Of a stretch of 64,000 nucleotides of DNA, positions 1 through 64,000 are shown in pieces. How positions within the stretch are numbered: the first letter of the stretch is position 1; the number at the start of each line of letters is the position of its first letter. A model generated the notes under the pieces. That model saw only the letters and a program-made list of their open reading frames with translations. It ran no database searches and was not told where the DNA came from. Both the position numbers and the translations under genes were made by a program. The DNA is from Gongronella butleri (taxonomy: Eukaryota > Mucoromycota > Mucoromycetes > Mucorales > Cunninghamellaceae). Where the stretch lies: the NCBI GenBank assembly GCA_025201375.1, contig JAIWZP010000024.1, positions 1-64,000 of the forward strand. The letters run 5' to 3'.

Positions 1-324
1 ATCCCTCTCTCGTCTTTTGGAACACTAGGAGGTGCGTGTGCAAGCAATTCAGTTGCAAGATACTATCAAAACACGCGTTGATAGCGTGACGCAAGGCCGG
101 GGGAGCGCGTGTTTTGGGCGCAAAAAAAAAAAACACACACACACACACACACACGCACAAAAAAGCGCTCAAATCGTCGGTCCTCGATTTATTTTTAGTC
201 ATTGTGCCTGTCGCTGGCACTGAAGGTTACGCAAAAACAAAAGACGGATTTTATTTTTCTTCGATCATCATGAGAGAGCATTGGTCCACGACGTCCATCA
301 GCATTGATCGTCGCCATCAGCAGC
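1..324. other. 3' flank of the acidic-protein gene with a CA microsatellite
   Basis: No gene is visible. An A-run followed by a (CA)n tract of about 22 nt lies at roughly 133-156. The rest is presumably the 3' UTR and terminator of the minus-strand gene that ends at 325. Confidence 0.5.
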
Positions 325-982
325 TCATTCCTCGTCATCTTCTTCGTCCTCTTCCTCTTCGTCCTCCTCATCGTCATAGTCGTCTGCCTTCTTGGTGCCG
401 GCATTCAAGACACGCGCGCTACGGCGCTCGGGGAGGGCCTCGTCATCTTCATCTTCAAAATCATCGTCGTCTTCTTCGTCGCCCTCCTCGTCTTCATCGG
501 CATAGTCATTTGGGAAATCCTCGTCGTCCTCTTCATCATCATCCTCATAATTGTTCTGGGCGTCGTACTCTTCTTCCTCCGACTCCTCGTCGCGGTCTTC
601 GTCTGGGAAAAATAAATAAAAGTGAGAAAAATCGGTGACCAAGTAAAGATGACGCGTCCGTGGACGCGCCTCAGTCGTTGATTGAGATCATTACCATCTT
701 GCTGAGGCTCGGGGTCGCTAACATCTTCGCTGTGGGCCAAGAGCAAGAGCAATTGAGGACAAAAACATGAAAAAACGCGTCAATTTCGCCACCTTTGTCC
801 TTTTTGTTTCCGCGCTTCAAGAACCTGACGTGTTTCTCACATTCGCCCAAATGATAAAAATAAAAAGGGCGCCAAGCAGCTTACCTTATCACGGATTTTT
901 GCTTTTTCAGCAACTTTTCTTCGGCAGGCTCGGCAGAGAGCTGTCGTTTCTTGGTATTGACACCGTTTTCGTTTTCGGTCAT
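325..982 (-). CDS. Acidic low-complexity nuclear-type protein, 136 aa, 3 exons
   Basis: Exons on the minus strand are 982-885, 729-695 and 602-325, giving 136 codons plus stop with all junctions in frame. The donors are gtaagc and gtaatg and both acceptors end in cag. The N-terminus is short and basic (KKRQ, LLKKQK), like a nuclear targeting segment. From about residue 40 the protein is almost entirely Asp/Glu, broken by a small basic patch (PERRSARVLN, then GTKK). This layout resembles histone chaperones and prothymosin-like proteins, but I recognise no specific family. No membrane segment or signal peptide is present. The start is the first Met of the frame after an A-rich leader. The exon model is good; the function is unknown. 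Confidence 0.7.
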
Positions 983-2187
983 TGTACAAGGAGAAAGGAG
1001 GATTGGGAAAGGAACAGAAAAAAAAAAAAAAAGCGAGAGAGAAAAAAAAAAAGGAAAATAAGGAGTTCTCAACAAAATTTGCCCATGGGCCCGGCCGAAA
1101 AAGGGAACACCCAAGCAATGCCTGATGTACGCATCATTGCTTCCTCATTTGTGCAATTGGCTAGGCTGTCCAATCCACCCACAACTGAAAAAAGACGCAA
1201 TTCCTCTCTCCCTCCGCCCAGCCAGCGTCACACACCTACACAGGAACACCGACAACCATGCGCTTCTGGTTCGTGCCTCCTTTTTTTCCTTTCACTTGCC
1301 CGCGTCCAATTGGAGGGCTGCGACGGGCGCGGGCAGTCGATGCGCCTGCTGGTCCAAGCTTTTTATGCTTTTTTTATCATTTTTGTCATTTTTTTTTCAT
1401 TTGTGGGAAGATTTCTGCTGCGAATGGGTAGCCCGACTAGCGTGGCGCATGTGCGCGTCGAGCGTGCGCCAGTTGGCAAGAGCAAAGAAAGGGCTAGTTG
1501 CCATTGACATGGGTCAAAAGGGAGTCGGAAGCATGGGTGGGAATTAATTGGCAGGGCTTTTGGGAGAAAAAGTGCCTTTTTGCGAGCTTACACACAGCCA
1601 CTTGCCAAACTTGGACACTGGCTGGATGGACACAACAACAAAAGAGACCGCCGTGTGGGCGCGGTGGGCGGCGGGGCCGTGACGCGCTTTTTTTTTTTCG
1701 TGTTTTTTTTTTTTACGCCTGCTGATGGGAAATGAGAAGGGTGATCCTGATCGACGACGGCGCGACAGACCCCGCCCGTCCCAACTCCGGGCGGCAAGAG
1801 CGGGGATTCACGGCATGCCAGCGCGTCCTGGAATCTTTTGTGGGGGAGAAATGAGAAAAATGGCCCTTTCATTCGAAAATCACATGAAATTTCGCTTTTC
1901 CGTCGCGGTGCGTCACTGAGATTCACGTCCACGACGTCCAATTGACGATTCTCTATCACATTTGGATTTGGGTGCACACGAAAGTCTATTTATTGTTCAT
2001 AATGGCTATTTACAGGTAAAATAAGAGAATTGGGGAGTGATGGTGTCAAAGGGGGGAATAAATTGAGATTGAGCTTACAATACAGGAGACAGAGACTTGA
2101 AGAAAATAAGGAGCACAAAAGTGGGGAGCAAAAAAGAGTAAGAAAAAAGGGCGCGCGTGGATGATTTTGGGTGTGGTATCTTGGGAA
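983..2187. other. Intergenic, A/T-run rich
   Basis: This is the promoter side of the acidic-protein gene and the 3' flank of the mitoferrin gene. It has several A- and T-runs (around 1018-1060 and 1688-1713). Short overlapping open frames occur on both strands but look like noise, and I see no gene. Confidence 0.5.
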
Positions 2188-3200
2188 TTAAAGGGGTAGG
2201 AGGCTGGCAGGCTTGTCCTGGCCGTACGAAGACCTGATCAGCCATTTAAAGTACTCGTAGACGGACCAGGAGATGGCGGCGGCGGGCATATGTGTGAGGA
2301 CTCTTGGTTTGAAGCCACGGAAGAAGCCACTCATGCCATATCGCTCCTTGATGATGGTAGCGGCGTCCACAATGCCCGTTGCGCTGCGGATGCGCGGATC
2401 CTGGCTCTGTCCACGCGTCTGCAGCAGCGTCTTGATCACATCCAGGGGCGTCGTGACCGATGACGCCACGGCACCGGCTAAACCACCGGCCATCATATGC
2501 GTTGACGGATCGTAGCCGCCATTGGGATTCAACACCTTGCGGAAATATTCATACGTCGAGAATTGGACGGACTGGAAAGGCACTGACATGGCTAGCGTCG
2601 TGGGCAGCGAAATGTAAAAGGCGACCCAGCCTTCCTTGGCAAAAACCGACTTTGCGCATTCCCTCACGGTCCTGTACGTGCTGTCACGCAGCTGCATACG
2701 CTGCTTGATCACTACGGCGAGAAGAAAATGAAAAAAGCCAGTGAGCATCCTATTTTTCGTTGTTTTTTTTTTCCTTGTTTCCGCGTTTTCTTACCATCAA
2801 ATGGATTCATCAAGGTATCATGAGCAAGAGTCGCGGTGGCACCGGCCGCGGCGGCGGTCAAAGGGTGATGGCCATCGCCTTTTGCGCCGTAATAGTCCTT
2901 GCAATATTCGTATGTAGCGAAATGCAGCGCGTGCGCCGGTCCGGCGCCCATGACGACTGAATTGACGCCACGCCACAGATTCTTAAATGCGGCCGCTTGC
3001 TGGTTGCCGCTCAATGCCAATGTGGGCACAGGCAATGATGAGGCAGGGGTGGCTTGAATCACCTGCATCCGAGTCTAAAAAAAAAAAACAATGAGCACCC
3101 CGTCATTTACCTTTTTGTCCTCCCCTGCCTTTCCCACCCAGTGCTGTGCGTCATGAATAGCCACGCTCTTTTTCTCTGACGGAATTGAACGCTTTTTTTT

Positions 3201-3244
<44 letters not shown>

Positions 3245-3388
3245 TTTTTTTTTTTTTTTTACCTTGATTGAATCCACAGGGTACATGGCACAATGCTCAG
3301 CAATGCCAGCACAGGCACCAGCCACGGCATTTTGGATCATCGTCGAGTTGTCGCCGAGCGATTCATAGTCATAATCTTCTTCGGCCAT
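2188..3388 (-). CDS. Mitoferrin, mitochondrial iron carrier (Mrs3/Mrs4 family), 309 aa
   Basis: The three exons are 3388-3263, 3074-2795 and 2711-2188, 310 codons including stop. The product has the three tandem repeats of the mitochondrial carrier family. Each repeat carries its signature at the end of the odd-numbered helix: MYPVDSIK, MNPFDVIKQR and TTPLDVIKTLL. The residues between them match mitoferrins (a long loop after repeat 1, then HFATYEYCKDYYG and STYEYFRKVLNP). The family moves ferrous iron across the inner mitochondrial membrane for heme and Fe-S cluster synthesis. Length is typical (about 300 aa). Intron 1 contains a long CT/T tract. The upstream region carries a cluster of iron-type GATA sites (separate entry), which fits the assignment. 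Confidence 0.95.
3194..3260. repeat. (CT)n plus poly-T simple repeat inside mitoferrin intron 1
   Basis: On the + strand a T-run is followed by about 17 CT units and a second T-run. On the gene strand this places a purine tract right after the donor. It is a simple-sequence tract and probably length-variable. Confidence 0.9.
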
Positions 3389-4144
3389 AATGGAATGAAA
3401 TGCAAGTCTAAAAGGTAAGAAAAGGGGGACGCGAGGCGAGGAAGGGGCAGACGAAAATGCCAAACAAGCAAGAAAAAAAAAGAAAAAGAGTGGGGTTTAC
3501 AGAAGAAGAGCAAGAAGAAGCACGAAAAAAAAATTTAACAAACATATACCTGGCTGGCGGCTTTCAAACGGGGTTTGTCATTCGCATCTGCATCCAATCA
3601 AAACTGATCTGATAAGCCGCGATGAGCGTCTCCGATTGGCTTATCGTTGTGATAGTCTCGATGAGGCAAGAACACATCACCCATTTGCCACCCCCCTTTT
3701 GCTCGACCCCCTTCGATCCGGCCCCCATCCCCCGCCCCCCATCAAAATTTCCATCTGATAAGTCTGGGTGTTGTTTTTTGTTGTTTTTTCTTCTTGTTGA
3801 TCACCATTTCAGATGACATCCTCCCACCCTTGCCACACAACACACACCAGACTCATGACAGGTCATCTAGCAACATGCACATCACGCACAAACACAAAGG
3901 AAAAAGCGCGTCATCCCATCAGATAAGCCAATTTTTATGCTCCTGAGGTGTTTCGGGCTTCCCATCCAGCCTTTTTTTTTATTTTTTTTCTCCACGTCTC
4001 TGTTGCGCAAATGGGAATTCGAGAGCGGGGCACAACGGGGGTAAAGGTTTTCAAAAGGGTCTTTTCCGTCATTGAGCCTTTTAAGCTTTTCCGTCTTTTC
4101 ATTGAAACACAAACAAATCAACGACAAAGCATGCCTTTTGCGTC
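3389..4144. other. Mitoferrin promoter and 3' flank of the 7TM gene
   Basis: No coding sequence is seen in this 756-bp gap between two minus-strand genes. It carries a cluster of GATA and CCAAT motifs, listed separately, and T/C-rich tracts. Confidence 0.6.
3607..3926. promoter_or_regulatory. Cluster of iron-type GATA sites (ATCWGATAA) with CCAAT boxes upstream of mitoferrin
   Basis: Three exact matches to ATCWGATAA, the consensus of SreA/Fep1-type iron-sensing GATA repressors, lie at 3607-3615, 3753-3761 and 3918-3926, all within 540 bp upstream of the mitoferrin start. A fourth GATA core lies in reverse at 3641-3646. Two of the cores are part of the same 11-mer, GATAAGCCAAT, at 3922-3932 and reversed at 3635-3645, joining GATA and CCAAT elements. 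The motifs are seen directly. Iron regulation is inferred from the binding specificity known in ascomycetes and from the identity of the downstream gene. Confidence 0.6.
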
Positions 4145-5637
4145 CTAAACAGCGGAGCTGTTTGGCCGCGGTGCCTTAAAGTCGTCCATGCGGATGGACG
4201 CGGCCTCGACGCTGTACGCACTTTCGTGCTCAAAATGGCTGACCTTCATATCTTCTTCGTCGTCGTCCTCGGCAAATGCTGGCTCCACCGGGCGCGTTGG
4301 CTCATTGGTCATCTTGGCGCGCCGCCCCGCCTTGAGCTGCTTGATGATCAGATAAGAGGCAATGTACCCTATGATACCAAATGAAAAAAAAAAAAAACGC
4401 GGGTGAGCCATTTCGCCGAGAAATTGAGGTGAATTGAGGGAGAGCAATGACCCGAATGCCTATGTTCGGGGGTCATCGGCAAGAGAGCAGGTTTGCATGG
4501 CTTGCCATTTTGGGTCTGTGATCATGACAAGGCCACATGGCTCTATGCCGCTTCATCTCCGCAAAAAAAAGGGGGTCACCGTTGGAAAAACTTACAATCG
4601 ATTGTGTAAAACACCGGCGTGCTTCCGCCCAAAATCTTGTACATGAGCAAAATCCCCGTCACAATATTTGAAAAGCACACGCCAAAGCTGAGTCACCAAT
4701 GGCAAACCATGCAAAAAAAGAGAATAATGAGGAAAGAAAGACATGTGAGTCCTTTTTCAAACATGGTGGCACATGGCGACAGATCTCACACTGCCTCACG
4801 TGTTTGCGCCAATAAAATGGAAGCGAGACGCGCCGCTGAGAAAGACTTACCCGTAGATCAATCCTTCACGTATCAATGTGCGTTGGATGCTCGAGCCTAA
4901 AACACGATAGTGGCGGTAAATGACGAGCAAAAAACACGCCGACAAGAATGCATTGGACGAAAAGTTGAGCGCTGCCTTGACAATGACGATGTAGATGGCT
5001 AAGTTCATGTATAAAAAGCAAAAAAGAGAGAAAAAAATTACTGTTATCGCCTGTTTTTGCCCATCAACCAGTCCATTTGTACCCATGCGTCGGTGTCACT
5101 TTTTTTTTTCTGTCTTACGGTAATCTGTGGAGCACACGCCTTGTTGGAAAAACGTGTTGGATCTGCCGACAGTGATGTTCAAGCCAATAAACACGACGAT
5201 GCCGATAAGCGGCATGGAGCCAATGATCAGGATGATCTTTGACTGATTGTTACCCAAATAGGCCTTCCACAGCAGGATCGACTGCAGGATAATGTCGGCC
5301 ATATTGACACCAATGATCGAGAAATAGAGTCTCTGAACCGAGAAAAGCGCGTTTTGCGACGTTGTGAGCAACGCAACGTTCGTTTTTTTTTACCTTTTCA
5401 TCACTCGGCCACGCTTACAAAGGTGCAATCGACAGGTGTCAATGGTGTCAAGAGCGTGACAAAAGTGACAATGATGCCCAAGAATGCCTGGAACAGCACG
5501 ATGAAATGGATAAGTTTGCGGCTTTGCATGTACATTGCCGCGGCTTGGAACGTCTGCCATACAAAGCAGCTCAGTCCAATGCTGACGACCATGAGCGAAA
5601 AGGCGACCTCTTTGGCTTCCATGCTACCAACATCCAT
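4145..5637 (-). CDS. Predicted seven-helix membrane protein, 298 aa, 5 exons
   Basis: Exons are 5637-5419, 5332-5119, 4998-4851, 4687-4596 and 4368-4145, which close to 299 codons. Hydrophobic helices occur throughout (for example LIHFIVLFQAFLGIIVTFV, IILIIGSMPLIGIVVFIGL, FLSACFLLVIY and a segment in exon 4), giving about seven. A hydrophilic C-tail of some 60 residues follows, rich in acidic residues (EDDDEEDM). The topology is receptor-like. I do not recognise a conserved motif of a named GPCR class, so the role is unknown. The exon 1 donor must be the internal gtaagc at 5418, because reading on to the next GT hits stop codons. The gene is head-to-head with CDC42. Confidence 0.75.
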
Positions 5638-6537
5638 TTTGAATTAGAATAAATTTTTTTAAAAAAAAAGGGAGTTTAGACAAAAGTGAATGGACAAGAA
5701 ATGGATGCGACACGGTCCTTTATAAATGCCATTGACGAACAACGCGTCGCGATTGGCTCAAAAGGTCAATAGGACGTTTGGCGCATAGGATGCGCCGCTG
5801 ATCACGCTCAAACCCCCCCTTTTTTTTCTTTGGGCTGGCTAAAATTCATGCAGGCAGAACAGATTGGGCGTGTCAAGAGTGCCGCACTGTGCTTGCTCTT
5901 GATTGTTCAATGTTGTCTCCTGATTTCCGGACACACTCCAAATATAGCAGGCATTGGTGTTACGCGCGAGGCAGGGGCGTGTTTTTGTTTTGCCTTGCTT
6001 CGAGCCATTGAATCTGCGCGTTCTCCTTTTGCACCATTTCTATTCTATTTTTTATGATCCAGACCAATTGGGCATCGATTTTCATGTGCAAAAGAAGAGA
6101 AAGACGAAAGACTGTTGATCAAACGCACTTTTGCCTGAAATTGAGAATGGCAAAAGAGCCAAAGAGGGACAATACGTGACCAGCCAATGAAATGCCATGG
6201 CAGCAATCACCGCGTGTGCGCTCAATCAGTCTTTGTGTCGCAAAGAGCGGGGCCTTTGGGCCCCAAATCCAAGTTTCCTTTTTTTTTTTTTTTTTTTTTT
6301 TTTCCTTCTTTCCTTTTCTCTTTTTTTTTTTTTTCTTTCTTTCTTGCCCTCTTTCTCTCTTTTGTCCCATCTCCTCATCAGCACTTTCTCCCTGAAAAAT
6401 TGGCTGTTCTTCGTTTAGCTCCCTCAACCCTATAATTCAACTCGTTTTTATCCGCTTTTATTGTAAGTTTTTACTTGGCGCCCCTCATCATGAGAAAACA
6501 ACTGTGCCTTGACGTTCTTTTGTTATCTCACTAGTCG
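5638..6537. other. Divergent promoter region between the 7TM gene and CDC42
   Basis: This 900-bp gap has long T/TTTC tracts (about 6278-6350) just upstream of CDC42. Overlapping frames on both strands over the T tract are low-complexity noise. I see no gene. Confidence 0.5.
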
Positions 6538-7783
6538 ATGCAAACCATCAAGTGTGTTGTCGTCGGTGACGGTGCCGTGGGGTAAGTGCTTTTTTATCAT
6601 TTTTCGTGTGAAAATGGCGACTCACTGTGCTTTTTTATTATCTCGACCAACAGGAGTACGTTTTGAAAGCAGCAACACGACACGAACCGCGCAAAATGCG
6701 CTCAATTCACTCAATTACTCACCCATCTACCGATTTTTTTCTTTTGTTTTTTTCGCGACACTCCTATTTTTATCGCTTTTTATAGAGGTGAGCATGATTT
6801 TTGAGTTTTGACGAATGTGGACATCCATGGGCACACAAAAAAGACACGCGTGGTCTTGGCACAGTGGTTGCAATGGTGCTGACGTTCTTGTTTTTTTTTT
6901 TTTTTCTAGACCTGCCTGTTGATATCATACACGACAAACAAATTCCCTTCTGAATATGTGCCAACGGTAAGTTTTGAGTGAAAGATGCCAATTTGAAACA
7001 AAACTGACCCCCACCACCCCTTTCCTCGTCATTTTCCAGGTCTTTGATAACTATGCGGTGACGGTCATGATTGGTAAAAATGACTAAATGACGCGAAAAT
7101 GCGTGTTTTTATCCTTTTTTTTCTGCTTTCTAGGCGATGAACCTTATACTCTGGGTCTCTTCGATACTGCTGGTAAGTCGCGCGCGCGCGAAATGAGGAC
7201 AATGAAAAAAAACAATGTGGGGCATTGCCTATTTCATTGATTTGCCCTGGAGCCAAGGGCATGGAAAGGGGAAAAGGGGGACCATGATCTCATTTTCTTT
7301 TTTTTTTTTCAATCAGGTCAAGAAGATTATGATCGCCTGCGCCCTCTTTCGTACCCCCAGACGGATGTCTTCCTTGGTAAACATAGGGTGTCCACGTGAG
7401 GCGCGCCAACAATGACTCATGGTATGCTTCTTTTTATATTTTTAGTGTGTTTCTCGGTGACATCGCCTGCGTCGTTTGAAAACGTCAAGGAAAAGTGGTT
7501 CCCCGAAGTGCACCACCATTGCCCTGGCGTGCCTTGCCTGATTGTGGGCACGCAAATCGATTTGCGCGACGACCCGAATGTCAATGAGAAGCTGCTCCGA
7601 CAGCGACAGCGACCCATCACCTTTGACGCCGGCGAGCGATTGGCGCGCGAGCTTGGCGCCGTCAAGTACGTCGAGTGCTCGGCGCTCACGCAAAAGGGCT
7701 TGAAGAATGTCTTTGACGAAGCCATTGTCGCCGCGCTGGAACCCCCTGTCAAGAAGAAGCCCAGGAAATGTATTCTTTTGTAA
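6538..7783 (+). CDS. CDC42: Cdc42 Rho-family GTPase, 191 aa, 8 exons including two 2-nt exons
   Basis: The product closely matches Cdc42: the [15 protein letters not shown] start, switch I around YVPTVFDNY, switch II ([20 protein letters not shown]), the effector-region [15 protein letters not shown], the SALTQKG G5 box and a C-terminal CILL prenylation box after KKKPRK. It directs polarised growth from the plasma membrane. Exons are 6538-6581, 6654-6655, 6786-6787, 6910-6966, 7040-7073, 7134-7172, 7317-7376 and 7446-7783. The exon 1 end (GG) plus microexons GA and AG give GGG AAG, the invariant P-loop Gly15-Lys16, before ACC for Thr17. The total is 192 codons, exactly the canonical 191 residues. 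Without the microexons the frame is lost and Lys16 is missing. The fourth splice phase and the final length both support the model. Confidence 0.93.
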
Positions 7784-8113
7784 CTCTCCCCCTTTCCCTC
7801 TCTTTTCTCCTTTTGTCTTTCTCCGTTCTTGGGCAAGTCTCCTCGCTCTCTAGCCCTCATTTGATTCCACGTTTGCGCATTAGCGTGTCTGTCTTTGCTC
7901 TCTTTTTTTTTTCACTCTCCCCTCACCTTTTTTTTTTAAACACTTGCTCATTCCCCCTTTTTTCCCACCCCTGAATTCCGTCCCAAGAGTCCTTTAGAAG
8001 CTTGATTTTTTATTTTCAAATACAGTAAAGACTGAGGTCACGATTTTTGCGCTACAAATAAAATAAAACAACACGAGAGAATGACAAAATGCGACGCGTC
8101 GATGGCGAACGGA
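7784..8113. terminator. Convergent 3' flanks of CDC42 and the phosphatase gene
   Basis: The gap is 330 bp, strongly T/C-rich after the CDC42 stop, with an AAATAAAATAAAA-type polyadenylation region for the minus-strand gene near 8056-8068 on the + strand. No coding sequence is seen. Confidence 0.4.
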
Positions 8114-9844
8114 TCATAAAAAATACTGGCTGCCAGGCCCTGCAGTGTAGCTTGCGTCGCCTTGTACTTCGTTTTCCCTGAATATCCTAAAGTCCGAGTC
8201 CTCGACAGGCCGGTCGTCGGGCACCTTGAGGATTGCCGCCAAATTGCCACATCGGTAACTAAATGAGTAATAAAAGCATGAGACCCGATGCTCAGGGGCC
8301 TCGACGACGACGGGAAAAGAAAAAAAAAGTGCGCGTTTTACCAGTAATTGGGCGCCGACCACAGCGTCACTAAGTTTTTGTTGGGAAAGGGGAAGTTGTA
8401 GCCATCATCCACCAATTGATGGCTGCGCACGATCAATTGCAGATCATTGTTGTGGCAAAACTAGTATGTAGAAAAAATGACAAAGGCAATAATGAGCACT
8501 CGAGGCCCTGCATTTGTTTGTTTTTCGACGCGTCTTTGCATTATTGCGCGTCGCGTTCGCGTGGCCGCCTTACCGCGTCTGTCGGTAAATGGCCAAAGAG
8601 AAAGCCTCCTCCTCGTGGGCTGATTGCCCAGGATTCTACTTGAGACTCAGGATCCGACCATAGCAAATCTATAAAAAAAAAGAGGGTTGATCTCAATTGC
8701 AACGTGTCACAGATATAAAAAAAAAAAAGCTAGCCCTGGCCCATCGTCACTCTTACCACAGGGGCCACCTGTCTGTGGCAGCTCTTGCATGCGAAAGAGT
8801 GTGCTGATAAAGAAGCATGAGTAAAGACGCGCAAAACAGAAAAAAAATACAACGAGACTCACCGAATTGAATCGATGGACGGTAGCTCGGGCGATAGGCC
8901 ACCGTGCACGCAAAACACAGAGTCATCGATGATCTAAAACAGGGTGCAATGGTTGTAAAATGAGCTTTCTCCTGGAAACGAGCGTAAAAATGGTTTTTTA
9001 CAGCGGCCAAAGGGAGGTAATCAAACACAGTGCAGCACCATTCCCACACCTTGGCGCTCTGGTACTTGGTCAAGCACTCGTCTACGAGAAAAAGGCAGCA
9101 AACATCAGAGTTTTGTACGCGTGCATGTGCAATTGAACGCAATTTAGTGCAAATCACGCACTGTCGACCGCAATGGTCACCCACTTTACCGTAAAATCCA
9201 TAGACGCGAGTCACTTGGCGCGATTCGTGATTGCCCCTTGTCAATGTGATGCGATCGGGATACCTGACGTTGTAAAAAAAAGAAAAAAGAAAAAAAGAGA
9301 GAAAAAAAAAAGGGCATGTAAGTTCCAAATCGCTTTGTTGGCGTGGTATACTTGCTTGACTTTGAGCAACAAAAGCAACGTGAGCGTCTCTAAGGAATAG
9401 CGGCCACGGTCGACAAAATCGCCCTAGAAGAAAATTTTAAAAAAAAAGTGAGACCGCGCCTCTCTCACGCAAATTGGTTGTCGGGAAGAGCTGGGCCTGA
9501 GAAATAGGCCGGCTCGCTTCCATACCATGAAGATATACGACGTTGAGGGAATATCGCCGCCAACCTCGAACAGCTTGAGCAGGTCGTAAAACTGGCCATG
9601 AATATCACCACAAAGGGTGACAGGGGTATGTACAGGCACGACAGTCGACTCCTCGGCCAAGATTTCTTTGAGCTACGTGAAACGCCACAAGAAACAAGCA
9701 CGCAAAGGTTCTCACTGTCGTCAGCACAAAATTGGCAAAGATGTATGTGGTGACAATTTTTACCTTGTTGCAAAGCAGCCGCATGTCATTTTCAGGAAGG
9801 TATCTGCAGTTCTTGATGGACTCGATGCACGCATCTATATCCAT
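8114..9844 (-). CDS. PP2A/PP4/PP6-family Ser/Thr phosphatase catalytic subunit, 308 aa, 10 exons
   Basis: Exons are 9844-9764, 9672-9526, 9423-9356, 9263-9190, 9081-9002, 8933-8863, 8803-8757, 8668-8574, 8460-8342 and 8258-8114, 309 codons including stop. All metal-site motifs are present: GDIHGQF (49-55), GDFVDRG (77-83), RGNHESR (108-114) and VHGG. SAPNYCYRCGN precedes the C-terminal YFL tail, whose leucine is methylated in this subfamily. YLPENDM near the N-terminus, GDFVDRG and WAISPRG are closest to PP6/Sit4 in my memory. The protein is divergent ([23 protein letters not shown]), so Ppg1 is an alternative. Intron 3 must use a GC donor (gcaagt at 9355) to keep the frame. The protein presumably works with SAP-type or other regulatory subunits. 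Confidence 0.92.
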
Positions 9845-10466
9845 GATTTAAATATTCTGGGTGAGAAATAAATACGATAAATAAAGTGGGGAAGAAAAAA
9901 GTCAAGTGTGCGATACCGCCGCGTTTCCCCCTTTTTTTTTATCGTTTTGGCAGTAAAAATTCAGCCTCAGCTGAGCCTAGTTTTTGTTTTGCCTTGACAA
10001 GCGAATCTTCCAAAACTGGTGGGACCGAGTGTACAGACAGCACGCAACGCACGTCGACTGAACGCGATCTTTTTCGCAATTGCTTGCGTACTTTTCCTTT
10101 TTTTTTTTTTGCTGTTGCTTGCTGAAAAGCGCTTTTTTTTCTGCTACTGTACACCGCCTGTGATACTGTATCATATCATGGGCCATCATGGGGGATATGA
10201 TATCATAGAGCGGCGTCGTTCGCTGAAGGTGCCACACATTCCCCTTTTTTATTTTTTGAATCCCCTCTTTTTCCATTTCTCGATTCAATTTCGATGTGGA
10301 ATCGCTACAGTATGATACAATCTGATATGAAATGATATTTTTTATTGCTGTTTCGTACACGATGAGGTTAAATAATACTGGGATGAGAGAAAAAAAGAGA
10401 ATGAATGCATGATGCAGCGCGATGAAGAGATGAACAAGATCAAAGGCGGGTGTGCGTGAATGGCGT
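9845..10466. other. Phosphatase promoter and EFL1 3' flank
   Basis: No gene is seen. The stretch contains paired inverted copies of an ATGATACAGTA-like word (10161-10174 and 10306-10318) and a near-palindromic AT-rich block at about 10171-10210. Confidence 0.5.
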
Positions 10467-13400
10467 CTATTTCTGCTTGAGCGTGCGCTGTTTCTCAGCG
10501 TGCTCGACCAGCTTCTTTTCGACAAACATGCCCTACACATACACAAAAAAAAAAAAAAAAAAAAAGTCAGGAAAAAGCGCAAAAAAGGCGGTGCTGCGCC
10601 ATCTCTCCCTTTTTTTCCCATGCATTTTGCTTACTTTTCGCTTGCGCACGGTCTCCATGTACTTTTTGGCGAGATTTTCGCGATCTGCCTTGTCACCCAG
10701 ATCCTCAAGTTCCTCCTCGGTAGTGGGCACCCAAAAGGGATCTTGGTCGAGCATTTCAAACCTATAATTGTTCAAGTTGAGCGCGTGATTTGCCTTTTTT
10801 TATATGCAAATTTACCCGCTGAACACCAATTGGGGGCTGGCGGCACCGGATGTTCGTTTGCGGATCTCATCGGAGAAGCCAAAGCTCTCGACGACGGGGA
10901 GCAATGCCTTGATTTGCCAAAAAGGCGTGCCGTCTTTGAGGTCCTCGGACACTACCTTGCCCTTGCGCTTGTTGATCACGCTGTACACGCGTCCAAGCAC
11001 CTCGGCTGGCGCAAAAAAAAAAAAAAAAAAAAAAAAAAAAGATCGACGATGAACATTTTTTCCAATTGGCCACGTTTTTTTCTTCTTCTTACCATTCGCT
11101 TGGATATCACATGTGTACATGGCGAGAAGCAGGCGTGGGGACCAGTCCAAGAAACCCTGGCGGCAAGCATCGCGCATGGTGGAGATGACCTGGCCCTGGA
11201 TGAGGCCGAGACGCGTGCGGCCATCGGGTATCGCGTTTGCGTCGATTTTGACGTCCTGGACAATGTAGCACGCGCCGGTCATGGGCTCTGCGCAGAGCGG
11301 GCCGGACAGCGTGGTCAATTGGAACGCGGTGTGGATGTGGAAATCGAGGTCCGATAATGCGAGCGTGTGGTCGGCGCCATCCGCGACCGGAGCTGGAGAG
11401 GCATTGATGTCCAAGCGATCGATATCGTCGGCTACAGCCGCACTCGACGAGGCAGCAGCACGGTCGACATCAAAGAAAGAACGACGCTCGTAGCCATTGA
11501 CGCGGTTGATCAGCAAATTGGCGCCAATGCGACGCGGACCAAAGGCCCAAATTCTAATAAAGAGAAGAACATGAGTTACAATGCCGCTTTTTTTTTTTTT
11601 TTTTTTTTTTTTCAGGGATGGGCCCTTACTGATCGACAATGTCGTCCCAGACCGAGGCCAATGGGTCGTGATTTTGCTGGGCTTTTTTGAATTCGGCGCG
11701 GAGTCCTTGCTGGAATTCTTGTGCGGAGAGGACCTTGTCCTGGCTGGCGTCTTGCAAGGCCAGGCTTGGCTGGTCGTCGTCGTTGACAGGGGCAATGCGT
11801 CGATGGCGTGCGAGTTTCTGGTCGACGATGGATTTGATAGTGGTGGTATGGCGTGTCAGGTAATCGGTAACATTTGCAGGCAATGGCACGGTGCGAACTT
11901 TGAGTGAGATGGCATTCTGGGCGGCGGCGAGAGTAAATGTGCCGCGAGGTACCGACACTGGGGTGTTTGGCTGCTGATGATGGTCGTCCAATGCGGCAAC
12001 GGGTGCTTGTTGAAGTTGTTTCACAAGAGGCACCTCGGGATTGATGACGATTGTCTCTCGGAAGGGGACAATTGGCTCCGACACGTGGATATGGATGCGT
12101 GCGAATCGCTCGCGCAGGTCCTTGAGGCATCGTTCCAGATGCAATTCGCCTGCTGTGAGGATGACGTGCTCACCGGTCTCCTGGATCATAACCTGAACAC
12201 AAGGATCGGCCTGGTTAAGCAAGTGCAAGCCCTCGACGAGCTTGTCCATCTCGGTCGGGTCCTCGGGCTCGAGGGCGACGCGCAGAATGGGAGCCGCCTC
12301 GGCGGACGAGACCGTGGCCAGATTGCCAACATCGAGAGTAGATGTGAGCGTGCCGTTTTTGAGCAAATGACCCTCGAGCCCGGCAATGCCAAACACATTG
12401 CCTGCGCTCACTTGATCGAGCGCCTCCAATTCGCGGCCCATGATCAGATACAGCGCCTTGACTTCGATCTCCGTGCAATGCTTGTCCGGCTGACTCGCGT
12501 CGTACTTTGGGCCCAAAACGTGCATTTTTTGCCCGACGCGGATGGTGCCCGAATAAAGACGCGCAAATCCAATCATATGCTCGCCCGACGCGTCTTTTTG
12601 TTGCTGTTGCTGTTGATCGTCGTCATCTTGCTCATTGTCGCGTGATGGCAGATCAAACATGGCACCGGACGCGTCTTGGTTGTCGTCTTGCAAAGTGACG
12701 CCCTGGTCGGCGAGTTGCTGGCGCAGCAGGCGCTGCTGGCGTCCGCGCTCGCGCATTTCCTCGGCAGTCAATGGTTTGCGACGGTTCTCGGGCATCAAAT
12801 CGGCCGGCACGGCAAACATTTTGCTGACGTACGCCACAACAGGCGCGGTATCACTGGTGTCGCACGCGTAAAGCGCGTTTTCCACGTCGTTTGCGGGCTC
12901 TTGGTGATCCTGCGGGTTATCGGGGTACAAGATCTTGGGCAGGCGCAGCTTTTGGGCATCGGAAGGTGGCGGCAGCTGGCCCACAATCGTCAGCAAGACA
13001 CACGTCGATAGAGGGAGCCATTGAGAGAAAATGGCCGACAGCAGCGTCTGTGTGTCGCGTGATCGCAGATCGCGCGGCAACACCTTGATATTCAGCGCGT
13101 TGACAATCTTTTCCGTGCGCTCTCGGTTCCTAAAAGAGAGAAAGAGAAACCATGAGACCAATCGGCCCTCTCAATTTCTTCATTTTCTTACTGTTGCGTC
13201 ACGCTTTCATAAACGGCCCAGATGTTGTCGAGAACGAATTGCACAAACATGGGCTTGAGAGATTTGCCCTTGAGATGCTTTTGTTGGAGGACGCGCTTGG
13301 TCTTTGGATCAAAGTAAAAATCGCCCCACAAACACTTTTGCAACGCTGTATCCTTGACACTGAGCTTTTTCGCGTAAATGGCGGCAAATTGTTGGATACT

Positions 13401-14329
13401 ATACAAAATAAAAAAATTGAGTTGACACGCGTCCACGTGATGTCCATGCGCGCTCTATTACCGGAAGGCCCAGCCGTCAATGGCACTAGAAAAGACAACA
13501 TTGCCACGCGTGGGGTCAAAATAGATGTCCGAGTCATCACGCTCCTCTGTGCTCCAATCGTAAGTGGTATTGGCGTCATCGTGGTCGACTTGCTGCTCAT
13601 CCTTTTGCTGGACAACCTTGCGCGCCTCGTCCTCCATCCAATCACCCGTGAAAAACGTGGCCATCACGGCATTGGCTTGCTCGAGAATCTTGTTGAGGTG
13701 CAAATACGCCTCCAATGGGGTCATTTGCAGCTCCACAATCAGCCGGTCGATCTTGTTGAGCACGAGGATGGGCTTGACCTTGTCAATCCACGCCTGGCGC
13801 AGCACCACAATCGTCTGCGAGCAGATGCCCTCAACGACATCCACCAAAACAAGACCACCGTCGCACAGACGCGACGCTGTCGACACTTCCGACGAAAAAT
13901 CAATATGACCCGGCGAATCAATCAGGTTGATCAGGTATTCGCTCGTCACGGGCGATTCTTTTAGAGAGACAGAGACAGAGACAGAAAAAAAGGCGTGGAT
14001 GAGCGCGTTTTCCTTGATTTTTGCGCATTGATCGCCCTTTTTTTTCTTCTTTTTTCTCTTTTACCTTCCGCCTGCGCGGCCTTGACCAGTTTAAAATACA
14101 GACTGATGGCACTGGACTCCATGGTAATGCCGCGCTCTTGCTCGTCCTCGCGTGAGTCGAGGTAGCGCACCTTGCCCGCCATCTTGGACGAAATAATGCC
14201 ATTGGTAGCAAGCAGCGAGTCTGACAGCGTTGTCTTGCCATGATCGACATGCGCAAGAATACAAATGTTGCGAATATTCTTGGCGTTGGCCTGCAAGTCG
14301 CGTAGCTGCGCTGGGGTCACGGCTGGCAT
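10467..14329 (-). CDS. EFL1: EFL1/Ria1, EF-2-like GTPase of 60S subunit maturation, 1103 aa
   Basis: Exons are 14329-14065, 13957-13462, 13398-13192, 13129-11630, 11553-11093, 11005-10816, 10761-10635 and 10532-10467, 1104 codons including stop, close to yeast Efl1 (about 1,110 aa). The P-loop AHVDHGKT (26-33), the switch with [17 protein letters not shown] (102-106) and NKID form the GTPase domain. An EF-2-like domain II ([14 protein letters not shown]), domain III ([13 protein letters not shown]) and a C-terminal EF-G IV/V region follow. The long Gln/Asp-rich insertion in the middle of exon 4 is typical of Efl1 rather than EF-2. With SBDS/Sdo1 it releases eIF6 from pre-60S ribosomes in the cytoplasm. 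Several introns carry 20-30 nt homopolymer runs. The HMCES gene starts about 180 bp away on the other strand, so the two share a promoter. Confidence 0.95.
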
Positions 14330-14399
14330 TGCAAAAAAATGGGTAAAAAAAAAAGGAAGAAAGAAAGAAAAGGAAAGAAAGGGGAGGAGCAAAAAAGAC

Positions 14400-14432
<33 letters not shown>

Positions 14433-14507
14433 GGGCTTTTATATCCCCTACTTGGGCTGCGGCACCCCGTTTTCGACGCCGCTCTTCTTTTTGCTCTTTT
14501 TACTGAT

Positions 14508-15586
14508 ATGTGTGGTCGTTTTGCCTGCGCCTTGTGCCCCACGGAGCTCCAAGCCAAGCTTCACGAGGACGGACTGCCTGTGCAGGAAGAATGGGTTGAC
14601 GGGGACAAGTTTTACTCGCGCTACAATGTCGCACCACGGTCTTTTGTGCCCGTTGTCCGTGCCATGGGAAACTCGTACAAGTTGCAAGCTATGGTAACAA
14701 AACGACACGCTCAAAAGACGTGTGTTCCCCTGTTGACGCTTTTTTTTTCCATTCAGAAATGGGGCTTTGTGCCGTCTTTTGCGACGAAGCTTCCTGAAAA
14801 TCAGCCGATAAACGCGCGCGACGACACGCTGGAGGCCGGATCACCCATGTTTGACAAGGCGAAGCTGACTCAGCGGTGCATTGTCGTGGCCGACGGATTT
14901 TACGAGTGGAAAAAGCACGACAATGGCAAAAAGACACCTTATTTCACAAAGCGCAAGGACGGCCAGCTCATGTTGTTTGGCGCCTTGTATGCCGAAGCGC
15001 ACCCGTCCGATTGGCCCGAGCCCGTGCTCTATTCCACAACCATCGTCACCACATCACCATCCAAGTTTTTTGAATTTTTACACGACCGCATGCCCCTCAT
15101 TCTCGATCCAAAGGACGCTTTGCGCTGGCTGGACCACTCGCAATCTTGGCAAAAGGACATCTTACCCATGATCAAGCCGTACCAAGGAGATCTGCTTTGG
15201 TAAAGCGTCCGCAAAATTGGCGATGATACAAAAACTCATCCGTTTTTTATTTTTGTAGCTATCAAGTCACCGACAAAGTGGGCCCCACCAAGGCCAATTC
15301 GCCTGATTTCGTCGTGCCCGTCGACCAGCTCAAGGGCTCAATCTCCAACTTCTTTGGCAAGTCAACAGGCAAGCCTGCACCCGCCGCCACCAAGCACGAC
15401 GATGCCACAAGCAAGCCAAAACCCGCCAATTTGCCCCCATCCACAGCCACATCAAAGGAAAAGACCGCGCCTGCGAAACGTACGTCTCCAGCGTCCTCAC
15501 CAGCGTCTTTACCACCAGCCAAAAAAACCAAAGCCAATGCGCCAGCCGGCAATGCATCCATCAAAAGCTTTTTTACCAAGAAATAA
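14508..15586 (+). CDS. SRAP-domain DNA-repair protein (HMCES/YedK family), 318 aa
   Basis: Exons are 14508-14693, 14757-15199 and 15259-15586, 319 codons including stop. MCGRFA at the start places the catalytic Cys at position 2 after Met removal. [23 protein letters not shown] and [10 protein letters not shown] carry the other conserved SRAP residues (Asn, Glu, His). The family forms a thiazolidine crosslink with abasic sites in single-stranded DNA to protect replication forks. The C-tail is Pro/Ala/Lys-rich and disordered, with two PCNA-binding-like motifs, SISNFFGK and the terminal SIKSFFTKK. This matches the location of the PIP box in animal HMCES. The start is fixed by the need for Cys2. 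It is convergent with the LAMTOR5-like gene, whose stop is only about 85 bp away. Confidence 0.93.
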
Positions 15587-15670
15587 TGAATTGATTTTTG
15601 TGTTTTTGCCTAATTTGATGGCGGGGTGAGTGTGTTAAAGAGTGGGGAATCAAGAGAAACGCGAGGGGAT

Positions 15671-16162
15671 CTACATAAAGATGGCGAGCGTAAAGGTGCC
15701 TTGAGGGCGAATGACGATTTTTCTTCCAAAAACAAATGAGTCTCCAATTTACAAGGATACCAATGGCGCTTTACCTGCTATTGTGTTCGACGGTGATGAT
15801 GGGGTAGTCGGACTTGGCCTCGGCGCCATTGGTCTGTTGCTGGAGGCTGATGGCGGCTGTTGCCATGGACGCGATAAATGCCGCGCTTTCTTTGGTCGCG
15901 TCACCACGCGCTATCAAGACACCCTGTAAATGATCCCGAGCCGTGCTAATTCGCGCCTCCGTCGAGTCTTACCTCCCATACTGAACCCCATGGAGTCCAC
16001 GACCAAGACGCCTTGCACGCCTTCTTCGGAAGCACTGTAAAAAAAAAGGAAAAAGATAAATTGAGCCATTGTGTGCTTTAAGCACCTTGAACACACGCCG
16101 TGCCCTCGTGGCTGGCCTCATGCCTACATGGTATCGAGTGTGCTGTTAAGATCAGTGTCCAT
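15671..16162 (-). CDS. LAMTOR5/HBXIP-like Ragulator subunit (roadblock fold), 94 aa, 4 exons
   Basis: Exons are 16162-16128, 16034-15973, 15910-15775 and 15722-15671, which close to 95 codons. The fragments GVQGVLVVDSMGFSMG and ARGDATKESAAFIASM, then ITVEHNSRKIVI near the end, align with animal LAMTOR5 along its whole length (its VLCTDSQGLNLGCRGT region in particular), and the size matches (91 aa). Ragulator anchors Rag GTPases on the vacuole/lysosome for TORC1 signalling. The exon 3 acceptor is the tag at 15911-15913, not the upstream cag, which would break the frame. No exon is long enough for the gene to stand out as an open frame, so it is easily missed. Confidence 0.85.
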
Positions 16163-16849
16163 TATGCAGGTAGAGCAAACAGAAAAACGAAAGAAAAAGA
16201 GAAAGAGCCAATTTGGAAGCCAGATCTGCGATTTCGTGTCTTTTTTATTGTGTTCCGCCCAGTGGCCCATGAATCAGGCTGTTCCTAGAATGGTGGTAGC
16301 GACATCTGGAAATGGACAGATTCTCGGGAGCAGGGGTGGGAAAAATGCGTACAAAAAGAAATTAAAATGATCATTCTGGTCGATTACTCGACGACGACGC
16401 GTCCAATCCATGCCTGAGAGATCTCAAATGAATGAGCAAGCGCGCGTCAAGGATTAAAAGCGTGTGCATATCAAGACGAAATGAATATTCCAGATATTTA
16501 TCCATCAAACACGTATTTGACCTTGATCTCAGCGCACATCGTAATGGTGTGCTAGGCTAATCCCAAAAAACATCTTAGAATCCTGGGTTGCTTGTGACAA
16601 GCAACACCGGGTTTAAATTTGAATCCATTTGAGCAAGTTTTTACGGAGGGGGTAGTATGAACAACGGTTTTCACAAATAAATTGACTTGTGATTCACAAA
16701 CAAGGCACGGTGATGCCCTGAAACGCTGCATATCGTGGACTAGACAGCTAAAAACCGAGTGGGACGTGAATTGAAGCGATCAAAATGCACTCAGGAGCAC
16801 GCTACGTTTAAATGAAAAATCAGTGATGACGAGCTCGCAAAACAAAAAT

Positions 16850-17540
16850 TGCAAAATGAGGTCTCCAGAATGCCACCAAACTTACCCAAATGGTGAACAG
16901 GAGGGAGAAACCACCAAAAATGCAAAAAAAGACCGTGATCTATGTGCTCATTGACGGGCAATGACAAATTTTCGACAAAACTTTCTAGGCCAGTTCCACA
17001 GCCGAAACGCGTCAGAGAGTCTTGCTGTTGCGTCCACCAGGACAAGATGCTACAGATGCATAAAATCCAAAAGGCAAAAAGAGCGTCCACGGCACCAGTG
17101 CGAATTTGTACGTGTTTCAAATTCACTAACACTTTTCTGGTACGCGTTCATTTGGCCAGAACGCTTATTTTCCACTGATCACCGGCACATAGGTACGTGT
17201 CGCGCCGCGTTCTTCCTGATGATCTGACTTTCACGGCGCTGCTATCAAAACTCGTTGAGATTACCTTGACCTGAATGATTTGCATGTTTTGGCGTGCAAC
17301 ACCAAAACTAGTCAATGGACCCCCGATTTTATTTGCATTTTTATCGGTCATTGGAGGCTGTCCACCCTATACTTGAAGGGCATGGCGATCTCGCGACCTA
17401 AATTTGATCCTTTTCAAATCCTCGACTGCACCCCTAGGAAAATCCATGGTTTTCGAAAATGGTGATTGCGCGAGAACTAGGGATCGCAGTGATTCGAGGG
17501 TTGGGTCATTCGAACGTGCAGGCTTGGCATTATTGGCACA
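16850..17540 (-). repeat. Diverged copy of dispersed repeat Rep-B
   Basis: The block around 17280-17520 shares wording with 53760-54000 in the same orientation: an AAAACTAG segment, a GACCCC segment, then TCCTCGACTGCACCCC and AAAATCCATGGTT. The part at 16850-17170 matches more weakly. It is a degraded copy with no coding capacity. Confidence 0.5.
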
Positions 17541-18676
17541 ATGAATAAAATGGCTTTGCAGGTTGTTAAATTCGTGAGCAGGTGACCGAAAACACCAAAA
17601 TTGTGCCACCTGCCATTGTTTCGGGCAAATAGCTGATTAATTGCCGTTCTTATTGCACAGCATGCCGCAGCAGCAACGGAAGCTCAAGTTATCCACAGCA
17701 AGCTTCATCTGAATCAACTCAAAAGGTCCTGACAAAGACGAAAATTGTCGAAATACAGCCATTGGAGATGGTTGACGTTTGGGCAATCCAATCTTTGCTG
17801 AATTTGAGCACATTGTGGTCGATCTCCTTGAAGAGAGCTTGATGCCCATCGCGTTTGTTTGACTCGCAATGCAATTTCTCCACACCTAAAGTCAGCTTTC
17901 TTCTAGCCAATGATGGTAAAACGACGCTTACGACGCATGGATAAAAATAAAACGCGCAATGATGCGCATTTCAACGCTTGGAAAAGCACCAAATACTGTA
18001 TTCATGTCACGGACAGCGATCATGCCAAGCAGAAAAAGAGCAAAGTCTTCATGGCACGCCACCAAATCGAGAAAAATAAGAAAAAGTAGTGGTATCCAAG
18101 CGCCATTGTCACGCGAAATGGTTGAAATGGGTCATGGTAGCACGACAGAATGCCATTGAGCTGAGTTGGATGGCCCTGAGACGCGTTCATGCGCCGAGAA
18201 AATAGATTCATGGAGATCTCACGCCATAAAAAAGGGAAACTCGGGCGCGCGCGGCCAGTCGCTTGTTGAATGTCAGCTCATGCTGCTGTCAAATAGGAAC
18301 AGTGAACGAGCTGACAAATGAGCTCCCCCCTACTACGGCCATTTCATCGTCAACGACAGCGATCCATCGAAAAAAAAAAAAAAGCAAAAACAGATGGTCA
18401 TGGCATCCAATGGCGCCATGGTGGCCTATTTTCATGGCAAGGAAAAAAGTGACAAATCGACAGAGATTACGATGAGCAACCATGTACAAAAAAAAAGGAG
18501 AGGATGACCAAGCGGTGCAAAAGTTTTAAGAGAGGCCTTTTTTGGGGGGAAGCCGAATGGATTTTCCTCATGACGGAATGGCATTTCTGTATGATTGGGC
18601 AGCATGGATTAGTAAAGCCGGCGTTCATTGGTCAATGTCGTGGTTTCCATCCTATCTCTGCGGCTTTCCATGGCGG

Positions 18677-18685
18677 TTTATAAAC
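18677..18685 (+). promoter_or_regulatory. TATA box of thioredoxin reductase
   Basis: TTTATAAAC lies about 75 bp upstream of the first in-frame ATG (18759) and 170 bp upstream of the conserved ATG (18855). A start site 40-120 bp downstream would straddle the first ATG, which bears on isoform choice. Confidence 0.5.
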
Positions 18686-18854
18686 ATGCTGGGCCCTAAA
18701 AAAGCAAAAAGGTGACCCTTTTTTTTTTTTTGCTTCTTCTTTTTCTTCTTTACTTTGGATGGTCTTTTCTCTTATACCACGTACCTCCTTTTTATCCAAG
18801 ACTATTTCTTCTTCGTTCGCTTCTCGTCGCTTCATCCATTCTACTTTTTCTATC

Positions 18855-20131
18855 ATGGCTCCCCAACACCGTAAAGTCGCCGTTATCGGCTCTGGTCCTG
18901 CCGGTAAGTCATTTTCCCCCTCTCCCCTGGTGCCTGCTTGATGTCATTCTTGGATTGGATGGCATGGAGATTGATGATTTTCTTTTTGTTTTTTTAATAT
19001 AGGCCACACTGCTGCTGTCTACTTGGCTCGTGCCAATTTGGAGCCCATCATGTTTGAAGGCATGATGGCCAATGGGTTTGCCCCTGGCGGCCAGCTCACG
19101 ACCACCACGGACGTTGAGAACTATCCTGGTTTCCCCGAGGGTGTGATGGGTGGTGAATTGATGGAGAAGATGCGCGCGCAATCCGAGCGTTTCGGCACCG
19201 TCATTGAAACCGAGACCATTACCAAGCTTGACACGTCGTCGCGCCCCTTCAAGCTGTGGCGTGAGGGCACCGAGGATCAAGAGGAGCCTACCGACACTGC
19301 CGATTCCGTCATTATTGCCACCGGCGCCTCTGCCAAGCGCATGGGCCTTCCTGGCGAAGATGTTTATTGGCAAAACGGTATCTCGGCCTGCGCTGTCTGT
19401 GACGGTGCCGTCCCCATCTTCCGCAACAAGCCTCTCGTCGTCATTGGCGGTGGTGACTCTGCCGCTGAAGAGGCCATGTACCTGACCAAGTGTAAGTCAA
19501 AAAGAAAAAAAAAATGATAAAAAAAAGAAAAGGAGCTAGAGAAAAAAAAGGGTCGCGTATTGGCTAGGATTGAGGTCATGCATTGGCCATGAAAAGAGTG
19601 ATGGAGAGGCCATTTACAAAGCAATTGAAAGGCAATTGGGGCTGACAGTTTCCTATTTTCTTTGGTTTTTTTTTACTAGATGGCTCGCACGTGCACGTTT
19701 TGGTTCGCCGTGATGTGCTCCGTGCGTCCAAGGTGATGGCTTCGCGTCTTCTCAAGCACCCCAAGGTGACTGTGCACTTTAACACGTCTGCCACCGAGAC
19801 CCTGGGTGACGGCAACTTGCTGTCGCACGTCGCGATCAAGAACAATGTCACTGGTGAGATCACCAAGCTCGAAGCCAATGGCCTCTTTTATGCCATTGGC
19901 CACGAGCCCGCCACTTCGCTCGTCAAGGGCGTCGTCGACCTCGACAGCGAGGGCTACATCAAGACCATCCCCGGCTCCACCTTGACCAATGTCCCCGGTC
20001 TCTTTGCCGCCGGTGATGTCCAAGACAAGCGATACCGTCAGGCTATCACGTCCGCTGGCTCCGGCTGCATGGCCGCCCTCGATGCTGAGCGCTACATCAG
20101 CGACTTGGAGGCCGAACAGGAGGAGAAATGA
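18855..20131 (+). CDS. TRR1: Thioredoxin reductase, low-Mr NADPH-dependent, 329 aa (361 aa from an upstream ATG)
   Basis: Exons are 18855-18903, 19003-19491 and 19680-20131, 330 codons including stop. FAD-binding GSGPAG, the redox pair in CAVCDGA, the NADPH motif [10 protein letters not shown] and the second FAD motif [10 protein letters not shown] identify the fungal cytosolic type. It reduces thioredoxin using NADPH. The start chosen is the ATG before APQHRK, as in fungal Trr1. The same frame stays open upstream to an ATG at 18759. That adds 32 residues with no acidic residue and several Ser, Arg and Phe (SSSFASRRFIHSTF), typical of a mitochondrial presequence. One gene may therefore supply both compartments, through alternative start sites or leaky scanning. 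Confidence 0.96.
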
Positions 20132-20671
20132 TTACGCTCGGGCTCAAAGTTGTAGATAAAATAGATTTTTTTTAAATGGTATCCTTTTTTCTCGTTCCCG
20201 CATTCCCTCTCTCCAACCTCACCATCCCCCTCCCCAACTCAGTCATTAAAAACATGCTTACAGTGATATATGATAGTAATTTAAAAATGTCAAATTTGGG
20301 ATCGACATCATGGAAAATAAAAAAAATAGAGTGGCGTGCGCCGCAATTGCCGCAATTTGTGGCTATTTTTTTTTTTTTTTTTTTGGCCCTGTCTTTTTTT
20401 TCCCAGTGGCATGTGAGAGAAAGCAGCAAGGGCATCCACGGAAGACCGGCTTGGCTCAAAAAGGAGAGCTCAGGCGCGCACCTACAAAAGATGCCTGTTT
20501 TGATTGAACCAGTCGCGATGGAGGGCTGGGATTCAACTCCCGCAAATAAAAGGGAGATCACAGGAACCAAAAACCGTAAGATTTTCACACTCTTTTCTTT
20601 TACCCCCTTTTTTTCCCACTCTTTTTTTTTCTGTTTCTTTTGCTTGTTTTTTCTTCTTTTTTTGCCCCCCT
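20132..20671. other. Intergenic between TRR1 and the acidic membrane protein gene
   Basis: T-run rich; no gene seen. The open frame that runs through this stretch into the next gene is an upstream extension, not a supported N-terminus. Confidence 0.5.
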
Positions 20672-22087
20672 ATGATACCGTTATATTACAAGCTGCTTTT
20701 TGTCTTGTTTTGTGTACTTGCGGTCCAAGCACAGGACGTGCAAGAGCAACAAGTAGACGAGCCACAGCAACAGCAAGACGGAACGGCGCTTGGGGCACCT
20801 GTTTCCGTGGAAGACAGCGCGCCCGACTATTTTTTGGACGACGAGCTGCTCGAGGACGAAGCAGAGGATGACGTTGAGCAGCAAGACGAAGACGATATTG
20901 ACCAATCTACCGCGTTTGACATTGACAATGAGCCGCTAGACTATTATGGCTTTGCACCCGATGCCACGCCCGAGGATGAGGAAGGCGACGAGCTGGGCGA
21001 GGAGGAATTCCTTGTTGGCGACGATGAGGATGATCAGGACTTGCATGACATTGATGATTATCTGTATGAAGACGACGAAGAGCCATTGCCCTTTAAAAAT
21101 GACGAAGACATCGACCTTGACCAGCTTTTGTTCGACGCCAGTCTCAAGGATGCGCCCCTTGAGTGGCCCGACGACCCATTGATCGCCCCACCCAACTTGG
21201 AAGACCAGGATGATCACGAACACGACCATTCTCCGCAAGCTGCACATGTCCACGACCCCGCCGACCCCGCCGCTTCACACGATGATGTCGATGAATTGCT
21301 TGCCAATGCCGACGATGCCCTACAAGTCGCCGACGACGGCCTCCTCGACGACGACGGCCACCCTGACCATGTGCATGACGACGAAAATGACACCCAAAAC
21401 CAGAATCAAGACCAACAGCAGAAGCAACAAGACCAACAGCCCCCCTCTATTATCAATGAGGCACCATTACAGCCTGCTACCGCCGCCTCCACCACCAATG
21501 CCTCCTCTACAGCATCCCCGCATTACAAGGTGCCCATGTTGGCCATCATCGTCCTTTTGGGCTTGCTTTACAAGGCGTCCAACAAGGTATGGACCGTCCT
21601 TTCAAAAAAAAAAGGAGCTTTCGCGGCGATCTTTCACCCTTTTTGACACTCCCTTTTTTTTTTTTTTAATTAACCACCCCCTTCTTGGTATTCTCTTGAC
21701 AGCGCTTCCACCGACGAGACCGCAATGACTCGTACTTGCCGGTAAGAAAGAAATCCATGAAAAAATTCAAAGGTTTGTTGTCTCACGCTTAATTGGCACT
21801 TTTTGGGTAACCAGGTGCATACGAAATCCATGGACATGACCAATGACAGCAGCAAGCTGTCTATTCGCGTCGATCTGCATACCCCTGAGCACACACCATA
21901 CCCAACATCCGGCAATTCTACAAGCACAACCCCTACAAAAACCGCATCCACGCCATTGCCGCAGCCAAGCCCATCTTCGTCGCATGCACGCCGCTCCTCG
22001 GGCATTGCCGCGACGCACACCACCGGCCACACGCGTCGCATCTCGGCCACGCATTCAATTACCAAAGAAACAAAATACAACCAGTGA
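20672..22087 (+). CDS. Type I membrane protein with long acidic lumenal domain, 408 aa
   Basis: Exons are 20672-21586, 21703-21741 and 21815-22087, 409 codons including stop. The N-terminus YYKLLFVLFCVLAVQA is a signal peptide. Residues from about 20 to 285 are dominated by Asp, Glu and Gln, with His-Asp stretches (HEHDHSP, HPDHVHDDE) that could bind metal. A transmembrane helix follows (VPMLAIIVLLGLLY, about 290-303). The cytosolic tail of about 105 residues is basic and Ser/Thr/Pro-rich (RFHRRDR, ARRSSGIAA). The start is the Met directly before the signal peptide; the frame is open further upstream but across promoter T-runs. No family is recognised. The layout would fit a secretory-pathway calcium-binding or cargo protein, which is a guess. 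Confidence 0.75.
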
Positions 22088-25000
22088 TTGGCCAGCTTTT
22101 TTTTTTTTCCCTCTCAGACCTTCTCCCTTTCTCACTTTTCTGCCCTGTTTGTAAATTTCCCTTTTATTCCCTCTCTCGCTTCCCCTTCCTCTTTCTTAAT
22201 AATAATGTGCAATAAAACGTTTTCATCTTCACCATCAAACAACCTCAATTGACAATTGTCGAACCCAATTCCTTTGCCACCCAAACAATCACGCAAAATA
22301 GGCTGGCTACTGATGCAATTTAAGCAGCTCAGATTGGTGCAATGTAGCACAACACCAACCTTATTTTTTCATTCCCCCGCAAAAAAAGTCGAAAAACGCG
22401 CGCACACGCCCGCTTAAATGGCACTAGACTTTAATTGGTCACAAGGGCAAGACTGGGATGACGCGCTTGCTGTCATCATCAGGCGGGTGGGGAACAAGCG
22501 AGCCGAGTTTCGGTGCGCGTCTTTTTGGCCAAGACACATGAAACACGCGCACGTTGCCGTGGTTTTGCCGCCCCCCTCTCCCCGTTTTCTTGACTCCCCC
22601 ATCTTCATGACTGTCCCTTTTTTGCGACAACTTGCCTCAATTCGTCCAATTGAGGCGATGCAGTGGCGCACGACGGTCAAATTCATATAAAACAGGCAGG
22701 CGGACGCTCAAATGTCGTCCCAAAGACGCCATCCACACACGCACAGAGTGTCACAGCGCCACAGATTTGTTTTTTATTTTTGCGGCGCGCGTGCACACAC
22801 ACAAAATATCAGGCTGCCGTCCTTCCTGTTTCTTACAGGTTTCACGTGGAAGGGAAAAATAGCTTGCCCGACTTAAAGTATGCTAGCGCAGCCCCCAATT
22901 ACACGCTACCGTAATTACAAAAATAAAATAGCCTTGTGCGACGGCACACGCCAAGGCCATTTTGCCACGAATGGACCCTGCATTGACATGACGCAACGGC
23001 ACAAAAGGCAACAATCCCGCCATTTGGCGCCTAATATTAATTTTGTCGCGACATGCCCTTGCAATTCATCCTACAGGAGGTCCCATTTACTATTATTCTT
23101 CAAAGAGAATATCCACTCATCGAGTGCGCCCTCTTCTGGGCTTCAATAGACGAGAAGCATCGTGAAACATTGTCAACATCGATTTATCGGGTGTCAAACG
23201 CCATGTTTCAGGGTGACAGCGATGCTCGACGGCGGCATTTGTGCGCGCGTCGCGAGTCCGGATGTGGGGTGAATTTCAGGGCACATTGTATTGTACAAAC
23301 GCAGTCAAATTGCGCTTTATAAAATAAGGCATTCTGTGAATGCCATTTAAGCGGGGACTTTTTGAAAACCGGTGAAATTTCGACGCGTCCGTGTGCATCC
23401 GCATTGTCGCTCCTATATCCATGTGGTTTATCTCAGCGGCGCGTCCTATTGGCGAGCACGCGTCGATTATCGTCATTTTCAATAAAAATCGCCTGTTCTC
23501 GAAATTTCCGTTATTCCTTCGGCTTGAAACTTTGTATACCACAAGAGACCATATTGTAATTTGGTTTTGCTATGTGTAGCAAGGAACACCAATAAAGCAA
23601 AAACCGAGTTAAAGCAAAAACTGCACAAAACTTAAAGCGCATTGTATGCCGCGAGCCCTTTGCATGAATGTAGCCATCTGAAACCAGGTGCAACATAGAG
23701 TACGCATTGCCAACTATAACTTTGGTGCTTTCAGTGAACCAGTGAAATGACGTGGAAGAGAGTTGCATTAGTTCAACAAATTAAAAAATAGATTTGGCGT
23801 GTTTTCATGAGATTTTTTCTAATCAAATCTCTCGAAACCAAGAGCAATGCGTAGAACGAGTTGTCCTAAGCACTTCACAACAGTCGAGTCAAACGCTGCG
23901 GTGCTTAGAAAAAGAAAAGCAAGACAAGACAAGCTTCAATTGTTGAAAAAGTCATATTTTTATCACCAACCTTTCATTTGTAGCCATTGATACAAGATAA
24001 GAAATTGAAAGCGAGGCGCGCTCCGCGCATTGCTGTACGTTGCTTAACAGTTTACTTAAAAAAGACGCACACAAGATGCAAATTACTCAAAAAACATAGC
24101 TTTTTCTTTATCCATTTTTTTCCAAGTGCCGCGGCGCTTTGCCTTGAGATGAAAAGTCGTGCAAGCCAACGCAATCTACGCATTGCTCTTGGTTTCGAGA
24201 GATTTGGTTAGGGAATATCACTTGAAAACACACTAAATCTATTTTTTAATTTGTTGAACAAGTACAACTCTCTTCCACGCCATTTAACTGCTTCACTAAT
24301 AGCACCGAAGTTGTAGTAGGCAACGCGTACCGTGCGTTGCACCTGGTTTCAGGTAACCCTTTTAATGCAAAGGGCACACAATTTACAAAAAACTTAAATA
24401 TTTTTACTATTCTTGGATTATCTTGGTTTTTACTTCATTGACGTACTTGCTATATGTAGCAAAGGTAAATGGTAACTCAGACCCCAGTTGTTGACAAAAT
24501 TTCAAGCCGATTGAATAGGGGAAAAGTCGAGAACAAGCGGATTTTAGTGAAAATGGCGACAATCGACGAGTACTTTCCAATGAGACACGCTGTAGGGATA
24601 AAACTGTGCGCATTCAGTGACCACGATACTGTTGCACACGGGCGCGTCGAAATTTTACAGGTTTCCAAAAAGCCCCCGCTTAAATGGCATTCACAGAATT
24701 CCCTTTTTTACAAAACGTGAATTGACCGCGTTTGTACAATACAATGTGCCCCAAAAATCACACCACAGCTGGATGTAGCGCGTCGCTACTGCCCACAAAA
24801 CTTGGTATTTACTTTGGCCTATCTGGTCGGTCAGCATCTGTACAATTTTATCATTGAAAAAAGACGCACAAATGTGCAAAATGTGCAAAATTGCTAATTT
24901 AAAATTTTGATTGAACGGATTTTCTTTATGAGAATGGGTAGCGCTACGCCAGGGACGATTGCACATGTCTATCTCTCTCATTTCATTCATGTTTGCCATT

Positions 25001-25124
25001 CTTTAGTCATTTTGTTTGATAGAATAGACACGATGAAGCCATAAACCTGATCAAAAGCAAATTGACCTTGTGTAAATGAATCAAATAAAGGATATTGTAG
25101 GTTTTATTGTATGTGGAGCAAATC
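22088..25124. other. Gene-free interval containing hairpin element copy 1
   Basis: No gene is supported. The stretch 23235-24800 is a long-inverted-repeat element (separate entry). The stretch 22088-23230 is unique-looking AT-rich DNA with short frames on both strands. Confidence 0.5.
23235..24800. mobile_element. Hairpin (foldback-like) element, copy 1, non-coding
   Basis: Left and right arms are imperfect inverted repeats over most of the length. Outer blocks contain GGGCACATTGTATTGTAC at left and its complement at right. Inner blocks contain AATGCCATTTAAGCGGGG and, deeper in, AAATCTCTCGAAACCAAGAG on the left against its complement at about 24190. Arms are roughly 700 bp and no transposase is encoded. 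Two further copies lie at 48.1 and 54.1 kb. It looks like a non-autonomous DNA transposon with very long terminal inverted repeats. Confidence 0.7.
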
Positions 25125-26570
25125 TTAGAAGGATGCAGACAAACCGTAGACCTAAAAAAAAAACAAAAAAATGAGAATTGACGAAATAAAATCGCTAGAT
25201 TTTTAATTTTACCTTTTCATCAAAGTCAGGGGCTTCGGTTTGGACCCATGCAGGTCCACCATAAGTGTATGAAGCTAGTACCTTGAGCTTCACATCGGCA
25301 AACGTGTTGGCGTCCTTGTTGAGGCCATGCACAGCAATGGCCAAGTGATTGACGCCATTCGTGTTGAGGATGCCAGGAGGCACAGGGAAGTCGAATTGGG
25401 GGCCCAAGTCCGTGACGAGTTTGCCAAAGTTCCAGCCATTGAGGAAAAACTCGGCGCGATAGTGTTCGTCAGCGGCAGGCTTGTCAAAGGACACCACCAG
25501 CGGATTGTCTGTGTTTTTGGGGAAATTGAGCGTAAAATTGGTGAAATACCAAGCGATGCCGGCCTTGCCAAAGCTGAATTTGAACGAGAAAAAGGGTTAA
25601 ATCGAATAGCAAGAATGACTTTTTTTTCTTACTCGTGAGGCAATGACACGCCAGTGGTGAAATTGTTGGCCCTGGTGGCAGGGAAGCCAGGCAAATGCCA
25701 GCCCTTGCGCTCACCGAATTTCCCGCCGGTATTAAAGGTACCGCGGTGTGTGTCGACGATGTCCGTGCCACCCAAGTTGCCTTGCAGCTTCCACGTAATC
25801 TTTGTCTTGGACAATCCGGACTTTGTCAAAAGATTAGCAGCATGAAGACCACGGTATGCCTTGAACACATCCGAGGGCCATCCACTTTCATCCGAGCCCA
25901 TTCTAGATTTAAAAAGGAAAAAAAATGAACAAGATGCTTTGCAATTTTTTTCTAAATCTTACGCATCCACCAGAATTGACACGACATTATTGCCGACCAC
26001 AAGCGCGTCTGAGGGTAGATCCAGCACATTGGGCTTGGCCGAGCCGGACGATTGGAAGGTGCCAATGTAGTCGCCATTGAGCCAGGCAGAGTAGATCGAG
26101 TAGCTGCCGCCTTGCACAGTGATATTGAGCTTTGTTTCGTCGCCGGTCGCCTCGAAATGGCCACGATACCAGAGATGGCCCACGTGGAACGCGTAATCGT
26201 CGGCATAGAGCACGTTCTGGCCAGCAGGGGGCTGAATGGAGTTGAATGTCTTGGTCTTGTTTGCCACGACCCAGTCGCTGTCATCAAATTCCGCTGTTGC
26301 TTCGGGTGCCTCATGGCCCACAGTCCATCCATTCAATTTGGGCACGACCGCGGCTGGTGGTCCTTCGATCTTTGCCTTATACGATCCATATTGGCTCTTT
26401 TTGATCTTCAGATGACGATTGTTCCAGCTCACATCCTTGAATTTCTTGGATCCAAAGATTTCCAACGTGTCGGTGGCATCGGCATCGCCGCGCAGCGTCA
26501 ATGTCTTTCCAGACGTGGATGATTCGCCGCGGACGAGGTACTGTTGATGAAGAAAATGAGCTTTTCCATC

Positions 26571-26616
<46 letters not shown>

Positions 26617-28960
26617 AAAAATTTACGCTGCCAAACACAAACGCGGGGCCATTGCGCGTGTCCAACCGCCACATGTGATAAGCATTCTTCAAGTCGGCCA
26701 CCAAAATGGTCAATGGCTTGCCAGCATGGGTAATTTCAATGGGGAAAAGACCTGATTTTTGCAAGTTGTTTCAAAAATAGTCGATGAATAATGATTTCGA
26801 CAACATTGGCCTCCTTTTCTTCTTTTCATTTACCGTCCACCACATAGTTGAGGCGCAGCTGCGAGCCAGACACGGTTGACTTTGTCGAGTGGCCGCCAAA
26901 GAACTTGACTTTGGGCTTGGAATCGGAAGGTAGACGCAGCACAACCTCGCCCTGCTCACCTGCAAGACCGTGCAGCACCAAATAGTCAGTGTCGTCAATG
27001 GTCCCCCAGGTCAGCACATCCGTGGTCGAATAGACAAGATGTTGGCCCAAAAAGTCGAGATTGGCAGACAGGATCTTTGAATCGCGCCCATTGAGACGGA
27101 TAAACGTGTTGGGCTCTTGGGGAACGCTGACATTGCCAATTGACATGGAAAACTTGGTGTCAGCCAAGCTTGTCATATCGGTATGACGCACAATGTGGAA
27201 TTCTGCTTTGGTTTCAGGATTGACACGCACGACATCCGTGACCAGGCTGCTTGAAACGGTGCCATTGACCTTTTCTGTCTGCAAAAGGTCCTTGGCTGTG
27301 GCAAAAAAGTAGCCCAACAGCTTCATCTCGTATGTGCGGTTGCTGAGCTGGCGTGATTCCGTGATGGGCGCACCATAGTCATATGAGCTATATTTTTTTA
27401 AAAAAGATGCATGAGCGTGTTTTTGTCCTTAGATGATACCTTTTTTTCTTTACGTGTAATCCTCAGGGAAGCGCAAGTGACCCCAATTCGTGCCACCATA
27501 GGTCATGTAGGTTGATTGCATTGTCATGCCTAATGGAAAGAATGAGTGTTTTGCATTTTCTAGTTTAAATTGGTTTTTACCCCATTCCAGGTTCCAACGA
27601 TAGAAAACACGATTATAATTTTCATTCGTGTGCAAGCGGCAGTATTCATAGCCATTTCCACCCCAGTTGTCAAAGGCACCGCCACCATATTCCGGCAAGA
27701 AGACTATGCAAAGACGCGATTTGTTAAAATATCTATTTTTTTGGTCATGCTCTCTGACATACCCGGCGTGTCAGCCTTGTATTGAGTGATTGAAGTCAAT
27801 GGAGGGTTGTAAAAATTGGTCCAATCCGTATAATTCACGGGGCAGCCAAAACCTGATCAGAGGCGTTAGAACACGTTTTACAAGGCCCATTCTTCGTGTC
27901 ATCTTACCAAGGGGATACAAGTCATAGCCGAGCAAATCAGGCGCTCCCTTGCCACCCGTCCAAGGATTATAAAAGTCACCAGGGGAATTGTGGAACGTAG
28001 GGACATAAATGCCGGCATCCTTGTACGTTTGTTCAAGAAGCGTCATGTATTCACGATTGGTGTCCTCCGCTGCAAGGAACTCATTGTCAATTTGTAACAT
28101 AATGACCTGTAAAAACATGTAAATGACGGTCTGCTACGAATGATAGCCTGGAACTTACAGGGCCCTTGGGATATTGATACTTTTCCAGCAATGCGGCCAT
28201 CTTGGTGATATAGGGCTTCCAAGCAGCTGTCCATTCTGGGTCGTCGGTGCGGCTGGAAGCATTCAATGGCTTGGTCCACAAGGCAAAACCACCGGCCGTG
28301 GTCTCAGCATTGCTATGCTCAAAAAATTAGAAAAACCACCTTTTGTTGCTGCATTTCTTACATATATGGTCCAGGGCGAGCCGAAACATAGATACCCGTT
28401 TCTTGAGCCATTTTTAAAAAGGCCTCAATGTCACGAATGCCCGTCATATCCACTATTACAGGGGCAAATAACGTGTTAAAAGTGGGCCACAAGGGAGTAA
28501 AGCGATTTTACCTGTGTCACTGTTCCAGCTGTGGAAACCCCAATGGAAATACGGCTGGACCACGTTGAAACCAGTAGCCTTGACTAAATTAACAAGGAAA
28601 TGAGCGCATGTAGGCAATTATCCGCTCTTTAAAAGAGACTACTCACGCTTTTCAAAAATATCTTTCCACAAATTGGGACTGGGAAGACGGAACGGGTGCA
28701 TTTCGCCGCCCCAAATGAAGACTCGCTCGCCATCAACCTTGAACGAGTAGCTATCCCAGGAAAAATGACTGGAGCTATTCGAGCTGCGGGCCAAGTGTGT
28801 GTCTATTTTACAACGACGCGTTATAATGAATAGAAAAAAAAAAAATAAAAACCTTACGAGTTTGATATTTTTTTCCTTCCATTGGCACCGCATGAGCCAG
28901 AGATTCAAGACATGCCAGAGCGGCAAGTCCCAGGGTCAGGACTTTGGCTAGAGAGGGCAT
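25125..28960 (-). CDS. Secreted beta-galactosidase, GH35, 992 aa, 15 exons
   Basis: Minus-strand exons are 28960-28858, 28802-28647, 28583-28512, 28452-28362, 28312-28159, 28106-27908, 27852-27763, 27703-27581, 27529-27454, 27387-26834, 26751-26627, 26540-25963, 25902-25633, 25573-25213 and 25151-25125, closing to 993 codons. A signal peptide (VLTLGLAALAC) is followed by the GH35 TIM barrel with GEMHPFRLP, ARPGPYINAE and MLQIDNEF. The predicted acid/base is Glu201, and the nucleophile is Glu293 in VFLPEYGGG. Fungal-type BetaGal domains and a jelly-roll C-terminus (WYRGHFEATGD, HRGTFNTGG, GVNHLAIAVHGL) follow. Length is normal for fungal LacA-like enzymes. It releases terminal beta-galactosyl residues outside the cell. 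One intron contains a 43-nt T-run (+ strand). Confidence 0.95.
26573..26615. repeat. 43-nt poly-T run inside a beta-galactosidase intron
   Basis: An uninterrupted T-run fills half of an 86-nt intron (26541-26626). On the gene strand it is poly-A just after the gtaaat donor. It is the longest of many such runs in this window. Confidence 0.9.
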
Positions 28961-29499
28961 CAAAGAAATAAAATCAAGAAACAAAAAAGATACTGATGTG
29001 CGGTGAGCGCACGAGATGAATGCATTTATAATTGTAGACGTGGAGAATTTCTTTCAATAACAAGTTTGCAGCGCGTGGCAAGAGTTACACATCGTAAATT
29101 GGATGCTTCCCCGGATTCAATGATAGATCGCCCGCAAAAACACGCAAATGACGGAAAATAATGCTTTTCTTCAAAATGATGGGAACGGATTGACCATTTG
29201 GTGTCACCTAAACTTTAATTTGATCTTAACATAATCCACGATTGGGTAAAAACCCCGTCAATGTTAAATTTGATGGCGCATTCAAGTGGTTGGGAGATCT
29301 TACATAAGGAGTGTACAAGAGGATAATGCCGCGGGTACTCTGTACTATCGTTTTACAACTGGTATTGTACGTGATCATTGAGAATGCTCCAATTCGAGTG
29401 TTTCACGTGTTTTCTGAATCATTTGTCAATGTAATGTCTAGTCACATGAACATTTTCTTGTTTAAAAAGAACATGCACACGTTTCTTGTTCAATTGAGC

Positions 29500-29900
29500 C
29501 TAGCAATGCAGCAGTTCTGCTGTCACTGGATGGCGCGCAATAACCATTTCAAAAAATGGGAAATTTCCAAGGGATACAGTCATCAATTTAAAATTGGTCG
29601 ATTTTAGCCGTCAGATTGCCACGCCATTCACTACATGCTACAGTAGACACATCCCATTTGCAGACGAAAGCTTAATGAAAAGTAATGGTGCGTTGGCCCG
29701 TTTTGCCGTAAACTGCTGTGAAAATCCTATTTTCGCACATAGGTCAAGATCATAGCAATGAAAAGCATCTATGTCACTGAGAAACGCACACCATCAGAAA
29801 GGGCATGGCTTGCTGCGTACGTGAACATTGGTGATATATGAAAAAAATTGGAAGATTTGACACAAAAGCACACAGTCGACATTTTGAACGCGTGATAAAC
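29500..29900 (+). repeat. Diverged copy of dispersed repeat Rep-B
   Basis: TCACTGGATGGCGCGCAAT, TTCCAAGGG(G/A)TACAGTC and, further on, CATCAGAAAG(A/G)GCA appear in the same order and similar spacing as at 49850-50130. It is heavily degraded. Confidence 0.5.
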
Positions 29901-30198
29901 TGTATCAAACGTCGCAATCCACGCGTCTGTTTATAATCAAATCCAAGCATGTGGAGTGCATCTTTCTCATATACACGTCAGCGAGGCTTTTTGACCGCGT
30001 TTTTCCTGTGCCATTTGCGGTTTAATTTAAATCTATCCTATTTTATACTAATTTAGCCCGTTGCTCGTCAATGAATAATTGTACAGCCCTCTTTGTTGCT
30101 ATTTTGACATATTTACTATCCCGCTTATCGTGAGTGTAATTTTGAGCAAGCTCTGAAGACCCATAGCCACCATTTCATCAATTTTGCCTTTGCAAAAA

Positions 30199-31480
30199 TA
30201 GCCCTGAATTTATGCAAAGTGTATTTTCTTAGGGTTGAGTTATCCGATTTATTAAAAAACTTGGAAACAATGAAGCCTTAAGTCGAATACCAACTTGTAT
30301 AAATTTGGAGTCATGCGGTCAGGGTCATCGTGAGAAACGCGTAAAATAATATTTGGCGCTGGGTTTTAACTAGCAAACACGAATCTTGAGATTTTTCGAG
30401 ACTGAGTGATCAGATTCGCGAACAAAATTAACATTGTCGTAGAATTGGGCCTACCATTGACTGGTCCAAATTTGGGACAAGATGAGCTAGTTTCTGAGGA
30501 AGCACCAGTTTCATAGGCGTAAAAGGGGTAAGATCAGCACCATTTGGTCTCGTACCGCAGCAACTGCTGAACGCCCCGACACGTGAGTCACCTCAAATGA
30601 ACCAGCGGGCGGTAAAAGCGCTTGTGGTTTGGGGACATCGCTTCAAGTTCTTGGAGAGTTAGCTCTTAAAGATCGATTTGATCCTGATTTGGCCCTGAAT
30701 TTGTGAAAAATGCAATTTCTCAGGACTGAGTGATCCGATTTGCAAAAAAACTTGGAATCATCGAATTTTTGAGCCAAGTATCAGATGGTCTTAATTTGGA
30801 GCCAGATGATGAGGCTCATCGGAAGGAACGTGCAAAATATTGTTTGGCGCTGGGTTTTCACTAGCAAACACGAATCTCGAGATTTCTCGAGACAGAGCGA
30901 TCCGATTCGCGAACAAAATTAACACAGCTGCAGGATGGGGTCTTCCTTCAAATGGTTCAAATTTGGGACTAGATGAGCAAATTTCTGATGAAGCACCAGT
31001 TTCATAGGCGTAAATGGGGTAAGACCAGCACTATTTGGTCTCGTACTGCGGCAACGGCTGAGCGCCCGTACACGTGAGTCACCTCAAATAAACCAGCGGC
31101 TAAACACGGTAAAAGCGCTTGTGGTTTGGAGACATCGCGTCGAGTTCTCGGCGACTTAGCCTTCACAGGATTGATTTGGCCCTGATTTCATACAAATACA
31201 TTTCCTCAGGTCTAAGCGATCCGATCTACAGTATGATATAAAAAAAACTTGATATTGTTGGAGTTTTGTGTTCAGCATTCTCTTACTCAAATATAGGACC
31301 GGATGAACAAGATCCCGAGGACGCACCCTGCAAAGGGAGTAAGATCTGCTCTATTTTGGTGGCGTATGCGACAACAGCCTAACGTATCAGCGCGCGAGTC
31401 ATCTCAAACGAACCAATGGCCAAACGCGGCACATTAAAAGCGCTTGTGTTTTGGAGAGTTTGCGCTGATATTTTGGTGAC
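30199..31480. repeat. Tandem repeat with a unit of about 491 bp, 2.6 copies
   Basis: Anchor words recur at a fixed spacing. GCCCTGAATTT is at 30201 and 30692, with GCCCTGATTT at 31179. AGCACCAGTTTCATAGGCGT is at 30501 and 30992. The block GGCGCTGGGTTTT(A/C)ACTAGC is also doubled. The third unit is shortened. The units have diverged by point changes and carry no open frame of note. Confidence 0.8.
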
Positions 31481-31951
31481 TTTGTGCAATTGCTCTGAAA
31501 ACTCGCATTTTTGATTTTGAAGGGCTGACATGATACAGTCATTTACACGCGCCGCCGCCCAGGTAAAATGGCAGCATACTGTATCATAGGGCACCGAAAC
31601 ATCGTGACCATCCTTTGAGAAACATCACTTTATTTCTGCTAATGCTGCTCGAGTGCCTTTTTCTGCATCTGAGACGCATAAGGAGTGGCAGAAAATGGAA
31701 CCATAAAAATGGAGGCTGTCGGCTGCATATTGGGGAGGAGTTCACGGTAAAAGGGGTCTGTCTCCTTGAACCTGTTTTTCTTTTTCCTCTCTTGTATCTT
31801 TCTCCTTGCCGATCACCGTTGTCGTTTCTCCTTTATCTGGTTCATTTTTCTCTTTCTTTCTCTGTTTTTCTCCATCTTTGCTATTTTTAATTGCTTATTT
31901 TGTCTTTCTTCCCACCTTTGCTATCTTTATTTGCATCTTTTTTTGTCCAAC

Positions 31952-32467
31952 ATGAAAACAATACTATTGGTAGCCATCATGCTCATCATGATGATGGTCG
32001 ATGCATGCTCTGATAGCTTTGCTTGTCCATTGGAACAAGACTGTGTTGAGGGCGGTCAATGCTACGAGGGCCTTTGTCTAAATGAATGCATGCCGTCAAA
32101 AACATGCTTTGTGGACAATGACTGCGATGGTGGGTTCTGCTACAATGGATATTGCAAGACACCTGCTTTCGAAGACGGCAAATGTTATGAAAAGAAGCAT
32201 TGTAGGAAAGAATCTACATCAAGCTACCCACTTGCTTGTGTCAAGAACGTGTGCACCGAGATCCAATGGAGAAAGGAGAATGGACAACCTTGTACTGGTA
32301 GCGTAGAATGTGACAGCGCAAATTGCAATCCAGATACAAAAAAATGCGAAGCAGCACGTGTAGCTTCTTGCAGGGGAGACTGCACAAGTGATCGCATGTG
32401 TGGTGGATTGTATAATCGCTGTGTCAAGGACTCCTCTGATGCAGCTTGGGGTGAATGCTGCAAATAA
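31952..32467 (+). CDS. Small secreted cysteine-rich protein, 171 aa, single exon
   Basis: The N-terminal signal peptide MKTILLVAIMLIMMMVDA is followed by a mature region with 24 cysteines. They occur in repeating short-spaced motifs (DNDCDGGFCYNGYC, SVECDSANCNPDTKKC, GECC at the end), reminiscent of EB- or dickkopf-like disulfide modules. No family can be named with confidence. It has no intron, unlike almost all genes here, and sits alone in a repeat-rich interval. This is the usual setting of effector-like or cell-surface-interacting secreted proteins, though that role is inference. The Met directly before the signal peptide is the start; the open frame upstream is T-rich leader. Confidence 0.8.
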   Translation: MKTILLVAIMLIMMMVDACSDSFACPLEQDCVEGGQCYEGLCLNECMPSKTCFVDNDCDGGFCYNGYCKTPAFEDGKCYEKKHCRKESTSSYPLACVKNVCTEIQWRKENGQPCTGSVECDSANCNPDTKKCEAARVASCRGDCTSDRMCGGLYNRCVKDSSDAAWGECCK

Positions 32468-34417
32468 TTATGAAATCATAATAAACCAGAGAAGGGAAAC
32501 ATAATGAGTCCGCTCATTTTAAATCTTTTCAGTTGATCCAGAAAGGAGCTTGGTCTCGTGACTCTCTCAGTGATCATTCGGCCACGCTCACTGGCATTCT
32601 GTGATGCCGAGCAGCCAGACGCCAATTAGGTCAACGATCAGATGGAATTTCTGGAGACCATCGTCACACAATAAATTGCATTTTGAGTACATTTTGCGAT
32701 TCATTGCCAGAACAGCAGATACTCACGACCTTTATACGGGCTATGCACACTTGAAAATCCTGGTCATCAGCGGCCAGGACCTTTGTCCTGCTTATATACC
32801 TAATTTAATGTGTCAAGCATCATGTGAAAAGCCCATCAAATTATGAAAATGTGACTTTTGACGCGAAAACAATTGAATAAACTAGTCAAACGATTGTGCA
32901 CCTATGATTTTGGGGTTTTCTGCTCCTTGTCCCCTCCTTGTCACAAAGGAACATGCGCAACAAAGAAAGGAAATTATTGCATTTGCGAAATTCATGCTTT
33001 TTCTTTAGTTTGGCGTAACCATGTTGCGTTTTGTAAGATGCAACTTGGAGACGAACAGAAGATAAAAATGTTTATCATCAAATCCATGCACCTGGTGTTT
33101 CTCTTGCTAGTATGCGCATCAACACGCATCTATGAGGGCGTTCTTGCCATGAAATTCGCGCTTGAAGTTTTATCGAAAATCACGAATTACTCGCCAACCA
33201 GCAGATCAATCCTACTCTTTTTTGACCTTTTCCGTGATTTCTCCCCGCAATGCACCTTGTGTGTAAATTTAGAAGATTTCTGGGAATCCGTTTTTCAATT
33301 CTTGTTTTGCGAGCTCACCAGAGCCGATTTTTCGATTTGCTCCTGGCGCTCCTCACGATATGTGACTGATGCCGGTTGTAGCCCATGCGGCGTTTCGCGC
33401 TTGGTAATGATCTCTGTGATGCGTTTCGGGACAGCAACGCACCTGGTTTCTGGTTGTGCTCTTTAATTAATCAGCTAAAATGCTTGATTTTCATCTGTCT
33501 CTCCCAGAAACGTGTTCAATCTGTCCCAAATTTGAACTGCCTGGTGCGTGAGGTAAGCGTGCTATAATGTCAAGCTTCGTCGGCAATCAACATGTTTCAT
33601 TTTGCGGCGCTACATTGCTTTTTGCGTGAAAATAGAGCGCCTTGGCGGCAAAGTCGCCAAAAGCTCAGCAAACTATATCTTGAAATTCAAGTCGTTTGCA
33701 GCGCTGCGTCGCACTGCTTCATTCACGGGTCTACTGCAACTTGGCAGGTCGCGTTCTCGCCGAGAAAAAGCAAGAAATGGGCCACTTTTTGACTTGCTTC
33801 ACCTTTATTGATGAGATGCCTTTGATGAACGTGCGCAATTGGTGCCGAATGGCAAAACGAGAGACGGTCAAGCAACGCATGAAGAACAAATCACGCGTTT
33901 CAACGTTGCCAATTCCATGTTGAATGTGCACTTTATGCAAAAAAAAAAAAGATTACATTGGGTCTCGTGCCTGAATAGAATGGACAGAGAGAATTGGTTG
34001 TCCGATGGGTGGGCTGTCGTCTTCACGGCCGAAAGGGCTTTAATCAGCTGTCAAAAAAAGGGGTGAAAGGGGATGATATGTGCCAAATGGGTGCATCCGA
34101 GGAAAATGGGATGTTGATCTGCGCTTTTGGCTGGTGCGTTACGTCCAATTGGCCATTTGTGCGACCGCAGGCAAGGGCAACCCTTGAGTCATGGCGAGAA
34201 TTGCCTGATTGGGCACGGAGCAACGCAATTTTATCTCCTGTGCCCGCCGCCATGACAGAATGTCAGCGGGCGACGGGGGTAAGGCAAGCGGAGCCATTGG
34301 CGCGCCGCCAAACCATAAAAGTCCGTGATATAAAAGGCGATCTTTTTTTTCTCTTCTCTTTTTCTTTTTCTTTAGACTTTTTACCCCCCTTCCTCCTTTT
34401 ACACAACCTTTTATATC
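32468..34417. other. Gene-free interval
   Basis: No supported gene. A 202-codon frame at 32858-33466 has no recognisable domain, an unnatural composition and no flanking signals. A TATA-like TATAAAAGGC at about 34328-34337 probably belongs to tryptophan synthase. Confidence 0.45.
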
Positions 34418-36666
34418 ATGTCTGCTGCTTTGCGTCAAACCTTTGAACAAGCCAAGAAACAAAGTAAGTCGTCCAGGTGCTCAAGTGGACTGACAGCGAG
34501 AACGGTGTGATGCTGATGGCGTTTTTTTCTTTTTTTGACAGATCGACCTGCGTTTGTCACATTTGTCACTGCTGGTTTCCCCACGCCTTCTGCTTCCGTG
34601 GACATTCTCCTCGCGCTCCAAAAGGGTGGTGCTGATGTGATTGAGCTTGGTAAAAAAAATTTGGATTGACCATGAGGGTTCAATGGCTGATTTTTCTATT
34701 TTTTTTTTTGCATTTTAAAGGCATTCCCTTTACTGATCCCTTGGCGGATGGTCCTGCGATTCAATTTGCCAACACTATGTCTCTCGAGCACGGCACAGAC
34801 CTGACGATGTGCTTGGACATGGTCAAGGAAGCGCGCAGCAAGGGTTTGACGGTGCCCTTGGTGATGATGGGCTACTACAACCCTGTTCTTGCTTATGGTG
34901 AAGAAAAGATGGTGCAAGACTGCAAGGCTGCAGGCGTCAATGGCTTCATCATGGTGGATTTGCCGCCCGAGGAGTCGCACAGCTTCCGCAGCAAGTGTCT
35001 CAAGTATGGTCTGTCGTATGTGCCTCTTGTTGCGCCCACCACCACGGATCAGCGCCTCCAATTGCTGTCGCAGGTGACGGACTCGTTCATCTATGTCGTG
35101 TCGCGTCTTGGCGTGACTGGCGAGCAAAAGGAGGTGAGCCGCTCGCTGCCGGACCTTGTTGCGCGCATCCGCAAGCACACGACGGTGCATTTGGCCGTGG
35201 GCTTTGGTGTTGCGACGCGTGAACATTTCGTTCAAGTGGGCGAGCATGCCGACGGTGTGGTCATTGGCTCGCGCATCATCAATATCATCCGCCAGTGCAC
35301 TGAAACGGGCACTGACCCCGTGCAGGCCGTGGAAGAGTATGCTTCCAGCATCAGTGCGCGTCAAGTCGCGCTTGTCGCGCCTTCCGGACCTCAACAAGTG
35401 GACAACGCGACGTATGAGGCCAAGGCCGACCCCGTGACGCAAAGCTTTTATGAATTGACCACGCGCTTTGGTGAATTTGGTGGCGCGTATGTGCCTGAAT
35501 CGCTCGTGGAATGCCTGTCGCAACTGGAGCGATGCTTCATCGATGCCAAAAACGACCCTGCCTTTATTGCTGAGTTTGAATCGTACTATGACTACATTTC
35601 GCGCCCTTCGCAGCTCCAATTGGCCAATCGTTTGACGGAAGATGCTGGTGGTGCGCGTATCTGGCTCAAGCGCGAAGACCTCAATCACACGGGCTCGCAC
35701 AAGATCAACAATGCTGTTGGACAGATTCTGCTTGCGAAGCGTCTTGGCAAGAAGCGCATTATTGCTGAGACGGGCGCTGGCCAACACGGTGTTGCGACGG
35801 CGACGGTGTGTGCCAAGTTTGGCCTCGAATGTATTGTTTACATGGGCGAGGAAGATTGTCGCCGCCAAGCGCTCAATGTGTTCCGCATGCGCATGTTGGG
35901 CGCGACGGTGATTCCCGTGACGGCCGGGTCGCGTACACTCAAGGACGCGATCAACGAGGCGATGCGCGACTGGGTCACGAATGTCGAGAGCACACATTAT
36001 TTGGTTGGCTCTGCCATTGGTCCCCATCCATTCCCGATGATTGTGCGCGAATTCCAATCGGTCATTGGCAAGGAAACCAAGCGTCAATTGCAAGAAAAGG
36101 CGGGCAAGCTTCCTGATGCCGTTGTCGCGTGTGTTGGTGGTGGCTCCAATGCCATTGGCATGTTCTATCCCTTTGTCAACGATCCCACGGTGCGCATTAT
36201 CGGTGTGGAAGCCGGTGGTGATGGCGCCGATACCGAACATCACTCTGCCACACTCTCCAAGGGCACTCCCGGCGTGTTGCACGGCACTCGCACGTATTTG
36301 CTTCAAGACACCAAGGGCCAGATCACAGAAACACACTCGGTGTCGGCAGGCTTGGATTACCCCGGCGTCGGCCCTGAACACGCGTTCATGAAGGATTCCG
36401 GACGTGCCGAGTATGTGGTGGCCGACGACGCCCAAGCCCTTATTGGTTTCCGCAAATTGACCCAGCTCGAGGGCATCATCCCTGCCCTGGAATCGTCCCA
36501 CGCCGTCTACGCCGCTCACAAGGTCGCTGCCACCATGCCAAAGGACAAGGACATTGTCATTTGTCTGTCTGGCCGTGGCGACAAGGATATGCACACCGTC
36601 GTCGAGGTCTTGCCCACATTGGGTCCCAAGATTGGCTGGGACTTGCGCTTTGAAACCAACTTGTAA
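34418..36666 (+). CDS. Bifunctional tryptophan synthase (alpha-beta fusion), 699 aa
   Basis: Exons are 34418-34463, 34542-34649 and 34721-36666, 700 codons including stop. The alpha domain comes first: [16 protein letters not shown] holds the catalytic Glu and Asp, and VSRLGVTG and GFGVAT contact the phosphate. A short linker (about residues 265-290) leads to the beta domain: [12 protein letters not shown], the PLP lysine in [29 protein letters not shown] and the C-terminal SGRGDKDM. It converts indole-3-glycerol phosphate and serine to tryptophan with channelled indole. Fusion in this order is typical of fungi. Two introns sit in the first 100 codons. A TATA box lies about 85 bp upstream. 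Confidence 0.97.
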
Positions 36667-37513
36667 ATTTTTCTGTTCTCCCTCTATTTTTCTTTCCCGC
36701 CACCCACCTGTACCATAGCTATATTTAAAAGTAAAATTTATGCTCACTTTTGCGTATTCATTCACGTTTTGGCACAAATCTCATTGTCAATGCCCACAAA
36801 TATGGTCCGATCGCCATCTACCTTTTTGCCATTTGGTTCAAGTTGGCGCGTCTTTTTACCATGATGCCTTTCAATCCACAAGTTTCTTAGGGCCATTGCT
36901 GAGATCATGCCAATTTCGTTGAGAAACTTGATTTATTGCAAAAACGGCGTGATTCAATGGCAAGAGGAATCCATTTTAACGGCAAGAGGACGTGCACGCA
37001 TCCTGTGTTATTGCCATTGATCCCGAACCGGCCCCCAGAAACCCACGTGGCCAAGAGCGCGGTGCCCAAAAAAAGAACAAAAAAACAAAAAAAGATGTGA
37101 TGGAAGGATCACTTGGACCGGCATCTGATTGGTCCAATTGTTTGGGTGCACAGGCGTGAAAGATGAGGTCGATCCCAAGCGCCGAGCAGCGGAAATGAAT
37201 GACAAATAGCAAGAATAACGCGCGGCGCCCATGTTTTGCGAGATTTTTTTTTTTTTTGAGAATGGAGGGGATGAATGAAGGGAGGGCCGTGCCCACAAGT
37301 TTATTTTTTTTCCTTTCATGCCATTGTCATGGGCAGGGGGGGGGGATAGGGGGAGAAGAAAAAAAAGGAGCAATGAGCACCATACACGAGCAACGCACAG
37401 GTACAAGAGAGAGAGAAAAAAAAAAGAGAAAAAAGAGAAACAGAAAAAAAAAAAGAGGAAACTAAGGATGAAAAAATGAGCAAGTGAGTAGCTACATGGG
37501 ATGGACAAGAGGC
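36667..37513. other. Convergent 3' flanks of tryptophan synthase and the MADS gene
   Basis: This 847-bp stretch contains G- and A-runs (37338-37350, 37371-37460) and no gene. Frames read across it are low complexity. Confidence 0.5.
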
Positions 37514-38578
37514 TCAATTCTTGCGAGGCTGGCTAGAGTAATAAGGCATCTGGTTGTAGGGCGGGTATTGCTGTTGGTTTGGCTGTTGCTGCTGAGCATG
37601 GGGCACACCATAAGGGTACCCTTGCTGATAGTGCGATTGGGGTGGCAGAGGAGGCATCTGCTGGCTGTAAGCCGTCTGCGGATAGGCATTGGGCATGGCC
37701 TGGCGCATCATCGATGGCGAAACAGCTTCTTGCTTGGGCGACGCAGGAGGTTGTTGTTGTTGTTGTTGTTGCTGTTGTTGTTGTTGGTCCACCGCCTTTT
37801 GAGAGCCGACGCTGCCCGCATCATTCTCATCCTAATCACAAAAAATTAAAAAAGAGACAAAATACCATGATTAGCCTTGAATTCAAGCAAAAGGACGCGC
37901 CTTGCATGGGCGCGCGATCCAAAATAGGAACCGCCCAGTTTCTGTTTCGATATAAAAAGCAAGCAACTTTACCATGGCACCTCCCGAACCTTCCATACCG
38001 GGATCGGGCGCATTGAGACACGCTTGGATCAAGCTCTTGCCCTCGGGCTTGGTGACAATGGGCTGCAACTTGACGGTGGTGAACGTGTACACCAAGCCCG
38101 TCTCGGACACAACGAGCAAAAGCACCTGCGTGCCCGTCAGCGTCGACAATTCATAGGCCTAGGATAAGATTTGGAAAAAAAAAGCGCGTTCAGGCACCTT
38201 TTTTCGCGTTTTATTTATTTTATTTTTTTTTGTTTTACCTTCTTCATGATACCGGCTTTGCGCTTGGAAAAGGTGATGTGGCGACGATTCTTATCCTCAA
38301 TGTATTCAATCTTAATCTTGCGCCTGCCGCTGTTGCGCTTGCGAGGCGTATCATCGCCGGAATCATTGTCGGATTCCTGCTGTGCAAGGATATCTTTGTC
38401 TTCCTTGGTCCTGGAGTCCAAAAAAAAAAAAAAGAACATAGTGTGTGAGTTAAGATGGGGGAAAGTTGCAAAGGACAAGTAAACAAAAAAAAACAAGAGG
38501 TGAAAAGGCAGTGCCAAGGACCAAAACGACCCTTTTTTGTAAAGTGTCAAGCTTAAAGGAGCGTGTTGCTTACATCAT
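37514..38578 (-). CDS. MADS-box transcription factor, Mcm1/SRF type, 226 aa
   Basis: Exons are 38578-38574, 38410-38239, 38158-37973 and 37831-37514, 227 codons including stop. The first coding exon is only 5 nt (ATGAT), and the next supplies G to give Met-Met-Thr. The MADS domain (about 30-88) has GRRKIKIEYIEDKNRRHITFS then KRKAGIMKKAYELS. The SAM-like extension TFTTVKLQPIV completes the SRF/Mcm1 DNA-binding core. The C-terminal half is Gln/Pro/Tyr-rich with a run of about 12 Gln, as in Mcm1-like activators. The family works with partner factors in cell-cycle and mating gene control. It is divergent from URI with about 340 bp between the start codons. Confidence 0.93.
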
Positions 38579-38915
38579 AGTAAAAAAAAGTGGCGTGCGT
38601 TAAAGGCAAAAGGTTGGTGCGTTGAGGGGAAAGGTCGAAAATGGAAAGAAATTTAAAAAAGGCAAAAGAAAGAGAAATGGCAACCCCGTGTCAGGCTGGC
38701 GGTCCTTTTATTGAGAAAAAAAAAGGGGGGAAAATTTTTCGTGCACGTCGAGCGCGCAATCATGTGCGGAATTGGGTGGCTTGCGCTTATCCCGGGCTTC
38801 CTTGGCCGGCGATTCAATCGAGCGGAGAAAAATGGACGCGCTCTTTTTCCACCCTCCTTTCCCCGCCAATGCCACTTTATCCCCTCTCTCTTTCTTTTTT
38901 GCTTTCCCCTCCCTC
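38579..38915. promoter_or_regulatory. Bidirectional promoter of the MCM1-like and URI-like genes
   Basis: The 337 bp between the two start codons is A-rich on the MADS side and T/C-rich just before the URI ATG. No TATA box is obvious. Confidence 0.4.
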
Positions 38916-41290
38916 ATGGACAACGAGCTGCACCAGTGGAAGGCCCATATCAACCAGTCCAAGCAAGAGCTCCAGGACCAAATGCAGCGTTGGCATCAGT
39001 ATCGCCAAGAATACGACCAACTCGCCACACAACTCGACTCTATCGCTGACAAGACTTCCCACCAAGCAATGGTAAAAGCACGAGGAATAAGGAAAGAAAA
39101 AAAGGGATAATTGCGTGCTCAATTTCATCCATAGATCCCAATTGGCAAGCTTGCCTTTATGCCCGGCAAGCTCATTCATACCAATGAGATCATGGTGCAT
39201 CTGGGCGATCAATATTATGTTGAGCGATCCGCCAAGCAAGCCAGGGCCATGGCTGACCAGCGCAAACAGCGTAAGTAGAGAGGCCAAAAAAAAAAAAAAT
39301 AGAAAAAAGAAAAAAAAGACGCGCTTTTTATCTCACTTCATCTTCTTTTCAGTGGTCGAGGAGCACCTGCGCCTTGTGGAAGCCAAATACAATGCGGTCA
39401 TTGCGAAATCCGAGGCGGCCAACCAATTGCTCTTCCCACAAGGCGACTCAGTCAATGAGGAAGGCCTGCCCATCATGGAAATCCGCGAACCAATTGACGA
39501 ACCCGACGCGTCTTCGTCTGATAATGCAGCTATTGCGTCTTTGCCATCGCCCGAGGACACGCCGTCGCCAACATCCGCGACATCGCCTGCTGTTGCCGCA
39601 GCACCGGCCTCGGAGGACGCGACAAATGCCGAAGATCCGGAATTGCAAGGCACCGACAAGGATGAACACGAGCAATTGATGGCCATGCTGGATGAACTGG
39701 AACGCGAGGAAGAGGCTGAGCGGCGGGAGCTAGAACAGGCATTGATGGAGGAGCAATTGGCGTTTTACGAACCTGCGCCCAAGGCTAGACCCGCTGACAA
39801 TGATGACGATGATGAAGATGAAGAAGATGACGACGACGTGCGCTACGACACGGCCCTGGCCGACAATTTATTTGATGACGACGAAGAATACGCGACACAG
39901 GGCATTGTAGACCACGAGGATTACACTGTGCACGACAAGGAGCAAGAAAAAGTCGATGGCATGGACGACGACGAGCAAATCAAGGCTGCCCTCCAGCCGT
40001 TGCCGGCCATTGCCGAAGTTGACGAAGATCCGGCCTTTGAGCGCTCCGTTCCGACTTTGAAACGCGCTGTCCATACCACGGTTGCCGAAAAGGCCGCTCC
40101 TGCACCTGTCGCCGATGAGCCCAAGTCAATTGCGCCACCTCCCATCGAGGAAAAGATGCCTGCGCGCAAAGTGTCTCGATTCAAACAGCAGATGGAGAAC
40201 GAAAAACAGCATAAAAAGCCTGCATTTGCCGTTAATGTCAAGGCTGCACAGCAGCGACGCGTACAAATTCAAAAACAAAAGGAAGTGCAGCAAGAGCAAC
40301 CTGAAACACCACCCATCGTTGACACGGCAGCATCAAAAGAAAGCAAAAACGCGCCAATTGCTCCATCCAAGCCAAAGTCCGCGTCGGACGCATCGGACGC
40401 GCCTGCTGTGCCACCAAAAAAGGTGTCGCGCTTTAAACAATACCAGCAGCAACAACGCCAGGCGACTGTGAGCTCCGATGTTGGTGCCAATCGCGCGCAG
40501 GCCGTGCCAATTGCAATTCCCGGCGGCCAAACGCGTGCTCCAGTCAAAAAGAAGAAAGAAAAGGCGGTGCCCATTGATTTGCCACGAAAAGAAGGATCCA
40601 TGACGACGACCGAGGCGGGTGACGCGACGCCGGCCAAGAAAAAAGTGACTTGGGACGCGACTGCCAGTGTACGCGAGCATGATTACAATTCTGCACCGCA
40701 AGATAGCCCGCACGATGCGTATGAAGCACCATTGAAGGAGATGACGTCGCCTTTGTCGCCCTCCCGCACCGCACGCACTCCGTCCGACATTTTGAACGCC
40801 ATCCTCAACACGCCGTCCATTGCACTCGACGCTGATGGCTTCCCATCGCTTGACAACGTCGTGGCCGATGACGGCGACACCCCAATTGACGTGAACACCC
40901 TCATCAAGGACCTGCCGCCCTCGGAGCCATTGTACATGCCCACAAATGACGACGACTTTTTCATTCGCACCACCATGCCTCGTGCAAAGGACGCGCCGGC
41001 GCCACCTGCATCTCTTGCCCAGCCCCGTTCCAAGATGGATACAAACATCATGCGCGGCGCCGTCATGGAACGCGACATTGAGTCCCCTGACCTCGACGAC
41101 GTCGAAGACGAAATGGATCTCAGAGAGGTAAAAAAAATGGAAAAAAAAAAGGTCGCGTCTCACGCTCGTTTTTCGTTTAGATCAAGTCCAAATATCAGCG
41201 CCAGCGGCAAAACATGCTTGCTGCCATGGGCAGGATGACGGCCGAGCCAAAGCCCCTCCTTGAAGTAAGTTCAATGGCGCCGCTTGATGG

Positions 41291-41322
<32 letters not shown>

Positions 41323-41517
41323 AGGCCGCTAAACGCGTTTTTTATCGTTTTGCAGGTATTTGACGAGGAACTGCCCCTGCCCAGTCGCGACAAGATAAAG
41401 AACAAGGACAAAGAACAGTCGACAGACGATCAGCCCGAGCCAAAGCCTAAAAAGATATCCCGCTTCAAGGCAACACGCATGCAAGCCACGGCAAATGACG
41501 ATGACATGCCCCACTAA
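38916..41517 (+). CDS. URI1/Bud27-like unconventional prefoldin, 770 aa, 5 exons
   Basis: Exons are 38916-39071, 39135-39270, 39353-41127, 41181-41264 and 41356-41517, 771 codons including stop. The N-terminal coiled-coil prefoldin domain contains IGKLAFMPGKLIHTNE, the hallmark of URI, then YYVERSAKQA. The middle is long, acidic and disordered, as in Bud27. K(V/I)SRFK occurs three times (RKVSRFKQQ, KKVSRFKQY and KKISRFKAT near the C-terminus), like the conserved motif of fungal Bud27 proteins. URI/Bud27 assists RNA polymerase assembly (it binds Rpb5) and links TOR to translation. Start: first Met of the coiled coil. Confidence 0.9.
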
Positions 41518-42279
41518 AACGTGCGAACCAGAATTTTGTTATTTTTCATGCCCCCCCTCTCATCATGCTGCTCTGTAGACATCCCTTTCCAATCCCATTC
41601 ACTGCATCTCTCATTCATATACCCTTCATTTCTTTGTTTTGTGTTCTTTTTTTCGCGGGGAGGAAGGCACCATTACCTTTTGGGAAAGCAAAATTCATGC
41701 CGCCAGTATCTGAGCGCGCGGTGCCGAACTCTCGGGTCTCGATCAGAAATGAAAAGACAGATGAAAAAAATAAAATAAAATAAAAGACGGGGACAAAATT
41801 CAAAAAAAGGATGCATGTCAATAAATGAGCAATTTACGTCCAGTTGCGCTTTTGCATCTGGCGTGAAAACATTGAGCCTTGCGTGGGTTTGCCGCGGCAC
41901 GCTGGATTGCCAGAAAAAAAAAAAAAAAAAAAAAAAAAAGAGGGAGAAAAAAAGGAGAAAAAAGCCAAAGAACAATGTATTCAAATTCATTTGTTGTAAG
42001 CCAATGTGGAATTGAGCGAGCCCCTTAATGCCTGATTGCCTCTTTGTCCCACCTTGCTTTTGTTATCCTGAGATGCCGTTTTATCTCCTTAATTCAATGA
42101 CTGGGACCGCAAAAAGAGTTCGTTTCCCAAGGTCTCTCCTCTCAATTTCTCTCTCTCTCTCCCCCCCTTTTTTTTTCTGCTGTTTCCTTTTCTCGCTTGC
42201 CCATTCATCCTCTCTATCCTTTCATCCCGCTTGCAATTCCCATTTCTGTCACTCTTTTTCTCTCTTTTTATTTCACACC
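41518..42279. other. Intergenic between URI and the IML2-like gene
   Basis: No gene seen; contains A-runs at about 41916-41950 and a C/T-rich tract before the next gene. Confidence 0.5.
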
Positions 42280-45200
42280 ATGTTTGATGAATCACGGTCT
42301 GCGAGCTTTGCATCGGACGACGATGAAGAGCTCAGCATGGACGGCCTTGTGCTCCCGGGGTCGCCACACCAGGCCGCCATTCTTCAGACACACGACGATA
42401 TTTCCACGGACAGCGAGTGCAGCAGCATCCAAGACGACTGTTACGACTTGCAGCTCGTCGTGCGCGCTCTCAAGCAGACCATTGAGCAGCAGCGACTCGA
42501 TGACGAAGCGCTTGATGTGCACGAACCATCCACGCACCTTGATCATCATCGTGCCGCGGCATTGGTGCTCCACGGCGACAATGACGAAAAAGAGCATGAC
42601 AATAATACCGAGCATCTAGACCATGACGAGCTCGACGAGGGTCCATTGGCTCCCACGCCGACCCTCGATGAGAGCAGCGACGACAGCATCCAGACCCCGT
42701 CCTCGTCATCCACGCCCGCCGCCAATGTACTCATCTTTGACTCGGGCATCTCACCCGCCAATGGCGTGCATTTACCACCGGTCAATCTGAAGACCATCCC
42801 TCCAAACAACCTGACAGCCGCCGATCAGGAAGTCCAGGGTGAGGATCATCGCCATTGCCCGCCGCTGCTACACGATTCTCTCTCTCTAACACATTTTTTG
42901 CTCTTTTGGGTAGATGAGCCTGTGGCCACCGCCATCCATTATATCTTTAGCAACCAATTCATGAAAGCCAAGCATATTCTCGAAAAAGAGGCTGCAACGT
43001 AAAAAAAAAAAAAGAAAAACAGAAAAAGAAAAAGAATGGGGCCAAGACGCGTCATCTGACACGCTTTCCCCTTTTTTTTTTTTTTGCCTTTTCACAGCGA
43101 TCCTCTTCATTCCCTCGGGCTTTGCTCTATGCTCTTTCTAAAGGGTAGGCAACAAAAGTTAAAATGAATCCATTCGACTCATTTTTATTTTTTTTGACTT
43201 GTTTCAGCCATCATGGTAACACACGAGATGACAAAATGGTGCCGATCCCTCATTTGACAGCCCAATTGGGTTTGCTGTTTGCCCCTTATTTTTCTATAGA
43301 CCAATGACGCGACGCTGCATCAGGAATGCATGGACGCGCTATTGTACACGTACGACCTGACGACAAGCCAGCTGGAGGCCACGGTGCGACAACATTCGAT
43401 TTTTGGCCACTCGGTCTTTCAATATTTGCAGCATTGCTATTACTATATAAAGTGCGGCAACCATCACATCTCGTCACACCCACGCCCAGTCAACACACCT
43501 GAGGCATACACTTGCAATGGCATTTTACGTGCACACGTCATCAAAGCAGAGTGTTGCTTGCAAATGGCCATCCTGTACCTGATGCAAGGCACCTACATTG
43601 GCTATTTACGCTGCGGCATCAACCTGCGACGAGGTAAAAAGCGGGAAAAATGCGCTCAATCGTCATGCTCCACTTCATGAATTGACTTTTTTTTTCTCGC
43701 AAAATTAGCGTACTCGAGCTATTTTTTCGTGTGGCAAGAGCATCAGCGCATGGACCAGGGACATTCACACATGCTGGATCAAGACACGCTGTCCGGCCTT
43801 CAATTTGGGTAAATAAAATATAAAAATGAGTTGATTTGATCTCACGCGGGTAATTTTCACTTGCAGCATTGGCGCGATCCATCTCATTCTCGATTCCCTA
43901 CCGAGCTCCATTCGCCGCTTGGTGTCGTCGTTCAATTGGGAACCCGAGCGCTCCCTCGGACAGGCACTGCTGCATCTTTGTAAACAAGGCAAGCGAATCC
44001 GATCACCATGGGCTGCATTAATGTAAGCAAAATGCGCGCAAAATAGATCGACGCCATGCTCAACTCATCCCCGTCCTAGGCTGCTTGCATACTACACGAC
44101 GCTGACAAATTATTGTCCGGAAATGCTCACCATGGAATATACCCAACCCGCCATAGAGGTGAGCCACAAACAAGAGAAGAAAAACGGAAGAAAAAGAGAA
44201 CGACGCATCGGAATTGACATGTTTTGTGAAAAGGCACTACTAGAGACACAACAATTGTATCCGCATTCTGCATTGATTTTATATTTCGCGGGCCGAACAT
44301 CTCGGCTTGGTGGCAACATGACGCTGTCAACGCAGTCATTTATGTATGCGATCGAGATCAGCAAGAGCGATTGGGCCGAGCTGGCCATGTTCCACGTGTG
44401 CACGTACGAAATGGCGCTGAATGCCATGATCCAGATGCAATGGGACGACGCCATGCAGCATTTATCTGTCCTCATTCAGCAGGGCTACTGGTCGCCCGTG
44501 ATCCTTCAATACCTGCACGGCGCGTGCCTTGCCATGCGCGGCCAACACACAGACGCGATCCTGGCGTACGCGCAGGTATTGCGCATGGCAATGACCAAAA
44601 ACACGTCCTCCTCGACGGCCACCGCGTCCATGCTCCTACCAGCCGCCTGGAGTACACCCCTGACCCCCGATGCACCGGCCCCAGGCTCATCGGCGTCATT
44701 TGCATCCTTCTTATCACTTTCACAGCCTCTTGCAGGCTCCATTGACCAACAGCGCGTCGATTTGGAAAAGTATGTAGAACAAAAGGTGCTCTTTTTTGAG
44801 CAGGCGGGGTACCAGGACTGCGGATTGACGCTGAGTGCACTCGAATATGTGGCATTGATGGATGGTCTGGCCTGGATGTCGACGCCACAGCTGGAACACA
44901 GCCACATGCTCGTCGATCAAGCATTGCAGCAGATCATGGACATGCAGCAGCTCGAGTATATGATTCGCAAGCGCGAAATCGACCCTGAAACCCCGCTCTC
45001 CACGTTTGTCGATCAGCGTGCTGCCTTGCTTTGGCTAAAAGCCGTCCTCCTCAATGTCGCCGGAAGGCACGAAGAAGCCATTCCACACGTCAATTGGGTC
45101 GTTGACCATGCCGATGAAATTGAAGTGGATCGCTGGCTTATCCCCTTTACATATTGGTGCGTAAAAAGAAAAAAAAAGTGAAAAAAAAGGCGGAGGCTGA

Positions 45201-45538
45201 CGCGTCCTTTTGCCCCTCATTTTTGTAAAATTAGGCAAGCAGGCCTCATTGCATGGCATATGGATAACCGGACTCATGCACGCCAACTCTGGGAGCAAGC
45301 TTGTTGCTACAAGCACTATCCGTTTGAGACGCGGCTCACTTTGGTAAGGCAAAATGGAGAGGAAAATCAAAATCATGCATGTCGGATCACTCCCTTATCC
45401 ATTTTCCTGTAGAAAATACATCTTGCCATGCAAAAGGCAGACCAATTAGGGGTCCCGAGTACTCACAAGATGCCCTCCTCCTTGAAATCTAAGAAGCTTC
45501 GCCCCATCTCCTTGGCATTGTCGTCCTCCGCCTCATGA
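42280..45538 (+). CDS. IML2/TTC39-family TPR protein, about 841 aa, 11 exons including an 8-nt exon
   Basis: Exons are 42280-42838, 42914-42998, 43098-43144, 43208-43215, 43300-43633, 43709-43808, 43867-44022, 44080-44158, 44234-45156, 45235-45343 and 45413-45538. An acidic, Ser-rich N-terminal region (about 185 aa) is followed by the family core: AIHYIFSNQFMKAKHILEKEA, LGLCSMLFLKAIM, GIGAIHLILDSLPSS and LYFAGRTSRLGG. C-terminal TPR-like helices follow. Fungal Iml2 acts at mitochondria and the nucleus in inclusion-body clearance; TTC39 is the animal relative. The 8-nt exon (CCATCATG) supplies Ala-Ile-Met of the conserved FLKAIM stretch. The intron at 44159-44233 is 75 nt, a multiple of three and stop-free, so retention would add 25 residues. 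Confidence 0.88.
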
Positions 45539-45935
45539 TTCCGCTCTATCTCTTCTCCCTTGTCAAGCCAGTGCGCCCTTTTTTTTTACGCGCTCCACTT
45601 GGAATGCAGCATCCCCTCCCCCCCCCAATAGACCGCCGCACGCCATGGCTCCGTAATAAAAAAAAAAGAGAGAGACCAATTACATTGCTTGGACACCCAA
45701 AAACAAAAAAGAGACAAGGCGAAGAAGGGGAAAGCCATGCATACTGTGGTGCAACAAGCACTAAAAAAGGCGAATGCACGTGTTTTGCGCAACACTTGAC
45801 GAGGGCGCACCTCGCCCCCCCTTTTTTTTTTTTGTTGTTGATTTTTAGGGGGGACGGGTTTCGGCCCTCTTCTTCTTCTTTTTCTTTACGGTTCGCCGTA
45901 ATTTTTGAACTATCTCTTCACCACACCTTTTTACA
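45539..45935. other. IML2-like 3' flank and alpha-tubulin promoter
   Basis: This 397-bp stretch has a T/C-rich tract just before the tubulin ATG. No gene seen. Confidence 0.5.
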
Positions 45936-47743
<1,808 letters not shown>

Positions 47744-48094
47744 ACGCTGTTTTAGCCTTCCACATGGCATTTGCCTTGCGCTATGGTGCGTCACAATGCT
47801 ACCCCTCTCTTTCTCGAATTCCCTGATGCACTTTCTCTCCTTGCACCTTGCGCTTATTTATTTCAATCACATTGTGCATGAAAAAATAAAAACGTGGGTG
47901 ATCATTTATTGAAAATCGTCAATGCGCACCGTCCAGTGACCGCAGAACTTTAGCAGTAAGCTCATTCGAATGAGAACACTTGTACGTTCATGATAAACAA
48001 GCAAAGGCTCTTGTTATTTGTGTCGCCATTGAAAAGCGACTAAAATACAGGCAAAAGCCGGGTTGTCAACACAGAGCCTCACTTTTTCTGTTGT

Positions 48095-49715
48095 ACAGGA
48101 TGCTTGATGACTACTTTTTGCGCGCAAGGTTCGGATCCAGCTGTGGGGTAAATTTCAGGGCACATTGTATTGTACCAACGCAATCAAATCGCGGTTTGTA
48201 AAAAAGGGCGTTTTGTGAATGCCATTTAAGCGGGGATTTTTTGAAAACGCGTAGATTATTGTCACGCCCGTGTGCATCAGCATTGTGGCTCCTCAATCAA
48301 CTTGTTTTTGTCTCTGTGGCGCAGCCCAATGGTGAGTAATCGTCGATTAACGTGATTTTTACTAAATATCGCGTGTTCATGACATTTACTTGATTTCATC
48401 GGTCTGGGACTTTGTCAGCAACCAGGGACTAGCATGCGAATCAACACTGCCTAGTACACCAAGCTGATCCAATGCAGCATAAAACGAGTTTCATCAAAGA
48501 GAACGAAATTATTTCAACTTTCTGTAAGCCATGCCTTAATTTGATTTTCCAAGCTATTTAAAACCAGGTGCATTGTATCTCACGCGTTGCCAGCTGCAAT
48601 TTTGCCGCTTGCAGTCAGGCTGGAATATGGCATCCCGCGTAGTTGTATTAATCCAAACAGTAATAAAACAACCATTTTCCTTTTTTCGTGAGATTGCACA
48701 AACGAAATCTCTCAAAACCAAGACCAGTCAATAGAGCGCATTGCCTTACACAATTTATCTTCTTCAAGGAGAGTGCTGCAATGCCTGGGGAAAAAAACTG
48801 AAATGAAAAAATACCTTGTATTTCGTATAATCTGTGTTTTCCATCATAAGCCTGTCGTTCTCGGCATTGCTGCAAGCTACAAAATTGTAAAAGTTGTCGT
48901 GCTTTACGCGTACCTTGAGTTGCTGAGAAGGTTTGCCTTAAAGAAACGCCTGCAAAATGCTAATGACTCTAAAATAGGATCACACGCGTCTCTAATATTT
49001 TTCCAGGGCTCTTTAGCGCTTTGCCGACAGATGCAAAAATGTGCAAGCCAATGTGCTCTATCCATTGCACCTGGATTCGACAGGTTTGGTGAAGTGCAAG
49101 CTTATAAAAACGCGCTTTTGCGTATTTTATTTGGTTTGAGCTGGCACAACTCCCTTACATGTCATTTCACCGCTTTGCTGCAAGCAGCAAAAATGTAGCC
49201 CGCAATGCGCGCCGCACAGAATACTTAGTTTCAACTAGACGCGGCAATGCACTGGAAGAGAAAAATGCAAAAAGCTGAAATTATTTTACTTTTCTTGGAT
49301 TAGCTGGGCTTGTGCAGCGTTGAGGTACCTTTACACAAGCAGTAAAGTTGAATCGCGTCTAGGTCCCCAGCGATTGACAGAGTTCCGGGCCGATGGAATG
49401 AGCAAAATGTTGTGGACTCTCAAAATTTAGCGAAAATCAGGTTAATCGACAATTGCTCGCCATTGGGACGCGTCACCGCGACAAAACCAAGTTGATTTGG
49501 GTGCTCCGGAGCTGATGCACATGGGCATGGCTATATTTCATTGGTTTCCAAAAATCCCCCGCTTAAATGGCATTCACAAAAATTCTTTTTTTACAAACCG
49601 TGATTTGACCTCCTTGATACAATACAATGTGCCCTTAAATTCACACCATACCTGGTCCCTATACTTGCGCGCAAGAGCAGCCATTAAGCTTGGCTGTTCA
49701 CCAGGTACATGTTGT
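48095..49715. mobile_element. Hairpin (foldback-like) element, copy 2, non-coding
   Basis: The left arm has TTTTTGCGCGCAAGG, GGGCACATTGTATTGTAC and AATGCCATTTAAGCGGGG; the right arm ends with the complements of these in reverse order. The TIRs start near a TTGCGCGCAAG palindrome at both ends. The middle keeps weak inverted similarity. Same family as the copies at 23.2 and 54.1 kb. Confidence 0.7.
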
Positions 49716-49799
49716 TCCGTGTGGAAAAGTCGATTAATTGTTTTTTTTTGGTTGCTTTCCATTGGCTATACTATTATCAACAGGATTTTTACATTGATC

Positions 49800-51190
49800 T
49801 GAATATTACACGCCTCCTGGTTCAAATGAGCCCACTCATGGGTTGCTACGATCACTGGATAGCACGCAATGGCGATTTTCAAAATCCACAGATTTTCCAA
49901 GGGGTGCAGTCGAAGATTTTCAGGATGCAAACGTTAGAAACTCGGATCGCCATGTCATTCAACCACGTAGTGAAGCACTCCTTTTCAGAAATAGAGATGG
50001 AATAAAAACAGAGGGCCTATGGCCTAGTTTTGGCGATGAACGCGATTTACCAAGGTTTAGGACTTGTTTTCGACGCAAGGTGACCTCGATGAAAAATGGC
50101 CACAGCGCTGGCAAACGCGCGTCATCAGAAAGAGCACGACCAAATGCAACAATTTATATTGATGATCAGTGGAAAAAATGAATTCCAACAGATTGGGCGC
50201 ATTTCCAAAAGCGACGTGTTTTTGGGCCATTTTCGACGCGTCAAAAAGCGCGTTTTTCGTCGAGCTACAGGTTACGTATCTGCACCGACTTTATGACCCT
50301 GAGTCGTCTCTTGCTGCTGGATGCATCAGTGCAGCATTACAGTACGTTGGATCCAGCACCATTAGAGAGTGAAGAAAAATAGAATATCAGGCAATGCTCG
50401 CGAACGGGCCGATGGATCGCGCTCTATTTTGGTATTTTTCGTGGTTTCGCCATGCGGTGCACCATGTATGCAAGTTTGGCGTCATTTGAAGGACCAACTT
50501 TTTTAATTTTGGACTTGGGGCTCGTCACGGCCAAAACCTTGATTTGCGTGGGGTGTGTCAAATTATCGCCCAAGGACAGTTGATTTGATTGCCACTAGGT
50601 TTTTCTAGCGTTTGAACACGGTTGGCACTCAAATTGGCAGCTCTTGAATGTCATTTAGACGCGACACACGCAAATCAAGATTTTGGCCGTGACGAGCCCC
50701 AAATCCAAAATTAAAAAGTTGGTCCTTCAAATGACGCCAAACTTGCATACATGGTGCACCGCATGGCGAAACCACGAAAAATACCAAAATAGAGCGCGAT
50801 CCATCGGCCCGTTCGCGAGCATTGCCTGATATTCTATTTTTCTTCACTCTCTAATGGTGCTGGATCCAACGTACTGTAATGCTGCACTGATGCATCCAGC
50901 AGCAAGAGACGACTCAGGGTCATAAAGTCGGTGCAGATACGTAACCTGTAGCTCGACGAAAAACGCGCTTTTTGACGCGTCGAAAATGGCCCAAAAACAC
51001 GTCGCTTTTGGAAACGCGCCCATTCTGTAAGAATTCCTTTTTTCCACTGACCATCAGTATACATTGTTGCATTTGGTCGTGCTCTTTCTGATGATGCGCG
51101 TTTGCCGGCACGGCAGCCATTTTTTTTTCACCTTTGCCTTGCACAGAAAATATCGTCTAAAGCTTGTAAATCGCGGTCATCGCCAATTTT
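49800..51190. repeat. Long inverted repeat of two Rep-B copies, arms about 475 bp
   Basis: The stretch 50095-50560 and the complement of 50650-51130 are nearly identical, for example TGGATGCATCAGTGCAGCAT and GGCCATTTTCGACGCGTCAA in both. They are separated by about 90 bp. The left copy extends outward to about 49800 (AAGGGGTGCAGTCGA block). The right copy ends near 51190. Similarity between the arms is far higher than to the third copy at 53.2 kb, so this looks like a recent inverted duplication. Confidence 0.8.
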
Positions 51191-52215
51191 TATTATTCGG
51201 TGGGTGACCCACATGCCTCCGAGTCTGCCACGGCCACCAGGCAAACCTTTTCCAAAGTTGTGTGTGCAAATATGGGCATCACCATGAGTCATGCACCATG
51301 CACCATGCATGCATATGAGCGACGTGATGGCTCATCTAAGATCATGAACATGAGCCATGTAAGTGACATGGTGGTAGTGATCATGACGCGTGCTGTGTTC
51401 CAATCGCGTGACCACATGGTTTTTTTCTGGAGGCTTGATGACAAAAATTTATTTCACATTGTCTTAGCAAAAAGAAAGAGATCAATGGAACAGGAGCAGG
51501 AGAGACTCTTTCTAGAAGGGACATGGAATGGGGAGGAGAGGAGAGGAGAGGAGGGAGGTGAGCGGATGGAGGAGGGGAGTCAGGGGGTCGAGGAGGACAC
51601 AGGGAGAAGTGGACAGGTGTGCTTGAATCGGTGTTTGAATGTGTGCTCAGAGTGGGAGAAGATGCTGCTTGTATGTAATCCCATGATGGGCCATGATGGC
51701 GCTGAAGCTCAGGTGGCGATTCAGATCCCACTACTGTAGCGCCCCTCAATCACGCGCAAATCGCGTTTGAAAATTCAAAAGTGAGTTCAATGGTTGCCCG
51801 AGCAGCATGACATTTTGTGAGAGCAATGACACAAGGTCACTTCACTGAGTCGAGAATTTTTGTTGGTCAAGGATCTGCACTGCATGAACGCCGTTCCGGC
51901 AAATCACAAAAAATGCACGTAGCTGATCAAAATATCAACGTATTTCCTCGTAGCTATCATTGCTGGATTGCATCTAGGGGGTAAGCAATCTCCTATTTCT
52001 TGTAGAAAGAGATCCACAACGTGCATACTGTATGATAGATTCCCTGCTGGAACCAAAAAGTAGTCTCTTGCATGAGGCGTTTACATTTGTGATGATAAAC
52101 ACAATTCTTATTTTTCATGATTCCTAGATATTTAAGGTCGAGAACCCTTTTTTTTCTTTTCTTTTTTGATTACATTGCACCTCTTTGTCTTTTTGTTGAT
52201 CATTCCCTCCAAAAA

Positions 52216-52590
52216 ATGAAAATCAGTTTTTTATTTTCATTGATGTTGTTCCAACTCGTGAGTAGCACACCACTTGCTGTAAACAACCTACCCGTGCTTT
52301 GCAAAGGTGTTCCGGGTTCCAAAGTTGAATGTTCTGACCTGACTGGTGGATCTCACAAGGAAGCCATTTTTAAATGCTGCTATGAAAGTCTTGGTTTCCC
52401 TGGCGAACTGACTTTTACTGATGGCAAGGTGCGCGCTGCCTGTACGGCTCTCCTTGATCGCGGACCCAAGTTCCAAGCTTGCTTCGATGCTTTAAAGTTG
52501 CCTGCTCAAGATTATGAATGCCACACGGAAAAGTTTTGCTTCCCATTGGACATTGATCAAAGCACCTTACAAATTTACAACAAGCAATGA
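52216..52590 (+). CDS. Small secreted protein with 8 cysteines, 124 aa, single exon
   Basis: A signal peptide (MKISFLFSLMLFQLVSS) precedes a mature domain with eight cysteines, including one CC pair (FKCCYESLGF). Spacing is C-x9-C-x13-CC, with four more towards the end (KFCFPLD). It has no transmembrane segment and no basic sites. The cysteine pattern is not that of hydrophobins or CFEM proteins, and I do not recognise the family. It is intronless and isolated between repeats, like the other secreted protein at 32 kb. The Met before the signal peptide is the start; a TATTTAA-like element lies about 85 bp upstream. Confidence 0.75.
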   Translation: MKISFLFSLMLFQLVSSTPLAVNNLPVLCKGVPGSKVECSDLTGGSHKEAIFKCCYESLGFPGELTFTDGKVRAACTALLDRGPKFQACFDALKLPAQDYECHTEKFCFPLDIDQSTLQIYNKQ

Positions 52591-53214
52591 TGTATCATAC
52601 AGTTTTGCATGTTGAAAAAACTAGCCAGGTGGTGTCTATCATTTTTGGCTTGTGACGACGACAATACTTTCAGAACAACAACCTTTTTAGAAAAATAAAC
52701 ACACAATCAGCGTTTTACAATAGTCGCAGTTTTATTCGGGAGGCGGGATATCATACACCGTCCGGACAGGGCAATTCTGATCTAAGAGTAACCATTCGCA
52801 ATCATCACCAACGACAGCTCCTCTTCAAATATTGCGTACAACGCGTTTATGGCGTGGTCTGCCTTTTGAAAAATAGCCAAAACGGAGGAGGATCCACGCA
52901 CAGGGGCCTTTTTAATCGAAAATGACATGCTGGTGGTCGCCAAGCGCGCAATTGCGATGCTCAGCGACATTCATCCACGGCCGCATCGACATCATGGAGC
53001 AAGGTAAGAAATCTGTCAACATGACAAAGTTAGGCGTCACGCTCATGGATCCCGTCGTGCTCCTCATGCTGCAGATCGTGCTCATAATCAAAATGGCGCA
53101 GACCATATGCAATTACAAAGACGACAACGACGACTATTTTTACAGCCAATTTGTCGCAATCCGCAGCCTCTGTACGCGCGATTTTTTTTTTTTTTACCAA
53201 CTGCCCGACTTCCC

Positions 53215-54005
53215 GTCCATGGTCTTTGGCAGCTCTTGGACGTCATTTAGAGGGGACATAAGCAAATCAAAATTTTGGGCCGTGACGAGCCCCAGATCCA
53301 AAAAACTAGGCCATCCGAATGATGCCAAACTTGCACACAAGGGGCACCGCATAGCGAAACCACGAAAAAGACCAAAATAGAGCGCGATCCATCGACCCGC
53401 TCGCGAGCAATGTCTAATTTTCAAATTTTCTTCATTAGCAAATGGTGCCGGATTCAACTCGATGTAATGTTGCACTGATGCATCCAACAGCAAGAGACGA
53501 TTCAGGAACATAAAGTCGGTGCAGAAATGAAATTTGTACCTCGACGAAAAACGCGCTTTTTGACGCGTCGAAAATGGCCCAAAACACGTCGCTTTTGGAA
53601 ACGCGCCCATTCTGTTGGAATTCATTTTTTCCACTGATCATCAATATATAGTGCTGCAGTTGGTCGTGCTCTTTCTGATGATGTGCGTTTTCCGGCACGG
53701 CAGCCATTTTCCATTACCTTTGCCTTGTACAGAAATTAAGGCCTAAAGCTTTTGTAAACCGCGGTCAGCGCCAAAACTAGCCGATAGACCCCTGGGTTTT
53801 CATTTCGGTTTTATCGTTAAAAAGGGCTGCTCTACCATGTAATTGAGTGGCATAGCGATCCAAGGACTTGGTTTTCATGATTCGAAAATCCTCGACTGCA
53901 CCCCTTGCAAAATCCATGGTTATTGAAAATCGTTCTTTCTCGGCATCTAATGATCGCCGTGCCGTGAGGTGGGCTCAATTCGAACGGACAGATTGCTAGC
54001 TCTTG
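53215..54005 (-). repeat. Rep-B copy, about 790 bp
   Basis: The stretch runs from a CAGCTCTTGGACGTCATTTAG block to a CTAGCTCTTGATG block. It matches the right arm at 50627-51190 and then the outer part of the left copy at 49800-50095, so it may represent the full unit. Ends share an AGAGCT word in inverted orientation. No coding capacity. Confidence 0.65.
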
Positions 54006-54089
54006 ATGAACGCGCAAAAACCTTTGTTAATAGAGCAGGTACTGACAAACGATTATAATTCAAGTGCAGAAACCATTTTCAATATTAAA

Positions 54090-55250
54090 TAGCACCTGCT
54101 TGATGTACAGATGAGCTTGAGGGCTGCTTTTGTGCGCAAGGATCGGGTCCAGGTATGGTGTAAGATTCGGGGCACATTTTATTGCATCAATGCGGCCAAA
54201 TCACGGTTTGTAAAAAAGTACATTTTGTGAATGCCATTTAAGCGGGGGCTTTTTGAAAACGCGTGAAATATTGCCACGTTCGTGTGCATCGGCACCGTGG
54301 TTCCTCAATCCACGTGGTTTTGTCCCGGTGGCGCATCCCAATGGCGAGCAATCATCGGTTAACGTCGTTTTCACTAAATATCGCGTGTTCTCCACAATGA
54401 CGCTATTTGATCAGCTTTCAACTTTGTCATCCATACGGGACCTAATTGACATTCAACTTTGCTGCGGGTGGCAGGAGCTCCGATGAAGTCAAACTCTAGT
54501 AAATTCAAACAAAGCGAAATCATCCCGGTTTATTGGGTCTCGCTTGCTTTGTAGACGTGGTAGAGAGTCGCACAACGTTGCAAAAGTGTACAAAACGACG
54601 GAATCTACACATTGGCATTGGTTTCGCGAGGTTTGAATAGCAGCAATGCTCATGAAACCATTTTAAATTGTTATTTTATTTGCTACACTATTGCAACCAT
54701 TTTCCACGCCATTACACCGCTTTGCTGACAGCACCAAAATTGTTTCTAGCAACACAGAACACACGCCGCACCTGGTTTTAGATGGCTCAATAAATAAAAA
54801 TAACACGCACTATTTAAAATCCCTGAACGATTTTGGTTTTTTTGGATTAACTAGAGTTTTACTGCATTGGAACTCCTTGCCACCCGCAGCAGAAATGAAT
54901 GCCAATTCGGCCCCGTGTTGATGACAAAGTTGGAAGCTGATCAAATAGCAGCATTGTGGAGTACACGCGATATTCAGTGAAAATTACGTTAATCGATGAT
55001 TGCTCGCCATTGGGACACGCCACCGGGGCAAAACCACGTGGATTGAGGAACCACGGTGCTGATGCACACGGGCGTGGCAATATTTTACGCGTTTTTAAAA
55101 TGCCCCCGCTTAAATGGCATTCACAAAATGTCCTTTTTTACAAACCGTGATTTGGCTGCGTTGATGCAATAAAATGTGCCCCGAAACGCACACTACAACT
55201 GGACCCAGCATATGAGCACCAATCCCAAAAGAGTTTTTCAATATTAACCA
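54090..55250. mobile_element. Hairpin (foldback-like) element, copy 3, non-coding
   Basis: The shortest copy (about 1.15 kb). Arms carry TTTTGTGCGCAAGG, GGGCACATTTTATTGCAT and AATGCCATTTAAGCGGGG at left and their complements at right. The inner blocks CACCTGGTTT and ACACCGCTTTGC are kept from the long copies. Confidence 0.7.
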
Positions 55251-56693
55251 AGTACATGGCAATATTTGCCGGAAATGGTGTTTTTGGCGTACCTAGCATG
55301 TTTGATGGGCATTGTGGACGTTGTGGTGATCACCTGTATTCATCAAACATTCGATACACGACGTGGTACGCCCAATGAGTTTGTATTTACAACGACCTGC
55401 CTAGCGTGGAAGTTGCACAACCCGCAAAAGATTCTATTTTCGAGTTTTTCGTGGTTGACCTGGCCATCGCCACAAAAAAACATTTGTTTTGATCATTTGC
55501 AAGTCTAATGTGAGTATAAACAACGAAAGCCTGTTTGTGGCTGACGCGCCATTTAGCGCGTGATTCAATTCAACATGAAACGGGCTTGGACGGCCAGGGC
55601 TTCGTCACGCGATCTCACACGACTTGCCGCTGGCGCGTACATAGCTGAAGTAAACGCCTGCAGATACAATGGCATGTGAATCTAGAGTTCAATGCGGCGA
55701 GGGCGCAGTGGGATTCCTGATGCGCCTCGTTGTACGCATTCTTTTGGATAACCAGCAGCCGTTTTTTTGAGTAAAATAGTGACACACGTTGCTGCACAGA
55801 GGCGATTACAATGAAATTGACACGGGCGCGACGTATTTTCCCCCTTTTTTTACGATCCAGGGGCATGGCGTTGCCCAAAGACAAAGAGATTTTGCCGGCG
55901 ATTTGCATAAGAATGTGTGCGACCTTGCAAAGTTTACCAAAAACAAGCACTTGACCAGTCTCTTGGCATTATTTGTTGCCCAACATTGTCCTAGTGCGTG
56001 AGTTCCCTATTCCGGCACCACCACCGCGATCAGAAAAAAAAAAAAAAAAAAAAAGGCAGCGAGAACGAGTGAATTTCTTGTCAAATCATCAGTTGTGACA
56101 CCAAAAGCAACCTTAAAAAAGAGTGATCCGCATCGTGGGCGCTGGGTCTGCGCATCCATCTCCCAAGCCCACCTAAATTGCTTCTCATTTCATGCATCAA
56201 TTGATTACAAAAATGCAAGCTGAGACAAAAAATTTCAAAGAATGAAATATATTCGAACAAAAAGGAAGACGTGGCCCGTAAAAAAAAAAACGCAACAGGT
56301 TGTCATGACAACCTTTTTTTTTTGGTGACGACAAGCAATGCGATGGGGGCAGTGTTGCGCGATGGCGCCCAATCCCATCATTCGGCAAAACCAATGGAAT
56401 CAGGGATGAATACACAAAGGTGTGACAAAATTAAGGGCGACATGATCATCTTTTATTTATTCATTAGTTCAGCAAGCTTGCGATTTGAGCGATGGAGGAC
56501 AAGGAATCGATAAAAAGGAAAAAACGGAGCGAGGCAACATCCTCAAAAGAGGAGTGAGGGGGGGGGAAGGAGGATGCATGGGTTGAAAATTGTGTTTGTG
56601 TGTGTGTGTGTGCTTCAAACGGTGGGGGAGCAAAATGGAGGTCATGAGGTTTCATAAATAAATGCACAAAGCGGTAAAAAAAAAAAAAAAAGT

Positions 56694-58670
56694 CTACATG
56701 ATGGTGCAATCATCCTGGGAGCCCTTTTTCTTGCCGGGGCGGTCCATGGGTTTGCCTTGCAGTCGTTGGATGGCACGCTTGTCGCCATGCTGCGCGGCGC
56801 GCTTGTACCAGACCATGGCATCGTCCAGATTCTTGGAAACACCGATGCCGACCTCTGTAAAGTAGCCAACGGCATACTCGGCCTTTGGCAATTCCTTTTC
56901 TGCGGCGCGCTTGGCCCAAATGTAGGCCTCGAGGTCGGACTGCGGAAGCACATTGGGCGATCCGACGAGGTACCAGGCTGTGAGCGAGAAACAGGCCTCG
57001 CGGTGGCCTTGCTGGGCGGCAATGGTATAATAATGGATGGACAGCGCGGGATCCTGCTTGCACGCCAGCTTGCCGTACTCGTAGCACTCGCCCAGCTTGA
57101 ATGCCGACGGCGCGTAGCCAAGGTCGGCCGCCTGCGCGTACAGGCTGACCGCATAGTCGAAATCGACAAAGACGACATTGTCAATGCCGCGCTCATGCAA
57201 AAGCGCAAGCTCGTGAATCGCCTGCGGGTACTCGGCCGTCGCAGCTTCGGCCGCGCGCTTCAACCACTTGACGCCATCACGCGCGTTCTTGGAGATGCCC
57301 AATTCGCCATTGACCTCTGCAACGCCCAAGCGATACATCGCGCCAGGATGGTTCAACGTGGCTGCTTTTCTATAAAAAGGCAAAGTGGGAAAAAAAAATT
57401 AGGTGTGAGTATTTTTACACATTCAGGTGCCCGCCTTGACAACTCCATTGTGCTCTCTCCAAAAAGCACAAACACTTGTCTTTTTTGCCTCCTAAAAAAA
57501 AAAAAAACGTTCTCCCCCTTTCTTTTTGCATCTCGTCCGCCCCTTTGTTCCCCCCCTCCTTTTTTTGCAATGGGCTTCTCACCTATACAAGTTGACGGCT
57601 TTGGAGCTATCTTTTCTTGTGCCTAGACCATCTTCATAACACTTGGCAGATCTATTTTTAAATCAGATTAAAAAAAAAAGAAACGAAAAAGCCGTTTTCC
57701 ACCATTCAAAAAAGTATTTTTACCTGTAAGCGGCGTCGGCATGGTGATGCTTTGCGGCCTGGACAAAGAGGGGGAATGCCTTGTCGAATTCGTTTTTGCC
57801 CTTCTTGCTGAGCAAACCCGATGCATACAAGTTGCCGAGGTAGTATTGCGACTCGCCATGGCCGCGCGAGGCCAATTGCTTGAGAAGTTTCTCAGCCTCG
57901 GCCAGGTATTCCCAGCGCGTGGTATCGTCATCGACAACAGGCTTGGCCGCTTCAACCAAAAAGATGGCAAAGTCGCATTGGATCTCTGGATTTTTGGTCT
58001 TTTTGGCGTTTTCGCGGTACATGTTGATGGATTGTGTGTACGAGAGCAGCGACGCCTTGGCACCGGGTTTGAGATGCGAGTGGTCGAGCAATTGGTCATT
58101 GCCGAGCATCGACAGGTTAATGGAGCTTGCGCGCGTGCCTGGGGGCGATTGTGAATTGGTGGACGAGGAGCGCGGGCTGCCGCTGCTGTTTGTGTGGCGC
58201 GAATTGCTTGCGGCGAGCGACGAATTAGACTCATTGTAAGGGAACGATCGATAGGGCATCTGCTGCTGCGGTTGCTGATGCAGCATTGGTTGCTGCTGTG
58301 GCGCAAAAGACGCCTGGTATGGTTGCGGCGGCTGAACCTGGTGCACGGGCGGCGATGGCGACGTGCTGTGAAGGGGAGGCGGCGCCTGATAAGCTTGTTT
58401 GTGTTGCATTGGCGCGGGCGACGCGGACAAGACGCGTGGTGGGCCCTGCTGAGCGGGTATCCTCGCGTCTGGGGCCGTGCAGCCAGCCTCGGGCGGCGAC
58501 ACAGGCCGTGGCGGCGACGAAGCGGGAGGCGACGGTTGTGGATGCAAGGGCGCTTTGGCTGGCGTGGATGGTATGGGTGTCGACGGCACGCTATGCTTGG
58601 GTAAAGGGGGCGGCGGGCCTTGTTGCTTTGTCGGCAAAGGAGGCAGGGTTCTATCAGTCGTTTCCATCAT
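56694..58670 (-). CDS. Chitin synthase activator Skt5/Chs4-like, Sel1 repeats, CaaX, 563 aa
   Basis: Exons are 58670-57724, 57651-57583 and 57369-56694, 564 codons including stop. The first 200 residues are Pro/Gln/Ser-rich and disordered. From about 230, Sel1-like repeats follow (SQYYLGNLYASGL, AMYRLGVAEVNGELG, SAFKLGECYEYGKL, AEYAVGYFTEVGIGVSKN). The C-terminus CTIM is a CaaX prenylation box after KKKGS, as in yeast Skt5/Chs4. That protein activates chitin synthase at the plasma membrane and septum. Two adjacent Met codons begin the protein; the first is used here. Confidence 0.92.
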
Positions 58671-61625
58671 GATAAATAAAAAGGTTGGAGAGGGCACCTT
58701 CCAAAGAATAGAAAAAAAAAGACAATAAAGAGGCAATAAAGCAAAAAAGAAGGTTAAAGCAAAAGAAAAGGGTGAAAAAAGAGCGAGAGGAAAAAGAATA
58801 AAAATATTTTGAGTAGCTCAGGTCCAAAAATAGATTTCGCTTTGGATCGAGCCAAGTCACTCTCTCTCTTTTTTTTCGTTTTGCTCCCTGCAATGGATTG
58901 CCTGTTTTCCTTTTTCCTCCCTTGGTCCTATCCTTGGGTCTGAAATGCCAATTACTTGTTCTGAACTGGTCTAAAATAAAAAAAAAAAAGCGAGACACCT
59001 TCAATGTGCCTTTTTCTCTTTCCCTCCTTGCGACTCTCTTTATTTTTCACTCTGTCCCCCCAAGCACCCCCCTTGTTTGAATTGAAAATCAACTCCCTAT
59101 GCGAAAAAAAAAAATCCATTGTTCTTCAAGCATGGCAAATCAAGTGTGCACGGAGGCACGCAATTGAGGCCCAATTGGGGGCCCAACAAGCCATTGATCG
59201 ATACCATTTTTTTTTCAAACGCGTGCTCATAAAGCGCGCGTCGCGGCAAAAGCCTCCCTTATTCCATTTGAAGCGCTAGGATTGGGTGGGTGTGTGATGT
59301 GCGATATGTTGGGCGCGTGCTCTTTTTCGTTTTTTTTTTTTCTTTCTTTCTTTCTTTCCATCCTTCTTGCTAAATTGAGCACGCGCCATGAATACCATGC
59401 TATTTCTAAACCTCGGAGCCCTAATCGAGATTTTGTCGCCATTTGCCCCTCCCCCCATGAGTTTGACGTAATGGTGGGCATGCCCTGTGGCGGAGTATGA
59501 TGAGCTTTTAAAAAATACACCCCTGATTTGGCCCACCGCACACAACAATGAAACAAACCAAGCCAAGTTCTGCGCAAAGCGCCGGTCATCGCTTCCGCTC
59601 CCCCATCCCATCCCATCTCATCATCCCCGGGTGCTGTCCATCTCTTTTAGTTTTATTTTAGGCTTGTCAAATAAGCTTGGATCGCATGCAGATCAGACCA
59701 ATTCCAATCTTTGACGAACGCCCCGCTCTTTTTTATTTTATTTTTTTGCCCATTTCTTTGTTTTCCCTGTTGCTTTGGGGCTCCATTGAGTCCCCTTTTT
59801 GCTGGTTGCATCCCGTGTGGCCGCGCATGGCAGCCGCGCACGCGATCGCGTGGCATTGAGCGGGTCCCCAATGACCCGCCGCTCCACGTTTCCCCGCCCA
59901 TCTCAATGGAAAAAGTAAAAGCCATCATCCGATCGTCGGCAAGGAGCGACGACTGTCTCTGTGTGCGTGTGTGTGTCTCGCTTTTTGGTTACTAAGTTGG
60001 CGGAGATGCAAATGCCGCTGGCCCTCGTGCGCATATTCCTCGAAAAAAAAGTGGGCAATCAGATGATCTTGTGACAGACACGATCGATTTTCGAGCAATG
60101 ACGAAAAGCCTAACCATTTCGGCTTTGTCCCTCGTTGCCCCACCTCGCTGCCAATTCGCCAAAATCCTATTTAGCCGTGAATAAAGGGCCGTTTTCATTT
60201 GATCTGTTACAACAAACCAGGGTTCGCCCTTATTTTTTTTCTCTTTTTTCAATGGGCGACACGCATAATCCGTCGGCAAATGGCTCTGTGGGTGTGAGGT
60301 TCTACTTTTTACCGACACTAATGAAATGCAGCAAGAGCCGGCACGCCCACCGCTTCATATGCGCACCGCGCGGCTGCAAACTTGCAGCTTCGCCTCTTGC
60401 TGACCAAGCCATACAAGTTTGCCTGATTTTCTTTTTTCCACCCATCGGCAACGGATTCCTATTCGCTGGCCAATGCGGCTGCCTGCGGCCCCCCAAATTG
60501 GGGGGTCGGATCATGCGGCTTCTTTCCCTCCCGCTTTGATCCAGCCTGGGCTGGCCCTCTTTTTTTTGCAAAAAAACATAAACAAACAAAAGGCTAAGCT
60601 GGCCGCTTTTCTAGATACACCATGGACGGCGACGTCGAAGCAAAAGAAAAAGTCAAACATGACCAGCCTGTGGACGCGTTTTTTGTTGTTGTTTGAGACA
60701 TTGAGAGCGGACGGGTAAAGGAAAGTAGGTTTTGCCGAGGCACACTGAGTGGCACAAAGGAAAAAAAGAGGAATGCGCGGCCCAATGGCATGGCCAGGCC
60801 TCATGGCTCTTGGCCAGTAAGGAGCCATTGCCGGCGGGCCGCCTGCGGGTGGGGGGGTGAAGGTTTTGCTCGCTGCGTTTGTGCGCGCCGCGTCGTCATT
60901 GAAAGGTTCTCCCGGAAAGGAACATGTCCTAAAACCTGATCTGGGTTGCAAGGTCGAAATGGCCTCATGGCTATTTAACGTGCCATGCTTTGAGACGAAG
61001 GGGTGTGAGCCGTCAATTCCTTTTTTTTTCGCCAAGTGATTTTTAAAACCGACTTTTTTTCCTGCTTTTCCTTCCTTGTCTCTGCTTGTCTGGCCTTTTT
61101 TTTTTTTTTGATCCCCCACTTGGTAAGTGCATTGCGTAGCCCATTTTTTTTATTTTGGGTGTGCTGCTGATGAATTGGGGTGGTGATTGGATTGCAAAGA
61201 AAAGGGGGAGCAAGGACAATTGATCAGCCATCAGCCGTCCTCTTGTCAAGGAGAAAAAAAAAGTGCCCCCAAAGCCAAACACGTCAGCAACAAAAGGGTG
61301 GGCTTGCCAAAGCCCATCTCTTTTGTGATGTGTGGTTTGGTTTGATTTGTAAACAAGGGCATGACCTCTCATGCAAATTTGGCAAGTCAGATCATCAAGG
61401 CGCTGGGCTCCCCCCAAAATCGTGATCTTTTGCTCCCCCCATTTCTAAGCTTCGCAGTTTCCACCACGCTTTCAACATTTATCCAGCGCTGTGAAATTAG
61501 ATTTTCCGTGGCCGGCGTGCCTTTTTTACATGAATCTCACTGCGTTTTTTTGATTTTTTTTTCTTTTCTCTCTTTTTCTCCATCTTTTTTTTTTCTTTTT
61601 CAATTCTTGATCCCTTTTAGTACAC
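58671..61625. other. Long intergenic region between divergent CHS4-like and GATA-like genes
   Basis: No gene is supported in almost 3 kb. Frames on both strands overlap each other and lack domains. TTTC microsatellites lie near 59330-59357. A near-perfect palindrome of six C, AAATT and six G lies at 60489-60505. It is presumably promoter DNA for both genes. Confidence 0.5.
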
Positions 61626-63024
61626 ATGTCCTCCACCAACATTTCCCTGCCACGGCTGTATGAAGTCGTTGGCTTTGACCATCATCGACGACCCAATGGG
61701 TTCCAACGTATTAGCTCGCCGCCTGATCTGTTACACGACAGCGAGGAGGATGATGGTGATTCTCTGTCCACATCGCCGCCATTGCATCATCAGCATGACT
61801 TTGATCTTGCTGCCCATCATCGTCGCAAATCGGTGCCGCACAAGTCGCCTTCTGCCATCCACGATGCCTTCCAAGCGAGCGCCATTGACAAGAGTGTCGT
61901 CTTCCAATGGGATGCTTCGGCGTTTCATCCGCCTTATCCCGTCCATCCAGCGCACCACCTTGTTTCGCCGGATGCGCATCATCAACAACGATTCTCCCAG
62001 CAGCATGCGCAACAACAACAACAACAACATCAGCACTCTCCACCCCCGTCCATGTCCGATGATGATTTGTTTGACGATGAAATGCGCCAATTGCCACCTC
62101 TCAAATCCAAAGTCATTTGCGGCGAGTCGCTGATCTCAGCGCTTCGTCATCGCGTTGCCAAGGCCAGGCAAATTGACCCTCTTCCTTTGAAAAAGAGACA
62201 TATCCATACGCCACGCCGCCAATTGACGGCGACCTGCATCTCTTTACCGCCGCTGCACCAACAAAATAGCCATTCGCCACGCATCACAAAGAAGAAAATG
62301 GCCATTTCCGTGCCCCAGCACCAACAACAGGTGTCTCAGCCCCAGCATTTGTCATCGCCCCCTTCCTCAGCATCTTCTTCGCCCCAATTCTCGGCGTCTT
62401 TACCGAGCACGTCGCCTTCACCACCCGCCATGCCTCGCGCCAAGCAACAGCAGCAACCACGCGCACGCAAAACCAATGCCAATGGCCAAGTTCGTCATGG
62501 CTCGTCGGGGCGCCCCTGCCGCGTAAAGGGCCCGTGTCAGGCCTGTCGTGAAACATCAGACGGATGCATGCGCAAGGCGTTTGACTGGCCATTCCCCTCG
62601 AATCAACAGCAAAGCGACAAGGGCAAGCTCTTTGTTTATCTATGCAACAAGTGTGGCCTCAGGTAAGACACCCAACAACAACAAAAAAAACAAAAAAAAT
62701 AGGCAATTGATTGCTGACGGACGCGTTTCTTACTTTTTTTCCACCCCCCTTATTAGATATAACAAGAGCGGCGGATGTGTATGCCGATCGTGTCGTTGGG
62801 TCTTCTGCAAGGAGGAAAAACGCAAAGCAATGCAATACATTGATGAAATGCGCAAGAAACGACCAGATGGCCATGTTGACATGGACGAAGACATTGAAGG
62901 ATTCGTATGCACGCCCAAGTATTGGTCATGCGGCCGCCCTTGGAAGGTCGGCTGGGTCCTCAATGATCACCAGCAACATGAGGAGCACGACGATGACAAT
63001 AGCAGCTCGTGCGACTCGGTCTGA
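61626..63024 (+). CDS. GATA-like zinc-finger protein, 434 aa, 2 exons
   Basis: Exons are 61626-62662 and 62757-63024, 435 codons including stop. The first 290 residues are His/Gln/Ser/Pro-rich with a Gln run and basic patches. The zinc-binding region is CQAC (304-307), then 32 residues later CNKCGLRY (340-347), which copies the C-terminal half of a GATA finger. It is followed directly by a second Cys cluster, GGCVCRSCRWVFCK (C353, C355, C358, C363). The spacing between the two Cys pairs is longer than in classic GATA fingers (17-20). A conserved-looking acidic and aromatic tail (YWSCGRPWKVGWVL) follows. Probably a transcription regulator; DNA target unknown. Confidence 0.8.
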
Positions 63025-64000
63025 AAAGCACTTTTTTACCCCCCATCACCCCCAAATTCCACCCTCTCTTTTGCAATGGAGCCAATTTGATCTGTGCCTC
63101 CACCACACACCCTTAAGTATGTCCCCTCATTCCTCTTTTTTCACGCATTCCTCCCTTTTCCCATCCTCTGGCTTGTAATTTTTTTCGTTTTACCCATTGC
63201 ATCCTCCTTTTGTTTATGTAGAAATTGTATGTTGCCTTTCCATGTACATAAAAAATTCAAGGGAAACTTATTCTCTAAAGCCAATATGTCAATGGCCTTA
63301 TTGTGGCCGGCGACGACAGCGAACGGGCTTTTCGGCGCCCTGAGCGATCTTCTTGACCAATGTTTCATGATGACGAGAAGCGCCGAAATAAGAATTTACC
63401 CGTTCGATATTTTTTCTCTGCTGCGGTGCTTCGCCCAGGAGGATGGGATGACAAATTGGTGAATAATGGGTAAAAAAAAAAAAAAAAAAGGTTCCGGATC
63501 AAAAAATGGAGAGGTCATGACGACTGCTGCTTGCCTTTTCCAGCGCTAGGGGAGGCTCCTTTTTTTTTTCTTTGGGGGGGATGACATGCTTCATCATGCA
63601 GGAGCGAAAGAGTAGAAGCAGGTGCCATGGACGAGGCGCAAAGTTTGGCGTTCTTGACCTTGTGATCTGATGCATTGAAACCCCCTTTTTTTATCAATGG
63701 CTCATCCTCACGTAAAAAGTCAGACAAGGGTCAAATCCATTTTTCAAAGCGATGTTTCTCTCGCTGGGTTCCAGTGCCAACCTTTTGCGGTGCCGTGTCG
63801 CCTTTGCAAAATGCAAAAAAAAAAAAAAAAAAAAAAAAAACAAGGTTGTACTTTGGCTTTTTGCGTCCCAAAGAAACGGAGTCAATTTTCCTGATCCCGA
63901 TCTGAGAAATTGATGAGCGCCAATGCGATTGGCAGATCATGTGGTTGCCGTGCTTTGCATTGGAGCTGCAATTGGCGGCCGGTGATTCCCCTTTTGCCGC
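63025..64000. other. 3' flank of the GATA-like gene and window end
   Basis: Mostly T/C-rich 3' sequence and A-runs (63467-63490, 63814-63840). A possible minus-strand 3' coding exon is listed separately; otherwise nothing is seen. Confidence 0.4.
63298..63417 (-). CDS. Possible 3' terminal exon of an unidentified minus-strand gene (partial)
   Basis: A stop-closed frame preceded by a cag acceptor encodes a basic, protein-like tail (YFGASRHHETLVKK, then AEKPVRCRRRPQ). The frame stays open upstream into a T-rich stretch that could be an intron. I could not define upstream exons, and the gene would extend toward the window end. Low confidence. Confidence 0.2.
   Translation of the reverse strand, partial: RKNIERVNSYFGASRHHETLVKKIAQGAEKPVRCRRRPQ

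Follow-up and report, generated by a model that had tools for sequence, protein, structure and literature searches.

The window analysed here, comprising the first 64,000 nucleotides of contig JAIWZP010000024.1 from the fungus Gongronella butleri (assembly GCA_025201375.1), contains between positions 6538 and 7783 of the forward strand a gene whose predicted product has the features characteristic of the CDC42 family, namely the sequence GDGAVGKT, a length of about 191 amino acids and a C-terminal CaaX (Table 1). The spliced model encodes exactly 191 residues, carries GDGAVGKT as its P-loop, and ends in CILL followed immediately by a stop codon. The protein can be aligned without gaps, over all 191 positions, with the CDC42 chain 1grn_A (E = 1.6e-108). 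In a search of the 33.0 Mb assembly that scored the best candidates only, a second CDC42, whose existence elsewhere would have spoken against this locus in the preliminary description, was not found, and the next-best matches were two RAC genes and RHO genes. Rho/CDC42-like GTPases are also encoded by bacterial metagenome-assembled genomes assigned to Robiginitomaculum, Marinicaulis, Maricaulis and Verrucomicrobiaceae (L021-L028), with best segments that are 50-59% identical to CDC42.

Table 1. Features of the predicted CDC42 gene model (positions in the window) and of microexon-bearing P-loop segments in three further GTPase genes; a slash marks an intron position.
Feature	Position	Strand	Description
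CDC42 exon 1	6538-6581	+	44 nt; last bases GG of Gly15 codon, donor GG/gtaagt
CDC42 intron 1	6582-6653	+	72 nt; donor gtaagt, acceptor accaacag
Branch-point-like ACTCACT, intron 1	A at 6624	+	29 nt upstream of intron 3′ end
CDC42 microexon 1, GA	6654-6655	+	acag/GA/gtacgt; third base of Gly15, first base of Lys16
CDC42 intron 2	6656-6785	+	130 nt; donor gtacgt, acceptor tttttatag
Branch-point-like ACTCACC, intron 2	A at 6721	+	64 nt upstream of 3′ end, somewhat distant
CDC42 microexon 2, AG	6786-6787	+	atag/AG/gtgagc; second and third bases of Lys16
CDC42 intron 3	6788-6909	+	122 nt; donor gtgagc, long T tract, acceptor ttctag
Branch-point-like GCTGACG, intron 3	A at 6882	+	27 nt upstream of 3′ end
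CDC42 exon 4	6910-6966	+	57 nt; begins with Thr17
CDC42 exon 5	7040-7073	+	34 nt; protein-to-genome alignment
CDC42 exon 6	7134-7172	+	39 nt; protein-to-genome alignment
CDC42 exon 7	7317-7376	+	60 nt; protein-to-genome alignment
CDC42 exon 8	7446-7783	+	Includes stop codon; encoded C-terminus CILL (CaaX)
RHO1a Lys16 codon	contig C67, locus L012		A/A/G; three introns, two consecutive 1-nt exons
RHO1b Lys16 codon	contig C56, locus L011	reverse	A/A/G; three introns, two consecutive 1-nt exons
RAS-like microexon AG	L031 902-903, contig C1	+	G/AG/ACA; 2 nt

The preliminary description had placed the end of exon 1, with GG followed by gtaagt, at 6581 and the beginning of the next clear exon, ACC TGC, at 6910, and we confirmed these coordinates, dinucleotides and the reading frame. 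Because exon 1 ends in GG and the next long exon begins with ACC TGC, four nucleotides of the form NAAR, which represents any completion of Gly-Lys, are missing between them. The same description had proposed that two consecutive exons of 2 nt, GA and AG, supply these bases and yield 191 codons, a proposal that is supported by candidate enumeration, by a chain search and by spliced alignment. For the enumeration, segments of 0-19 nt between 6582 and 6909 that are preceded by AG and followed by GT or GC were listed. Two single 4-nt exons are among these candidates, both with GC donors, and neither spells NAAR. Extension of exon 1, extension of exon 4 and the use of GC donors likewise fail to complete Gly-Lys, in agreement with the earlier statement that no single 4-nt exon or alternative site does so. 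A chain search in which the four missing bases could be split in any manner, provided that donors were GT and no intron was shorter than 50 nt, had GA and AG as its sole solution under those rules. Finally, a self-written protein-to-genome aligner, which retains partial codons across introns and imposes no minimum exon length, recovered identical exons, GA and AG included, from the 191-residue CDC42 protein, a query that itself contains Gly-Lys and so forces the aligner to seek those bases.

Both microexons are needed to satisfy the frame and the conserved residues. If GA, AG or both are dropped from the model, the frame reaches a stop once 18 to 29 codons have been read, so that accuracy at these sites would matter in an important gene. 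Positions 6784-6789 of the window also form a tandem acceptor, AGAG, that abuts gtgagc, and use of its second AG would give a zero-length exon and a frameshift.

The likelihood of encountering such solutions by chance was estimated with null sequences of the same length, of which one kind was obtained by shuffling dinucleotides and two others by joining real introns in different ways. In the case of CDC42, these three kinds yielded any solution in 41, 2 and 3 of 3000 sequences, respectively, and in each of the four genes listed in Table 1 the observed splice-site score was reached by 0 of 3000 sequences of every kind. A larger set, built by joining introns of this very genome, gave the same picture for CDC42, with any solution in 13 of 20,000 sequences and the observed score in none. 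Among 20,000 null sequences for each of the other genes, any solution occurred in 820 (RHO1a), 789 (RHO1b) and 498 (RAS-like), and the observed score was attained 0, 0 and 1 times. A chance origin of the CDC42, RHO1a, RHO1b and RAS-like solutions is improbable.

Splice-site strength was assessed with a model trained on 154 introns from GTPase genes of the same genome, leaving out gene models scoring below 120 as well as introns that adjoin exons of 4 nt or less, fall outside 45-700 nt or are not GT-AG. Several CDC42 sites are weak relative to these introns, with the acceptor of intron 1 at the 12th percentile, donor 2 at the 23rd (2nd when three exon bases are included in the score) and donor 3 at the 5th; the last RHO1a acceptor scores lower than all 154. 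GA and AG would nonetheless qualify as ultra-microexons, being no longer than 3 nt and having standard introns on both sides. To every one of the 11 introns of the four clusters can be assigned a donor, an acceptor and, no more than 90 nt from the 3′ end, a YTNAY motif. The more restrictive CTNAY occurs within that distance in nine of the 11 (the other two having YTNAY), compared with 118 of the 154 training introns. In CDC42 intron 2 and RHO1b intron 1 this motif lies 64 and 60 nt from the acceptor, respectively, both beyond the 95th percentile of 57 nt. At 268-361 nt, the interrupted spans are long by the standards of this genome, each being reached by only one of the 154 training introns, as is expected where several introns occur in a row.

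The arrangement in CDC42 is not an isolated case. Both RHO1 paralogs have two consecutive 1-nt exons in the same lysine codon, and an exon of 2 nt is present in a RAS-like gene. In RHO1a and likewise in RHO1b, the A/A/G chain is the only solution of the chain search with GT donors, and no single 2-nt exon with GT donors was found in either. The cluster donors of the two paralogs are identical (gtaagt, gtaagt and gtaagc), and both frames continue to CaaX-like ends followed by a stop. Over the 460 nt compared, exon identity between them is 80%, whereas global alignment of the corresponding introns yields scores of -11, -10 and -0.5, values that are 2.8 to 3.8 standard deviations above those of single-base shuffles. 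The 1-nt exon pattern is thus conserved between the RHO1 paralogs even though the introns hardly align. In the RAS-like gene (L031), the AG exon is again the only chain-search solution with GT donors, and in its paralog L034, which reads GAA at that place, the first of the two introns that flank this microexon is present but the second is not. The mRNA predicted across the P-loop is GGGAAGACC for CDC42 and GGCAAGAC for RHO1.

A survey of GTPase genes across the genome places these four cases in context. It comprised 55 gene models (36 Ras-family, 11 Arf or G-alpha and 8 Rho), of which four score below 80 (L064, L067, L069 and L081); the Arf and G-alpha models represent the part of the PF00025 matches for which a locus had been cut out. 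These models contain 232 introns and 177 internal exons, where terminal exons of local alignments, such as the 4-nt first exon with which the alignment of L062 begins, are not counted as internal. Seven of the internal exons do not exceed 10 nt (1, 1, 1, 1, 2, 2 and 2 nt), and all of them belong to CDC42, RHO1a, RHO1b and L031. The other 170 measure at least 11 nt, leaving no sizes between 2 and 11 nt. Since the remaining 51 models lack any internal exon of 10 nt or less, the aligner is not prone to inventing microexons. Introns at the Lys16 codon lie directly after the codon in 8 of the 55 models, after its first base in 3 and after its second base in 3, and the first-base and after-codon positions are common to CDC42, RHO1a and RHO1b. 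GTPase families also look expanded for a genome of 33 Mb, with four G-alpha, two RAC and two RHO1 genes, in addition to five RAB6-like genes (L029, L044, L052, L059 and L063).

Taken together, the enumeration, the chain search and the null sequences support two 2-nt exons as by far the best reading of positions 6582-6909, and from the genomic sequence we strongly infer that these microexons are genuine. GA and AG would be consecutive constitutive exons of CDC42, such that three ordinary GT-AG introns interrupt a stretch of four P-loop nucleotides to give the arrangement GG/GA/AG/ACC. We assign a probability of roughly 0.88 to the reading in which this is a working CDC42 gene with real ultra-microexons that are excised intron by intron and that arose where introns had piled up. 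The modelled splicing, the order of intron removal and the origin of the microexons are in every case deduced from DNA.

Among the alternatives that we considered, the one that survives best, while still improbable, is use of a non-canonical 3′ splice site, whereby the last intron is cut two bases early and its terminal AG is kept as coding sequence. In all four genes the final intron is preceded by the two coding bases AG, and introns likewise end in AG; the early cut therefore spells the same mRNA in every case, leaving RHO1 and the RAS-like gene without any microexon and CDC42 with GA only. This scheme requires introns that end in AT (RHO1a), TT (RHO1b), GT (RAS-like) and CT (CDC42), and it reduces to coincidence the microexon solutions of RHO1a, RHO1b and the RAS-like gene, whose scores were so rarely or never matched among 20,000 null sequences. 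The retention of the A/A/G sites between RHO1 paralogs with hardly alignable introns also argues against it, and a 2-nt exon would still be required by CDC42. A marginally less probable explanation for the four missing bases invokes one larger intron with unseen splice sites other than GT or GC, RNA editing, or an assembly error. Against it, no alternative with a GT or GC donor was found in CDC42, and a gap of the same kind occurs in four genes, each on a different contig, where microexons fill it exactly every time and the frames are otherwise intact.

The weakness of donors 2 and 3 could instead signify that the CDC42 locus is a decaying or non-functional copy. We consider this very unlikely given the 191 undisrupted codons, the full-length, gapless match to solved CDC42 chains, the CaaX end and the outcome of the assembly search described above, in which no other CDC42 appeared among the best-scoring candidates. 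Least probable of all is a nested arrangement resembling the stwintrons described in fungi, whose excision proceeds through consecutive reactions (PMC8469720, PMC9024468, PMC7138796), because in stwintrons one intron interrupts the splice signal of another and no coding nucleotides are kept between them, whereas in CDC42 the intervening nucleotides are required for Gly-Lys and every cluster intron comes with a donor, a YTNAY motif and an acceptor of its own.

If the microexons are genuine, the manner of their splicing can be considered from the disposition of the sites. Each CDC42 intron has its own donor, branch-point-like motif and acceptor, which would permit its recognition through intron definition. 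Simultaneous use of an acceptor and of a donor that follows it by only 1-2 nt is hardly plausible, which argues for stepwise removal. We propose that the introns are removed one after another, probably in the 5′-to-3′ direction, and that each step joins a tiny exon onto the upstream exon, whereby the next donor would gain an exon of normal size. Such a pathway would amount to recursive splicing in which 1-2 nucleotides are retained per step, and the same process may operate in RHO1a and RHO1b (A/A/G) and in the RAS-like gene (G/AG/ACA). The arrangement expected for recursive splicing is present in the sequence: acceptor and donor are juxtaposed, and the 9-base score of the regenerated donor, calculated as if the upstream intron had been removed first, is higher at five of the seven microexon donors and equal at the other two. 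In CDC42, donors 2 and 3 even then reach no more than the 2nd and 19th percentiles, respectively. The gain in donor score mildly favours a 5′-to-3′ order, and it partly reflects the fact that AAG is a good exon end. Given this effect, and because the second intron flanking the 9-nt exon of potato invertase is reported to be removed first (PMC4674806), the proposed direction is only a guess.

With regard to origin, repeated intron gain at or beside an AG/A site provides the simplest account, and the microexons most likely arose by further intron gain at or next to an intron already present at such a site. Internal exons in the survey are either 1-2 nt (seven) or at least 11 nt (170) in length, which suggests that the microexons were formed by a distinct event, namely intron gain directly at a splice junction that was already there, as opposed to gradual exon shrinkage. 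The fuller proposition, that introns piled up until one codon was split almost base by base and that pairs of 1-nt exons are handled routinely by a ratchet, appears to us about evenly balanced between right and wrong. Duplicated or repeated introns (introners) were considered as a source of the CDC42 cluster, and a DNA search of the genome that skipped simple repeats matched only the cluster itself, with no second copy. Among the 55 possible pairs of the 11 cluster introns, nine align locally with a score that fewer than 5% of random intron pairs attain, where about three would be expected; these fractions are single-test values over 55 tests, the lowest being 0.013. None of the nine pairs joins a RHO1a intron to a RHO1b intron. 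This slight excess of similarity could be due to base composition or to a shared source.

The ratchet points of Drosophila are not known to retain any nucleotide, whereas 1-2 coding nucleotides would be kept at each step in the genes described here. Recursive splicing at these zero-length points (PMC8605326) otherwise resembles the proposed pathway in its stepwise removal and in the regeneration of the next donor where an acceptor and a donor are juxtaposed. The stwintrons of filamentous fungi, described as complex intervening sequences that are removed by consecutive standard splicing reactions (PMC8469720, PMC12403724), are the nearest fungal kind, but in these accounts they are nested and have no exon between them.

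The preliminary description had regarded exons of 2 nt as lying at or beyond the limit of what is recognisable, but such small exons are not without precedent, and exons of 1 nt have already been published (PMC4674806, PMC8831610, PMC12940212). One occurs in Arabidopsis APC11, for which a combination of intron definition and recursive removal was proposed, so that the argument for stepwise removal has already been made for a 1-nt exon (PMC4674806), and another occurs in plant VPS55 (PMC8831610). As presented in those reports, APC11 and VPS55 resemble the present genes in being conserved housekeeping genes with a constitutive exon of minimal size between canonical introns, but each is a plant gene with one microexon, whereas two in a row (2+2 or 1+1 nt) are predicted here from the sequence of a fungus. 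A 1-nt exon in Fusarium CYP621A P450 genes is accompanied by RNA reads in two species, in a paper that also mentions known exons of 2-5 nt from Arabidopsis, Drosophila and humans (PMC12940212). The Fusarium example, as reported, is likewise fungal, was deduced from a base missing at an exon joint and lies within a conserved motif, but it is a single, RNA-backed microexon of another gene family. Several microexons in a row have been described in a plant peptidase M1 gene, where exons of 5 nt and 12 nt are neighbours and gradual intronization was proposed (PMC8831610, PMC11096116), and in human RPS24, which has three microexons between exons 4 and 6 (PMC11162997); the plant exons given in these sources are larger than those found here. 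Within the titles and abstract openings of the literature we surveyed, drawn mostly from outside subscription journals, a consecutive pair of exons of 1-2 nt was not found.

In CDC42 and in both RHO1 genes, the codon for the invariant GTP-binding lysine is apparently spelled by back-to-back exons of 2 or 1 nt, which would probe the lower limit of the splicing machinery. If confirmed by RNA, these genes would indicate that exon length has no practical lower limit, and that this holds even where such exons adjoin one another in an important gene. Exon definition could hardly act on such exons, and the clusters may therefore serve as natural substrates with which to study the ordered use of a nearly abutting acceptor and donor. 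The RHO1 pair and the RAS-like pair would furthermore offer a testable case for the sites at which new introns are inserted. For genome annotation, gene predictors that bar such tiny exons would give these GTPases without the P-loop lysine.

Two additional features were noted elsewhere on the forward strand of the window. An open frame at 34666-36663 encodes fused tryptophan synthase alpha and beta domains, a feature that, like the RHO1, RAC and G-alpha genes, points to a fungal genome. An alpha-tubulin gene, modelled from position 45936 onwards with five exons, has no microexon.
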